Assembly (NCBI GenBank): GCA_027024145.1
Contig: JALVTF010000011.1
Span: forward strand, 1-54,158
Reading direction: 5' to 3'
Source of the DNA: Campylobacterales bacterium
GTDB lineage: Bacteria; Campylobacterota; Campylobacteria; Campylobacterales; Nitratiruptoraceae
DNA: 54,158 nucleotides
This document shows, one piece after another, positions 1 through 54,158 of the stretch. The translations under genes and the position numbers were made by a program. Below the pieces are notes generated by a model. That model saw only the letters and a program-made list of their open reading frames with translations. It was not told the DNA's origin and ran no database searches. Every line of letters begins with the position of its first letter. Position 1 is the stretch's first letter.

Positions 1-333
1 GGCCACAGGGTCTATGAAGTCGAAAGCGGTATCGAGGGGCTGGAATTTTTGGAAAATCTCGAAAAAGAGGCTGAGCGTGAAGGCGTGGATATCACAGACA
101 AGATCCAGCTCATCATCAGCGATATCGAGATGCCGGGGATGGATGGTCTGACATTTACGAAAAAAGTCAAAGAACATCCCATCTTTTCCAAAATCCCAAT
201 CGTCATCAACACCTCGCTTTCGGACAAAGCGACGGTGGACAAGACGCGCTATGTCAACGCCGATGCACATCTGGTGAAATTCGATACCAAAGATCTCTTG
301 CACATCGTGCATGAGTACGCTATCAAGAAATAG
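1..333 (+). CDS. cheV: CheV-type chemotaxis coupling protein, C-terminal receiver domain (5' partial)
   Basis: The reading frame is open from base 1, so the gene begins outside the window. What is visible is the end of a response-regulator receiver domain: the phosphoacceptor motif ISDIEMPGMDG followed by IPIVINTSLSD and a conserved lysine near VKF. CheV proteins join a CheW-like domain to such a receiver and couple chemoreceptors to CheA in an adaptable way. The CheW half is missing here, so CheV is inferred from the receiver's sequence character and from cheY following at once with a strong ribosome binding site (aggagg, 332-337). Another two-component receiver protein is possible but less likely. 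Confidence 0.75.
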   Translation, partial: GHRVYEVESGIEGLEFLENLEKEAEREGVDITDKIQLIISDIEMPGMDGLTFTKKVKEHPIFSKIPIVINTSLSDKATVDKTRYVNADAHLVKFDTKDLLHIVHEYAIKK

Positions 334-341
334 GAGGAACA

Positions 342-740
342 ATGGCACTGCCTGATAGAAATATAAAAATTTTAGTGGTCGACGATGCACCGATGATACG
401 AAGAATTCTCAAAAATCTGCTCAAAGAGATGGGATTCACCAATATCGACGAAGCCGAAGACGGGATGGTGGCACTACAAAAACTGCGCAGCCAGAAGTAC
501 GACTTCGTCATTACCGACTGGAACATGCCCAATCTCACAGGTATAGAACTGGTCCAAGAGATCAGAAAAGATCCCAATCTCAAGCATTTGCCGATAATGA
601 TGGTAACGGCCGAGGCAAAAAAGGAAAACATCATCCTCGCGCTCAAAAGCGGCGTGAACAACTATATCGTCAAACCCTTCACGCCAGAAAACGTCAAAGC
701 GAAAATCGAAGCAATCTTCAATGCCAAATCTAAAAAATAG
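342..740 (+). CDS. cheY: Chemotaxis response regulator CheY
   Basis: A 132-residue single-domain receiver, the usual CheY length. The acidic pair D14/D15, phosphoacceptor D59 (in ITDWNMPN), T88 and K110 (in VKPF) are all present, so it should be phosphorylated by CheA and bind the flagellar motor switch. It lies 8 nt after the cheV stop and 9 nt before a chemoreceptor gene, as part of one chemotaxis transcription unit. The ATG is preceded by aggagg at 332-337. The motif ITDWNMPN is typical of CheY rather than of DNA-binding regulators, and there is no output domain. Confidence 0.93.
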   Translation: MALPDRNIKILVVDDAPMIRRILKNLLKEMGFTNIDEAEDGMVALQKLRSQKYDFVITDWNMPNLTGIELVQEIRKDPNLKHLPIMMVTAEAKKENIILALKSGVNNYIVKPFTPENVKAKIEAIFNAKSKK

Positions 741-749
741 GAGCCGACT

Positions 750-2057
750 ATGAGCAAAGAGAACAAAAAAGAGTTCGAAAATAGCGAAATCCAAGCGTGC
801 AAAGAGGAGCTCGAAAAAGTACTTCGCACCGATAAAGAGCGCTGGATAGGAAGCGGTGGGAAGCTCGCCGAATCGATCTTCAACGCGGCCCTTGTCAAAA
901 CAGGGGTCTATCGCTTCAAAAACCGCTTCGCAAAGTTTAACGAATCTTTCGCCAAGATTACTCATACAAGCGAAGATAGCCTCAAGATCACCGACACTAT
1001 CATGCAAAGTATCGCGGAGATAGAAAAGGCTCAAAAAGAGACTACCGATCAGATAGAAAATGGCGAGACGATTCTGAATAAAACCAACCAGGACATCCTC
1101 GAATCGGTCAAGGCGATGGATAACCTCACCAAGACTACCGAAGAGCTCAAGAGAAAAATCAGCGGTATCGACCATGTCCTCAATGTCATCTTAGAGATCA
1201 CAGAACAAACCAACCTGCTCGCTCTCAACGCCGCCATCGAAGCGGCGCGTGCAGGCGAAGTGGGACGGGGCTTTGCCGTGGTAGCCGATGAGGTGCGCAA
1301 GCTCGCCGAAAAGACCAGCAAGAGTGCCAGTGAGATCCGCGAGGTGACGATCTCGGTGATGGACGAAATGGACAACACCGCAAAAGTGGTCAACAATGCC
1401 AAAACCATCGTCGAAGATAGTGCCGAAGGCGCCAGCGGCGTGCTTAAAACCTTCCATAAAATCAAGCAAAACAGTGCCAATGTGACAAATCTCATCAATC
1501 GTCAGATCGAATATACCAATCACCAAAAAAACAACATCTACACCTTTAGCGAAGAGATACAAAAGCTCAACGAAGACCTCAAAGAGGCGCAAGAGCTCGC
1601 CAACATCACCGGACTGCGCATTCTCTCCACTATCGACATGATGAAAGAGGGTATCGACAAATGTGCAGAATCTACAAAAGACCAAGCGGTCACCAAGATT
1701 CTCGATGCCATCAAAGCACACTCCATCTATATCACGAATGTCGCGAAATTGATGGAAGGCTACGAAGAGATCACCCTCAAAGATTTCACATCCTGTGATT
1801 ACGGCAGATGGTTCTACTCCGGTGAAGCCCTCAAAGCCCTCAGACCTTACGGTGACGAGGTAATAGCCATCCTCGAAGGCACGGAAGATCTGCACAAAGA
1901 GGTGCACAATATCGCCCAAGAGCTCGTGCGTCTCAAACGAGAAAACCGCCGTGAAGAGATTTTCGACAAGTTCCAAGAGCTCGCGGAAGCGGCCACGGCA
2001 CTCGTGAAAGAGCTGACCAAAATCTACGCGATCATCGCTGCAAAAGAGCTTGACTAA
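750..2057 (+). CDS. Soluble methyl-accepting chemoreceptor with CZB zinc-binding domain (TlpD-like)
   Basis: 435 residues with no membrane segment or signal peptide, so a cytosolic receptor. Long helices lead to the kinase-control hairpin tip at about 149-188 ([21 protein letters not shown], then [17 protein letters not shown]). The C-terminus is a CZB (chemoreceptor zinc-binding) domain with the expected ligands: H324, C349 (in SCDYGRW), H382 and H386. Size and architecture match Helicobacter pylori TlpD, a cytosolic receptor linked to oxidative/energy or zinc-dependent tactic responses. The ligand here is an inference. It is co-directional with cheV and cheY and is followed after 10 nt by a PAS-containing signalling protein, so the four probably act in one chemosensory pathway. 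Confidence 0.92.
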
Positions 2058-2067
2058 AGGCTAAACC

Positions 2068-3510
2068 ATGTACAAAAACCTCTACAACAAAAGAGGGATC
2101 GAGCCCAAAAACATCGAATCACCCTTCGAGCTGAACGAGCTCTTTTTCTCCATCACCGATCCCAAAGGGGTGATTCTTACGGGCAACGACGTGTTTGTCA
2201 GGGTGTTGAAGATGAGCAAAGAGGAGCTCATCGGCAAGCCACACAACATCATCCGCCATCCCGATATGCCGCGTGCTATATTCAAGGCTCTGTGGAGTAC
2301 TATCAAAGCCGGCAAACCCTTCGTGGGCTACGTCAAAAACATGGCAAAGGATGGGAGCTACTATTGGGTTTTGGCTGCAGTGTACCCCGTCATGGATGAA
2401 AACGGTGAAATAGAAAAATATATCTCCATCCGCCTCAAGCCAAGCTCCAAGATGTTCGAAATCATCCCTGATCTCTATCGCGAACTTCTCGAATATGAGA
2501 TCAAAAACGATATGGATGCTGCTTTGGAGCTTCTGGGCAAAAAGCTCAAAGAGCTCGGATATGAGAGCTACGAAGAGTTCTCCAAACGCGTATTTTTCGA
2601 AGAGGTGCAAAGCAGAGAAAAGCTGATCAAAAGCGACGACAATGTCAACTGTCAGGTAGATCTATCAAACGTGACAGCGGAAAATGCCGAATTTATCGAT
2701 CTTTTGTGCAATCTCGAGACGGTCTTTTTTCGCATCAATCGCTACTTCAACGAAATTTTCGGCAAGGTCAATCTCTTTTTGAATCTCAACGAAGAGCTCA
2801 ATAAAAAGAGCCAATTCATCTACGAACTGGCCGAGGATATACGCCTGCTCTCTCTCAATGCCTCCATCGAGAGCTATAAGGTCAAAAAAGAGGGGGTCTC
2901 TTTCTCCACGCTCTCACACGAAATGCGTAAGAACGCGGAGCTGAGCGAAAGAAAGATCTTGCAGCTGAGCGACATCATCGAGGATACCAAAAAGGATATC
3001 GAAGATATCGGCTTCAATATCCTCACATCCAAGCTGGTCATAGAGATGATCACTTTCTTTATCAAAGAGATGATCCAAAACCTCTCACACATGACGGTAG
3101 AAGATACGCGCCAAAAAGAGGTGATCGAAAACCTCAAAAACCTCTTTGCCCTTTTGGTGCACTACTCCCAAAATCTCTCCACCAATATCGACGCTTCTAA
3201 AAGTCAGCTGCGCTCGATGTTTTACAATATCCAAGAGCTCAACGTCCTCATCAACCGCCTCGACTTCATCCATATCAACGGCCTCATCGAATCGGCGCAT
3301 ACCAAAGGGGACGGCGGAGGTTTTACCATCATCTTCTCACAGATGCTCAAACTCATCGAAGCGGCAAAAAACGAGATCATCAATCTCGAGACAAGCATAG
3401 CAAACGCCAACGAAGAGAATCTCTCGGTCAATCTCATTACCGACGTAGCGCAGCAAAAAATAGCGAAACTCCAAAAAGAGTATGGCGAGATCTTCGCCCA
3501 GTATGTCTAA
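2068..3510 (+). CDS. PAS-domain signalling protein with degenerate chemoreceptor-like helical region
   Basis: 480 residues, no transmembrane helix. The N-terminal PAS domain (about 20-125) resembles the Aer aerotaxis type, with the motif HNIIRHPDMPRAIFKALW and a KDGSYYWVLAAVYPV strand pair that often surrounds a flavin or haem. The rest is helical. At about 255-295 there is an eroded chemoreceptor tip (LLSLNASIESYKVKKEG, then FSTLSHEMRKNAE), and a second similar segment lies at about 395-435 (HINGLIESAHTKGDGGGF). Neither keeps the canonical tip, so direct CheA coupling is doubtful. A redox- or oxygen-sensing partner of the preceding chemoreceptor is the best guess. Its stop codon overlaps that of the convergent ParA-like gene. 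Confidence 0.75.
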   Translation: MYKNLYNKRGIEPKNIESPFELNELFFSITDPKGVILTGNDVFVRVLKMSKEELIGKPHNIIRHPDMPRAIFKALWSTIKAGKPFVGYVKNMAKDGSYYWVLAAVYPVMDENGEIEKYISIRLKPSSKMFEIIPDLYRELLEYEIKNDMDAALELLGKKLKELGYESYEEFSKRVFFEEVQSREKLIKSDDNVNCQVDLSNVTAENAEFIDLLCNLETVFFRINRYFNEIFGKVNLFLNLNEELNKKSQFIYELAEDIRLLSLNASIESYKVKKEGVSFSTLSHEMRKNAELSERKILQLSDIIEDTKKDIEDIGFNILTSKLVIEMITFFIKEMIQNLSHMTVEDTRQKEVIENLKNLFALLVHYSQNLSTNIDASKSQLRSMFYNIQELNVLINRLDFIHINGLIESAHTKGDGGGFTIIFSQMLKLIEAAKNEIINLETSIANANEENLSVNLITDVAQQKIAKLQKEYGEIFAQYV

Positions 3511-4310
3511 CCGATGATCTCCTCGAGTTTGGCGAAGGCCGGCTTGAGGATGCGTTCGTTGTATTTTTCGCAGTCGCTTTTGAGGGCTTTTTTGAAACTA
3601 AGTCTTTTGATCTCTTCCTTGGTTGCGCCGTTTTTGATAGCCTCGCGCAATTCCGCATCCACGTCCATATCCATATTTGCAAACTCCCAGAGCGTGATAC
3701 CAAAGGCGCGCGAATATTTGATGGCGTCGCTATCGGCCAAGACAAGATAGTTGCGATCTTTTTCGTCGATGTAGTTGATCACGCCTTTGGTATCAAAAAA
3801 GCCGTATTTATCGCCTAAGAATATATCGAACTGCGACTCGATCTCGCGATTTTCGTTCCAGCGGTTGAGGGCGAAGATGGTTTTGATATCGGGGTTTGCG
3901 TTTTTGACCTTTTGGTAGATGTTGATAGCGCTCGTGGCGTCGAGCTCACCATCCATGAGAGGGATCACCACGCTATCAAGAGCGTATATCATTCCGCTTT
4001 CGACTAGAGCGTCGAGGACATAGACGGCAGTTTTGTTCGCACCGATATCCATGACGATGTTGTTTTCGAGTAGCAAAATATCGCGTAGCTCTTCACGCAG
4101 ATCCAAACCTGCCACGCCCACGCGTTCGAGCCAGACAAGCCTACTCTTTTCGAAAGAGATGCTATCTTCGTTCTCGTCGTCAAACTCGAAAAATGATACG
4201 GGATTGTGAGATTTTTGGTAGAGGTAGGGAGTGACAAGCTGCATACTGATGGTGCTCTTGCCCACTCCCCCTTTGGTGTTGATGACTGCGATTTTTTTGA
4301 AATTTGGCAT
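3507..4310 (-). CDS. ParA/MinD-family P-loop ATPase (orphan)
   Basis: 267 residues beginning with a deviant Walker A (NTKGGVGKST, residues 11-20), the signature of ParA/MinD/Soj ATPases that dimerise on ATP and position DNA, chemoreceptor arrays or other cargo. A Walker B-like segment follows (NNIVMDIGANK), then VVIPLMDGELDATSAI. No parB-like gene is adjacent, so plasmid- or chromosome-type partition is not supported. The location beside a cytosolic chemoreceptor suggests it could place cytosolic chemotaxis clusters (compare ParC/PpfA), which is inference. It has its own -10 (4339-4344) and a 7-bp inverted repeat in its leader. The stop overlaps the convergent PAS gene by 4 bp. Confidence 0.8.
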   Translation of the reverse strand: MPNFKKIAVINTKGGVGKSTISMQLVTPYLYQKSHNPVSFFEFDDENEDSISFEKSRLVWLERVGVAGLDLREELRDILLLENNIVMDIGANKTAVYVLDALVESGMIYALDSVVIPLMDGELDATSAINIYQKVKNANPDIKTIFALNRWNENREIESQFDIFLGDKYGFFDTKGVINYIDEKDRNYLVLADSDAIKYSRAFGITLWEFANMDMDVDAELREAIKNGATKEEIKRLSFKKALKSDCEKYNERILKPAFAKLEEIIG

Positions 4311-4312
4311 TC

Positions 4313-4339
4313 TTACCCCGTCTATTGGTCTTGGGGTAA
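4313..4339 (-). promoter_or_regulatory. Inverted repeat in the leader of the ParA-like gene
   Basis: Perfect 7-bp arms TTACCCC (4313-4319) and GGGGTAA (4333-4339) with a 13-nt spacer lie between the -10 box and the start codon of the ParA-like gene. It could be an operator or an RNA stem near the transcription start. Function is inferred only from position. Confidence 0.4.
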
Positions 4340-4344
4340 TTATA
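4339..4344 (-). promoter_or_regulatory. -10 promoter element of the ParA-like gene
   Basis: On the minus strand the box reads TATAAT, preceded by TGG (extended -10 character), about 30 nt upstream of the ParA-like ATG. No good -35 is visible, as is normal for Campylobacterota sigma-70 promoters. Confidence 0.55.
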
Positions 4345-4357
4345 CCAAAAGCGGCGC

Positions 4358-5530
4358 TTAGTGGGAGCAGCCGCAGCTGCCACCACCATTATTGTGACCA
4401 CCACCTTGGGAGCCAGCTGCCGTGGAGCATGCAGAGACTCCCGGAGGTGTGGTGGGCTGGATCGCTTCGTTGCTGGCACCCCCCTCTTCATTGACTTTTT
4501 CTATGAAGTGCCAGAGCTTGTTGGCCGCTTTGTGGTAGCGCTTGGCCGTTTCGCTCTCAGGATGATAAAAGACCACGGGCTTGCCCTCGTCTCCTCCCTC
4601 GCGAATCGCCGGCTCGATGGGGATCTCACCCAGCACGCTCGTGCCATATTCGAGCGCCACGTCGTGCGCCGTGCCTTTGCCGAAGATATCACTCTCGGTG
4701 TGACAGCTGGGGCAGATGAAACCACTCATGTTTTCTACGATACCGGCGATGGGGATATGGAGCTTTTTGAACATATCGAGGCTGCGTCTGCTATCATCGA
4801 GGCTCACCATTTGCGGCGTGGTGACGGTCACACCTGCAGTGACAGGGACGCTTTGGGCCAGTGTCAACTGCGCATCGCCGGTGCCTGGAGGCATATCGAT
4901 AAAGAGCACATCCAGATCGCTCCACAAAATATCGCGCAGGAACTGCTCGATCGCCTTCATAATCATGGCACCACGCCAAATCAGCGACTGCCCCTCTTCC
5001 AGCAGTACGCCCATACTCATCACTTCTACGCCGTACTCGGTCTCGATAGGTTTGACCTTATTGCCCACCACTTCTGGCTGGACGCCGAGGATGCCCAGCA
5101 TTCTCGGGATATTGGGACCGTAGATGTCTGCATCGAGGATACCCACCTTCTTGCCCTGCATCGCAGTAGCGATAGCGAGGTTGACAGTGGTGGTCGATTT
5201 GCCCACTCCCCCTTTGCCACTGCTGATCATCACGAAGTTTTTGACTTGGGGGGCCAGGTTTTTGCCGCGGCTGGAAGTCTCGCGAGGCATCTTGGGCTGC
5301 TTGATATTGACGATCACCTCTTTGGCCCCTTCGAGGGAGAGTTTTTTAGTGATCTCGTCACGCAGCTGCTGTGCCACTTCTGGTGCGCTGGAAGTGACAT
5401 CGAGGTCTACGACCACTCTATCGCCGTTCACTTCGACGTTCTTTACAAAACCGAAAGTAACGATATCTTTGGTAAATCCCGGATATGCAACGGTGGAGAG
5501 AACCTGTTGCACTTTCTCATTGGTCAGCAT
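4358..5530 (-). CDS. mrp: Mrp/ApbC (NBP35-type) iron-sulfur cluster carrier ATPase
   Basis: 390 residues. The N-terminal DUF59/MIP18-like domain (about 1-80, containing VVVDLDVTSSAP) is followed by a P-loop domain with Walker A GKGGVGKST at 105-113, the motif DADIYGPNIPRMLG, MPPGTGDAQL and the cluster-binding CPSC (C273, C276). Family members bind a [4Fe-4S] cluster at a dimer interface and pass it to apo-proteins in the cytosol. The likely customers nearby include the Fe-S enzymes ThiC, Nth and MutY. An extra glycine-, histidine- and cysteine-rich tail ends the protein (GGGSCGCSH). The start has RBS aaaggag and a -10 at 5546-5551. Confidence 0.93.
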   Translation of the reverse strand: MLTNEKVQQVLSTVAYPGFTKDIVTFGFVKNVEVNGDRVVVDLDVTSSAPEVAQQLRDEITKKLSLEGAKEVIVNIKQPKMPRETSSRGKNLAPQVKNFVMISSGKGGVGKSTTTVNLAIATAMQGKKVGILDADIYGPNIPRMLGILGVQPEVVGNKVKPIETEYGVEVMSMGVLLEEGQSLIWRGAMIMKAIEQFLRDILWSDLDVLFIDMPPGTGDAQLTLAQSVPVTAGVTVTTPQMVSLDDSRRSLDMFKKLHIPIAGIVENMSGFICPSCHTESDIFGKGTAHDVALEYGTSVLGEIPIEPAIREGGDEGKPVVFYHPESETAKRYHKAANKLWHFIEKVNEEGGASNEAIQPTTPPGVSACSTAAGSQGGGHNNGGGSCGCSH

Positions 5531-5545
5531 CTATGCTCCTTTAGC

Positions 5546-5551
5546 ATTGTA
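5546..5551 (-). promoter_or_regulatory. -10 promoter element of mrp
   Basis: The minus strand reads TACAAT about 16 nt upstream of the mrp ATG, giving a very short leader that still contains the ribosome binding site aaaggag. The -35 region is not recognisable. Confidence 0.4.
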
Positions 5552-5630
5552 ATTCGGATAGATTTTATCCTATTTATCTTTAAGGAAGATTAAGAAGATT
5601 TGCAGTCGGTATTTATAATTTGTATATGGA

Positions 5631-5816
5631 ATACGAGCATCATAAATCGAGCGAATGCTTTGCGATTGCAATGTGCGAGGCGTATGGTAGCTTTAGCTAA
5701 AAAAGCGCGCCCAACCCGAAGGGCAGCATAGCTGTTCGTGCTTTTTAATACGCCTCACACAATGGTCGCTTGCGAGCAATCGCAACGCGCATGAGCGAGA
5801 TTTGGTGATGCTCGTA
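5631..5816. repeat. Large imperfect palindrome (about 186 bp) between mrp and thiC
   Basis: The outer arms are ATACGAGCATCA (5631-5642) and its exact complement TGATGCTCGTAT (5805-5816). Inside these GCGATTGC (5662-5669) pairs with GCAATCGC (5776-5783), GAGGCGTAT (5677-5685) with ATACGCCTC (5748-5756), and AAAAAGC (5700-5706) with GCTTTTT (5740-5746). The right half has about 13 extra bases. No reading frame of note occupies the 323-bp gap. It resembles a fold-back non-autonomous element (MITE-like) or a structured RNA; no target duplication was identified. Confidence 0.6.
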
Positions 5817-5840
5817 TGTACTCGTAATGTATTGCGTGCA

Positions 5841-7227
<1,387 letters not shown>

Positions 7228-7262
7228 TTACTGAAAAAAGATAAAAAAAAGCTTTCATTATG

Positions 7263-7268
7263 TATAAT
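7263..7268 (+). promoter_or_regulatory. -10 promoter element of ispDF
   Basis: A perfect TATAAT 30 nt upstream of the ispDF TTG start, preceded by an A/T-rich stretch instead of a clear -35. It drives the ispDF – regulator – ATP-sulfurylase-like – pgpA run. Confidence 0.6.
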
Positions 7269-7297
7269 TTCGTAACACATCAGCCAAAGGAACGCGA

Positions 7298-8422
7298 TTG
7301 TCCGATATCACCCTCATTATGCTTGGAGCCGGCGGTTCTACGCGCTTTGGACTGCCTGTGAAGAAGCAGTGGCTCTGGATAGGAGAAAAACCTCTGTGGC
7401 TATATGTAACAGATAACGTGGCGCAGATGGCAGATTTCGCGAAAATCATCGTCACCGCCCATCCTCAAGAGGCAGCTTTCTATGCCAGGTATTGCGACTA
7501 CGAAGTGATAGCGGGAGGAGCGAGCAGACAGGCATCCATCGCCAATGCCTTACAAAAAGTCACCACACCCTACGTGCTCATCAGCGATATAGCGCGAGCG
7601 TGCATCCAGCCGCAAGTGCTTGCAAACATGCTCGATGCACGCGATGAGGGCATCGACTGCATCGCACCATTCGTCCCCTCCCCCGATACAGTGGTGTATA
7701 AAAACGAAACAATCGATCGCGAGCAGGTCAAACTCATCCAAACGCCCCAACTCTCGCGCACCCAAAAGCTGCGCGAGGCTATCACGAGCGAAAAGGAATT
7801 TACCGACGAAAGCAGCGCCATCAAAGCAGTGGGCGGCAATGTGCTCTACGTTCCAGGAGACGTGCGCCAGCGCAAGCTCACCTATAAAGAGGATCTTTTC
7901 TACCTGCCTTGCCTGAAAGCCCCTGCACACCATCAGCGTATAGGACAGGGTTTCGATGTGCATGCATTCTGTGCAGAGAGGCCGCTTATGCTCTGTGGTG
8001 TACAAATCGACTACGACAAAGGACTCGCAGGTCACTCCGATGCGGATGTGGCGATCCACGCTCTTATAGATGCGCTTTTGGGAGCTGCCGGTTTTGGGGA
8101 CATAGGAGAGCTCTTCCCAGATAATGATGCGCGCTATGAAGGCATCGCATCTACGCAGCTTTTGGAGCATGTGGCGAGTCTTTTACGCTCCTGTGGATTT
8201 GTCATAGACAATATCGATCTGACAATCATGGCACAAGCCCCCAAACTGGCTCCCTATAAAAAAATGATGCAAAGAAGTATCGCACAGATCTTGCGACTTG
8301 CCACGCACAAAGTCAACATCAAAGCCACCACCACCGAAAAGCTGGGCTTTGTGGGGCGTAAAGAGGGTATCGCGGCCCAGGCTATAGCCACACTACACTA
8401 CTATGATTGGAGCGAGGCATGA
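7298..8422 (+). CDS. ispDF: Bifunctional IspD/IspF (MEP cytidylyltransferase / MEcPP synthase)
   Basis: 374 residues joining two steps of the non-mevalonate isoprenoid pathway. The IspD half (about 1-205) starts with the nucleotide-binding LGAGGSTRFG and contains the QTPQLSRTQKLREA segment. The IspF half (about 210-374) has the metal-binding IGQGFDVHAF, ADVAIHALIDALLGAAG and the TTEKLGFVGRKEGIAAQA signature. The fusion is typical of Campylobacterota and some alphaproteobacteria. Translation starts at a TTG with aaagga 6 nt upstream; no better ATG exists near the N-terminus. Its stop overlaps the start of the next gene (ATGA), suggesting translational coupling. Confidence 0.96.
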   Translation: MSDITLIMLGAGGSTRFGLPVKKQWLWIGEKPLWLYVTDNVAQMADFAKIIVTAHPQEAAFYARYCDYEVIAGGASRQASIANALQKVTTPYVLISDIARACIQPQVLANMLDARDEGIDCIAPFVPSPDTVVYKNETIDREQVKLIQTPQLSRTQKLREAITSEKEFTDESSAIKAVGGNVLYVPGDVRQRKLTYKEDLFYLPCLKAPAHHQRIGQGFDVHAFCAERPLMLCGVQIDYDKGLAGHSDADVAIHALIDALLGAAGFGDIGELFPDNDARYEGIASTQLLEHVASLLRSCGFVIDNIDLTIMAQAPKLAPYKKMMQRSIAQILRLATHKVNIKATTTEKLGFVGRKEGIAAQAIATLHYYDWSEA

Positions 8423-9309
8423 GAGTACTCATTGTCGAAAACGAAATTTATCTCGCGCAAAGTATCGCAGCCAAGCTCTCTGACATGGGCTACAGCTGCG
8501 AAATCGCCGCCAGCATCAAAGACGCACTGGCCGATGTGAACTTTGACGTGGTCTTTCTTTCTACGAACATCAACGGACAAGACTTCTCTCCCGTCATCGA
8601 AGCTTTTAAAGACAAAATCATAATCTTGCTCGTAAGCTACATCTCTCAAGACACCGTCAGCGAACCCCTCAGACGTGGGGCCAACGACTACATCCTCAAG
8701 CCCTTCATGATCGAAGAGCTTATCCGTAAAATGGAGCATTTCATCGAGCATGAAAATCTCATCCGCTCCAACAAGGCTTTGAGCGATTACGTAGAGTACC
8801 TTTTCAAAGATCTCAAAATCGAATCGATCTCCATTAAAGAGCCACTTCCCCTTTTTATCAAAACCAATTACCAAAAATATGCAGACTCCTACGCTTTTAG
8901 TTTCTCCAAGCTCTTGGGCGAGCCTTTTAAGTTTTACGCACTCTCCCAAAAAGGCGCCCTGGCAAAGATAAAGAGTGAAAAAAATTCCCAACTCCTCTAT
9001 ATTTGCGACTACCAAACACTCAAAAAGAGCGAACGGCAACAATTTTTGGAGATAATTAAAAACAAGCGAGCCATCATCGCAACGACCGAGGCGATCGAAG
9101 AGGAGCATCCTTTCAAGGTGATCGAACTCAAAAGCGACAACAAAATTTTCGATCGCAACGATATCCTGACGATCGATGAATACGTCAAATACATCATCAT
9201 CAACTATCAAAACAAATTCCCTGATACCATGCTTTCCAAGAAGCTGGGAATTTCGCGCAAGAGCCTGTGGGAGAAGAGGAAAAAGTATGAAATCTTCAAG
9301 AAAAAGTAA
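8419..9309 (+). CDS. Atypical orphan response regulator, HP1021/Cj1608 (CemR) type
   Basis: 296 residues: receiver domain (1-120), a middle domain without the AAA+ Walker motifs of NtrC-type regulators, and a C-terminal helix-turn-helix (about 270-292, containing LSKKLGISRKSLWEKRKKY). The receiver lacks the phosphoacceptor: S48 sits where Asp is expected (VVFLSTNING) and the acidic pair is altered to ENE (7-9), while K94 is kept. Length, architecture and position between ispDF and an ATP-sulfurylase-like gene match H. pylori HP1021 and C. jejuni Cj1608, phosphorylation-independent regulators tied to redox response, metabolism and chromosome replication. Start chosen at the ATG overlapping the ispDF stop. 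Confidence 0.88.
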   Translation: MRVLIVENEIYLAQSIAAKLSDMGYSCEIAASIKDALADVNFDVVFLSTNINGQDFSPVIEAFKDKIIILLVSYISQDTVSEPLRRGANDYILKPFMIEELIRKMEHFIEHENLIRSNKALSDYVEYLFKDLKIESISIKEPLPLFIKTNYQKYADSYAFSFSKLLGEPFKFYALSQKGALAKIKSEKNSQLLYICDYQTLKKSERQQFLEIIKNKRAIIATTEAIEEEHPFKVIELKSDNKIFDRNDILTIDEYVKYIIINYQNKFPDTMLSKKLGISRKSLWEKRKKYEIFKKK

Positions 9310-10474
9310 GCTCTATATCGACCAAGAAGCCCTCGCCACCCTCGCACTGGTCCAAGAAGGCCTCCTTGCTCCTGTGGATAAACTCATGAACAAAGAAGAA
9401 GCGGAGTATGTGGATACGCACAAAGAGTACAAGGGAAAATCTTTTCCTTTTTCGTTCATCCTCGCTCCCAACGGCAGACGCAACGAAGAGGTGCTCAAAA
9501 GCTTGCAAAAAGGCGAGAATGTCGATTTGGTAGTCGATGGCAAAAAGGTAGGCGAAGTGGAGTGTGAAGAGGTCTTTACCATCAATCCCATCGAGCGCCT
9601 CAAAAGCATCTACGGCACGGCAGACGAGAGCCACCCGGGTATCGCGGCCACCCTCAAACGTCTGGGACGCTATGCTCTTAGCGGCGATTTTTGGGTGGAG
9701 TTCGACGAAGTCAAAAAAGCCAAAGAGATTATAGAGGAGCGCAAACGAGAATTGGGCGCGCAAAGCGTAGCGGCTATCATGCTCGCAGCCAAACCATTGC
9801 ACAGAGCCCACGAGCGGCTCATCCGCCTCACGCTCGAAGAGAACGATCTGGTGGTGCTCTTTTTGCTCAAGCCTTACACCAGCGACAGCTTCGGCTACGA
9901 GCTTCGCCACAGGACACTGGAGTTTTTCGTCAAAAACTATCTACCCAAAAACCGCGTCCTCATCGTGCCACTGGAAAATACCTACATCTTCGCCGGTTTC
10001 AACGAACTCATCCTCGACGCGATCGTAGCGCAAAATTTCGGCTGTACGCGTCTCGTGGTGGGCAAGAACCATGCAGGGCTGGGGCTATACTATGATAAAA
10101 ACAGCGTCAAGAGTATCTTCGACGATCTCAAAGGCATCACCATCGATATCCAGACGGTGAGCGAGTTTGTCTACTGCGACGAGTGCAAGACGCTTGTAAG
10201 CACCAACACCTGTCCCCATGGATCGCACCATCACATCTCCTACCATGCCGATTCGATCTTGGAGCTTTTACAATTAGGTATCTTGCCTCCGGCGGTACTG
10301 GTGCGTAAAGAGATCAGCGCCATTATCCTCAGCCACCTCTTTCCGGGGCGCTTCAAAAACCTCGAAAAGCTCTTCGCAGACCTCATCCCCAATCCAGGCA
10401 TCATGGAAGAGCGTAACGAAAAAGATTTTTATATCGAGCTTATGAAACTCTATCAAACCACTTCACTGACATAG
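9287..10474 (+). CDS. ATP sulfurylase (sulfate adenylyltransferase) family protein with altered active-site motif
   Basis: 395 residues with the PUA-like N-terminal domain and the nucleotidyltransferase domain of bacterial ATP sulfurylases. The HxxH pair H172/H175 (LHRAHERL), a GKNHAG loop (259-264; GRDHAG in typical enzymes) and the zinc-ribbon-like C297, C300, C309 region are present. The usual QTRNP lead-in to HxxH is replaced by LAAKP, so the arginine that contacts sulfate is missing. Whether it makes APS from sulfate is uncertain; Cj1609 of C. jejuni occupies the same locus. It overlaps the upstream regulator by 23 bp, with RBS gaagagga inside that gene. Confidence 0.82.
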   Translation: MKSSRKSKLYIDQEALATLALVQEGLLAPVDKLMNKEEAEYVDTHKEYKGKSFPFSFILAPNGRRNEEVLKSLQKGENVDLVVDGKKVGEVECEEVFTINPIERLKSIYGTADESHPGIAATLKRLGRYALSGDFWVEFDEVKKAKEIIEERKRELGAQSVAAIMLAAKPLHRAHERLIRLTLEENDLVVLFLLKPYTSDSFGYELRHRTLEFFVKNYLPKNRVLIVPLENTYIFAGFNELILDAIVAQNFGCTRLVVGKNHAGLGLYYDKNSVKSIFDDLKGITIDIQTVSEFVYCDECKTLVSTNTCPHGSHHHISYHADSILELLQLGILPPAVLVRKEISAIILSHLFPGRFKNLEKLFADLIPNPGIMEERNEKDFYIELMKLYQTTSLT

Positions 10475-10482
10475 GAAGCATA

Positions 10483-10947
10483 ATGCGCAGATGTTTTCTC
10501 ACAGGATGCTACACCGGTCTTATCCCCAAAGCCCCAGGCACATGGGGGAGTCTCTTCGGCCTTGCGGTGGGCGCTTTGCTTTTGCACTTCTTACCCCAAT
10601 CCTCGCTCTTTTTGCTCGCTATCCTCATCACTATCGTCGCCATCAAAGAGATCAATATCTACGAAGCCGCCACCAATACCCACGATGCGAGCTACATCGT
10701 CATCGACGAGATTGCCGGCATGTGGCTTGCCATGGCGATTTTGCCAAATACCGCCCCTCTTTGGCTCATATTGGCCTTTGTTTTTTTTCGTTTCTACGAT
10801 ATTAGCAAGATCTCCTATATCGGCAAACTCGAAAAACTCCCCGGTGGCCTCGGCGTCATGGCAGACGACCTTTTGGCCGGAGTTTTGGCAGGACTCTCCA
10901 CCGGCGTGCTCTATGCCGGCTATACAATGCTGCAAACTTATTTATAG
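10483..10947 (+). CDS. pgpA: Phosphatidylglycerophosphatase A
   Basis: 154 residues. PgpA dephosphorylates phosphatidylglycerol phosphate at the inner membrane, the last step to phosphatidylglycerol. The family signatures are visible: GLIPKAPGTWGSL near the start, IVIDEIAGMW in the middle, FFRFYDISKI, and the acidic PGGLGVMADDLLAG near the end. Three to four hydrophobic helices span the membrane. RBS aggaag precedes the ATG and the gap to the upstream gene is 8 nt, so it is the last gene of the ispDF run, as in Campylobacter. Confidence 0.95.
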   Translation: MRRCFLTGCYTGLIPKAPGTWGSLFGLAVGALLLHFLPQSSLFLLAILITIVAIKEINIYEAATNTHDASYIVIDEIAGMWLAMAILPNTAPLWLILAFVFFRFYDISKISYIGKLEKLPGGLGVMADDLLAGVLAGLSTGVLYAGYTMLQTYL

Positions 10948-11102
10948 GATGTAGTGATAAAAATTCAAGAATTGATCAAAAAATTGATCGTATCCCTATT
11001 TTTTTCCCGCTTTTTTCGCTACGATAAAAAAGGATGCAATATAAATAGAATCTTTATTTGTACCTAACCCATTGTGCGGTATCGTTCGCGCAAAGGAATG
11101 CG

Positions 11103-11477
11103 ATGAAAAAAATTATTATCGGAGTATTGATACTTACTATATCTCTTTTTGCGAATGACGAGATGCTCTACACCAAAGGGCAGATGATTTTCAACGAACA
11201 TGGCTGTTTTAGCTGTCACGGAAGCAATGCAGAGGGTAGCAGTGACTATCCCAGGCTCGCCGGCAGATCCAAAAAGTACCTGATACAAAAGCTCAAAGGC
11301 TATCGCGAGGGCACGATTCATTCCAAACGCGCCCATATCATGCATCGCTATGCCAAGAAGCTCAGCGACAAAGATATCGAAGCGTTGGCCGAGTTTTTAT
11401 CCAAAAAGATCTACACCAACGAGCAACCGGACGATCAATACTACGAAGAGTTCTTTTTTGGAAATACGAGCTTCTAA
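11103..11477 (+). CDS. Periplasmic monohaem cytochrome c (class I, c553-like)
   Basis: 124 residues with a signal peptide (1-17) and one haem c attachment site, C35-F-S-C38-H39. M80 (in RAHIMHRY) is a candidate axial ligand. Small cytochromes of this kind shuttle electrons between the bc1 complex and terminal oxidases or peroxidases; the di-heme peroxidase at 38653 would be a plausible acceptor (inference). The start is at the ATG following aagga (11093-11097), which directly precedes the signal peptide. The gene ends in a 4-bp stop-codon overlap with the convergent IF-2B-like gene. Confidence 0.92.
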   Translation: MKKIIIGVLILTISLFANDEMLYTKGQMIFNEHGCFSCHGSNAEGSSDYPRLAGRSKKYLIQKLKGYREGTIHSKRAHIMHRYAKKLSDKDIEALAEFLSKKIYTNEQPDDQYYEEFFFGNTSF

Positions 11478-12223
11478 CGCACGATTTTTGTTATGAACCG
11501 CAAAGGCGTAACGTCGAAGTAGTAGTTGCTCGCCTCACACTCTTCACTGATTTCCCGTCCCTCTTTTTTGGGCTGTGATGGCAGTGTGAAATTTTCGGGC
11601 CACCATTTCTGGCGGGGTGCGAGGAGGACGATCTCTTTTTTGTGTTCTCTGGCCGCCAAAGCTATGAGATAGGTGCCGATTTTGTGCACGAGACCGAAGC
11701 TGCCTATACCGTCCGCTCCCAGCAGCACCACATCGATATGCTCCATCATGTATCCCGCAGCTGCATCGATGATGAGCGTAGTGGGAATACCCTGTCTGTG
11801 GAGTTTTTTGCACAATGCCACACCCTCGTTTTTGGGACGTGATTCTGTACAGACCACTTCGATATCCCGTGCTATGAAGAGCGTTTGGTAGACGTGCGAG
11901 CTCATGGAGTGGACCAAGACTCTTTTATGGCTGATGAGGGCGGCGGCCTCTTGGGCGATATGTCGCTGCTCGGTTTCAAACTCCTGCCACCACTTTGCGA
12001 AAAAATCGGCATCCACGCTATATCCACGCTCCTCGATAGCCAGTGCAAGCCTGTAAAAAGGAGCCATGTAGGGCTGCACCTTCACGAGTCGCTCCGTAGC
12101 CTCTCGCATAGTGCGGCTATCGGTGATGGTCTTGAGCACTTCGATAGCTTCTTGGAGCAAATAGGTGGCACCGTGGATGTTGTCACGCGCTATCGCATCG
12201 AAACGCCTTCGCCACTCTTGCAT
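11474..12223 (-). CDS. IF-2B (eIF2B alpha/MtnA-like) family protein
   Basis: 249 residues. The C-terminal Rossmann-like half has family signatures ESRPKNEG (the substrate-binding loop of eIF2B-alpha and ribose-1,5-bisphosphate/MTR-1-P isomerases) and LLGADGIGSFGLVHKIGTYLIALAA. Family members are sugar-phosphate isomerases or regulatory subunits. Which applies here is not determinable from sequence. It overlaps the preceding SPL-like radical SAM gene by 34 bp, so the two are co-translated and may share a function, possibly in nucleotide or sugar salvage or repair. It is the last gene of a six-gene minus-strand run. Confidence 0.8.
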   Translation of the reverse strand: MQEWRRRFDAIARDNIHGATYLLQEAIEVLKTITDSRTMREATERLVKVQPYMAPFYRLALAIEERGYSVDADFFAKWWQEFETEQRHIAQEAAALISHKRVLVHSMSSHVYQTLFIARDIEVVCTESRPKNEGVALCKKLHRQGIPTTLIIDAAAGYMMEHIDVVLLGADGIGSFGLVHKIGTYLIALAAREHKKEIVLLAPRQKWWPENFTLPSQPKKEGREISEECEASNYYFDVTPLRFITKIVR

Positions 12224-13464
12224 GCGATTTCCTCTGAAAACTTGCGTATTTTGGATAGATAGCTATATTTCATATCGAGCTCGAAGCTCTCGTTTGTGGG
12301 ATATTCGTACCCAAAGACCTTTTTCCACAGCGAATGGTCTTCCATACACATGTAAAAAAAGACCTTGCCATGCCATGGTGCCAAGGATTCATAGGCGAAG
12401 CGAAAGAGCTCCTCTTTGATCGCCAAAGGATAGGAGAGCTTGCCGGCCGCATCCACTAAAGGCATCTGCAAAATCTTGCTCTTCATGGCACGCTGACGGA
12501 GCTTCTTTATCACCGGCTTGATGAAAGTAAGCGTCCCCAAAGAGACAAGAGCCACGCGCTCTGGATCGAACTCATTAAGAAGTCTTTGAAAAATCGCTCC
12601 ATACTCCTGCTTCCAATCTTTATAGTAGATCATCGGATGAAAGTGAAAACCCACGAGTCTCCCTTTGTCGTGGATCTTTTTAGCTGCAGCAAGGCGCGCA
12701 TCGAGTGAAGCGGTGAGGCGCTCTTCGGCTTCGATCACGCTTTGGGGATTGAGACTCCAGGTGGTGATGATGTTGGGCGGGAAGTCATTTTCGAGGAGAT
12801 AGCTAACATTGTCGCTTTTGGTCTTGAGTTCCAAGATGACGTTGGGATAGCGCTTGGCAAAAGCGATGAGCGCTTCCAAAACACCACCGCGATTGCCCCA
12901 CATGAGGCTGTCGCTGCTCTGGCCTGTGCCGATGTGGTAGATTTCGTTCGGATCGATGGGAAGCGAGAGGAGTTTTTCTTTGAGATTGGTATTGAAGGTG
13001 ATGGTGTCTTCGTTGTAAAAACTCTGTATCGAGCAGTAGCTGCAGTCAAACCCGCAGCTTTCGACCATATCCAGTGTCCATAGATTGCAGCATCTGGTCT
13101 TGGGACTGGCCACCGGACACATCCCAAACCCAAGCTTCTTGTCGATTTCGGCGAAGCGGATTTTGTGGTTTTTTTCCTTGTCTATCTGGAAATCGTCATA
13201 ACTTTTGAGCTTGGTGCGGATGCTCTCATAAGCCGTGCGGATATTTGCGAGGACTCTCTTTTTATCCTTGCTTGCGGGCCACAAGCCGGCAAGACTCCCC
13301 TCGCCCCACATGGATAGATCTACGCCGATATCACAAAGCTCGCGAAGCTCTTGATGCGAAAGGCGTAATTCATACGCTTTTTTGCGCAAAAACTGGCGTT
13401 CTGCCTCCGGCAAGGAAGCAAAATGGGTGTTTTGGATTTTGTTTTCGAAATCGTAAATTTTCAT
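12190..13464 (-). CDS. SPL-family radical SAM protein
   Basis: 424 residues from the chosen start. The radical SAM motif is C137-GFD-C141-SY-C144 (CxxxCxxC), and flanking segments (CNLWTLDMVESCGFDCSYC, HIGTGQSSDSLMWG, ELKTKSDNV, TTWSLNPQSVI) resemble spore photoproduct lyase-like proteins found in non-sporulating bacteria. Further cysteines at C116, C125 and C126 could bind a second cluster. The substrate is unknown; DNA photoproduct repair is only suggested by the family name. The ATG at 13464 overlaps the phosphate-transporter stop (ATGA). A longer frame upstream lies inside that transporter and is not credible. Confidence 0.82.
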   Translation of the reverse strand: MKIYDFENKIQNTHFASLPEAERQFLRKKAYELRLSHQELRELCDIGVDLSMWGEGSLAGLWPASKDKKRVLANIRTAYESIRTKLKSYDDFQIDKEKNHKIRFAEIDKKLGFGMCPVASPKTRCCNLWTLDMVESCGFDCSYCSIQSFYNEDTITFNTNLKEKLLSLPIDPNEIYHIGTGQSSDSLMWGNRGGVLEALIAFAKRYPNVILELKTKSDNVSYLLENDFPPNIITTWSLNPQSVIEAEERLTASLDARLAAAKKIHDKGRLVGFHFHPMIYYKDWKQEYGAIFQRLLNEFDPERVALVSLGTLTFIKPVIKKLRQRAMKSKILQMPLVDAAGKLSYPLAIKEELFRFAYESLAPWHGKVFFYMCMEDHSLWKKVFGYEYPTNESFELDMKYSYLSKIRKFSEEIACKSGEGVSMR

Positions 13465-15095
13465 CCAGGTAACAAAATCCCCCGTATCATGAAGTAAAAC
13501 ATTGCCGCTAAAATCGCAGCAGCGGGGACGGTAATTACCCATGCGGCCACGATCATCTTAAGCGCACTGCGCTGGACGAGTTCATACTTTTTAAGAGCCT
13601 TGATAGCCTTTTTCTCGATTTTTGTGAGTTTGATCTCACCATGTTCGAGACGTGCGATCACCTCTTTTTCACGGTTGATCTTTTCTATGAGAGCCTTGAC
13701 CAAAAAGGGATCTGCTTTTTTGGGATCGCCCAGAGCCTCCAGAGCGCGCTTGTACTCATCGAGCTTCTCCTTTTCACGCTCGATATGCGCTTCGGCAAAC
13801 TCCTTTTCGATCTCCTGGGTGCTCTTCTTGCTTCGTTCTTCCAAGCGCATGAGATATTCGCGCAAAAACCCCACCCCGAAAACACCGCCCACGGCGATGT
13901 GCGTGGAGCTTACGGGAAGCCCCAGAGCCGATGCCACTATTACGGTGATAGCGGCAGCGAGTGCGATACAAAAGGCGCGAATCTGATCGAGTTCGGTGAT
14001 CTCGCTGCCCACCTTCTTGATGAGTTTGGGCCCGTAGAGTGCCAAGCCCAGCGAAATTCCGAGTGCACCCACCATCATCACCCACAGGGGGATGGGAGCC
14101 TGCTTGCTAAACGCCCCTTTCATGATGGCATCACTGATACCGGCCAGCGGTCCTACGGCATTGGCCACGTCGTTGGCACCGTGAGCGAAACTCAAAAGCG
14201 CAGCGCTAAAGATCAGAGGGATCGTAAACAAAACATTGATAGAGGCTCTGCTGTTTTCAAGACTCTTGGCTTTGGCCACGATGAGCGGTTTGACAAAGAG
14301 ATAGATGCCCAGAGCGATAAAAAAACCGATGAGCACGGCCAATGGAAGCGGTACTTTGACGATATGTTTGAGTCCTTTGATGATGAGATAGCTTCCAAAC
14401 GCCCAGCTCATGATAGCGATGTAGAGAGGTATCCACTTTTTGGCCGCTTCCACTTTCTTCTCTTGGAAGATGACGTTCTTTTTGATCACATAGAGAAAGA
14501 ATGCAGCGATCGCACCGCCCATAAGCGGCGAAATCACCCAGGAAGCCACGATTTTGCCCATGGTAGGCCAGTTGACCATATGAAAACCTGCAGCTGCGAT
14601 GCCCGCTCCCATGACACCCCCCACAATGGAGTGCGTCGTCGAAACGGGAGCTCCCATTGCAGTGGCGAGATTGAGCCAGATGGCACCGGCAAGGAGTGCG
14701 GCGAGCATAATCCAGATGAAAACCTGAGTATTGGCTATCATCGTCGGATCGATGATACCTTTGCGTATCGTTCCCACTACATCCGCACCGGCTATGAGAG
14801 CTCCTGCCGCTTCGAAAATGGCCGCTATGACGATGGCACCCATGAGTGTGAGGGCGCCACTTCCCACTGCCGGGCCGACGTTGTTCGCCACGTCGTTGGC
14901 ACCGATGTTCATGGCCATATAACCACCGAAAATCGCAGCCACGATGAGAAGCGTACGATGCTCGATGCCTTGGGCATAAACGGAGGCATACCACATCACC
15001 GCCAAAATGAATGCAAACGCTATGGTGATGCGCAGGGCGTCTTTGAGGTCAAATTTTTTGGCTCGCTTGACTTCGGGGATATGCTTCAGCTCCAA
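13461..15095 (-). CDS. PiT-family inorganic phosphate transporter
   Basis: 544 residues, inner membrane. Both PiT repeats are present: GANDVANNVGPAVGSGALT in the N-terminal half and GANDVANAVGPLAGI in the C-terminal half, each followed by a P-V-S-T/S-T-H motif. About ten to twelve transmembrane helices can be drawn. A charged helical segment of about 110 residues (roughly 410-515) sits between the second SSTH motif and the last membrane helix and should face the cytosol. Translation starts at a TTG with AGGAG 6 nt upstream; an intervening ATG runs into a stop after four codons. It follows hisD by one base. Confidence 0.95.
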   Translation of the reverse strand: MELKHIPEVKRAKKFDLKDALRITIAFAFILAVMWYASVYAQGIEHRTLLIVAAIFGGYMAMNIGANDVANNVGPAVGSGALTLMGAIVIAAIFEAAGALIAGADVVGTIRKGIIDPTMIANTQVFIWIMLAALLAGAIWLNLATAMGAPVSTTHSIVGGVMGAGIAAAGFHMVNWPTMGKIVASWVISPLMGGAIAAFFLYVIKKNVIFQEKKVEAAKKWIPLYIAIMSWAFGSYLIIKGLKHIVKVPLPLAVLIGFFIALGIYLFVKPLIVAKAKSLENSRASINVLFTIPLIFSAALLSFAHGANDVANAVGPLAGISDAIMKGAFSKQAPIPLWVMMVGALGISLGLALYGPKLIKKVGSEITELDQIRAFCIALAAAITVIVASALGLPVSSTHIAVGGVFGVGFLREYLMRLEERSKKSTQEIEKEFAEAHIEREKEKLDEYKRALEALGDPKKADPFLVKALIEKINREKEVIARLEHGEIKLTKIEKKAIKALKKYELVQRSALKMIVAAWVITVPAAAILAAMFYFMIRGILLPG

Positions 15096-15096
15096 A

Positions 15097-16392
15097 TCAT
15101 TCTCCTTTGAGTCGTTCTTCTATCGATTTGGCATGTGCTTCGAGCCCTTCTGTGTGCGCGAGTATCGCTGCAGCTTCGCCGATATCTTGCATCGCCTGAC
15201 AAGAAAAGGCGATGATGGAGCTCTTTTTGAGAAAATGCTCCACACTCAGCGGACTGTAAAAACGTGCCGTCCCGCCGGTGGGGAGTGTATGGTTGGGCCC
15301 TGCGATGTAATCCCCGATGGGCTCTGGCGTGTTCTCTCCCAAAAAGATGGCACCGGCGTGTTTGATTTTGGGCAAGAGCTCGAACGGGTTCGCCGTGACG
15401 ATTTCGAGGTGTTCGGGAGCGATTTTATTCATAATATCTATCGCTTCGCTCAGACACTCGGTAACGATGATGGCGCCGCGCTCATGAATAGATTTCGCAG
15501 CTATCTCTTTGCGCTTGAGAATTTTCAAAAACTCTTCCACCTCTTTTGCCACCGCTGCAGCCAGCTCACTGCTGGTAGTCACAAGAATCGAACTTGCCAT
15601 CTCATCATGCTCGGCCTGACTGAGCAGATCGATGGCCACATAGTGGGGATTGGCACTTTCGTCCGCGATGATGCCTATTTCGCTGGGGCCTGCGATCATG
15701 TCGATGTTGACCTCACCGAAGACCAGTTTCTTGGCCGTGGCTACGAAGATATTGCCAGGACCCGTGATGACATCCACTTTCGGGATGGTCTGGGTACCGT
15801 AGGCCATGGCGGCGATGGCGCTGGCTCCCCCTACTTTGTAGACATTTTCGATGCCGCATAGATGGCACGCTGCCAAAAGCAGTTCGTTTGGCTCGTTGTC
15901 GGGTGTGGGCGTGGTGACGACGATCTCTTCCACTCCCGCCACGAGAGCGGGGATGGCGTTCATCAAAAGAGAGCTGGGATAGGCGGCTTTGCCGCCGGGG
16001 ATATAGAGTCCGGCGCGTTCAACTGGCGTGACTTTTTGCCCGAGTATCGTGCCATTTGCTTCGAAATCTATCCACGATTTTGGCAATTGCTTTTTGTGAT
16101 AGGCTTCAATGCGCTCGTATGCCAGATGTAAGGCGGCTTTGAGTTTTTCATCGAGCTTTTCGTAGGCCTCTCGCATCAGTTGTGGATCGATACGCAGCTC
16201 CTCGCCACTCTTTGGCTCCCAGCCATCGAACTTGGCGATATGACGACAAAGCGCTGCGTCTCCTTCGTTTCGTATCTCTTGGATGATGCCCTGTACAATG
16301 GGTGTTACCGTCTCCATATCCATATCGGCACGCGAGAGAATGGCAGCGAAATCCTGCGCGAAGGCTGCATCTTTGGTGCGAAGAATCTTCAT
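15097..16392 (-). CDS. hisD: Histidinol dehydrogenase HisD
   Basis: 431 residues. HisD oxidises L-histidinol to histidine in two NAD-dependent steps, the last of histidine biosynthesis. Clear signatures are GPGNIFVATAKKLVFG, IDMIAGPSEIGIIAD, LLSQAEHD with zinc and catalytic residues, and GPNHTLPTGGTARFYSPLSV. I start at the ATG at 16392, which follows GGGGAG closely; a TTG five codons upstream is unnecessary. It is transcribed after a PLP enzyme (gap 21 bp) and before a phosphate transporter (1-bp gap), with no other his gene nearby, so histidine genes are dispersed in this genome. Confidence 0.97.
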   Translation of the reverse strand: MKILRTKDAAFAQDFAAILSRADMDMETVTPIVQGIIQEIRNEGDAALCRHIAKFDGWEPKSGEELRIDPQLMREAYEKLDEKLKAALHLAYERIEAYHKKQLPKSWIDFEANGTILGQKVTPVERAGLYIPGGKAAYPSSLLMNAIPALVAGVEEIVVTTPTPDNEPNELLLAACHLCGIENVYKVGGASAIAAMAYGTQTIPKVDVITGPGNIFVATAKKLVFGEVNIDMIAGPSEIGIIADESANPHYVAIDLLSQAEHDEMASSILVTTSSELAAAVAKEVEEFLKILKRKEIAAKSIHERGAIIVTECLSEAIDIMNKIAPEHLEIVTANPFELLPKIKHAGAIFLGENTPEPIGDYIAGPNHTLPTGGTARFYSPLSVEHFLKKSSIIAFSCQAMQDIGEAAAILAHTEGLEAHAKSIEERLKGE

Positions 16393-16413
16393 GCGCTCCC
16401 CTATCAAGATTTT

Positions 16414-17334
16414 TTAGATTCTACCAAACTTTGCCTTGTATCTTGCTATCATCGTCACATTGCCCAAAAGACCTCCTTGGTGGATGTAGATAAATTGCTC
16501 AGCAAAAGGCATATCCAAAAGCGTCACAAAAGCGATAGGATCGTATAAGAGGTCAAACTCCACGCCCGTCTCCTCTTTAATTTCACACCAGACGGCAAAG
16601 AGCTCCCCATAGAGCTTGCCAAAACGATAGCGTTTGGGAGGTGTGAGGATTTTGGGATGGCTCGTCGCATCCGCTTCAAGAACACTAAACTGCTGCTGCA
16701 AATACGCCACATCCCCGACACAAGGCACTGTCCAAACCTGCATGGCAGGTGCATAGAGACGAAGATACTTTTGTAAATACAAAGCGCTCGTACCAGTACC
16801 GCTGGGCAAAACAACTGGCAAAGACTCCTGCGCATGTGCTTTCGCCCACGTAGCGATTTCGCGTGCTAAAAGAGCGATGCCTTCCTGCGCTTCGGGGCAG
16901 CGGACGCCTTCTGGGATGATGAGCGTATCATTTTCGATATGGCACATACTGTAAAGATTTTTTTCAGATAGCGGAAGCTCTTGGAGAGCGTGGAGCACCA
17001 TACCGTTATCCAGAGCTCTTTTGAGATTGCCCTCTGGCTGTGATAGGAGCTTGGGGTTGATGCGCGTATAGTAATGAAACGCCCAGCCTCTGTGTTTGGC
17101 GACTTCGGATAGTGCGCACATTGCATTGGACTGCATGGAGCCATAGGAGAGGAGCTTCCGAACATGGGGGAAATCGCGGCGCAAAAAATAGTGGAGTTTG
17201 CGCGCCTTGTTGCCGCCCATGACGGGATGGAGCAAGTCGTCTCGCTTGAGAAAAAAGCGAAGCCCTCTGAAATGCACCTGCTGCATAGGTGCGTCCCAAA
17301 AGAGCATACTTTTAGGGTGTTGTCGCTTCATCAT
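16414..17334 (-). CDS. PLP-dependent D-cysteine desulfhydrase / ACC-deaminase family protein
   Basis: 306 residues of fold-type II PLP enzyme. The Schiff-base lysine is K43 in MGGNKARKLHY, followed by SYGSMQSNAMCALSEVAK (substrate-binding loop) and a phosphate-binding LPSGTGTSALY. Members of this family deaminate D-cysteine or 1-aminocyclopropane-1-carboxylate; D-cysteine or a related D-amino acid is the safer guess in this lineage. The gene overlaps the upstream CAP-domain gene by 23 bp. Two consecutive ATGs compete for the start, differing by one residue. Confidence 0.83.
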   Translation of the reverse strand: MMKRQHPKSMLFWDAPMQQVHFRGLRFFLKRDDLLHPVMGGNKARKLHYFLRRDFPHVRKLLSYGSMQSNAMCALSEVAKHRGWAFHYYTRINPKLLSQPEGNLKRALDNGMVLHALQELPLSEKNLYSMCHIENDTLIIPEGVRCPEAQEGIALLAREIATWAKAHAQESLPVVLPSGTGTSALYLQKYLRLYAPAMQVWTVPCVGDVAYLQQQFSVLEADATSHPKILTPPKRYRFGKLYGELFAVWCEIKEETGVEFDLLYDPIAFVTLLDMPFAEQFIYIHQGGLLGNVTMIARYKAKFGRI

Positions 17335-18553
17335 AGCCAGATAGTATCAGATGTACGCTCTTGCCGTCGGAGAGGCGTACAGTGGCCTCTTGGCCCACTG
17401 CTCCATCGGCCTGGACTATAAGCGTATTAAAATCGATAAACGATGTGAAAAGCCGCACGGAAGCCGGACGCCTTGCTGCGATGGAATGTATCGTATCGAA
17501 GGCATCTTTGGGAGGGAAGTAGAGCACATATTTTCTATGGGGACGCAGATGCACCGTAGCACGCTCACTACAGATGGTATAGTAGGGATAAGGCAAAGAT
17601 GCGGTGCTAAAATGCCATGAAAGTGAGCGCATCTTGCCACGTATCCGAAACTTCGCCTCGACCCGATAGGTCGTATTCCAAGCCAAACGTTTTTTGGCAA
17701 AGAGCGCATAGGTCATGGCCGGCAGGCGGTGATTGGGATCGCTGGTGCTGTCCATGACAATCGCTGGCACTGCAGTGTCACCTCTAAAAAGCCGCAGATC
17801 CATCAGCACGATATCTTTTGGTTTGAAATAGTAGGGATTGAACTGGATGCTCACGGGATATCCACTCACGCCATACTGCGGCAAGGGATCGGGCTCCTCT
17901 TCGTAAAAAACCGGGGGCACGGCTCGCGCGTTCTTTGGTGGCCAGAGGAGGATTTGGGGATTGGACTTGGCTATTTGATTTTTCGCCTCTTGCACGGCAT
18001 GGAGGGGGATTTTTTTGGTGCGTTGTGCACACAGATCGTAATTGTAGCTTCCAGTAATCCTCCAATCCTTCGTACATAGAGCTTCGAGCTTGCTATCGCC
18101 CATATCGAAAACCACAAGCGACTTATAGCTATAGTGCCCGCTCGCTGCAGTCCCTATCCCGATGCTGTCGATGGAAAAATCCAAAAAGAGGATACGGTGA
18201 TAGAGCGCCCCCATGAGGTCGTCGATGGCTTTCTTGGCATTCGGTTTGAGGGCCGAGAGATTTTCCGAGACCACACGCGAGCGATACCCTGCATACACTG
18301 CCCTGTCCCACGGCCATACACCCGTGAAGAGAGGATACTTTGGACTTTCGTAGTGTGTGGGAGCGAAATTGTTGTGCACCAGGTAAGCAGCATGTGCCTG
18401 CGCCGCTTTTACGAGACGTGGATCTTTTTTGAGCGCTATCATCCCTGCACGCTGGCGCAGGAGATTGAGCTCTTCATAGGCTTGCGAGCACAGAATCTGG
18501 GAGTTTGCTCCGTAGAGGAGAACGCAGAGAAAAAGGAGTGAAAAGAGTCGCAT
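17312..18553 (-). CDS. Secreted CAP/SCP-domain protein
   Basis: 413 residues with an N-terminal signal peptide (about 1-16, MRLFSLLFLCVLLYGANS) so periplasmic or exported. Residues 25-150 look like a CAP (SCP/PR-1) domain: LNLLRQRAGM, then KAAQAHAAYLVHNNFAPTHYES, and later SIGIGTA. Bacterial CAP proteins have no firmly general function. The C-terminal 250 residues seem to be beta-rich (YRVEAKFRIRGKMRSLSWHFSTA) and were not recognised. It heads the minus-strand run ending at the IF-2B-like gene. Confidence 0.72.
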   Translation of the reverse strand: MRLFSLLFLCVLLYGANSQILCSQAYEELNLLRQRAGMIALKKDPRLVKAAQAHAAYLVHNNFAPTHYESPKYPLFTGVWPWDRAVYAGYRSRVVSENLSALKPNAKKAIDDLMGALYHRILFLDFSIDSIGIGTAASGHYSYKSLVVFDMGDSKLEALCTKDWRITGSYNYDLCAQRTKKIPLHAVQEAKNQIAKSNPQILLWPPKNARAVPPVFYEEEPDPLPQYGVSGYPVSIQFNPYYFKPKDIVLMDLRLFRGDTAVPAIVMDSTSDPNHRLPAMTYALFAKKRLAWNTTYRVEAKFRIRGKMRSLSWHFSTASLPYPYYTICSERATVHLRPHRKYVLYFPPKDAFDTIHSIAARRPASVRLFTSFIDFNTLIVQADGAVGQEATVRLSDGKSVHLILSGYDEATTP

Positions 18554-18614
18554 ATCATCTCTACATAGCGCGATCGTGTTACAGAGGCCGTGCGACTACG
18601 AAGCCGCAAAGCCT

Positions 18615-19691
18615 TTAGTTGACATTGAGACTGCGCAGGTCCTCATAGGCTTTGAGGACCCTTTTTTTCATAGAGATCTCACCCTCTCTGAGCCACTTGC
18701 GCGGATCGTAGTATTTTTTGTTGGGTTTGTCTTCGCCTTCGGGATTGCCGATTTGGCTTTGCAAATAGTCGTGATACTTTTCTATATAGGACTTCACGCC
18801 GCTCCAAAATGCCCACTGCGTATCGGTGTCTATATTCATCTTCACCACGCCGTAATCGATGGCTTCGTGGATCTTAGATAGCTCACTACCACTACCGCCA
18901 TGGAAGACGAAGCTCACAGGCTTTTCTTTTTCGATACCGAATTTTTCGCGGATGTACTCTTGGGAGTTTTTGAGGATAATGGGTTCGAGTTTGACATGCC
19001 CCGGCTTGTAGACGCCATGGACATTTCCAAAGCTGGCAGCGATAGTGAAATAGGAACTGATTTTAGATAATCGCTCATACGCCTCGGCCACTTCGCTGGG
19101 CTGCGTGTAGAGCCTGGAGTTTTCGATGCCGGTATTGTCCACGCCATCCTCTTCGCCACCTGTGACACCCAGCTCGATCTCGAGGCTCATCCCAAGCGGC
19201 GCCATGCGCCTGAGATACTCTTCACACGTAGCCAGGTTCTCTTCGAGCGGCTCTTCGGATAGATCCAGCATGTGCGAGCTAAAGAGCGGTCTTCCGTGAA
19301 GCTTGAAGTACTCTTCGCCCGCGGCCAAAAGGCCGTCGATCCAGGGCAGAAGTTTGCGCGCCGCATGGTCGGTATGCAGTACCACGCTCACGCCGTATGC
19401 CTCGGCCAAGATATGCACATGTTTCGCTGCTGCGATAGCACCGAGGATAGCGGCTTTTTGCCCTTCGTTGTCGAGACCTTTTCCGGCCCAAAAATGCGCG
19501 CCGCCGTTGCTCAGCTGGATAATGACGGGTGAGTTGGCTTCGCGTGCCGCTTCCATAACTGCATTGATGGAGTCAGTACCCACCACGTTGATGGCAGGCA
19601 GTGCGAAGCTGTGCTCTTTTGCATATTCATAGAGTCTCAGCAGATCGTCACCCCATACAACACCAGGTTTGAGAAACTCTCGCACTCCCAT
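18615..19691 (-). CDS. fba: Fructose-bisphosphate aldolase class II
   Basis: 358 residues, close to the length of the E. coli FbaA type. The zinc-dependent enzyme cleaves or forms fructose-1,6-bisphosphate in glycolysis, gluconeogenesis and Calvin-type routes. Catalytic D108 and zinc ligand H109 are in VVLHTDHAARKLLPW, followed by EIELGVTGGEEDGVDN and the phosphate-binding FVFHGGSGSEL. It lies 9 nt downstream of a PPIase gene, the same order as peb4–fba in Campylobacter jejuni. Confidence 0.97.
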   Translation of the reverse strand: MGVREFLKPGVVWGDDLLRLYEYAKEHSFALPAINVVGTDSINAVMEAAREANSPVIIQLSNGGAHFWAGKGLDNEGQKAAILGAIAAAKHVHILAEAYGVSVVLHTDHAARKLLPWIDGLLAAGEEYFKLHGRPLFSSHMLDLSEEPLEENLATCEEYLRRMAPLGMSLEIELGVTGGEEDGVDNTGIENSRLYTQPSEVAEAYERLSKISSYFTIAASFGNVHGVYKPGHVKLEPIILKNSQEYIREKFGIEKEKPVSFVFHGGSGSELSKIHEAIDYGVVKMNIDTDTQWAFWSGVKSYIEKYHDYLQSQIGNPEGEDKPNKKYYDPRKWLREGEISMKKRVLKAYEDLRSLNVN

Positions 19692-19700
19692 GTTCTGTCC

Positions 19701-20516
19701 TTATATGTTTTTAGAGATAGATGCTTTGCTTTTGAGTTTTTGTGCCTCTTTTTTCACCCACTCTTGAAACTTCTTCATGCGCAGCTGTGCTTTGATGCGG
19801 TCTTTGAGTTTCGCGAATTCGACAGTTTTAGCAGGTTTTTTATCTTCCACATAGATGATGTGGTATCCAAACTGCGTTTTGACGGGAGTTTTGGTAAATT
19901 CGCCCGGTTTGAGAGAAAAAGCCGCTTGGCTAAAAGGCTTGACCATCTGACCACGCGCAAAATATCCCAGATCTCCACCGCGTCTACCACTTGGTCCTAC
20001 GGACTTTTTCTGAGCCAGTTCGATGAATTTTTGTTTGAGTTGGCTTTTGGGAGTGTGTTTGAGGATATTGATGATATCTTCGGCCTCTTTTTTGCTTTTG
20101 ACCAAAATATGGCGTGCATGTACAAGTTCAGGGCGTTTGAACTTCTCGATGTTTTTGTTGTAGTAAGCTTTCGCTTCGCTGTCGCTCACTTTGATCTCGT
20201 TGAATTTCTTTTTCATCCAGATTTCAAGCGCCAGATCTCTCTTGATTCTCTCGAGCGCTTGTTTGAATTCGCTGCTGTTTTCTACACCGCTTTTTTGTGC
20301 CTCTTCTTTGAGAAGTTCACGCTGGATCGCTTGATCGACGATTTTTTGCTGGATCTGTTTAGGAAGCTGATCGAAACTTCTACCTGTTTGGGAAACTATG
20401 GGAGCCACATCTTCTGTGGTGATCTTTTTTCCGTTGACCGTCGCCAAAACTTTTGCAAATGCTCCTACGCTTAAAAGGCTTGTCGCCACCAATCCTGAGA
20501 TGAGATACTTTTTCAT
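19701..20516 (-). CDS. Periplasmic peptidyl-prolyl cis-trans isomerase (PEB4/SurA-like parvulin)
   Basis: 271 residues with a signal peptide (about 1-21, MKKYLISGLVATSLLSVGAFA), a helical chaperone region (30-125) and a parvulin domain (about 135-225: HARHILVKSKKEAED, then GGDLGYFARGQMVKPF and FGYHIIYVED). It should help fold outer-membrane proteins in the periplasm. Position between yebC and fba mirrors PEB4 (Cj0596) of C. jejuni. The ATG at 20516 has RBS AAGGGAG; a TTG five codons upstream overlaps that site. Confidence 0.93.
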   Translation of the reverse strand: MKKYLISGLVATSLLSVGAFAKVLATVNGKKITTEDVAPIVSQTGRSFDQLPKQIQQKIVDQAIQRELLKEEAQKSGVENSSEFKQALERIKRDLALEIWMKKKFNEIKVSDSEAKAYYNKNIEKFKRPELVHARHILVKSKKEAEDIINILKHTPKSQLKQKFIELAQKKSVGPSGRRGGDLGYFARGQMVKPFSQAAFSLKPGEFTKTPVKTQFGYHIIYVEDKKPAKTVEFAKLKDRIKAQLRMKKFQEWVKKEAQKLKSKASISKNI

Positions 20517-20547
20517 AAATCTCCCTTTCAAATTTTAGTACTCGTCA

Positions 20548-21261
20548 TTATTTCATATTATGGTAAACGTTTTGTACGTCGTCGCTCTCTTCGAGCATCT
20601 CTATGAGGCGCTCCACCTTTTCTGCAGTAGCGTCATCCACGTCCACTTCGTTGTTTGCCACGAGACCTACACTACTTTCCAATATCTTCGCGCCGGCATT
20701 TTCCACGGCTTCGAGTACGGTATTGAAGTCTGCAGGTTCCGTCTCGATCACGAGCACTTCGTCAAACTCCAAGATATCGCTGGCACCAGCTTCCAAAGCC
20801 GCTTCCATGACGGCCTCTTCGTTCTCGTCACGCTCTACGGAAATGACTCCCTTTTTATCGAACATCCATGCCACACTCCCGCTGGTACCCAGGCTCCCTC
20901 CGCTTTTGCTAAAGGCGTGGCGCACTTCGGCCACGGTGCGATTGCGATTGTCCGTCAGACACTCCACCATGATAGCCACACCGCCGGGACCGTACCCTTC
21001 GTAGACTACTTCTTCATATTTCACGCCCGGCAGATTGCCGCTGGCTTTGTCGATGGCGCGTTTGATGTTGTCCTGGGGCATCGAAACGGCACGCGCACGT
21101 TCTATCGCCAAACGCAGTGCCGCGTTGGTATCTGGGTTGGGACCGCCGTCGCGCACGGCCGTCATGATATCGCGCACGGCCTTGGTGAAAAGCTTGCCTT
21201 TTTTGGCATCCTCTTTGGCTTTGATATGTTTGACTTTCGACCATTTATTGTGACCTGCCAT
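20548..21261 (-). CDS. yebC: YebC/PmpR-family protein (TACO1 type)
   Basis: 237 residues, standard length. The family signature [22 protein letters not shown] begins the protein at the ATG at 21261, preceded by AGGAG. Other conserved parts are [35 protein letters not shown] and [10 protein letters not shown]. YebC proteins were long called transcriptional regulators and are now linked to relief of ribosome stalling, notably at proline-rich stretches. It is first in a three-gene run with the PPIase and fba. Confidence 0.96.
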
Positions 21262-21286
21262 TGCATCTCCTGCGAGTAAATTTGGG

Positions 21287-21292
21287 TACAAT
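21287..21292 (+). promoter_or_regulatory. -10 promoter element of nth
   Basis: TACAAT 24 nt upstream of the nth ATG, within the 54-bp gap shared with the divergent yebC. A closely similar context (ggTACAATatag) precedes yaaA at 27042. Confidence 0.45.
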
Positions 21293-21315
21293 TATAGCAA
21301 AAACAGAGGTGCGAA

Positions 21316-21966
21316 ATGGTGCGTAGAAAACCCAAAGAGATAGAAGAGATCAAACGCCGATTTCTTGAGCATTACCCCCAAGCGCACACGGAGCTCAAAT
21401 ACAAAAACTTCTATCAACTGCTCGTGGCTATCATGCTCTCAGCGCAATGCACCGACAAACGCGTCAACATGCTCACGCCAAAGCTTTTTGAAAAATATCC
21501 CGACATCGAGTCCCTCGCCAACGCCGACATTGATGAACTCAAGGAGATCATCAAATCCTGCTCCTTTTTCAACAACAAAGCCAAAAACCTCATCGCCATG
21601 GCGAAAAAGGTGCTCGCCGACTACGGCGGCAAAATCCCAGAAGATGAAAAAGAGCTCGTCAAACTCCCCGGTGTGGGACAAAAGACTGCACACGTGGCGA
21701 TGATCGAGTATTTCGGCAAAAACCTGATGGCAGTGGATACCCACGTCTTTCGCGTGGCACACAGACTGCGCCTGAGTGATGCTAAAACGCCGGAAAAAAC
21801 AGAAGAGGATCTGGTCAAAGCCTTCAAAACCGATCTCGCGGCTATCCACCAGGCGATGGTGCTCTTTGGGCGCTACATCTGCACCGCCAAAAATCCCAAA
21901 TGCGGTCAGTGCTTTCTCAATGACCTATGCGATAGTGAAGATAAACAGCCTATAAAGAGCGAATGA
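21316..21966 (+). CDS. nth: Endonuclease III
   Basis: 216 residues. Bifunctional DNA glycosylase/AP lyase that removes oxidised pyrimidines. The helix-hairpin-helix LPGVGQKTA carries catalytic K123, and D141 lies in VDTHVFRVAHRL. The [4Fe-4S] loop is complete: C189-X6-C196-X2-C199-X5-C205. It diverges from yebC and converges on a lipoprotein gene, overlapping its end by 17 bp. In C. jejuni nth neighbours peb4 and fba too. Confidence 0.97.
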   Translation: MVRRKPKEIEEIKRRFLEHYPQAHTELKYKNFYQLLVAIMLSAQCTDKRVNMLTPKLFEKYPDIESLANADIDELKEIIKSCSFFNNKAKNLIAMAKKVLADYGGKIPEDEKELVKLPGVGQKTAHVAMIEYFGKNLMAVDTHVFRVAHRLRLSDAKTPEKTEEDLVKAFKTDLAAIHQAMVLFGRYICTAKNPKCGQCFLNDLCDSEDKQPIKSE

Positions 21967-22354
21967 CCCATTTGCCAAATTTTCGTTCAAATGTGACGAT
22001 ATCGCAGCGACTCTTTACGTCGCCCTTTTTGAAGCTGTCAAACTTTTTGCCCAAAAGCGCCACGAGGCCGAAATCGAACTTGGCCAAAAACGATTTGGGA
22101 TGCTTTTTCATATACTCCACCAAATCGCTATAACCAGTGAGAAAGCGAAAGGTGTAGCAGACTTTCGCTTGGGCGTGTGCGGCATCTATTTTTTTGAGCC
22201 ACAACACATCGATTTTTTGGGGGACGAGAATATTTGTCGAAGAGTACGGCGTGTAGTAGTTTGCTACCATATCCGCCACCTTGACTTTTGTAAGCTCTTT
22301 GGAGCTACAACCAAGTAAAAACAAAAGGCTTATAAGAAGCATCACGCTTCGCAT
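21950..22354 (-). CDS. Putative lipoprotein
   Basis: 134 residues from the chosen start. A signal peptide with a lipobox L13-L14-G15-C16 (MRSVMLLISLLFLLGC) predicts lipidation at C16 and attachment to a membrane in the periplasm. The mature part (VLWLKKIDAAHAQAKVCYTFRFL) was not recognised as a known family. The start lies inside the 3' end of pepD, in a different frame (13-bp overlap), so translation is probably coupled. A longer frame upstream is antisense noise within pepD. Confidence 0.65.
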   Translation of the reverse strand: MRSVMLLISLLFLLGCSSKELTKVKVADMVANYYTPYSSTNILVPQKIDVLWLKKIDAAHAQAKVCYTFRFLTGYSDLVEYMKKHPKSFLAKFDFGLVALLGKKFDSFKKGDVKSRCDIVTFERKFGKWVIRSL

Positions 22355-23583
22355 AGAAGTGCCTTGACGATGGCATACACCGGTTCGATAGTGGCGATGC
22401 GTACACGCTCGTGCACCGAATGCGGTGTGATGATATCGGGTCCGATGGAAGCGATTTGGGGTATGGCGTGTGCGAAGATGGCACACTCCAAGCCTGCATG
22501 GATCGCTTTAAAGGATGGATTTGGCACGTACATTTCATAGAGTTTCGCCACGTTTCGTGCCAAGTCACTGATATGCGGCTTCCAGGCTGGATATTCGCCG
22601 CTATAGTGCAGAATGAAATCTCTTTGCCAAAAACAGCTGTTATCCTCTTTAAGTCGCTCGAGGGCTTCGTCGCTATTGGCACGCAGGCTCACATCGATAT
22701 GCAGCGTATCGCCTTCGAGCCGCACTTTCGCGAGATTCGCACTGCGCTCGGGAATCCCGAACTCCTCATCCCATCCTCGCACTCCCTGGCTAAAGGCGCA
22801 GAGTGTGGAGAGGATATCGTAGTCGATGACGGGATGCGGCTCTGCTTTTTCGACGATGAAGTGCTCATTGCTCCCAAGCTCTTGGTCTGTAGCGACGATA
22901 GCCGATAGATGCACGGGGATGGAGTTGTGCCGCTCACCGGCTTCGAGTGCGGCCACTTTGGCACCTTTGGCAAAGTAGGCAAACTCTTTGATAGCGCTGG
23001 GAATCTTTTTGTGAATATCCACGCCGCTGTGGCCGCCAGGAAAGTGGCGCGCCGTAACGCGGTAGAAGCGTGAAGCTTCAGGCTCAATAAAGCGCACCGT
23101 ACGCTCGGCGTGCATATCAACCCCGCCGGCACATCCCACATAGATGGCGCCGAACTCCTCGCTATCGAGATTGAGCATCGCTTTGGCGTGCAGCTGCAGC
23201 TGCAAATTTTTGGCACCCACGAGACCTATCTCTTCGTCGTTGGTAAAAAGATACTCACCCTCTATCCCCTCTTCCATGAGTGCCAGCATTGTCGCCACAC
23301 CGATACCGTTGTCGGCTCCGAGGCTGGAGTCCCTTGCGCTGAGAAACTCTCCATCGTTGCGTAGCTCGATAGCAGGAGCTTGGCCCACACAGACCATATC
23401 GTAGTGCGACTGCAAGCAGATGCGGCGCTTCGTTTTGTAGCAAAGGATGTTACCGGCTGCATCTACCTCCCTAGCAAATCCAGCTTTTTTAGCGAATGCG
23501 ACGATGTAGTCGCGCAGCGCCTGGGTGGCGCCGGAGCAGTGCGGAATGGTGGTAAGCTCTTTGAAGATCTCTAAAACGCGCAT
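22342..23583 (-). CDS. pepD: Aminoacyl-histidine dipeptidase (PepD, M20 family)
   Basis: 413 residues, somewhat shorter than the E. coli enzyme (485). Di-zinc M20 peptidase motifs are in order: LQSHYDMV (first His), SSLGADNGIGV (bridging Asp), TNDEEIGLVGA (catalytic Glu pair), NLDSEE, HFPGGHSGVDIH (dimer-domain His) and a C-terminal His in ITPHSVHERV. It hydrolyses Xaa-His and other dipeptides in the cytosol. It is 8 bp downstream of the host-attachment-like gene in the cobO operon. Confidence 0.93.
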   Translation of the reverse strand: MRVLEIFKELTTIPHCSGATQALRDYIVAFAKKAGFAREVDAAGNILCYKTKRRICLQSHYDMVCVGQAPAIELRNDGEFLSARDSSLGADNGIGVATMLALMEEGIEGEYLFTNDEEIGLVGAKNLQLQLHAKAMLNLDSEEFGAIYVGCAGGVDMHAERTVRFIEPEASRFYRVTARHFPGGHSGVDIHKKIPSAIKEFAYFAKGAKVAALEAGERHNSIPVHLSAIVATDQELGSNEHFIVEKAEPHPVIDYDILSTLCAFSQGVRGWDEEFGIPERSANLAKVRLEGDTLHIDVSLRANSDEALERLKEDNSCFWQRDFILHYSGEYPAWKPHISDLARNVAKLYEMYVPNPSFKAIHAGLECAIFAHAIPQIASIGPDIITPHSVHERVRIATIEPVYAIVKALLCEA

Positions 23584-23591
23584 CGTCTCGA

Positions 23592-24074
23592 CTAAAAATG
23601 TTTTCCCTTCTCTTTGAAAATTTCAGGAAGCTTGTTCTTATCCGTTTTGGTTAGATCATCCTCCACGTAGCGAAAGAGCTTGGCTTTCGCGTCGCTTCCC
23701 ACGCGTTCCCATACGCGATTGAAGATGGTTTGCGGGAGAGCGAGGAAATATTTGGGGGGATTGTACTCGGCCACGATTTTGGTGATATCGTCAGCGAGAG
23801 CCTTGATCACATCCTCTTCGAGCTTTTTTTCCAGTTCATGGCGTTCACCGGCATTGCCTCCCATTTTGCCAGCATCCGCTTTGAAACGTCCCGCTTCGTC
23901 GGTGACCACATCTTTGAGATTCCAATGTGCTTCGACATAATCGATAGCGTTAACTTGGTCGAGCTTGATGTTTTGGGGCTTCAGACCCGCTTCTGCTTCC
24001 AAGTCTCTCGGGTTTGCTTGATAGACTTTCATCTCTCCGAGATTCGCTACGATTACGATATCTCCTACTTTCAT
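23592..24074 (-). CDS. Host attachment-like protein
   Basis: 160 residues, no signal peptide. The segment GKMGGNAGERHELEKKL followed by EDVIKALADDITKIVAEYNPPKYFLALPQTIFNRVW resembles the proteobacterial 'protein required for attachment to host cells' family (Pfam Host_attach, from memory). The name is historical and the biochemical role is unknown; many free-living bacteria carry it. RBS GGGAG lies 5 nt before the ATG. It sits between a membrane-protein gene and pepD in the same orientation. Confidence 0.5.
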   Translation of the reverse strand: MKVGDIVIVANLGEMKVYQANPRDLEAEAGLKPQNIKLDQVNAIDYVEAHWNLKDVVTDEAGRFKADAGKMGGNAGERHELEKKLEEDVIKALADDITKIVAEYNPPKYFLALPQTIFNRVWERVGSDAKAKLFRYVEDDLTKTDKNKLPEIFKEKGKHF

Positions 24075-24101
24075 GACTACTCCCTTTTTTCTTTTATCGT
24101 A

Positions 24102-24662
24102 TCAGTTTTTCTTTGAAGATTTGATAAAAGAGGTGACAAAAGCCCATATAATCGATAGCTCGAGGGGCAAAAGCAGAAAATGGAGCGTATAAACCTGATG
24201 CTCTTTGCTGCCGCCGATTATCTTATAAAAAATGAAGCTCGCCACCATCCCGGCCAGATATCCTAGCTGCTTGGCCACGTCCACCTTGGTGAGAGCCACG
24301 GCCTTGCGCACGATAAGCGTCTCTGCCCGCACAAGATAGGCACCGAACATGAATGTGAGCTGATACCCCGTATAGACCAAAAGTGCCGTCATATAGGTAT
24401 AAGGATGCAGCAAAAAGAGCGCCACGAGAGCGAGCATCACCACTTCTACGAAAAGACCTATTTGAAAATAGCGGCGGATATTGAGCAGCACATCGTAAAA
24501 TTTGGCGATGATGAGCATTCCAAGCGCTAACGCGATTCCCCCCAGGGAGTAGATGGAGGGTTCGAGGGGCTGGTAGATAACGAAGATGCTCCCCACTGAT
24601 AGCCCCGTAAAGAGGGAGTTGAGGAGCTTGTAGAGGATGTAGCGCTTAAGACGCAGTCTCAA
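24102..24662 (-). CDS. Polytopic inner-membrane protein of unknown function
   Basis: 186 residues with about five hydrophobic helices (around 12-32, 38-55, 68-88, 92-112, 130-150 and 160-180), basic N- and C-termini. No family was recognised; it could be half of a transporter-like fold. It begins at a TTG overlapping the stop of the TonB-receptor gene (TTGA), which suggests coupling to that gene and a possible role in the same uptake process (inference). Confidence 0.6.
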   Translation of the reverse strand: MRLRLKRYILYKLLNSLFTGLSVGSIFVIYQPLEPSIYSLGGIALALGMLIIAKFYDVLLNIRRYFQIGLFVEVVMLALVALFLLHPYTYMTALLVYTGYQLTFMFGAYLVRAETLIVRKAVALTKVDVAKQLGYLAGMVASFIFYKIIGGSKEHQVYTLHFLLLPLELSIIWAFVTSFIKSSKKN

Positions 24663-26512
24663 AAGCTGCCTTCGATACCGATGTAAAAACTTCTTGGCTC
24701 CGTGCCGTATCCATAGACTTCTTGGTAGCGTCTATCGAAGATATTGTGCAGCTCCACGAAGCCTGTGAAGTTTTTGGCGAAATGGTGGCGCAGCGTCACA
24801 TTCGTGACGTTGTAGCGGCCTGTTTGCTTGGTGCGCGCAGCATCGTCATAGCGCGAGCCTACGTAGTAGCCGTCGATGGTGATGGTATGCTCATCACTCG
24901 GATACCAGGTGAGACTATAAGTGTATTTGTGGCGCGCACGGCGTGGTAGGGCATTGCCTGTGCTATCTTTAGGGCTCAGATACTGCATCCCAAGAGTGAG
25001 TCGCAGCACATCCCACGCAGCTCTTGTATAGGTAAGCTCATAGCCGCTAAATTCGCTGGTGCCGGGCACGTTTTTATAGTACTCGTCCCTCCAAACTGAA
25101 CTATTAGGATCGTACCAGCTGATGAGATCTTTGACTTTTTCTTTGAAATAGGTAGCTTTGAGGCCAAAGACTTCTACCCCCACATCGTAGCTGCGGGATT
25201 TTTCAGGTTGGAGGTCGAAGTTGGGCTTACCCCAGGGGTTGAGCATCTTGATTTGGCTCGGTACATTGTAGGCTTTGCCATAGTTTGCGAAAATCGCTGC
25301 ATTTGCGATGCGATACTTGGCTCCTACCTTCCCCGTCCACTGATTTTTGAACGCATCGTATGCATCGTAGCGGATGTTCTCTTGGAGGATGAGATTACCG
25401 AATTTATTGGAATTAACAGCATAGGCGTAGCGGTTGTGGTAGCTGATGCGACCCGGTGCGAAATAGGTATAGGATGTTTTGAAATCTTGGTAGCCCAGGC
25501 CGCTGGTGAGTCTGCCTGCGCCATAGTCGAGAGTGTCTTTGAGTTCGATATTGGAAGTATCGCCTATAAAATCTTTAATCCCATACGTGGCATCGGGGTA
25601 GCTACGATGCGTGCGCGTTTTGTCTACGTGGAGCGAGAATGTGTGTGCACCGAAGTTTTGGGAAATATTACTAAAATAGGCGTGGTATTTGAATCTATCG
25701 TTATAGCGCGAATTGGGGTCTGGCTGGAAGGTAGTGGGGTTGTATCCATCCGCTTCGTCGTAGGCGCTGATGATATGCGCGCCGATTTCGGCCTTGAAGC
25801 CGTTTTTGTCGATACCGGCTTTGATGTGCGCCGTGCGGTTGGTGTAGCCGTCGGCCTCGTAGTCGGTGGGTTTCTTTTTATATGGCGTAATAGCAGAAAA
25901 TCCATCGGTATGCAGATACCCTACATCCAAAGCGTAATAGAAATCTCCCGATTTGTGCGCCGTGCTGAGGGCTCCTTGGAGTGTGCGAAAGCTTCCTGTG
26001 CGCAGCTTCATAGCTGTGTGGGGAGCGTCGTTTGTGACGATATTGATCACTCCGGCAGCCGCGTCACTTCCCCAGACGCCACTTTGGGCGCCTTTGATGA
26101 TTTCGATGCGCTTGACGTTGTCTAAAAGCAAGTGCTCCGGTGTGATACCCGAAAAGTTCGAAGGGTCGTTGAAGCGTACGCCGTCGATGAGGATGAGGAC
26201 TTTGTCGTTGTTCATTCCACGCAGATAGAGTTGCGTAGCTTTTCCCGCTCCGCCGTTACTGGTGATATCCGCTCCGCCAATGAAGTGCAGCAGCTCTTTG
26301 AGAGTATGTATGCCTCGCTCTTAGAGTTCATTTGCAGTGATTATTTCCATATCTTCGGTGGCGTCTTCGATCGCTTCACTGCTTTTGGTAGCGCTCACCA
26401 CCACTTTTTGCAGCTCCATCGTACTTGCCGCCACTGCTTGGAGCGTCATCATCGATACCGTCGCCGTGATGGCAGCGAGTGAGAAGTATTTACCTTTAAA
26501 GCCTTTGGCCAT
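24659..26512 (-). pseudogene. BtuB-like TonB-dependent outer-membrane receptor interrupted by one in-frame stop codon
   Basis: Conceptually 617 codons. The N-terminus (MAKGFKGKYFSLAAITATV) is a signal peptide, then a TonB-box-like region (MELQKVVVSATKS) and plug-domain start (MEIITANEL). Codon 64 is TAA (26321-26323), after which the same frame continues without shift as ERGIHTLKELLHFIGG, then the rest of the plug (LRGMNNDKVLILIDGVRFND) and a 22-strand-type barrel ending in aromatic SF. A lysine codon (AAA) changed to TAA is the simplest explanation. Translation could restart at 26215 but that product has no signal peptide. Placement after cobO suggests a corrinoid substrate. Read-through or a sequencing error are alternatives. 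Confidence 0.85.
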
Positions 26513-26524
26513 TGTTCCTCCTTT

Positions 26525-27022
26525 TTAGTATTCTATGCCGCGTCGTGCTGAGACGCCTCTATCGAAGTAGTGCTTGATCTTTTTCATCTCGGTCACGAGG
26601 TCTGCCGCTGCGATGAGTGCAGGCGTCGCGCCGCGACCCGTGAGGATGAGTTCGCACTCTTTGGGTCTCGCCTCGATGAGGCGCAGGATCTCCTCTTCAT
26701 CCAGGATCGAAAAGTGTATTGTAACAAGTATCTCATCCAAAATCACCAAATCAAACCCTTTTTCATAGAGCTTAAAAACCCTCTCATACTGGTCTCGCAC
26801 CAAGCGCAGCTGCTTTGGCGTAGGTGCATCGTAGATGAAGCTACCGTCCCAGCTGCGATCCACCAAAGCTCCCAAACGCTGCAGCATCTGCACTTCGCCA
26901 CTGGGCCACGCTTTCATAAACTGAAAGAAGGCCACCCTTTTGCCTGCAGCAAGGCTCCTGAGCGCCACACCCGCAGCCGCCGTGGTTTTGCCTTTGCCTT
27001 CACCCGTGTAGATCTGTACCAT
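26525..27022 (-). CDS. cobO: Cob(I)yrinic acid a,c-diamide adenosyltransferase
   Basis: 165 residues of the BtuR/CobO/CobP type. It adenosylates cob(I)alamin or its precursors using ATP. The P-loop GEGKGKTTAAAG is at 7-18, followed by VAFFQFMKAWPSGEVQML and LVILDEILVTIHF. The ATG at 27022 directly opens the conserved MVQIYTGEGKGKT start; a much longer frame upstream runs antisense through yaaA and is not used. It leads a minus-strand run with the TonB-dependent receptor (12-bp gap). The 51-bp spacer to yaaA is too short for a cobalamin riboswitch. Confidence 0.94.
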   Translation of the reverse strand: MVQIYTGEGKGKTTAAAGVALRSLAAGKRVAFFQFMKAWPSGEVQMLQRLGALVDRSWDGSFIYDAPTPKQLRLVRDQYERVFKLYEKGFDLVILDEILVTIHFSILDEEEILRLIEARPKECELILTGRGATPALIAAADLVTEMKKIKHYFDRGVSARRGIEY

Positions 27023-27041
27023 TACAGCCTCGCTTTTTAGG

Positions 27042-27047
27042 TACAAT
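27042..27047 (+). promoter_or_regulatory. -10 promoter element of yaaA
   Basis: TACAAT 26 nt upstream of the yaaA start in the short gap shared with divergent cobO. Confidence 0.45.
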
Positions 27048-27073
27048 ATAGCAAAAATCCAAACGAGGTGACA

Positions 27074-27766
27074 ATGAAAATCCTCTTCGCACCCAGTGAA
27101 GCCAAGCGCATAGGCGGTGAACAGGAGAAGATGCGCTTTTGTTTCGCGATCGACAGAGACGAAATCCTCCAAAAGTACGATGCACTGACCAAAAGCGGCG
27201 ACGAAGCGACGCTCGCCAAGCTCTACGGCACCAAGGAGCGCTACGATATCGATATCTTCGCCTCCCCTACCCTCAAGGCCGTGCGCCGCTATACGGGGGT
27301 CGCTTACGAGTATCTGGACTACGACTCGCTCCATTTTACGGCGCAGGAGTTTATCGACGAGCATCTCGTGATCTTTTCCAATCTCTTCGGACCTCTGTGC
27401 GCGAGCGACCTGATTCCATTTTACAAACTCAAGCAGGGTTCAGGTGTCGGCGATATCAAGCCAGAAAAATACTATTACGAGCGCTGCAAAAATCTTCTCG
27501 ATGACGAGGAGATCCTCGATCTGCGCGCGGGATACTATGAAAAATTTTATAAGCCTCGCTTTTGCATCAAGATGAAGTTTTTGAAAAACGGCAAGGTGGT
27601 GAGCCATTGGGCCAAGGCCTATCGCGGGATGGTGCTGCGCCAAATCGCCGAGAACCGGATAGCCAGCTTCAAGGAGCTGCGCGATTTCGCCTTCGATGGA
27701 CTCCAGCTCATAGAGATCCAGAGCAAGAAAAATGAAGAGATATGGGTAATGGAGGCGAGAAGCTAA
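27074..27766 (+). CDS. yaaA: YaaA family (UPF0246/DUF328) peroxide-stress protein
   Basis: 230 residues. The opening MKILFAPSEAKRIGG, the central YTGVAYEYLDYDSL and FSNLFGPLCASDLIPFYKLKQG are family signatures; E. coli YaaA is a DNA-binding protein that lowers free iron during peroxide stress. The ATG at 27074 has cgaggtg just upstream. A GTG two codons earlier overlaps that site and is less likely. Its stop overlaps the start of a small membrane-protein gene. Confidence 0.9.
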   Translation: MKILFAPSEAKRIGGEQEKMRFCFAIDRDEILQKYDALTKSGDEATLAKLYGTKERYDIDIFASPTLKAVRRYTGVAYEYLDYDSLHFTAQEFIDEHLVIFSNLFGPLCASDLIPFYKLKQGSGVGDIKPEKYYYERCKNLLDDEEILDLRAGYYEKFYKPRFCIKMKFLKNGKVVSHWAKAYRGMVLRQIAENRIASFKELRDFAFDGLQLIEIQSKKNEEIWVMEARS

Positions 27767-27933
27767 TGTGCCTCATCATCGCCGGTATCTTCGCTGTTTT
27801 GGCCATCAACGCACTCTTGCACCACGACACCGCAGCCGCGCTGCTCTATGGAGCGATAGCGCTCTTTTTTGTCATCTTGATGGGGCTCAATATCAAAAGA
27901 GTTTGGAAGAAGCGGCACGGAGGAGCTTCGTAA
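27766..27933 (+). CDS. Small two-helix membrane protein
   Basis: 55 residues with two hydrophobic helices (about 1-17 and 26-45) separated by LLHHDTAA and ending in basic residues (KRVWKKRHGG). The ATG shares its A with the yaaA stop codon (TAATG), and GGAGGC lies 10 nt upstream inside yaaA, so it is translated after yaaA. No family was recognised. Its 3' end overlaps that of convergent mutY by 41 bp. Confidence 0.62.
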   Translation: MCLIIAGIFAVLAINALLHHDTAAALLYGAIALFFVILMGLNIKRVWKKRHGGAS

Positions 27934-28807
27934 TAAGCGTGGGAATAGGCGCGCTCGCTATCTCATCTCTATCTAGCCAGATAAACTCCCCATCTGCTTC
28001 TTCTGCATAAAGATATGCATCGATATTGTATTTGGTGTAGTTGTGTTTGGTATGGGCGATGGGTGCAGTGGTGGGCTCTATCTTTGGCAAAAGCAGCATC
28101 CCACGATACATCGAACCTTCGGAGGGGGCGAAAGCTATCTTACTACCCTTGCGCATCAGTGCGAAATGGAGTGTGAGTTTTTCACGCTCTTTGCGCTTTT
28201 TATCCCAAAAACGCAGTGGTTCCTCTTTGCCTCTGCAGCTATTTTGCAATGGACAGGCTTCGCACTTGGGCAACGCGGTGCAGACCGTAGCTCCCAAATC
28301 CATCAGCGCCAAGTTGTGCTCTTTGGGATGCGCAAAGTCCAGAAACTCCTCGGCCTTTTGCCACACCTCTTTTTGCTTTCCCGTTAGGCCAAAATAGCGG
28401 CGCAGCACCCGCTCGATATTCACATCCACCACAGGCACCGATGCACCATAGGCAAAAGAGGCGATGGCATGCGCCGTGTAGCGCCCGATACCCGGAAGCT
28501 TCATAAGCTGGGTGACGCTGCGGGGTAGCTCTCCTCCGCACTCCTTGGCGCACGCTTGCATCGCGAGGGCTCTGCGGTAGTACCCCAGCCCACTCCACAG
28601 CGCCAATAGCTCCTCCTCGTCCGATGCGGCCAAACTCGCCAAAGTAGGATAACGCTCTAAAAAGAGGGAGTATTTACCCAGCACCCGCTCCACCTGAGTT
28701 TGCTGCAGCATAATTTCACTCACGTAGATGTAATAGGGATCATCCGTTTGGCGCCAGGGAAGATCGTGGCGACCGTGTGCGGCGAACCACTCTAATAGCA
28801 GCGACAT
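27893..28807 (-). CDS. mutY: A/G-specific adenine glycosylase MutY
   Basis: 304 residues. MutY removes adenine mispaired with 8-oxoguanine. Catalytic E31 (in YVSEIMLQQTQ), D128 (in VPVVDVNIERVL), the helix-hairpin-helix LPGIGRYTA and the [4Fe-4S] ligands (CTALPKCEACPLQNSC) are all visible. The C-terminal NUDIX-like 8-oxoG recognition domain is present but short (from about 210). The ATG at 28807 opens a normal N-terminus. With nth it gives the cell base-excision repair of oxidative damage. It marks the left boundary of the accessory region. Confidence 0.95.
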   Translation of the reverse strand: MSLLLEWFAAHGRHDLPWRQTDDPYYIYVSEIMLQQTQVERVLGKYSLFLERYPTLASLAASDEEELLALWSGLGYYRRALAMQACAKECGGELPRSVTQLMKLPGIGRYTAHAIASFAYGASVPVVDVNIERVLRRYFGLTGKQKEVWQKAEEFLDFAHPKEHNLALMDLGATVCTALPKCEACPLQNSCRGKEEPLRFWDKKRKEREKLTLHFALMRKGSKIAFAPSEGSMYRGMLLLPKIEPTTAPIAHTKHNYTKYNIDAYLYAEEADGEFIWLDRDEIASAPIPTLITKLLRAASSKLF

Positions 28808-28817
28808 ACGTTTTCTT

Positions 28818-30020
28818 TCAATACAAAAATCCAAACAGCCATAATGGAATGATATTTTTGCTCCCTACCTCGATATCGTCACGCACTACAAAAGCGTTCT
28901 CGATATCTTTGATTTGGCTCTTTGATTTGTTTTTGCCACCTATTTCGAAAACATATCCATCTACCACGAAATCACCCTTGGTAGGTATGTAAATCTCATA
29001 GTCTTCTAACATCGATGCGAAAAACACCTCTCGCACCGCACCAATCTCTCGCACATCGCAGTAGCAGTAGTGGAGGTTGGCATTATTTAGATATATTTTT
29101 TCTGGCTTCGTTAGTAGCGCATCCTTTTTATTGGCGCTTTTGATGAGTCGCAAGATTTTAGCTTTTTGTAACAGTTCCAAATATTCATACATTTCCGCAT
29201 ACGCCGTCTTCGCCATATCCATTTGTGCCAAAAGTTTTTGGATATTGGGCTTGTATGGATAGGAGGTGCAGATATATTCGATAAGTTTTTTAAACTTTCG
29301 TATCGTTGTGTATTTGATATTAGAAACGGCAGGTAAATCCACTTCGAGCACCACATTGACAGTCTCTTTGAGCTTGAGCAAATATGCACTCTCATCTCGT
29401 GTTTCAAAATAAAACGGGTAGTATCCTACTTTTATATACTCTTTGAAATCTGGGAGAATCGATGGCTTCTCTATCTTTTGCGTGATCGCAAACACGATAT
29501 CGACGGAGTTTTTTATAAGATCTTCCAAACGCACCGGCTCGATTGTGAGGCCATACTTAAACTGCAAAAACTCTCTAAAAGACATACCTTTGACTTTTCT
29601 AAGTAGTAATCTTCTGCTCAGATCAGCTTTCGCATGATCGATCGAGAGTGCGCTGCTTCCGCTCACAATCACACGCAAAGCAAAGAGATCATAGATTACT
29701 TTGAGCTCTTTTTCGAAGTTTGGGTATTTGTGGATCTCATCGATGATGAGGAGTTTGCCATTTTCTTTATAAAAAGCATCGGCAATTTCAAAAAGAGTCT
29801 CTGCATCAATCCAATCGGCGCTTATATAGAGCTTTTCACTGGCTGGAAGCGGTAATTCCTGGAGATACTGCAAGAGCGCGGTCGTCTTCCCTACGCCACG
29901 TGCTCCCACTATCGCAAGAAGCTTTTCCTCACTTTGCAATGCGTCATAAAAATATCTTTTATGAGAAGTTTTGAGATTGCGAAGCAATGCATATTGAAAC
30001 TTTCTGAAGCGATCCAGCAT
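28818..30020 (-). CDS. AAA+ ATPase with DUF4143-type C-terminal domain, copy 1
   Basis: 400 residues. N-terminal AAA (AAA_14-like) domain: Walker A GARGVGKTT (39-47), Walker B LLIIDEIHKYPN (D94/E95), sensor-1 SGSSAL and a paired arginine in DLSRR. A winged-helix-like stretch lies around 235-285, and the end (about 340-400) has a PD-(D/E)xK-like pattern, GDFVVDGYVFEIGGKNKS. Such proteins are common in archaea and bacteria, often mobile, and of unproven function (possible DNA- or protein-targeting ATPase/nuclease). It is about 70% alike over the C-terminal 90 residues to the gene at 30646. Two palindromes precede its start. Confidence 0.85.
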   Translation of the reverse strand: MLDRFRKFQYALLRNLKTSHKRYFYDALQSEEKLLAIVGARGVGKTTALLQYLQELPLPASEKLYISADWIDAETLFEIADAFYKENGKLLIIDEIHKYPNFEKELKVIYDLFALRVIVSGSSALSIDHAKADLSRRLLLRKVKGMSFREFLQFKYGLTIEPVRLEDLIKNSVDIVFAITQKIEKPSILPDFKEYIKVGYYPFYFETRDESAYLLKLKETVNVVLEVDLPAVSNIKYTTIRKFKKLIEYICTSYPYKPNIQKLLAQMDMAKTAYAEMYEYLELLQKAKILRLIKSANKKDALLTKPEKIYLNNANLHYCYCDVREIGAVREVFFASMLEDYEIYIPTKGDFVVDGYVFEIGGKNKSKSQIKDIENAFVVRDDIEVGSKNIIPLWLFGFLY

Positions 30021-30028
30021 TCTATACC

Positions 30029-30048
30029 TTTATAGTTATGACTATAAA
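30029..30048. promoter_or_regulatory. Start-proximal palindrome upstream of ATPase copy 1
   Basis: TTTATAGT-TATG-ACTATAAA: 8-bp arms with a 4-nt spacer, ending 8 nt before the ATG at 30020 and touching its ribosome binding site (AAAGG on the minus strand). Its centre is 33 bp from that of the next palindrome. It is a candidate operator for autoregulation or repression. Confidence 0.6.
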
Positions 30049-30060
30049 AATTATAACATA

Positions 30061-30082
30061 ATTTATAGCTGTTGCTATAAAT
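30061..30082. promoter_or_regulatory. Distal palindrome upstream of ATPase copy 1
   Basis: Arms ATTTATAGC (30061-30069) and GCTATAAAT (30074-30082) around TGTT. The inner TATAG half-site matches that of the start-proximal palindrome, so one protein may bind both. Confidence 0.6.
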
Positions 30083-30134
30083 ATTTACTCGTTACCTTCG
30101 CCACCCTCCCCTCTTTGCCTTAAATTTTGTACAC

Positions 30135-30140
30135 TATATT
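30135..30140 (+). promoter_or_regulatory. -10 element of the OB-fold gene
   Basis: TATATT 30 nt upstream of the start of the OB-fold protein, following an A/T-rich tract; no clear -35. Confidence 0.4.
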
Positions 30141-30169
30141 TTACAAATCTTTGACAACAAGGATACTAA

Positions 30170-30511
30170 ATGAAAAAGATAGCTCTCATTTTGCTCTCTT
30201 TCGCAGTAGCTTTTGCGACATACAGCACGAACGAAGCAAAGAAGCACATCGGTGAATATGCCAAAGTTTGTGGAAAAGTTTCAGGTGTCTATCATCATAG
30301 AAACGGCCATCTCTTTCTTGATCTCGACGGCAGATACCCACACCAGAAGATGACCGTGGTTATCTGGAAAGAATATGCAGATAACTTCGACTCCATGCAC
30401 TTCAAAAATAGGCGCATCTGCGTCCAAGGCCGCATCCGTCTCTACAAAGGCAAACCGGAAATCTTCCTCAAATCAAGATCACAGCTGACGATGCAGCGTG
30501 GTAGGCGGTGA
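30170..30511 (+). CDS. Periplasmic OB-fold protein
   Basis: 113 residues with a signal peptide (about 1-16, MKKIALILLSFAVAFA). The mature part has the strand pattern of a small OB-fold domain: YAKVCGKVSGVYHHRNGHLFLDLDG, then MTVVIWKEYADNF and RICVQGRIRLYKGKPEIFLKS. Exported OB-fold proteins of this type (BOF or thermonuclease-adjacent families) bind cations or oligomers; the ligand is unknown. RBS aagg at 30159-30162. It lies between the two AAA ATPase copies but has near-genomic base composition, so it may be core rather than cargo. Confidence 0.7.
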   Translation: MKKIALILLSFAVAFATYSTNEAKKHIGEYAKVCGKVSGVYHHRNGHLFLDLDGRYPHQKMTVVIWKEYADNFDSMHFKNRRICVQGRIRLYKGKPEIFLKSRSQLTMQRGRR

Positions 30512-30552
30512 TTTATATACGCTGAGGAAAATTTATTTCATAATACTGCACG

Positions 30553-30572
30553 TATCCTTATTGGTAAGGATA
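30553..30572. repeat. 8-4-8 palindrome downstream of the OB-fold gene
   Basis: TATCCTTA-TTGG-TAAGGATA, perfect arms with a 4-nt spacer. It has the same geometry as the palindromes in front of the two ATPase genes but a different half-site. It is not followed by a T-run, so a terminator is unlikely. Confidence 0.5.
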
Positions 30573-30584
30573 TAACAGCCTTCT

Positions 30585-30608
30585 CTTTTCCTTGCAAATA
30601 AGGAAAAG
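30585..30608. terminator. Hairpin between convergent OB-fold and ATPase copy 2 genes
   Basis: CTTTTCCTT (30585-30593) and AAGGAAAAG (30600-30608) form a 9-bp stem with a 6-nt loop between two convergent genes. A bidirectional terminator is plausible from position, but neither side has a proper U-tract. Confidence 0.4.
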
Positions 30609-30645
30609 GCAAAAAGTGCAACCAGCCCGCTATAGAAGAATATTT

Positions 30646-31857
30646 TCAATACAAAAATCCGAAAAGCCAAAGGGGAATAACGTTTTTGCTTCCTATTTCG
30701 ATATCATCTCGCACTATAAAAGCATTTTGGAGATCTTTTATCTGATATTTGGTCTTATTTTTACCGCCAATTTCAAAGATGTATCTCTCATCAACAAAAA
30801 AATCACCTTTTTTTGCCACTTGCAATTTATATCCTTCCAACATCGAAGCAAAAAAGGTCTCTCGCACCGTCCCAATCTCACGTTTAGGACAATACGCATA
30901 ATGGAGATTGGTATTATTGAGATAGATTTTTTCAGGTTTTGTCAAAATTGCATCTCCTCTATATTTACTCCAAAGAAGTCTCAAGATTTTGGATTTTTGT
31001 AAATAATAAAAGTATTTATACAACCTTTTATAATCATGTTTGCTCATACCCATCTTTACCAGAAACTCTTGCATATTGAGCAAAAATGGATGGCTTTCAC
31101 AAATCAACCTTACAATTTTTTTCAGTTTTGTAACAGTCTCATACTCTATTGGAAAAATCGAGGGAATATCCACTTCTATAGATGTATTTACAACTTCATT
31201 AAGCTTTTTTAGATAATTTTCCTTATCATCAAAATAAAAAGGATAGTATCCCTTTTGGACAAATTCTTTAAATTTTGGTGCGAGTAATAATTGACTTGAG
31301 AGTTCATAAGCTATATTGGTATGATTTTGCAAAATCTCTTCAAGTGAAAAGGATGGAAGTGAAATCCCTAAATCCATCTCTAAAAACTCTCTAAAAGAGA
31401 GTCCTTTTACTTCATACAAAAGCGCTCTTCTGCTCAAGTCGGCTTTTGCATGGTCAAGCTTTAATGCACTACTCCCACTAAAAAAAAGTCGAACATTTAA
31501 AACGTCATAGATCTTTTTAAGTTCAATTTCGAAATTGGGATATTTATGGATTTCATCAATAACGACAACTTTACCACCCTCTTTCACAAAATCCTTAACA
31601 ACTTCAAAAAGCGAATCGATCATAATAAAATCGGCACTAATATAGAGCTTTTCTTTAAACTCGGCAGGATATGCAAGCAGATACTGGATCAAAGCGGTGG
31701 TCTTCCCTACACCTCTCGCCCCAATAATCCCTATGAGTTTTGAAGAATTACGAAAGACTTCATCATAAAAATATCTTCTATACTTTTTTTCTTTGTATGA
31801 AGAAAATATCTCCATTTGGTAATCATAGATTTCGTTGAGTATTCCGTTTTCAAACAT
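30646..31857 (-). CDS. AAA+ ATPase with DUF4143-type C-terminal domain, copy 2
   Basis: 403 residues, a paralogue of the gene at 28818 over its whole length: Walker A GARGVGKTT, Walker B VVVIDEIHKYPN, SGSSAL, DLSRR, and the nearly identical ending (FEIGGKNKTK, then AFIVRDDIEIGSKN and IPLWLFGFLY). Its base composition is clearly more AT-rich than that of copy 1 and of the flanking genes, so the two were probably acquired or have drifted separately rather than arising by a recent local duplication. RBS AAAGGTGAG. Two palindromes precede the start at the same positions as in copy 1. Confidence 0.85.
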   Translation of the reverse strand: MFENGILNEIYDYQMEIFSSYKEKKYRRYFYDEVFRNSSKLIGIIGARGVGKTTALIQYLLAYPAEFKEKLYISADFIMIDSLFEVVKDFVKEGGKVVVIDEIHKYPNFEIELKKIYDVLNVRLFFSGSSALKLDHAKADLSRRALLYEVKGLSFREFLEMDLGISLPSFSLEEILQNHTNIAYELSSQLLLAPKFKEFVQKGYYPFYFDDKENYLKKLNEVVNTSIEVDIPSIFPIEYETVTKLKKIVRLICESHPFLLNMQEFLVKMGMSKHDYKRLYKYFYYLQKSKILRLLWSKYRGDAILTKPEKIYLNNTNLHYAYCPKREIGTVRETFFASMLEGYKLQVAKKGDFFVDERYIFEIGGKNKTKYQIKDLQNAFIVRDDIEIGSKNVIPLWLFGFLY

Positions 31858-31865
31858 TTCTCACC

Positions 31866-31885
31866 TTTATGTCCTTAGACATAAA
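31866..31885. promoter_or_regulatory. Start-proximal palindrome upstream of ATPase copy 2
   Basis: TTTATGTC-CTTA-GACATAAA: 8-bp arms, 4-nt spacer, ending 8 nt before the ATG at 31857. Position and geometry equal those of the copy-1 palindrome at 30029-30048, but the inner half-site bases differ (ATGTC against ATAGT). Confidence 0.6.
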
Positions 31886-31898
31886 AATTATAGCATAT

Positions 31899-31918
31899 AT
31901 TATGTTCACAAACATAAT
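31899..31918. promoter_or_regulatory. Distal palindrome upstream of ATPase copy 2
   Basis: ATTATGTT-CACA-AACATAAT, 8-bp arms, 4-nt spacer. Its centre lies 33 bp from the centre of the proximal palindrome, the same as in front of copy 1. Confidence 0.6.
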
Positions 31919-31961
31919 TTATAGAGAATTTCGCTCCTAAGGAAGCTTCTTGTTGATGTAA

Positions 31962-32135
31962 GTCACTTATATAAGTCCAGTATCATATATAAGTTATTTA
32001 GTAGCTTATCAAACCACACTCAAGCAAGAGATGACCTCACTACTAGAAGGTATGCAGTATGTTGGCATTAATGAAGCTCTTTTGATTACCGCCAATAAAG
32101 TTGAGAGCGTCGAAACTAATGGCAAAAAATTGTGA
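31962..32135 (+). pseudogene. Remnant of the C-terminus of an ATP-binding (DUF4143-type) protein
   Basis: An open plus-strand stretch without a start gives YLVAYQTTLKQEMTSLLEG, then MQYVGINEALLITANKVESVE, TNGKKL and a stop. This matches the usual C-terminal nuclease-like end of mobile AAA/DUF4143 ATPases (a pattern like 'K.RE...LL.A....GL.EGLIIT......I..NGKKI'). The AAA domain is gone and the last strand is cut off. The rest of the 31921-32304 gap shows no gene I can support. Confidence 0.45.
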
Positions 32136-32304
32136 TTAAGCCGCTTTTGAGGTGGATGGTGGTGTAATATTTTCAATGGAGCAAAACGAGTTAAAAGTTG
32201 AGCCCTGACCTTTTTCCTTATAGCAACCAAAGATCACGCAAGCCAACCGTAAGGGTGGAACCAGCAGCGGTTTTGCGTCTCATGCACCATTTGTCAGTGA
32301 TTTT

Positions 32305-33330
32305 TTAATCTTCTTCGGGCACTACAATCCAAATCCGTTTCATAGGAAGTTCTGCTTGAATTTCGTCAGGGAGTTTTTCATAACTGTCCAATAGATTGGC
32401 AATCAACTTTTTGTCATCCCACAGTCGCACCTTGAAAAATAGATCTCGAATATTACCCATTGCTGTTTTATTGAATCCATCCCATGAAACAAAAAGACCT
32501 TGTTCCGCACCTACCCGGCTCATCACTCCTTCGAGTTCCCGAATGGCTGAATCATTTTGAACACCTCCAGATTTTACCTGAACACAAAGTCTAGGCTTAT
32601 CAAAACCCATAGGGCCGAAACCGGCAAGTATATCAACCCCACCATCGGGCCCTTCTGGAGCCCTATAAGTTTGATAGCCATGCACATTTAAAATTGCCTC
32701 CACAAGTCGTGTAAGATTGTGACCTTTAAACTTGGATTCGATAAGCCGACGTATTTGATCAAATGCTTGCTCTTCTAAATCAATAAATGCTTGTCCATCT
32801 TCTCCAACAGTCTCTGCAGTATAATTGTCAGCTATTTTTACCTTCTTCATACCAAATTGGAGATCAGATCTTCCATCTAATATTGCTTTGACTCTTTCTT
32901 CTGCATTATTACGTTTTATTTGGCATACAGTCATAAATGCACCAAATGAATATAGAAGATCTTGACCAAATGCATTTCTTGGGATATCTTCCTTTATCCA
33001 CTTCACTTTTCGAACATGTCGCCCATCTAAATATTGGTAGTCCCCAGCGATTTCGCCAATTGCTATTGCAGACCTTGTTTTTAGTGGAAGAACCACTAGA
33101 TCGCCCTTTTTAATTTTTTTTGAAAAGGCCCATAACTGAGCAGCATTATTCATTACAGCTTTTGGTGACATATCCGGGTAAACTTCTGAATATTTTTGCT
33201 TCATTTCATCATAACTTTGAATATAGGAAAGATCCGGCATCTCACGCCATCCAATTATAGCCATCCCTTTGTTAAGAGCTGTAGTCTCATCCTCTCCATG
33301 TTTTCCAGCCCGAATTAGCCACAAAGCCAT
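32305..33330 (-). CDS. Mrr-family restriction endonuclease with EVE/PUA-like N-terminal domain
   Basis: 341 residues. The C-terminal domain (about 190-300) is Mrr-type PD-(D/E)xK: E211, GPDGGVDI with D233, then Q251-V-K253 and RELEGVMSRVGAEQGLFVSWDGF. The N-terminal 120 residues (AIIGWREM, then QLWAFSKKIKKGDLVVLPLK and AIGEIAGDYQYL) resemble EVE/PUA-like modified-base readers. Together they suggest a type IV enzyme cutting modified foreign DNA. RBS AGGAG precedes the ATG. It lies in the accessory region, transcribed like the AT-rich gene upstream. Confidence 0.83.
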   Translation of the reverse strand: MALWLIRAGKHGEDETTALNKGMAIIGWREMPDLSYIQSYDEMKQKYSEVYPDMSPKAVMNNAAQLWAFSKKIKKGDLVVLPLKTRSAIAIGEIAGDYQYLDGRHVRKVKWIKEDIPRNAFGQDLLYSFGAFMTVCQIKRNNAEERVKAILDGRSDLQFGMKKVKIADNYTAETVGEDGQAFIDLEEQAFDQIRRLIESKFKGHNLTRLVEAILNVHGYQTYRAPEGPDGGVDILAGFGPMGFDKPRLCVQVKSGGVQNDSAIRELEGVMSRVGAEQGLFVSWDGFNKTAMGNIRDLFFKVRLWDDKKLIANLLDSYEKLPDEIQAELPMKRIWIVVPEED

Positions 33331-33423
33331 TTTTGTTACTCCTATATCGCTAACGATTGCATTGAAAATATTTGGCCCATATGGTCAAATATTTCTCTCC
33401 AACGGTTTCTTAAGTTTATTATA

Positions 33424-34281
33424 TTAAATAATTTTTTCAGTATGAGCTTTACTTAAATATGCTAAATTCAATTTATTATCTAATGGAGAAAAAGTATTTG
33501 CTTTTTTTATAGATATTTTAAATAAAGAAGCAATAGTACCCAATATTGTAACGATAGGTACATGTATTCCACTATACCAATTAATTAGATCTACATATGC
33601 TATTCCTTTTAATATATCTTTACCATTGATATTCATTTCAATACTTAAATCATATTTTGTAAATGATTTAAATTTTTCTTTTTGAACTCTTTCTATATTA
33701 TTTATAGTTTCTTGAAGGTTTTTTATTGCTTTTAATTGCATTAAATCTGGATCTGGAGATTTTAAAATTTCAAAATATAGTTCATCCAATGTATCGTGCA
33801 GAGACAAAAATTCATCTTTTCTTCTTTCTTTAAATTCAATAATATCATAGATGGGAACATCATCATTTGGGACAGGTAATATATTCATGAGTTCAAATTT
33901 AAAGATTCTCTTTTTAACAATTTTATCATCTGGTAAAACAATTTGATTATTAAATTGATGAATTGTCCAATCAACTTCTTTATCTTGTATTTTTTCTTCA
34001 ACAATTTTGCTTTCTCCATATAATATTGCTTTCCCAAGCTCAGAACCATTAAAACTTCCTTGAAAACTAACAATAGGTCTTTCTATGATATTACTTTCCA
34101 CTAAATCTTTTTCAAAAGGTACTCCTACATATATAAAATTGTTTGCAGGAATAATAATTTTATCCCAATATAATAAAAAGTATTTTACATCATTTTCAGA
34201 TAATCCACCATTTCTTGTATCAATAGAAAAACCATTGGATTGTATATTGATTTGTGCAGCAGTTGCAATAATACCTCTCAT
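33424..34281 (-). CDS. Hypothetical protein, strongly AT-rich (accessory)
   Basis: 285 residues, no signal peptide or clear membrane helix. The opening (MRGIIATAAQINIQSNGF, then YFLLYWDKIIIPANNFIYVGVP) recalls a family of uncharacterised proteins (possibly DUF6236) that turns up near defence genes, but I am not certain. The second half is helical and charged, followed by a hydrophobic stretch (VPIVTILGTIASLF). Base composition is far below the genome average, a clear sign of recent transfer. It is 93 bp upstream of the Mrr gene in the same orientation, so the pair could form a unit. Confidence 0.65.
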   Translation of the reverse strand: MRGIIATAAQINIQSNGFSIDTRNGGLSENDVKYFLLYWDKIIIPANNFIYVGVPFEKDLVESNIIERPIVSFQGSFNGSELGKAILYGESKIVEEKIQDKEVDWTIHQFNNQIVLPDDKIVKKRIFKFELMNILPVPNDDVPIYDIIEFKERRKDEFLSLHDTLDELYFEILKSPDPDLMQLKAIKNLQETINNIERVQKEKFKSFTKYDLSIEMNINGKDILKGIAYVDLINWYSGIHVPIVTILGTIASLFKISIKKANTFSPLDNKLNLAYLSKAHTEKII

Positions 34282-34457
34282 AATTTTCCTTGTAAAATAA
34301 TTATGTATTCTTAACTACATATCCACTACCATTTAGTATAATTAAAACTATAATCATCCTCATTATTTGTCTATAATTATTATAATATTTTTTGTATTTT
34401 TATCAATAATAATATGGTATAAAAATACACAGCATGAAAGGATTGCAATTGATATAA
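34282..34457. other. AT-rich spacer without a recognisable gene
   Basis: Extremely AT-rich sequence upstream of the gene at 33424, containing many possible -10-like boxes (none reliable). No coding frame or repeat that I can support; together with the integrase remnant it fills the 360-bp gap before metH. Confidence 0.5.
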
Positions 34458-34616
34458 AGTCAAAATATTAAATATTTAAGAGAAAAAATTATTTTAAAAG
34501 GTTACGGGAGAGCTACCGAAAGTACATATGTGTATTGGAATATGGACTACTTTATTAGAACAACCAAAAATATAATCAACCTTTCACTATCTCTCTTTTC
34601 AAATTTAAAATCTTAA
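34458..34616 (+). pseudogene. N-terminal remnant of a tyrosine integrase
   Basis: Open plus-strand stretch without a start: SQNIKYLREKIILKGYG, then RATESTYVYWNMDYFIRTTK and a stop within the metH terminator. The pattern LR-x-K...GY-x-R-x-TE-x-TY-x-YW...FIR is that of the SAM-like N-terminal (core-binding) domain of integron/phage-type integrases. The catalytic domain with the R-H-R-Y residues is absent. It lies at the right edge of the AT-rich accessory region and probably marks the former integration point. Confidence 0.55.
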
Positions 34617-34636
34617 AAAAGAGGTCAAAGCCTCTT
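34614..34636 (-). terminator. Rho-independent terminator of metH
   Basis: On the minus strand AAGAGG-CTTTGA-CCTCTT forms a 6-bp stem followed by a T-run, 6 nt after the metH stop codon. Confidence 0.75.
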
Positions 34637-34641
34637 AAATC

Positions 34642-37600
34642 TTATATATTAAAATACTTCGCATCAGGATGATGCACGACTATGGCGCAGGTGGATTGTT
34701 CGGGATGGATCTGGAATGTTTCGCTCAGCTCTATGCCAAATTCTTCAGGACGCAAGAGATTGAAGATATGGCGGTTGAGCTCCAGATCTGGGCAGGCTGG
34801 ATAGCCGGGAGAGTAGCGTGCACCTTGGTATCCTGTCATCTTCACATCTCTTAAGTCCGGCTTTTCATTGCGCAAAATTCCGAGTTCTATGCGTATCTGC
34901 TTGTGCACCACTTCTGCCAAGGCTTCTGCAAGTTCCACACTCAGCCCGTGCACCAGGTGGTACTCGTGGTATTTGCCGGCCTTGAAAAGCTCTCCTTCAT
35001 ATTCGCTAAACTTGCTCCCCGCACTCACACAAGTAAAGGCGCACACATCCATGCGTGCGTCATGGAAATAGTCGGCGATACAGCGATGCGGCTTTTTGCG
35101 CTGCCTTGGAAATGTAAAGATCTCTATCGCATCGCCTATGATGTTCTCTATCGGCTCGCAATTGGCATCCTCATCCCTCTCCCAGCCAAATTCTTCTCCA
35201 AAGACATAGAGCTCGTTATCGACGCGGCGCACCGGCCAGTAGCCATAGAGCAGCGTCGGTTCGAAGATACCTCGCAGCTCCTTTCGCAGACGCTCGAAGG
35301 CTGGAATCACTTTTTCGCTCAGCTGCTTCTCGTACTCCTCTTTGCTCATGCCTTTGGATTTGTAGCCCCATCGCTGTTTGAAAAGTAGCCGCTTGTTGAT
35401 CCATTCGTATGCGATATCTGGATCGATCTCTAAAGTTTTGCGACCCCAAAATGGCGGCGTGGGGACGGGAGCTGGCTTGGGGAGGATGATGTTTGCCGGA
35501 TCGATTTTGACCTCTTCCTCCTCTTTGAGGGCCACTTCGATCTCTTCGTCTGTGTCGCTACCAAGACGCGTGTCGAAATTGCCCTCTTCTATGCGCGTCA
35601 TCGCCACGATCCCATCGAAAGCGTCGCGGCAGTAAAAGATAGGTCCATCATAGGCCGGGCGGCAAAAATCGTCTACAAACTTCTTCGTAAGCGCGGCTCC
35701 TCCCAAAAGCACCGGCGCCGTGATACCGCGGCGCTTCATCTCTTGGAGGTTTTCGAGCATCACTTGGGTCGATTTGACCAAAAGGCCGCTCATACCGATA
35801 GCGTGCGCCTTGTGCTCTTCGTAGGCTTTTAGAAAATCTTCTAGCTCCACCTTGATGCCGATATTGACCACTTTGAAGCCGTTGTTGGTGAGCAGTATGT
35901 CCACGAGGTTTTTGCCCACGTCGTGCACGTCGCCTTTGACGGTGCCAAGAATCAGCGTAGTCTGTGAAGATTTCTCGGCTTTTGGCAAAAATTGATTGAG
36001 ATAATCCACAGCAGCTTTCATCACCTCGGCACTTTGCAAAACAAATGGCAGCTGCATCTGCCCACTACCAAAGAGATCACCTACCTCTTTCATGGCGCCG
36101 ATGAGGATTTCGTTAATGATCTTTTCGGGGTCTATCTCGTCTTTCGCCTTTTCGAGTAGCGGCATCATCCGCTCTTTGTCCCCATCGATGAGGAGCTTGT
36201 GGATCTGCTCTTCAAGTGGCAGCTTGGCCAGCTCATCGTCGCTGCTGGCTTCCTTTTTGTCCGCTTTGCTAAAGTGCTCGATAAACTTAAAGAGCGGATC
36301 GCCATTTTCTCGCCTGTTAAAGAGCAGATCTTCGCAGACTTTGCGATCGGCTTCGCTAATTTTGTGGTAAGGGATGAGGTTTTTGACGTTGACGATGGCC
36401 ATGGTGAGGCCGGCCTCCACGCAGTGGTGCAAAAAAACGCTATTGAGGTATTCCCTGGCGTGTTTGTCGAGGCCGAAGCTGATGTTGGATACCCCCAGCA
36501 CCGCGCCCACCTCTGGATGGCGAGCTCGCAGCTCTCTAATCGCCTCTATCGTCTCGATAGCCGCTGTGTGATACTCCTCGTCGCCGCTTCCTACGGTAAA
36601 GGTGAGCAGGTCGAAGACCAGATCACCGGGGTTGAGTCCATGTTTTTGCACGGCTCGCTCGTACATCCGCTCGGCCACTGCGAGCTTTTTCTCCTTGGTT
36701 TTTGCCATCCCCTCTTCGTCGATGGCCAAAAGTACGAGCGCAGCGCCGAAGCGCTTGGCAAGGGCACAGATCTTATCGAACTTCTCTTCGCCATCTTCAA
36801 GGTTGGCTGAGTTGATGATGGGGCGTCCGCCGATGTGTTTGAGGGCCGTCTCGATGGCCGGAACCTGAGTGGAGTCTGGCATGAGGGGGATGGGTATCTT
36901 TTCGTTATAGAGCTTGATCACCTCTTTCATGTCTTTGGTCTCGTCGCGGCCGGCGAACCCTACGCTCACGTCTATCCCATGCGCGCCGCTGCGCACCTGT
37001 TGCTGGGCCACACTCAGCGTCCCCTCATAGTCTCCTGCCAAAAGTAGCTCTCGAAATGCCTTACTTCCCGTGGCATTGGAGCGCTCGCCCATGAGAAAGG
37101 GAGGCGGGTCTTGATGCAAAGCACGTGACTCGAAGAGGCTGGCGATGGAGCGTGGCTGCTTGCCTTGTGGCGGGAGTGGCTTTTTGCCCTCCACCGCATC
37201 CACGAGGGCTTTGATATGCTGTGGCGTAGTGCCGCAGCAGCCACCCAAAAGCGCGACGCCAGGAATCTGGGTGAAGGTGGCTTCAAGCTCGGTGAACTCT
37301 TTTGGCCCCATAGGATAGTAGGTGTAGCCGCCTCTGTTTTGGGGTAGCCCTGCGTTTGCATGCACACTGATAGACCTATCCCACACTTCGCTGAGCGTCC
37401 GTACATGCTTTTCCACCATATCGGGACCGGTACCGCAGTTGAAGCCAAGGGAGACGATGTCAAAGGGCTCGAGGATCGTAGCGATGGTGGCTGCGTCGGT
37501 GCCGATGAGCATCGTGCCGTTTTGCTCGATGGTGACGCTCACCATGATGGGGATATCGGGCGCAGTGTCTTGGCAAGCGTGGATGGCGGCCTTGATTTGC

Positions 37601-38088
37601 AAAGGATCTTGGCATGTTTCGAGCAAAAAAATATCTGCTCCTCCATCTTTGGCACCTCTAGCAGACTCGCAGTAGCCTGCATACATTTCGTCATAGTCGA
37701 TGTGATTTAGGCTTGGCAGCTTCGTCCCGGGTCCCAAGGAGCAGGCTACAAAGCGAGGTTTTTGGGGTGTGCTGTAGGCCTCGCACACCTCCTTGACAAG
37801 CTCGCATCCGCGCTTGGTCAGATCGTATGCATCCGCAGCCAAGTCGTACTCTTCGAGCACCCACGGCATCGCACCGAAAGTGTTGGTCTTGATGATATCA
37901 GCACCCACTTTGGCGTAGGCTTCGTGGATAGAGCGGATGATATCAGGTGCCGTGCGGTTGAGCAGCTCGTTGCACCCCTCTTTGCCTTCCCAGGCACTCT
38001 GGGGAATCTCCTTGGCCTTGGCCTGCAGCTGGGTGCCCATGGCACCGTCGATGATGAGTATGCGCTCAGTAAGAAGCTTGCGTATCAA
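34642..38088 (-). CDS. metH: Cobalamin-dependent methionine synthase MetH
   Basis: About 1148 residues with all four modules: homocysteine/zinc domain (LIIDGAMGTQLQ, then GFNCGTG and LGGCCGTTP zinc cysteines), methyltetrahydrofolate domain (GERSNATGSKAFRELL), B12-binding domain with the cobalt-ligand motif DVHDVGKN, and the SAM/activation domain (RYSPGYPACPDLEL). It makes methionine from homocysteine in the cytosol. I prefer the TTG at 38088, with AGAGG 5 nt upstream; an ATG at 38115 overlaps promoter-like TATAAT repeats and lacks a ribosome site unless leaderless. It explains the need for the cobO and corrinoid receptor genes. Confidence 0.96.
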   Translation of the reverse strand: MIRKLLTERILIIDGAMGTQLQAKAKEIPQSAWEGKEGCNELLNRTAPDIIRSIHEAYAKVGADIIKTNTFGAMPWVLEEYDLAADAYDLTKRGCELVKEVCEAYSTPQKPRFVACSLGPGTKLPSLNHIDYDEMYAGYCESARGAKDGGADIFLLETCQDPLQIKAAIHACQDTAPDIPIMVSVTIEQNGTMLIGTDAATIATILEPFDIVSLGFNCGTGPDMVEKHVRTLSEVWDRSISVHANAGLPQNRGGYTYYPMGPKEFTELEATFTQIPGVALLGGCCGTTPQHIKALVDAVEGKKPLPPQGKQPRSIASLFESRALHQDPPPFLMGERSNATGSKAFRELLLAGDYEGTLSVAQQQVRSGAHGIDVSVGFAGRDETKDMKEVIKLYNEKIPIPLMPDSTQVPAIETALKHIGGRPIINSANLEDGEEKFDKICALAKRFGAALVLLAIDEEGMAKTKEKKLAVAERMYERAVQKHGLNPGDLVFDLLTFTVGSGDEEYHTAAIETIEAIRELRARHPEVGAVLGVSNISFGLDKHAREYLNSVFLHHCVEAGLTMAIVNVKNLIPYHKISEADRKVCEDLLFNRRENGDPLFKFIEHFSKADKKEASSDDELAKLPLEEQIHKLLIDGDKERMMPLLEKAKDEIDPEKIINEILIGAMKEVGDLFGSGQMQLPFVLQSAEVMKAAVDYLNQFLPKAEKSSQTTLILGTVKGDVHDVGKNLVDILLTNNGFKVVNIGIKVELEDFLKAYEEHKAHAIGMSGLLVKSTQVMLENLQEMKRRGITAPVLLGGAALTKKFVDDFCRPAYDGPIFYCRDAFDGIVAMTRIEEGNFDTRLGSDTDEEIEVALKEEEEVKIDPANIILPKPAPVPTPPFWGRKTLEIDPDIAYEWINKRLLFKQRWGYKSKGMSKEEYEKQLSEKVIPAFERLRKELRGIFEPTLLYGYWPVRRVDNELYVFGEEFGWERDEDANCEPIENIIGDAIEIFTFPRQRKKPHRCIADYFHDARMDVCAFTCVSAGSKFSEYEGELFKAGKYHEYHLVHGLSVELAEALAEVVHKQIRIELGILRNEKPDLRDVKMTGYQGARYSPGYPACPDLELNRHIFNLLRPEEFGIELSETFQIHPEQSTCAIVVHHPDAKYFNI

Positions 38089-38121
38089 TACCACCTCTTT
38101 GCATTTTTTTGCCATTATACT

Positions 38122-38127
38122 ATTATA
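38122..38127 (-). promoter_or_regulatory. -10 promoter element of metH
   Basis: TATAAT on the minus strand. It implies a transcription start near 38115, giving a 27-nt leader to the TTG start or a leaderless ATG. The same A/T tract carries TATACT (38116-38121) facing the plus-strand gene at 38145, so two divergent promoters overlap in about 30 bp. Confidence 0.5.
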
Positions 38128-38144
38128 TTTGCAAGGAGTTTGCA

Positions 38145-38600
38145 ATGTTTATCAATCGCTTCCCGAAAATGGCGGCTTTGCAAAAGTTTCGTGCCTTGGC
38201 TCTGGGTTTTGACGAAAAAACGGCGGAGGCCATCGGTATCGCAGAAGCCACCAAGTATGCGATTTTCAAAAATCTCAGCTATCGCAGACGCAAGGAGCAA
38301 GAAGCGGCCGAAGTGCAAAAACGCTACAAGCGCGCACCCGAAGAGCTGGACGAAGAGACCTTCGCGCTTTTCAAGCTCCAAGCCCTCGATGGCATGCCCT
38401 TTGTGGGACATCGTACATACGGTGCCGAGGATTACCAAAGGGCCGTTTTTTTGCGCTTCGGTGAGGAAGTGGGCAAAAGTATCGAATCCTGGGCCCAAAG
38501 AATCGTCGCCTCGTGCGACAAAGAGGTGCTTCAAAACGAAAGAAAATTTTTCGATGAGTGCTGGAAGCCCCACCGCGACGAAGATCCACTCGCTGCTTGA
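38145..38600 (+). CDS. Conserved-looking hypothetical protein, highly charged
   Basis: 151 residues, probably cytosolic and mostly helical: MFINRFPKMAALQKFRALALGF, then KYAIFKNLSYRRRKEQEAAE and a C-terminal acidic end. No family recognised. RBS AGGAG (38134-38138) is well placed before the ATG. It is divergent from metH with overlapping promoters; whether it has any role in methionine metabolism is unknown. Confidence 0.7.
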   Translation: MFINRFPKMAALQKFRALALGFDEKTAEAIGIAEATKYAIFKNLSYRRRKEQEAAEVQKRYKRAPEELDEETFALFKLQALDGMPFVGHRTYGAEDYQRAVFLRFGEEVGKSIESWAQRIVASCDKEVLQNERKFFDECWKPHRDEDPLAA

Positions 38601-38652
38601 TATGTGTCAATGAAAGAGTAGATATTTTTCGTCATCATAGCCAAAAGGCGAT

Positions 38653-39789
38653 ATGATGAAAAAGCTCTTTTTCGCTCTCCTTCCTTTTGTCTTTTTGGCT
38701 ATGCCCTATCTCTTGGCAAGACTCAGCGCTCATACCATTCTCGAAACTCCGGAGCCCAAACTCACTGCACAGCTGATGCGCCAAAAGGCTCTCAAAGCCG
38801 GATTTCGTTCCATCCCCGCCGGTACCGCAGCGATGCTGCGTCTCGTAGATACGAAGCAAAATCCTCTCAATGCGGCGAAAATCGAGCTGGGCAAAGAGCT
38901 TTACTTCGACCCCTCGCTTTCGCGCGACGGGGCTGTCAGCTGCGCCAGTTGTCACGACATCACAGCAGGAGGAGACAACAACCGTCCCACCGCTATAGGC
39001 TACAAGCATCGCACCAATCCCCACCATCTCAACTCCCCCACCGTCCTCAACGCTGCTTTGGGGAGTTTTCAGTTTTGGGACGGCAGAGCGAGGAGCGTGG
39101 AAGAGCAAGCAGCCGGTCCTATGCAAGCTCCCTTCGAGATGGCCTCCACTCCCCAAAATGTGGTGGCGAAGGTACGTGCCAACAGCCACTATCGCAAACT
39201 CTTTGGCAAAGCCTTCGGTGATGAGAAAGTTACTTTCAAACGCATCACACAAGCCATAGGTGCCTATGAACGCACGCTCCTAACGCGCAGCCGCTTCGAT
39301 AGTTTCCTCGACGGTAACCTCACGGCACTCGATACGAAAGAGCTGCAAGGGCTCAATCTCTTCATCGATATCGGTTGCAAAGCGTGCCATTTCGGGCGCA
39401 GCATCGGCGGACAGATCATCCAAAAGTTTCCGATGAATCCCTACAATGCGCTCTTCTACCCACGCTTTGGCATCCACGCGGGACGCTACTACTTCAAAGG
39501 CATCGCCTTCGATACCAACGTCAGCGATGCCCCCTACCCCTTCCCCGATCTTGGCCACTACTATGGCAAAAACGGTGCGCAGATGTTCAAGGTCCCAGTC
39601 CTGCGCAACATCACAAAAACCGCTCCCTACTTCCACAACGGCAGCGTCAAAGATCTCAAAGAGGTGATTCGCATCATGGCCAAGTATCAAAGGGGCGTGG
39701 AACTCGACAAGAAACAGATCGCAGCGATAGAGGCATTCTTGCACAGTTTGGAAGGCAAAGTGCCTGAGCTCAATCTCAGCGGAGTCTAA
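38653..39789 (+). CDS. Di-heme cytochrome c peroxidase (CcpA/MauG family)
   Basis: 378 residues with an N-terminal signal/anchor segment (about 3-24). Two haem c sites: C97-AS-C100-H101 and C242-KA-C245-H246, with surrounding signatures LGKELYFDPSLSRDGAVSCASCH, FWDGRARSVEEQAAGPM and FKVPVLRNITKTAPYFHNGS. It reduces hydrogen peroxide to water in the periplasm with electrons from small cytochromes c, such as that at 11103. The first of two adjacent ATGs is used; aaaagg lies just upstream. It ends with a 14-bp convergent overlap with the YrdC-like gene. Confidence 0.93.
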   Translation: MMKKLFFALLPFVFLAMPYLLARLSAHTILETPEPKLTAQLMRQKALKAGFRSIPAGTAAMLRLVDTKQNPLNAAKIELGKELYFDPSLSRDGAVSCASCHDITAGGDNNRPTAIGYKHRTNPHHLNSPTVLNAALGSFQFWDGRARSVEEQAAGPMQAPFEMASTPQNVVAKVRANSHYRKLFGKAFGDEKVTFKRITQAIGAYERTLLTRSRFDSFLDGNLTALDTKELQGLNLFIDIGCKACHFGRSIGGQIIQKFPMNPYNALFYPRFGIHAGRYYFKGIAFDTNVSDAPYPFPDLGHYYGKNGAQMFKVPVLRNITKTAPYFHNGSVKDLKEVIRIMAKYQRGVELDKKQIAAIEAFLHSLEGKVPELNLSGV

Positions 39790-40216
39790 GAAGTTTTTTT
39801 CTGCCAAGCTTTATAATGCGTGAAGGGGGACTTTCGAAAAACCCTCTTTTGTCTTCTACGACAATATCGGCCTGTTTGCGTGCCCATGCTTCGTCGAAGT
39901 TTCTGCCACTGGGATTGGCGCTGGTGGAATACATCCAGCCAAATTTTTGCAAAAACTTCCGATGCTCTCCCTCACCCACGTAGCGCACAGCACGGCCATT
40001 TGGATAGACGAAGGTGGTGCGCTTGGCGCGGCGCACGAGTTTGCGATGTTGTACCGGGACGCGAGCGAAGTTTCGCAGTTGCGCAAGGCTTGCTACCGCG
40101 ATCAAAAAGGGCTTGGTGGGCGTGCGGCCTTTGATGCGCGCTAAGCGCGCCGCATCCTGACTCAAAAACCCAACGGTGGTGTCGGTCTGGACTAGATAGA
40201 TGTGCCTTGGGTTCAT
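39776..40216 (-). CDS. YrdC/Sua5-domain protein (TsaC-like, short)
   Basis: 146 residues with a YrdC-type fold: [42 protein letters not shown] and [13 protein letters not shown], which contains the conserved S-x-SAN-x-SG motif. Full TsaC is about 190 residues, so this is a shortened form; it may make threonylcarbamoyl-AMP for t6A tRNA modification or be an accessory copy. Its ATG overlaps the carB stop (ATGA), making it the last gene of the long minus-strand run. Confidence 0.8.
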
Positions 40217-43200
40217 GAACGTAGGTAATCTTGGAGCGATTTGGGAACAAGCTCTTTGGTTTTGAGACTTTTTATCGCCTCGGCTGCCACTTTTGCCGCA
40301 CTCACTGTTGTGAAGTAGGGAATCTGATGGCGCAGCACCTGCTGGCGGATGCGCCTTGCGTCACTCTTGCTGGCTTTGTTGTCGCTGGTGTTGATGGCCA
40401 TGGCGATTTCGCCGTTTTTGATCATATCTTCGATATTGGGGCGGCCTTCACTAATTTTGAGCACCAGCGTGCTTGCGATGCCAGCTTGGCTCAGCACCTC
40501 GTGAGTACCACGTGTGGCCACGATCTCGAAGCCCAGCTCCTGATATGCTCTGGCAAGCTCTGGTGCAAAGGGCTTGTCGTAGTCGGTGAGGGACAAAAAG
40601 AGTTTGCCGCCGGTGGCCAGGCGGTTGCCCGCTGCAAACTGCGCTTTAGCAAAGCTCTCGCCAAAACTCTCGCTGATTCCCATCACTTCGCCGGTGGACT
40701 TCATCTCAGGCCCCAAGATAAGGTCGGCTCCCGGGAGTTTATTGAACGGGAAGACAGCCTCTTTGACGGAGATGTGGTTTTTGAGCTTGGGCTTGAAGAC
40801 TTCGCCGCTAAAATCGACGACGCCATATTCGTCGTAAAAACGTAGCGCCTCTTCCAGATCACCTCGCAGCATCACACGCGTCGCCACCTTCGCCATCGGC
40901 ACGCCCGTGGCTTTGCTCACGAAGGGCACGGTGCGGCTGGCACGTGGGTTGACTTCGATGAGATAGACTTCGTCCTTGTAGATGGCATACTGGATGTTGA
41001 GAAGTCCCTTGACTCCCAGACCCAACGCGATCTTTTGGGTCTGCTCCTCCACTTGGCGTACGATATTCTCATCGATGCTCACCGTCGGCAGCGAACAGGC
41101 GCTATCGCCGGAATGAATCCCAGCCTCTTCGATATGCTGCATGATGCCGCCTATGTAGACATGCTCGCCGTCACTGATAGCATCCACATCTAACTCGATG
41201 GCATGATCGAGAAATTTATCGATGAGCACCGGTGATTCGTGGCTCACACTCACTGCTTCGTCCATGTATGCGCGCAGCTCCGCTTCGTTATAGACGATAC
41301 GCATAGCGCGTCCGCCAAGTACGTAGCTGGGGCGTACCAGCACGGGATAGCCGATCTCTTGGGCTATACGAATGGCCTCCTCTTTCGTAAAGGCGGTACC
41401 GTTTGGCGGCTGCTTGAGGCCGTTGGCAGCCACAAATTCACTGAACTTCTCCCTATCTTCTGCCAGGTCGATCACCTTGGCGCTAGTGCCCACGATCTTG
41501 GCGCCGATGGCCGTGAGTGGTTTGGCGAGTTTGAGAGGTGTCTGACCACCAAAATGCACGATCACGCCAGTGGGGTTTTCAGTCTTGATGACGCTTCGCA
41601 CATGCTCGAAATCGATGGGCTCGAAGTAGAGGATATCACTGGTGTCGTAGTCGGTGGAGACGGTTTCTGGGTTGCAGTTGTACATGATGGATTTGATGCC
41701 CATATCTTTGAGTGCGAAGGCTGCATGCACACAGCAGTAGTCAAACTCGATCCCCTGCCCGATGCGGTTGGGACCGCCACCGATGATGAGCACCTTTTCT
41801 TCATCGCTGTTTTCTTGCGGTTTGGCTGGGAGCTTGGTGATATTGGTGGAGCTATAGAGATAGGGCGTTTTGGCCGGAAACTCGGCGGCACAGGTGTCCA
41901 CTTCGTTGTATTCGTGCTCGATGCCTAACGCCGTGCGGGCATTGTAGACATCGCTTTCGCTTAAATTCGTGTGCTCTTTTTCGTTGATGAGCTTGGCGAT
42001 CATCGCATCGCTAAAGCCGTATGTCTTGGCCAGGCGCAAAAGCTCCTCGTTTTGCAAGATATCCAGATCGATCTTTTTCTCGAACGCCACGATCTCTTCG
42101 ATCTGGTACAAAAACCATGGATCGATTTGGCTCAGCTCATGGATCTCCTCTACACTCAGACCATCGCGAAAAGCCTGTGCGATGTAGAGCAGGCGCTTTT
42201 CGTTGGGACGGCGGATTTCGTGCTTGATGGTCTCGATATCGGCATCGATCTTCTCAAAACCCGCAAGACCCGTCTCGAGCGAACAGAGCCCCTTTTGGAT
42301 CGACTCTTTGAAGGTGCGGCCGATCGCCATCACTTCGCCCACGCTTTTCATGGAGGTAGTGAGGGTTGAATCCGCCATCGGGAATTTTTCGAAGGTAAAG
42401 CGCGGGATCTTGGTGACGATATAGTCGATGGTAGGCTCGAAGCTTGCGGCCGTGCCTGTGATGTCGTTTTCGATCTCATCGAGGGTATAGCCCACTGCCA
42501 AAAGCGTAGCCACCTTGGCGATAGGATAGCCTGTAGCTTTGGAAGCCAGAGCACTGGAGCGAGAAACCCGCGGGTTCATCTCGATGACGATCATGCGCCC
42601 CGTCTTGGGATTGACGGCGAACTGTACGTTCGATCCACCGGTATCCACACCGATTTCACGAAGGATCGCGAAGGATGCGTCGCGCATGCGCTGATACTCT
42701 TTGTCTGTAAGCGTCAGCGCTGGAGCGATAGTGATGGAGTCTCCCGTGTGCACGCCCATGGGATCGAGGTTTTCGATGGAGCAGACGATGATGCAGTTGT
42801 CCTCTCTGTCGCGGATGACCTCCATCTCGTACTCTTTCCATCCAAGCAGCGACTCTTCGATGAGGATTTCGCTGATGGGGCTCGCTTCCAAACCTTTGGC
42901 CGCAAGTGTCTTGAACTCATCGATATTGTATGCCACGCCACTGCCGCCACCCGCAAGCGTATAAGAAGCGCGGATAATGAGCGGAAAACCTATCTCCCTG
43001 GCCGCCTCCATCGCCTCTTCCATCGAGTAGGCGTAGCGGCTCTTGGGCAGGTCCATGCCGATTTTTAACATCGCTTCTTTGAATGCCTGGCGGTCTTCAC
43101 CCTTTTTGATAGCCTCGGGACGCGCACCCAAAAACTGCACACCCTCGAGCATTCCCTTTTCGTACATGCTCATAGCCACATTGAGCGCCGTTTGGCCACC

Positions 43201-43470
43201 CATGGTAGGCAAAATCGCATCGACACCCTCTTGCTGAATGATTTTATAGATGATATCTTCGGTGATGGGTTCGATGTAGGTGCGATCGGCGAAACCGGGG
43301 TCGGTCATGATGGTAGCGGGGTTGGAGTTGACCAGCACCACACGATAGCCGAGAGACTTGAGCGTTTTGACCGCTTGGGTACCCGAGTAGTCGAATTCAC
43401 ACGCTTGGCCGATGACGATGGGTCCGGAGCCTATGAGGAGGATGGTGTGGATATCATCTCTTTTTGGCAT
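40213..43470 (-). CDS. carB: Carbamoyl-phosphate synthase large subunit
   Basis: 1085 residues, full length. Two ATP-grasp halves are visible with their paired motifs ([21 protein letters not shown] near the start and [21 protein letters not shown] near 560) plus the C-terminal allosteric MGS-like domain. It makes carbamoyl phosphate for arginine and pyrimidines with CarA, which is not in the window. RBS AAGGG precedes the ATG. Order mreB–mreC–carB is as in Campylobacter. Confidence 0.98.
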
Positions 43471-43513
43471 GATTACCCTTGGTTTTTAGTTTTTAATTGT
43501 ACAAAAAAGTTCT

Positions 43514-44266
43514 TTATAACTTCATTAGCCAAAAAAAGACAGGATGACGCAAATCGGCATAGGTTTTGACTTTGGCCACTTTGTAGCTGCCCTCTTGCCA
43601 CACGTCGACCACTTCACCCACTTTGATGCCGTAGGGGAAAATCGCATCGAGGCCGCTTGTGAAGACTTTGTCGCCTTTGTGCACCTTTTCGTAGGTAGGG
43701 ATGTATTTCATGATCACGAAGCGGTTGTCTCCACTACCCATGGCTACACCCTGCGCTCCATCTTGCGTCATGACGCCATAGCTGCACTTGCGATTGCCAT
43801 TAAGAAGCGCAAGTGCACGTCCGGTTTTTGCCACTGCGATGCCAGCGACGCTATCGTCTTTGATGAGGCCGTAGATGTGATTTTGCTGTAGCGATGCATC
43901 GAGCCACATGGATGTGTAGTCGCCAAAACGTACATACGAAATCGCAGGTATCAGACGCATGAGAGAGACGTAAGAGGGCTTGGAGACGTTGCATTCTCGC
44001 TGGAGAGTATCGAGTCGCATTTGTGTGTCGTCGTAGAGGATTTTGTATTTTTGGAGTGCACGATTTTGGGCTCGTAATGCAGCGATAGTGGAGGACTGAT
44101 GAAAAAAGGTGGACACACTCTCGCGTATCTCGTCGATACGTGTGACGACCTCTTTTTTGATAGAGAATGTGAGATCTCCCACGAAATCGCGCACACTCTC
44201 ATTGAGCCGATAGAGAGCCGCGAATAGTACCAAAAGAGCGAGAAAAGCGACGAGGCGCTTACTCAT
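43514..44266 (-). CDS. mreC: Rod-shape determining protein MreC
   Basis: 250 residues: an N-terminal membrane anchor (about 5-18), a coiled coil (about 45-90, RIDEIRESVSTFFHQSS, then LRAQNRALQKYK) and a periplasmic double beta-barrel region (GIAVAKTGRALALLNG, DGAQGVAMGSGDNRF, FTSGLDAIFPYGIKVG). It links MreB filaments to the cell-wall elongation machinery. It overlaps mreB by 8 bp. No mreD is next to it, as in other Campylobacterota. Confidence 0.94.
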   Translation of the reverse strand: MSKRLVAFLALLVLFAALYRLNESVRDFVGDLTFSIKKEVVTRIDEIRESVSTFFHQSSTIAALRAQNRALQKYKILYDDTQMRLDTLQRECNVSKPSYVSLMRLIPAISYVRFGDYTSMWLDASLQQNHIYGLIKDDSVAGIAVAKTGRALALLNGNRKCSYGVMTQDGAQGVAMGSGDNRFVIMKYIPTYEKVHKGDKVFTSGLDAIFPYGIKVGEVVDVWQEGSYKVAKVKTYADLRHPVFFWLMKL

Positions 44267-45293
44267 CGGCTAATTGCTGCAAGATTTCGATCTCTTCGAG
44301 TACGCGGCCCGTGCCTTTGGCTACCGCCAAGAGCGGTTCATCGGCGATGAAGACCGGAATACGCACCGTTTCGGAGAGGTAGCGATCGAGATTGCGTATG
44401 AGTGCACCGCCGCCTGTGAGCACGATACCGTTTTCGATGATATCGCCTGCAAGTTCCGGTGGAGTCTGTTCGAGCACATCCTTGAGCGCTTCTGCGATAG
44501 CTTTGACGGGTGCTTTCATCGCTTCGTAGATATCTTCACTGGTGACGGTGATGGTATTGAGAAGCCCCCCTACCTGGTCGCGTCCCGTGATGCTCATCTT
44601 GAGCGGCTCATCGAGAGGCATCGCTGTCCCAATCTCTATCTTCACTTCCTCTGCCACGCGATCGCCGATGATGAGATTGTACTTTCTTTTGATGTAGTCG
44701 ATGATGGCGCTATCGATTTTGTCGCCCGCGACGCGAATCGATTTGCTCACCACGAGACCACCGAGGGAGATAACGCCGATCTCCGTCGTTCCACCACCGA
44801 TGTCCACAACGAGACTTCCCTGGGGTTCTTTGACAGGCAGTCCTGCACCGATGGCTGCAGCCATCGGCTCTTCTATGAGGTAGACTTCACGTGCTCCTGC
44901 ACTGAGTGCCGACTCTTTGACGGCTTTACGCTCTACCTGCGTGAGGCCATAGGGCACGCAGATAATGATGCGAGGGCGGATGAAGGCTTTGCGCTTGTGG
45001 GCTTTTTCGATGAAGTAGCGGATCATCTTTTCGGTGATGTCGAAATCCGCGATCACGCCATCTTTCATGGGGCGAATCGCCTTGATGTCACCGGGGGTTT
45101 TGCCCACCATCTCTTTGGCTTCGCGCCCCACGGCGAGGATATGCTGCCTACCGTGACGATCGCTCTTGATGGCAACCACGGAAGGCTCATTGATTATAAT
45201 ACCTTCACCTTTGCTCAGCACCAATGTATTGGCAGTCCCTAAGTCTATTCCCATGTCGTTGGAAAAGAGACCGATAATAGAATCGAAAATCAT
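44259..45293 (-). CDS. mreB: Rod-shape determining protein MreB
   Basis: 344 residues, the bacterial actin. Nucleotide-binding signatures are DMGIDLGTANTLV, VVDIGGGTTEIGVISLGG and GIVLTGGGALIRNLD. It polymerises along the inner face of the membrane and directs lateral wall synthesis, so the cell should be rod-like or helical. It follows clpX by 9 bp. Confidence 0.98.
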   Translation of the reverse strand: MIFDSIIGLFSNDMGIDLGTANTLVLSKGEGIIINEPSVVAIKSDRHGRQHILAVGREAKEMVGKTPGDIKAIRPMKDGVIADFDITEKMIRYFIEKAHKRKAFIRPRIIICVPYGLTQVERKAVKESALSAGAREVYLIEEPMAAAIGAGLPVKEPQGSLVVDIGGGTTEIGVISLGGLVVSKSIRVAGDKIDSAIIDYIKRKYNLIIGDRVAEEVKIEIGTAMPLDEPLKMSITGRDQVGGLLNTITVTSEDIYEAMKAPVKAIAEALKDVLEQTPPELAGDIIENGIVLTGGGALIRNLDRYLSETVRIPVFIADEPLLAVAKGTGRVLEEIEILQQLADE

Positions 45294-45302
45294 CGCCTAC
45301 CC

Positions 45303-46538
45303 TTATGCACTCTTTTTCTCTTTTTTGATAAGCAGGGGCTCGGCTTTGCGCTCTACCACCTCTTTGGTTATGATCACCTCGTAGCCTGCGTATTCTGGGA
45401 GATTGAACATAATATCCACCATGATTTCTTCCATAATACTGCGAAGACCTCGTGCCCCTGTTTTGCGCTTGATGGCCAGGTCCGCGATCGCTTCGAGCGC
45501 TTCATGTTCAAACGTCAGCTCCACGTTATCGAGCGCAAAAAGTTTTTTGTATTGCTTGACGAGAGCGTTTTTGGGTTCGGTGAGGATACGCACCATATCG
45601 TCACGGCTCAGCTCGTTGAGTGTCGCTATCATGTGCAGACGGCCGATGAGTTCGGGGATGAGACCGTATTGGACCAGGTCATCTGGCTCGACGTGGCGCA
45701 AGAGATCGCTCTCCTCACGTTTGGAGCGCTTTTCTTGGCCAAAACCCAGCACATTGCCACCGAGGCGCCGCTTGATGATATCCGTAAGTCCATCGAAGGC
45801 TCCGCCACAGATAAAGAGGATGTTGGAGGTATCGATCTGGACGAACTCTTGGTTGGGGTGTTTGCGTCCCCCTTTGGCGCTGATATTGACCACGCTTCCT
45901 TCGATGATTTTCAGCAGCGCTTGCTGTACCCCTTCACCGCTCACATCGCGGGTGATACTGCGGTTTTCGCCAAGGCGCGCGATCTTGTCGATCTCATCGA
46001 TAAAGACGATGCCGCGCTCCGCTTTTTTCACATCTTCACCGGCAGCGTGATAGAGACGCGTGAGGATATTTTCTACATCTTCACCCACGTACCCAGCTTC
46101 TGTAAGGCTCGTAGCATCTGCTATGGCCAGAGGCACATCGAGAACTCTTGCCATAGTCTGTGCCATGAGCGTCTTACCACTTCCCGTCGGTCCGATGAAA
46201 AGGACATTGGATTTGGCGATTTCGGTATCGTCCTCTTCGATTTCATGCTGTTTGAAGATACGTTTATAATGGTTGTAGACTGCGACGCTAAAAACTTTTT
46301 TCGCACTCTCTTGGCCTATTACATACTCATCCAAAATCGCTTTGAGCTCTTTTGGTGTCGGCAGGTAGTCCAGAGTCTCGGGATGCGACTCTTCTTTGTG
46401 CTCCCCTTCACCATAGAGTATACTATAAGCAGCGCCTACACAACTTTTACAGATATAGACGTTGGATCCCTCCGGACCTGCCAAAAGCGGATTTTCGTGT
46501 GTTTCGAACTTTCCGCAAAAACTACAACTTTTTAACAT
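45303..46538 (-). CDS. clpX: ATP-dependent Clp protease ATP-binding subunit ClpX
   Basis: 411 residues. N-terminal zinc-binding domain (C5SFC8 and C30KSC33), then AAA+ domain with Walker [10 protein letters not shown], the GYVGED pore loop, Walker [13 protein letters not shown], and the IGF-type loop equivalent (LGGNVLGFG) used to dock ClpP. It unfolds tagged proteins for degradation. Stop and start adjoin lpxA by one base. Confidence 0.98.
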
Positions 46539-47309
46539 CTATGCACCTCTATATGGTATTCCTCGTTTTGTCTCCAAAACAAATTTTGCTAATTTTTTTA
46601 CATGCTCACTGGAGCTTTCCAAGAGCTTCTTTGCGCTCTCTTGGAGCGGTTTACCCGATAAAAAGAGCTCTTTATAGGCAGCTTTGAGCTCGTTGACTAC
46701 TTCTGAGCCCAAGCGTCTGCGAATTCCTGTGAGATTGAGCCCGCGTAGCTTCGCTCGGTTTCCCTCGGCCAAGCAATATGGCGGGATATCTTGGCTCACT
46801 GCACTGGCTCCCGCTATCATAGCATAATCACCGATATGGACAAACTGATGGATCGGTGTCATCCCGCCGATGACCACGTTATCGCCCAGCTCCACATGGC
46901 CCGCCAAGGTCGCGGCATTGGCCAAGATGCAGCCGTTGCCTATCTTGCAGTCGTGCGCTACGTGCACATACCCCATCAAGAGATTGTTATCGCCGATGAC
47001 GGTCTTGCCCCCACCCCCTTCGGTGCCGGGGTTAATGAGGCAAAATTCACGTATGGTATTGTTCTTGCCGATGATGAGCTCTACCTCTTCGCCCTTGTAT
47101 TTGAGGTCTTGGGGGATAGAGCCCACGACGGCATGGTAAAAGACCTTCGTACCCGCTCCTATGCGGGTCTTGCCATCGATGATGGCGCCTTGCATGATGG
47201 TGCAGCCATCTTCTATGACGGCATCTTTACTCACAAATGCGTGGGGACCGATGGTGACATCTTTGCCGATCTGTGCACCCTCTTCGATGATGGCATGGGG
47301 TGAAATCAT
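46539..47309 (-). CDS. lpxA: UDP-N-acetylglucosamine acyltransferase LpxA
   Basis: 256 residues. Left-handed beta-helix hexapeptide repeats (IEDGCTIMQGAIIDGKTRIGAGTKV) and the catalytic histidine in GYVHVAHDCKIGNGC. First committed step of lipid A synthesis, so the cell has a lipopolysaccharide-type outer membrane. C-terminal helical part NLTGIRRRLGSEVVNELKAAYKELF is typical. Follows fabZ, 11 bp away. Confidence 0.97.
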   Translation of the reverse strand: MISPHAIIEEGAQIGKDVTIGPHAFVSKDAVIEDGCTIMQGAIIDGKTRIGAGTKVFYHAVVGSIPQDLKYKGEEVELIIGKNNTIREFCLINPGTEGGGGKTVIGDNNLLMGYVHVAHDCKIGNGCILANAATLAGHVELGDNVVIGGMTPIHQFVHIGDYAMIAGASAVSQDIPPYCLAEGNRAKLRGLNLTGIRRRLGSEVVNELKAAYKELFLSGKPLQESAKKLLESSSEHVKKLAKFVLETKRGIPYRGA

Positions 47310-47320
47310 CTATACTCCCA

Positions 47321-47773
47321 TCATTTATCGACAATCATCGCTTTGAGCTCGGCCTCCGCTACGAGGGTCCCATCCACATAGGCTTTGCCTTCAAGCACCC
47401 AGATATTGCCGCGATGCTTGAGTACATGCAGTTCATATTCGAGGCGATCCCCAGGGCGTACGGGATTGCGAAATTTGCATTTGTCGATGCTCATGAAGTA
47501 GACTACCTTGTCTTTGGCGGCCTCTTGCGCCTCTTTGGACGAGCTCTTAAAGGCCAACACGCCGCCGGCTTGCGCCATGCCTTCGATGATCATGACACCG
47601 GGATAGATGGGATGACCGGGAAAGTGGCCCTGAAAAACAGGCTCGGAGATACTGACGTTTTTATACGCTTTGATACTCTGACCCTCCTCGATCTCGGTGA
47701 CGCGGTCCACGAGCAAAAAAGGGTAGCGGTGGGGAAGGATGTTTTGTATCTCTACCACATCAAGCATTGGCAT
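47321..47773 (-). CDS. fabZ: 3-hydroxyacyl-ACP dehydratase FabZ
   Basis: 150 residues, hot-dog fold. The catalytic His is in [14 protein letters not shown] and the catalytic Glu in [21 protein letters not shown]. It dehydrates 3-hydroxyacyl-ACP in fatty acid elongation and supplies acyl chains used by LpxA. Start overlaps queH by 14 bp. Confidence 0.97.
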
Positions 47774-48839
47774 CCTTTATGCGAAGTTCTTCTCTGACAT
47801 CTTTGTAGCTGACAGCTTCGATATAGATCTCAAACCTATTTGGAATTGTATCCAAAACCACAATCGGTGACAAACTGTATTCCCCGTCTATGTCACGCCT
47901 GATGCGCTGCTCTACATTCCACTCAAGCCCCCGGAAATAGAGCGCTTGCATATCTTGTACATCCACGTAGCGGCGCAGGAAGCCGATATCTATAACGCGT
48001 ATCTCGTCGCGATTGGCGTAGCCGACACCGTCGACGATCTCTTCGATGCGTGCTTTTGCGTAGTCGCGGCGCAGATGCGAATAGCTGAGGATATAGCTTG
48101 GCACCACCTTTTTATCCACACGCACGAAGGCTCTGAGCAGTCGGTAGTTCAAAAAGCGTTTGCGCACTATCGTATAGTCGATACCCTGCTCTTCGAGCTC
48201 CATGCGCCTCGTATACATCGCCAAACGTTCTTCGATAGAAGCCGGCAGGATGCGCTGCGTAACGGGACAGAGCATCTCATCCATAATCACCTCTTGCTTG
48301 GCTCGCTGCTGCGATAGGCCAAAGATGCAGCCGCAGTAGTCTTGGCGGTAAAGCTTTTGCTCTTTGGTTACCTTGGCTTGCTGCTGGGTGCCGCCAAAAC
48401 TTCTAAAATCTTCGAAGACAAACTCCGTGCCAAGCTCCCTATCCACATGCGCGGCACTCGCTTGGAGCTGCTCTTGGGATTTGAGGGGACTCACCAACAG
48501 CGTGGTGGTGTAGCGCTTGTGGCCCAGCTCCTTGGCCTTGCGTGCCGCCACTTCGAGGCGCCTATCGAAGCAGACCCGACAGCGCTCCCCTTTTTCTGGC
48601 TCGTTTTCCAGACCCCGCACGGCTTTGAGCCACTCTTCGTAGTCATACTCGCCCTCTAAAAGAGGGATCCCCAGCCGCTTGCAGCTACGCTCCACATCCA
48701 AAAGGCGCAGACGATACTCGCTGTAGGGATGGATGTTTGGGTCGTAGAAAAATCCCACCAGCTCTTCGTTCGGGTACTTTTCTTTGAGCTTTTCCAAAAA
48801 GAAGTGACTATCGACACTGCAGCAGATGTGTACCAGCAT
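47760..48839 (-). CDS. queH: Epoxyqueuosine reductase QueH with C-terminal extension
   Basis: 359 residues. The QueH (DUF208) core has the cysteine pair [11 protein letters not shown] (C6, C7), [13 protein letters not shown] and the DYCGCIFGL motif that bind iron-sulfur and metal, and performs the last step of queuosine tRNA modification. About 160 residues follow the core ([18 protein letters not shown] onward), making it nearly twice the usual length; the extra part was not recognised. The ATG at 48839 with AAGGTG upstream is preferred over two GTG codons; it overlaps the Uma2 gene stop. Confidence 0.88.
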
Positions 48840-49372
48840 CACCACACCTTGCTAAAATCAAAATCGAACGAGCATTCGTCGATATCGAACGTGACCACTT
48901 CCTGGAAGCAGTCGCACATCTTGACATATTTGCCACTCTGCCAGCGAAACACCTTGGCCACTTTGTCATGAGGATAGACCAGCACATAGTAGCGCACCCC
49001 TTCACGCTCATAGAGCTCGAATTTGAGATTGGCGTCTTTGATGGCGGTGCTAGGGCTGATGACCTCGAAAATCACTTGGGGCGCTTTGGTAAGGTACTGA
49101 GCATTTTCTATCTCGCCGCAGTAGACGAGATTATCCGGCTGCACTACGGTATCGTCACTGATTTTCCAATCCACCGGCAAGAGTGCTACACAATTTTCGC
49201 ACTTCTCCAAAACCTCATCCAAAATTCGCGCAATTTTATTGCTGATTCTTTGATGCTCTATCATCGGTGCCGGCGCCATCGCATAGGGCACGCCGTAGAT
49301 GAGCTCCCATTTGCCTTCCCACTGTTTGTAATCCTCATAGGTATAATGCGGAAGATACTCAACTGCCGCCAT
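48839..49372 (-). CDS. Uma2-family (DUF820) putative endonuclease
   Basis: 177 residues with the PD-(D/E)xK-like pattern of the Uma2/DUF820 family: YTYEDYKQWEGKWELIYGVPYAM, VVQPDNLVYC (Asp), VIFEVISPSTAIKD (Glu) and KFELYEREGVRYYVLVYP. This family is very abundant in cyanobacteria and some other bacteria; its role is not established. It is translated with queH (TGATG overlap) and nadE (14-bp overlap), an insertion in an otherwise housekeeping operon. Confidence 0.85.
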   Translation of the reverse strand: MAAVEYLPHYTYEDYKQWEGKWELIYGVPYAMAPAPMIEHQRISNKIARILDEVLEKCENCVALLPVDWKISDDTVVQPDNLVYCGEIENAQYLTKAPQVIFEVISPSTAIKDANLKFELYEREGVRYYVLVYPHDKVAKVFRWQSGKYVKMCDCFQEVVTFDIDECSFDFDFSKVW

Positions 49373-51239
49373 CGTCTAACTCCTCTATCCACATTTGCAC
49401 TTGCGCATCACTTGGCATGCGCCAGTCGCCTCTGGGGCTCAGTGCTATCGTCCCCACTTTCACTCCATCCGGGGAAGCGTCGCGCTTGAATTGGTTCGCG
49501 AAGAAGCGTCTCAAAAATACTCTCAGCCATTTCTTAATCGTCGCTTCCTCATACTTCTTGCCAAAGGCGATTTTGGCCAGTATCGCGATCTTGCGTGGCG
49601 GTGCGCCATACTTGATGAAATGGTATAAGAAAAAGTCGTGCAATTCGTAGGGTCCTATGATCTCTTCGGTTTTTTGGGAAATTTCACCCTCTTTGGGCGG
49701 CAGGAGTTCGGGTGAGACGGGACGATGGATGATCTCATCCAGAATGGGTGCTAATTCTTTATGCTTGGAGCCCACCCACTCGATGAGGTAGCGCACCAAG
49801 GTTTTAGGCACGCCGGCGTTAACATTGTACATCGCCATCTGATCGCCGTTGTAGGTGCTAAAGCCAAGGGCTATTTCGCTCAGATCCCCCGTGCCTACTA
49901 CGATACCGCCCACCTGATTGGCCTTGTCCATGAGGATCATAGTGCGGTAGCGCGCCTGAGCGTTTTCATACGTCACATCGTGAGTGTTTTCATCATGACT
50001 GATATCGCGAAAGTGCGCGCGCACCGTCTCGGTGATGTCGATCTCTTCGAAACGCGCGCCTATCGCTTCGGCCAGCTTAGCGGCACTCGTTTTCGTAGCT
50101 TTCGTAGTGCCAAATCCTGGCATGGAGATAGCGAGGATGTCGCTTTTGGGACGTCCGAGTATCTCACAGGCTTCGTTGCACACCAAGAGTGCCAAGGTCG
50201 AGTCGAGCCCACCGCTCACACCCACGATCATCTTCATATCACCCAATTGTGCGAGGCGCCGCGCAAGAGCGCTTGCTTGGATGGCGAAGATCTCCTTGCA
50301 CCTGGCGTCGCGGTCAGCCTTTTTGCTGGGTACGAAGGGGTGTGGATCGTAATAGCGGTCTGGCTTTTCGACAATCGGCACCGGATCGCATGAGACGATG
50401 CGAAAGACTTTTTGGGGTGCGTCGCAGTAGCTGGTCTCATAGCGCCTAAGATAGATGAGCTTTTGCAGATCCACATCGGCTTTGGTTACGGTATGATCGA
50501 AGGAAAATCGCTCCCCTTCGGCCAGCATCGCTCCGTTTTCGGCTATGAGGGTGGCACCGCCATAGAGTACTTCAGCGCTGCTCTCCCACACGCCCGAGCT
50601 CGTATAGGCATAGGCACAGATGCCGCGTGCGCTTTGCTGCGACACGAGCGTGCGCCTGTAGTCGTGCTTGCCCACCAGATCGTCACTGGCAGAGAGATTG
50701 CAGACCACATTGGCTCCGGCCGCTGCCTGGTAGGATGATGGCGGGATCACGCTCCATAGATCCTCGCAGATCTCCACACCCAAAAGCATTTCGCCGCTGC
50801 GAAAGAGAAGATCTGTGCCAAAAGGCACGCCTTCTATCTCCGCATCGGCAATATCTTTCCCGCTGCTAAACCAGCGCTTTTCGTAAAATTCCCGATAGTT
50901 GGCCAGATAACTTTTGGGCACGATCCCAAGGATGCGACCATTTTGGAGCACTACGGCGCAGTTGTAGAGTCTGTTCGCATGCCACAGGGGCGCGCCTACG
51001 ATGACGATGCTCTCCATCACGGCTTTTGCGAGCTCTCGTAACCCCTCGCGCACCGCATCGTGCAAGCGCTTTTGGACTACAAGATCACCCAGTGAGTATC
51101 CCGTGAGAGAGAGTTCGGGAAAAAGGATGACGCCAGCATCCTTGTTGGCATGGATCAGCTCCTTGTGGATCGCCACGTTGGCTGCGATGTTGCCCAGCTC
51201 CACTTTCGGCGAGATAGCCGCTATACGCAAAAAACTCAT
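49359..51239 (-). CDS. nadE: Glutamine-dependent NAD+ synthetase
   Basis: 626 residues. N-terminal nitrilase-type glutaminase domain with Glu (VILFPELSLTGYS), Lys (GIVPKSYLAN) and Cys (NVVCNLSASDDL) of the catalytic triad; C-terminal synthetase domain with PP-loop VGVSGGLDSTLALLV and the STYNGDQMAMYNVNAGVPKTLV region. It amidates nicotinic acid adenine dinucleotide. Its ATG overlaps the cyclophilin stop (ATGA). Confidence 0.97.
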   Translation of the reverse strand: MSFLRIAAISPKVELGNIAANVAIHKELIHANKDAGVILFPELSLTGYSLGDLVVQKRLHDAVREGLRELAKAVMESIVIVGAPLWHANRLYNCAVVLQNGRILGIVPKSYLANYREFYEKRWFSSGKDIADAEIEGVPFGTDLLFRSGEMLLGVEICEDLWSVIPPSSYQAAAGANVVCNLSASDDLVGKHDYRRTLVSQQSARGICAYAYTSSGVWESSAEVLYGGATLIAENGAMLAEGERFSFDHTVTKADVDLQKLIYLRRYETSYCDAPQKVFRIVSCDPVPIVEKPDRYYDPHPFVPSKKADRDARCKEIFAIQASALARRLAQLGDMKMIVGVSGGLDSTLALLVCNEACEILGRPKSDILAISMPGFGTTKATKTSAAKLAEAIGARFEEIDITETVRAHFRDISHDENTHDVTYENAQARYRTMILMDKANQVGGIVVGTGDLSEIALGFSTYNGDQMAMYNVNAGVPKTLVRYLIEWVGSKHKELAPILDEIIHRPVSPELLPPKEGEISQKTEEIIGPYELHDFFLYHFIKYGAPPRKIAILAKIAFGKKYEEATIKKWLRVFLRRFFANQFKRDASPDGVKVGTIALSPRGDWRMPSDAQVQMWIEELDDGGS

Positions 51240-51742
51240 GGTTCCTCTTTGATCTCGATCTTTTCGATGATATCGCCCTGGTCGATCATATCCAGCGTCA
51301 TAAACGAGCTCGCATCATCTTCGGGTATCTGCCCAAAGACCGTATGCACACCATCGAGATGGGGGCAATCCACGAAACAGATGAAAAACTGGCTCCCTCC
51401 TGTATCGCGCCCCGCATGAGCCATGGAGATGGCACCACGCTTGTGCTTGTGCACATTTTTGTCGCACTCGCAGGCTATCGCCCATCCGGGCCCTCCTCGG
51501 CCGGTGCCTTCGGGACAGCCACCCTGGGCCATGAAGCCTTTGATGACTCTGTGAAACTTGAGTCTATCGTAAAAGCCGCTTGTAGCCAAATGCGCGAAGT
51601 TCGCCACGGTATTGGGGACTTCCTCCGCAAACAGCTCTATCCAGATATCGCCTTTACCTTTGATGGTGATCTTCGCCCATCTATTTTTCTCCACCCCTTC
51701 GAGGTCGTAGGTTTTGAGTTTTTTGCCAAAAATGTTGAGCAT
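51236..51742 (-). CDS. Cyclophilin-type peptidyl-prolyl cis-trans isomerase
   Basis: 168 residues, no signal peptide, so cytosolic (PpiB-like). Active-site arginine and neighbours are in KFHRVIKGFMAQGG, and ISMAHAGRDTGGSQFFI is the core signature. First gene of the 11-gene minus-strand run, transcribed from a -10 at 51769-51774. Confidence 0.95.
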   Translation of the reverse strand: MLNIFGKKLKTYDLEGVEKNRWAKITIKGKGDIWIELFAEEVPNTVANFAHLATSGFYDRLKFHRVIKGFMAQGGCPEGTGRGGPGWAIACECDKNVHKHKRGAISMAHAGRDTGGSQFFICFVDCPHLDGVHTVFGQIPEDDASSFMTLDMIDQGDIIEKIEIKEEP

Positions 51743-51768
51743 CGTATCCCTTTGTGAGTTCTTCTACC

Positions 51769-51774
51769 ATTATA
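51769..51774 (-). promoter_or_regulatory. -10 promoter element of the cyclophilin–nadE–fabZ–mreBC–carB run
   Basis: TATAAT on the minus strand, 27 nt upstream of the cyclophilin ATG. It is the only well-placed promoter I see before this long, mostly overlapping gene set, although internal promoters are likely. Confidence 0.5.
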
Positions 51775-51808
51775 CTCCAAGTTAAAAATATTTTATCCAA
51801 AAGTTTGT

Positions 51809-51814
51809 TACAAT
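51809..51814 (+). promoter_or_regulatory. -10 promoter element of the FadL-like gene
   Basis: TACAAT 30 nt upstream of the FadL-like ATG, with an A/T-rich stretch upstream; aagga ribosome site follows. Confidence 0.45.
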
Positions 51815-51843
51815 CGGCTAAACCTCACATATAAGGATCGCCT

Positions 51844-53082
51844 ATGAAACGTGGATTGCTTTTGAGTGCGATTTGTGCAGCCACACTCTTTGGTGCTGCT
51901 TATAAAATCCCCGAACAGTCGGTACGCAGCATCGCTCTGAGTGGCGCATACGTAGCAGGAGCGAACGATGCAGACGCGGCATACTTCAACCCGGCAAACA
52001 TGAGTTTCATGGATGATGGCCAGTATTTCGAGCTCAGCTTCACAGGAGCCTACCTGCCCAAGGTCAAATACGAAGGCAAACAGGTCATAGGGAGCGGCTA
52101 TCCACCACCGGAAATGCCTGCAGATGCCAAGAGCGCATCGCAAAAATTCCTCATTCCGCACCTCCACTACGTCTCGCCAAAGTTTGGCAACGTACGTTTT
52201 GGTCTTAGCGTCGTCACGCCGGCAGGTTTTGCAAAAAAATGGGATAGAGACCCACAAAAGTGGAGCGCACAGGAGTTTACGCTGCGCACCGCCGAGGTCA
52301 ATCCAAGTATCAGTTATCAAATAAGTCCCAACTTCAGTCTCGGTGCCGGCGTGCGCGTTCTCTTCACAGACGGCGTGATTCGTCTGAATCCTCCCCACCC
52401 GAGGGATAACACCAAAAGACTCTTTTACGATATGGACGGCGATATCCAGACGCGTCTGGGCTTCAACGTAGCAGCCAGCTACAAACTCCCCGGCCTCACC
52501 CTCGCAGCCACCTATCGCAACAAAATCGACCTCAAAGAAAAAGGGGATGTCACCATAGTCGATACTCTGGCAAACCGCACCATCAAAACCATAGGCCACA
52601 CCAAAGTCCCGCTTCCCGCCACCCTCTCGTTAGCGGCAGCGGTAGATATGAATGCGAAGGCGCGTGTAGAGTTCGAGTATGAGCGTACATTCTGGAGCGA
52701 CTACGAGCGTCTCGTGATGACTTTCGATGGAGCGAGCCCATACAATATCGATAAGCCAAAGAATTGGGACGATACCAACACTTTCCGCTTGGGACTTACG
52801 TATAAAAACAGTGATAAACTCACCACGATGTACGGTATCGCCTACGATGAATCTCCTGTGCCTGAACGCACCATGGGGTATGAACTTCCAGACAGCGACG
52901 CACTCATCCTCTCACTTGGCGCACTCTACAAAGTTACCCAAAATATGACATTGGGTATCGCGTATCTCTATGACCACAAATTCCAGCGCAGCGTGAGTCT
53001 GGGGAATATCAACGGTATCGATGGAACATTTAGTGCCGGAGGAGCGCATCTTTTGAATCTTTCGTTCAACTATAGGTTCTGA
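51844..53082 (+). CDS. OmpP1/FadL-family outer-membrane transporter
   Basis: 412 residues with a signal peptide (about 1-18). The mature N-terminus carries the plug and NPAN motif (AYVAGANDADAAYFNPANMSFM) typical of FadL-family hydrophobic-compound channels, followed by alternating beta-strands and a terminal aromatic (LSFNYRF) for BAM recognition. It imports long-chain fatty acids or other hydrophobic molecules across the outer membrane. The next gene, an acyl-CoA ligase, overlaps its stop, supporting fatty acids as substrate. Confidence 0.92.
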   Translation: MKRGLLLSAICAATLFGAAYKIPEQSVRSIALSGAYVAGANDADAAYFNPANMSFMDDGQYFELSFTGAYLPKVKYEGKQVIGSGYPPPEMPADAKSASQKFLIPHLHYVSPKFGNVRFGLSVVTPAGFAKKWDRDPQKWSAQEFTLRTAEVNPSISYQISPNFSLGAGVRVLFTDGVIRLNPPHPRDNTKRLFYDMDGDIQTRLGFNVAASYKLPGLTLAATYRNKIDLKEKGDVTIVDTLANRTIKTIGHTKVPLPATLSLAAAVDMNAKARVEFEYERTFWSDYERLVMTFDGASPYNIDKPKNWDDTNTFRLGLTYKNSDKLTTMYGIAYDESPVPERTMGYELPDSDALILSLGALYKVTQNMTLGIAYLYDHKFQRSVSLGNINGIDGTFSAGGAHLLNLSFNYRF

Positions 53083-54158
53083 TGATGTTCGATTACAAGT
53101 TTGATACTTTCTACGAAGTACTCAAACATCACGCGAGCAAACGGCCCAAAGGTGTCGCCTACTTCGTGGGCGATCGCAAAATCACCTTCAAGCGGATGCT
53201 GCTCAAAGTCGACACCATCGCACGGTTTCTTGAGCTCATAGGCGTGCATCCTGGCGATCGCGTGGCCATCTACATGGCCAATTCCGTAGAATTCATCGCC
53301 ACATTTCTGGCTGCCCAAAAGCTCGGAGCCATCCCGGTGCCCATCAACAGTTTTTTAAAAGAGGAGGAGCTCCTTTTTATCCTTAACGACTGCGAAGCCA
53401 AAGTACTCGCAGCCAGCGCGGATTTTTCCAAGGAGCTGCGCAACATCTTCAGCCGCTCGAAAGTGCAAAAGATTCTTTGGGAGGGCGAATACAACGGCCT
53501 GGATGAAAACAACATCTCCTTCAACGAAATCCTCGCCAATCTCGAATCCCACGAAAAATTGACCCAAAACGTGGATATCGACGACACGGCCGTCATCATC
53601 TACACATCGGGCACAACAGGCAAGCCAAAAGGTGCGATGCTGAGCTACCGCAATATCTTTTCCAATATCCTCGGCATAGAACAGCTGCTCAAATTCAGTC
53701 ACAAAGAGCGTTTCATCGTCTATCTGCCGATGTTTCACGCATTCACCCTCACAGCCACTATCCTCATGCCTCTTTATTTCGGATGTCCCGTGGTGATCAT
53801 CCGCTCCATCATGCCCTTTTCCAACATCATCAAGCAGATGCTACTCAAACGCGTCACCTTTTTTATCGGCGTTCCCGATGTCTACAACGCCCTATCCAAG
53901 GCAAGACTCCCCTGGTATTTCCACATGTTCAACGCCGTCAAGTTCTACATCAGCGGCGCCGCTGCACTGCCTGAAGACACACTGGAGCGCTTTCGTAAAA
54001 AGTTCAAAAAGGGTGTGCTGCTTGAAGGCTATGGTCTGAGTGAAGCGTCCCCCGTGGTGGCAGTGAATCGCCCCAACAAGCAAAAACCGCGCTCCGTGGG
54101 CCCTGCGCTCCCAGGCGTCACCGTCAAAATCGTGGACGAAGAGATGGTGGAGCTCCCC
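53082..54158 (+). CDS. Long-chain acyl-CoA ligase / AMP-binding enzyme (3' partial)
   Basis: 359 codons are visible and the frame is still open at the window edge. ANL-superfamily motifs: IIYTSGTTGKPKGAMLSY (P-loop), MFHAFTLTATI, FYISGAAALPEDTLERF and LLEGYGLSEASPVV. FadD-type enzymes activate fatty acids with ATP and CoA during vectorial uptake. The ATG overlaps the FadL stop (TGATG), so uptake channel and activating enzyme are made together. Confidence 0.93.
   Translation, partial: MMFDYKFDTFYEVLKHHASKRPKGVAYFVGDRKITFKRMLLKVDTIARFLELIGVHPGDRVAIYMANSVEFIATFLAAQKLGAIPVPINSFLKEEELLFILNDCEAKVLAASADFSKELRNIFSRSKVQKILWEGEYNGLDENNISFNEILANLESHEKLTQNVDIDDTAVIIYTSGTTGKPKGAMLSYRNIFSNILGIEQLLKFSHKERFIVYLPMFHAFTLTATILMPLYFGCPVVIIRSIMPFSNIIKQMLLKRVTFFIGVPDVYNALSKARLPWYFHMFNAVKFYISGAAALPEDTLERFRKKFKKGVLLEGYGLSEASPVVAVNRPNKQKPRSVGPALPGVTVKIVDEEMVELP

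Follow-up and report, generated by a model that had tools for sequence, protein, structure and literature searches.

Closest described systems

The C proteins of restriction-modification systems have twin palindromic operators that overlie their own promoter, likewise with group-specific half-sites; unlike the ATPases proposed here as repressors, they are small helix-turn-helix proteins distinct from the enzyme. ATPase and transcription regulator are joined in one protein in MalT, and regulators of the MalT and IniR type are activators without a nuclease-like domain. The signal-transduction ATPase regulator IniR likewise unites an ATPase and a transcription regulator in one protein (PMC5760070). 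AbiE is likewise a defence-related locus that represses itself via multiple inverted repeats, but its repressor is a separate antitoxin, whereas in the present case the proposed repressor is the effector-like ATPase (PMC7319586). In restriction-modification islands RptR likewise represses a defence locus via repeated palindromic promoter sites; it is, however, small and dedicated to regulation, with a single conserved site of 6 bp, whereas the sites described here vary from gene to gene (PMC12255303).

PDC-S01 is a single-gene phage defence candidate that joins an ATPase to a PD-(D/E)XK-type domain, an architecture which the two proteins described below would share. By frequency it was ranked fourth among the defences of prokaryotes, with detections numbering 29,494 in bacteria and 9,986 in archaea; most such candidates still await validation (PMC12988326). 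The accessible part of that account mentions neither operators nor autoregulation. No description of autoregulation of PDC-S01, COG1373, AAA_14 or DUF4143 ATPases was found in the parts consulted of openly accessible journal papers.

Two paralogous ATPases and their relatives

The window, i.e. the whole stretch of 54,158 nucleotides that was analysed, encodes two such ATPases:

28818..30020, minus strand: ATPase gene 1 (400 aa; AAA_14 ATPase, internal predicted winged helix, PD-(D/E)XK-like C-terminus)
28821..29087, minus strand: PD-(D/E)XK-like C-terminus of ATPase 1 (residues 312-400; conserved residues in 73 sequences)
29088..29312, minus strand: predicted winged helix of ATPase 1 (residues 237-311 of the AlphaFold2 model; coordinates computed from residue numbers)
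29163-29201, minus strand: predicted recognition helix of ATPase 1 (residues 274-286)
30646..31857, minus strand: ATPase gene 2 (403 aa; paralogue of gene 1, 56% identical)

Both proteins matched PADLOC profiles for PDC-S01 (best E 3.1e-25 and 5.8e-20), with profile PDLC04787 aligned to residues 27-354 in the first protein and 27-356 in the second; the assignment is by profile match, independent of PADLOC's coverage and score rules. Their AAA_14 (PF13173) scores of 86.4 and 80.4 bits, respectively, were above the gathering score of 27. The original prediction, made from the sequence alone, had labelled both as DUF4143 proteins as well. This label had to be dropped: the gene 1 protein scored 14.7 bits for DUF4143 (PF13635), below the gathering score of 28.1, and for the gene 2 protein the Pfam search at E up to 1 did not list the domain. 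The assembly itself gave no DUF4143 match at E 1e-8. It does encode a third paralogue (48% identity) on another contig.

The AlphaFold2 model of ATPase 1 (73-row alignment, mean pLDDT 91.7) showed an AAA core, a helix-helix-helix-strand-strand segment at residues 237-311 and a nuclease-like C-terminus. The order of modelled elements in this segment (H237-252, H260-266, H274-286, E290-295, E308-311) fits a predicted winged helix of three helices and a beta wing. Comparison with the PDB gave, among the 50 matches listed, mainly AAA-type ATPases. In the C-terminus D350, E359 and Q369 were invariant and K363 was found in at least 90% of the 73 sequences, a D/E/K/Q set which we take to be PD-(D/E)XK-like, with E-x3-K spacing versus E-x-K in the PD-(D/E)XK criterion.

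Relatives were taken from the best 80 of 173 matches in one public-genome scan and from 397 genomes of Campylobacterota, 86 of which carried at least one at E 1e-20. None was present in the seven other genomes of the same genus that were drawn. There were 32 records of carriage on plasmids and one record of a relative in phages, and none was found on viral contigs with the Runella protein as query. Patchy spread and plasmid carriage are what one would expect if the genes serve defence or are selfish.

Twin palindromes at both promoters

Upstream of each ATPase gene we found two palindromes on either side of a putative promoter box:

30029..30048, no strand: putative operator O2 of gene 1, TTTATAGT-TATG-ACTATAAA, perfect, ending 8 nt before the ATG
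30050..30055, minus strand: TATAAT of gene 1, extended -10 form TGTTATAAT, by direct reading
30061..30082, no strand: putative operator O1 of gene 1, ATTTATAGC-TGTT-GCTATAAAT, perfect, centre 33 bp from O2
31866..31885, no strand: putative operator O2 of gene 2, TTTATGTC-CTTA-GACATAAA, perfect, ending 8 nt before the ATG
31887..31892, minus strand: TATAAT of gene 2, extended -10 form TGCTATAAT, by direct reading
31899..31918, no strand: putative operator O1 of gene 2, ATTATGTT-CACA-AACATAAT, perfect, centre 33 bp from O2

Direct reading bore out the predicted geometry for all four palindromes, with centres at 30038.5 and 30071.5 for gene 1 and at 31875.5 and 31908.5 for gene 2, arms of 8 bp (once 9 bp) and spacers of 4 nt. 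As also predicted, the half-sites differ between the genes at equal spacing, being TTTATAG(T/C) for gene 1 and (T/A)TTATGT(C/T) for gene 2. The sequence TGnTATAAT lies between both palindromes of each gene; neither box was listed by a consensus scan for -35 and -10 elements, which needs a -35 hexamer. O1 would cover the spacer and the -35 region, and O2 the expected start site.

The window contained six perfect palindromes of the 8-4-8 form, five of them within 30.0-31.9 kb, while ten windows simulated from a first-order Markov model held 1.0 on average. We further scored pairs of palindromes with one half-site in common. Four twin pairs in the window scored at least 17.5, as against none in the ten simulated windows: those of genes 1 and 2, one at 30553-30606 and one at 34.3 kb that is AT-rich. 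Twin operators had been predicted at the two genes only, and the pair at 30553-30606 had been missed. A chance origin of the twin palindromes was ruled out by these simulated windows together with the shuffles and AT-rich control promoters reported below.

Recurrence of the layout with other letters

A gene-specific palindrome, present in two copies that flank the TATAAT box at fixed spacing, recurs in relatives with other letters. We evaluated 195 upstream regions of homologues in Campylobacterota, which are distinct, though not independent. A pair score of at least 18 was reached by 41 of them and missed by 154. The centres were 33 bp apart in 24 of the 41 strong pairs and 32-34 bp apart in 34, so that the expected recurrence was found, with a spacing that is not universally 33 bp. 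TGnTAnnnT stood between the sites in 20 of 37 strong pairs. As controls served 109 AT-rich upstream regions, out of 265, of other open reading frames in the loci L005-L084 and the window (mean AT content 0.73, versus 0.77 in the homologue regions); three of the 109 had a pair of at least 18, two of these at distance 32. At distances of 26-44 a score of 18 was reached by 1.0% of 390 dinucleotide shuffles versus 19.5% of the real sequences. Averaging the palindrome score around the -10 box over 194 sequences was uninformative, because the box itself yields the highest peaks; offsets of -15.5 and +15.5 ranked ninth and tenth.

Among copies on plasmids of Bacteroidota, six of 18 loci had a pair at 32-33 bp with a score of at least 16.5, a cut-off that 7 of the 109 AT-rich controls reach, 3 of them at 32-34. 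Pair scores were 22.5 in Emticicia (L225), 21.0 in Persicobacter (L222), where a further site lies 33 bp upstream, 19.5 in Segatella (L223), 18 in Parabacteroides (L252), and 16.5 both in a broken copy from Bacteroides (L251) and in Runella (L221), there equalled by another distance. The Persicobacter copy thus has three in-phase putative operators with spacings of 33 and 32. The other 12 loci, including the subgroup L245-L249, stayed below 16.5 at 32-33 bp. This subgroup is without a convincing pair; L246, L248 and L249 adjoin nifJ, and it might perhaps represent a domesticated member.

For genuine DUF4143 genes from the order, with 30 loci obtained from 40 matches and 26 of them evaluated, the best upstream pair lay at 32-34 bp in 8 of 26, mostly with modest scores. 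The third paralogue of the genome analysed here had just one clear palindrome.

Helix classes, half-sites and spacing

Because calls at a score of 16.5 include mis-registered sites (L033, L089, L096), we sorted the 195 proteins by the four residues that start the predicted recognition helix and searched each class for a palindromic motif, leaving the spacing free. This gave 19 classes, nine of them smaller or weaker. The half-sites of the other ten were as follows:

DYQT: TTTATGGTT
NYKG: ATTAGAnTT
SRNT: CTTTTCAAT
NRNT: TTGCTTATT
DRDT: ATTTGGATT
SWPT: TTATAAAAT
DDRT: ATATGTAnT
SRAK: TTGTCTACA
SRVK: TAAATGTTT
NRKT: TTGTTTA (odd centre)

The distance to the second-best site was 33 in 12 of 13 members of DYQT, 34 in all nine of SWPT and 32 in eight of nine of DRDT, with wider distances in SRVK (44 in four of seven) and SRAK (51 in six of eight).

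For the shuffle test we used 12 classes with 122 of 145 sequences. The motif likelihood exceeded that of shuffles in all 12, least clearly in SEPT; the first run had 16 start points for shuffled versus 40 for real sequences, and a repeat with 20 for both had the same outcome. An unconstrained second site fell at 32-34 bp in 76 of 122 real versus 22 of 244 shuffled sequences, a second-site score of at least 5 occurred in 68 versus 42, and both together in 52 versus 4. Of the 16 second sites that scored at least 5 outside 32-34 bp, 15 belonged to SRAK and SRVK members at their own wider spacing. No second site of at least 5 was seen in 54 of the 122, including NRKT (14 of 14), SHPT (5 of 6) and SEPT (5 of 6). 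Given these class-specific distances and the members lacking a second site, 33 bp is therefore the commonest among few spacings, and some members have a single clear site. In all 12 classes a mirror-repeat control, which preserves the relatedness of the sequences, fell short of the palindrome in likelihood, though by a narrow margin in DDRT and SHPT. Second sites in this control were at 32-34 bp in 54 of 122, because the sites are direct repeats in related sequences.

Helix classes are clades, and the association between operator and helix is therefore partly one of descent. As a lead only, since it was counted after the data were seen, an R or K at helix position 2 went with a G in the outer four half-site positions in 7 of the 10 basic classes and in 0 of 9 others (19 classes). 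Tandem members with differing operator types (TTGAAGT and TTATGGT) were seen at 3001-4188 and 4297-5481 of locus L017, and L132 carries tandem members of different helix classes.

The ATPase as its own probable repressor

Exact palindromes of each window type occurred in the assembly (91.8% complete) before their own gene only. Places with one mismatch numbered two for type 1, below the reversed-pattern control, and one for type 2, with none in the control. In flanks of up to 3 kb around 186 loci the commonest neighbouring family was present at 11. A neighbouring regulator was rejected on this ground, no conserved neighbour being found within these flanks of up to 3 kb.

Differing helix classes were found in 65 of 66 same-genome pairs from 31 multi-copy genomes. 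The one same-class pair compares with 4.97 expected (P 0.03, label shuffling), a modest effect that concerns helix classes, not operators; to this extent the idea that the paralogues diverged to avoid crosstalk received support.

For covariation we compared operator distance with distance over protein windows, corrected for distance over the other parts of the protein. The signal peaked at about residues 279-297, which span the latter half of the predicted recognition helix and the strand that follows. When operators were called without reference to classes, the partial r was 0.30 for residues 280-294, and in a second run 0.30 for 285-293 and 0.38 for 288-296. Operators called with class motifs gave 0.26, 0.31 and 0.43 over all and closer pairs, the all-pairs value being biased by that way of calling, and 0.38 within classes; the segment of the winged helix was top in four of five such settings. 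Among between-class pairs only, the top window was 224-234, with 280-290 fourth, and the winged helix was not singled out. The predicted covariation between operator and protein hence appeared in most tests, though not between classes and not where the recognition helix begins. Reading of the half-site by this helix start was unsupported, with window 272-280 ranking 78 and 265 of 392; window 274-282 came seventh in the larger set.

Sites before the own gene only, the lack of a common flanking family, the 65 of 66 pairs and the covariation peak therefore point to the ATPase itself as the binder. That each ATPase reads its own operator, as originally proposed, is favoured by recurrence, differing half-sites and covariation with the winged helix; binding is what we infer from these, and in a ranking of single residues the best ones were scattered across the protein. 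Recurrence of the layout with changing letters suggests repression of each gene by its own product. We consider it likely that each ATPase is an autorepressor with a private operator and its gene a solitary, self-regulating one.

A separate transcription factor encoded elsewhere could also bind the palindromes, the survey around each gene having spanned 3 kb or less. This appears improbable, as each paralogue within a genome would need a factor of its own (judged directly here and by helix class elsewhere), plasmid copies bring their own operators, and the exact window-type sites lie nowhere else in the assembly. Still less probable is a selfish gene whose nuclease-like domain has its targets or attachment sites in the palindromes. 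The patchy distribution, the plasmid carriage, the conserved D/E/K/Q set and the third pair with its other half-site type past the 3' end of gene 2 would all suit such a gene, but the gene-specific sites flank the promoter box and not both gene ends, and no perfect 8-4-8 palindrome is near the 3' end of gene 1. Leader RNA hairpins or terminators are very improbable and were rejected on palindrome position and a terminator scan: O2 directly before the ribosome-binding site could fold, but O1 lies upstream of TATAAT and would not be transcribed from that promoter, both copies are alike in sequence and spacing, and the sole terminator-like site in 30000-32000, at 31386, is away from the palindromes.

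With the ATPase as its own repressor, the predicted winged helix, placed after the AAA_14 domain and before the nuclease-like C-terminus, would read the half-site. Two dimers, perhaps coupled by the ATPase, might occupy about the same side of the double helix, three turns apart (four or five in some clades). At O1 they would keep RNA polymerase from the spacer and the -35 region, and at O2 from the start site. Expression might be held low until a trigger, such as the ATP state or DNA on the nuclease-like part, releases the dimers. If operator and winged helix change together, paralogues in one cell would be insulated. A nuclease-like protein that arrives alone would presumably need its own brake, which a self-read operator could supply, and a private half-site may let newcomers escape silencing by residents.

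On balance, and by a small margin, we also favour a broader reading in which a large and little-studied class of mobile, solitary ATPase-nuclease-like genes of the PDC-S01 type works as one-gene circuits: the effector would repress itself, winged helix and twin operator would diversify together in an incompatibility-like manner, and orphan pairs, such as the one between the two genes here, would mark lost members. If so, several members could share one cell without cross-repression. The operator and its likely matching DNA-binding domain offer a first handle on the binding partner, the target of repression and the releasing signal. The helix classes with their half-sites form a natural collection of potentially orthogonal repressors, on which ideas about the evolution of protein-DNA specificity can be tested.

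A third, orphan pair in a variable island

The third pair lies between a convergent OB-fold gene and ATPase gene 2, about 40 bp past the 3' end of the latter, with no family member behind it:

30553..30572, no strand: orphan palindrome, first half of the third pair, TATCCTTA-N4-TAAGGATA
30587..30606, no strand: orphan palindrome, second half of the third pair, imperfect within 8-4-8

Its half-sites read T(A/T)TCCTT(A/G), with a centre distance of 34 and a score of 19.5. Pairs of the TATCCTT type at the same distance precede DUF4143 ATPases in L273, from another genome of the genus, and in L275 (scores 16.5 and 16.0). A weaker pair of this type (distance 34, score 16.5) occupies the same place in L300, from another genome of the genus (82% complete), whose OB-fold protein is 87% identical to that of the window. 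ATPase gene 2 and its neighbours are absent there, and the methionine synthase gene follows after 521 bases, versus 4131 in the window. The stretch from the OB-fold gene to the methionine synthase gene is a small variable island, and the simplest reading of the third pair is that of a relic of a lost member.

Beside ATPase gene 2 the window also carries, at 32305-34281, a Mrr-type restriction endonuclease gene and a DUF6236 gene, which are absent from L300. Positions 1-40 of L300, at the contig edge, look like part of the operator region of gene 1, inside which the contig would begin, with a site TTTATGGC/ATTATAGT and the 13-nt gap retained and the letters changed.
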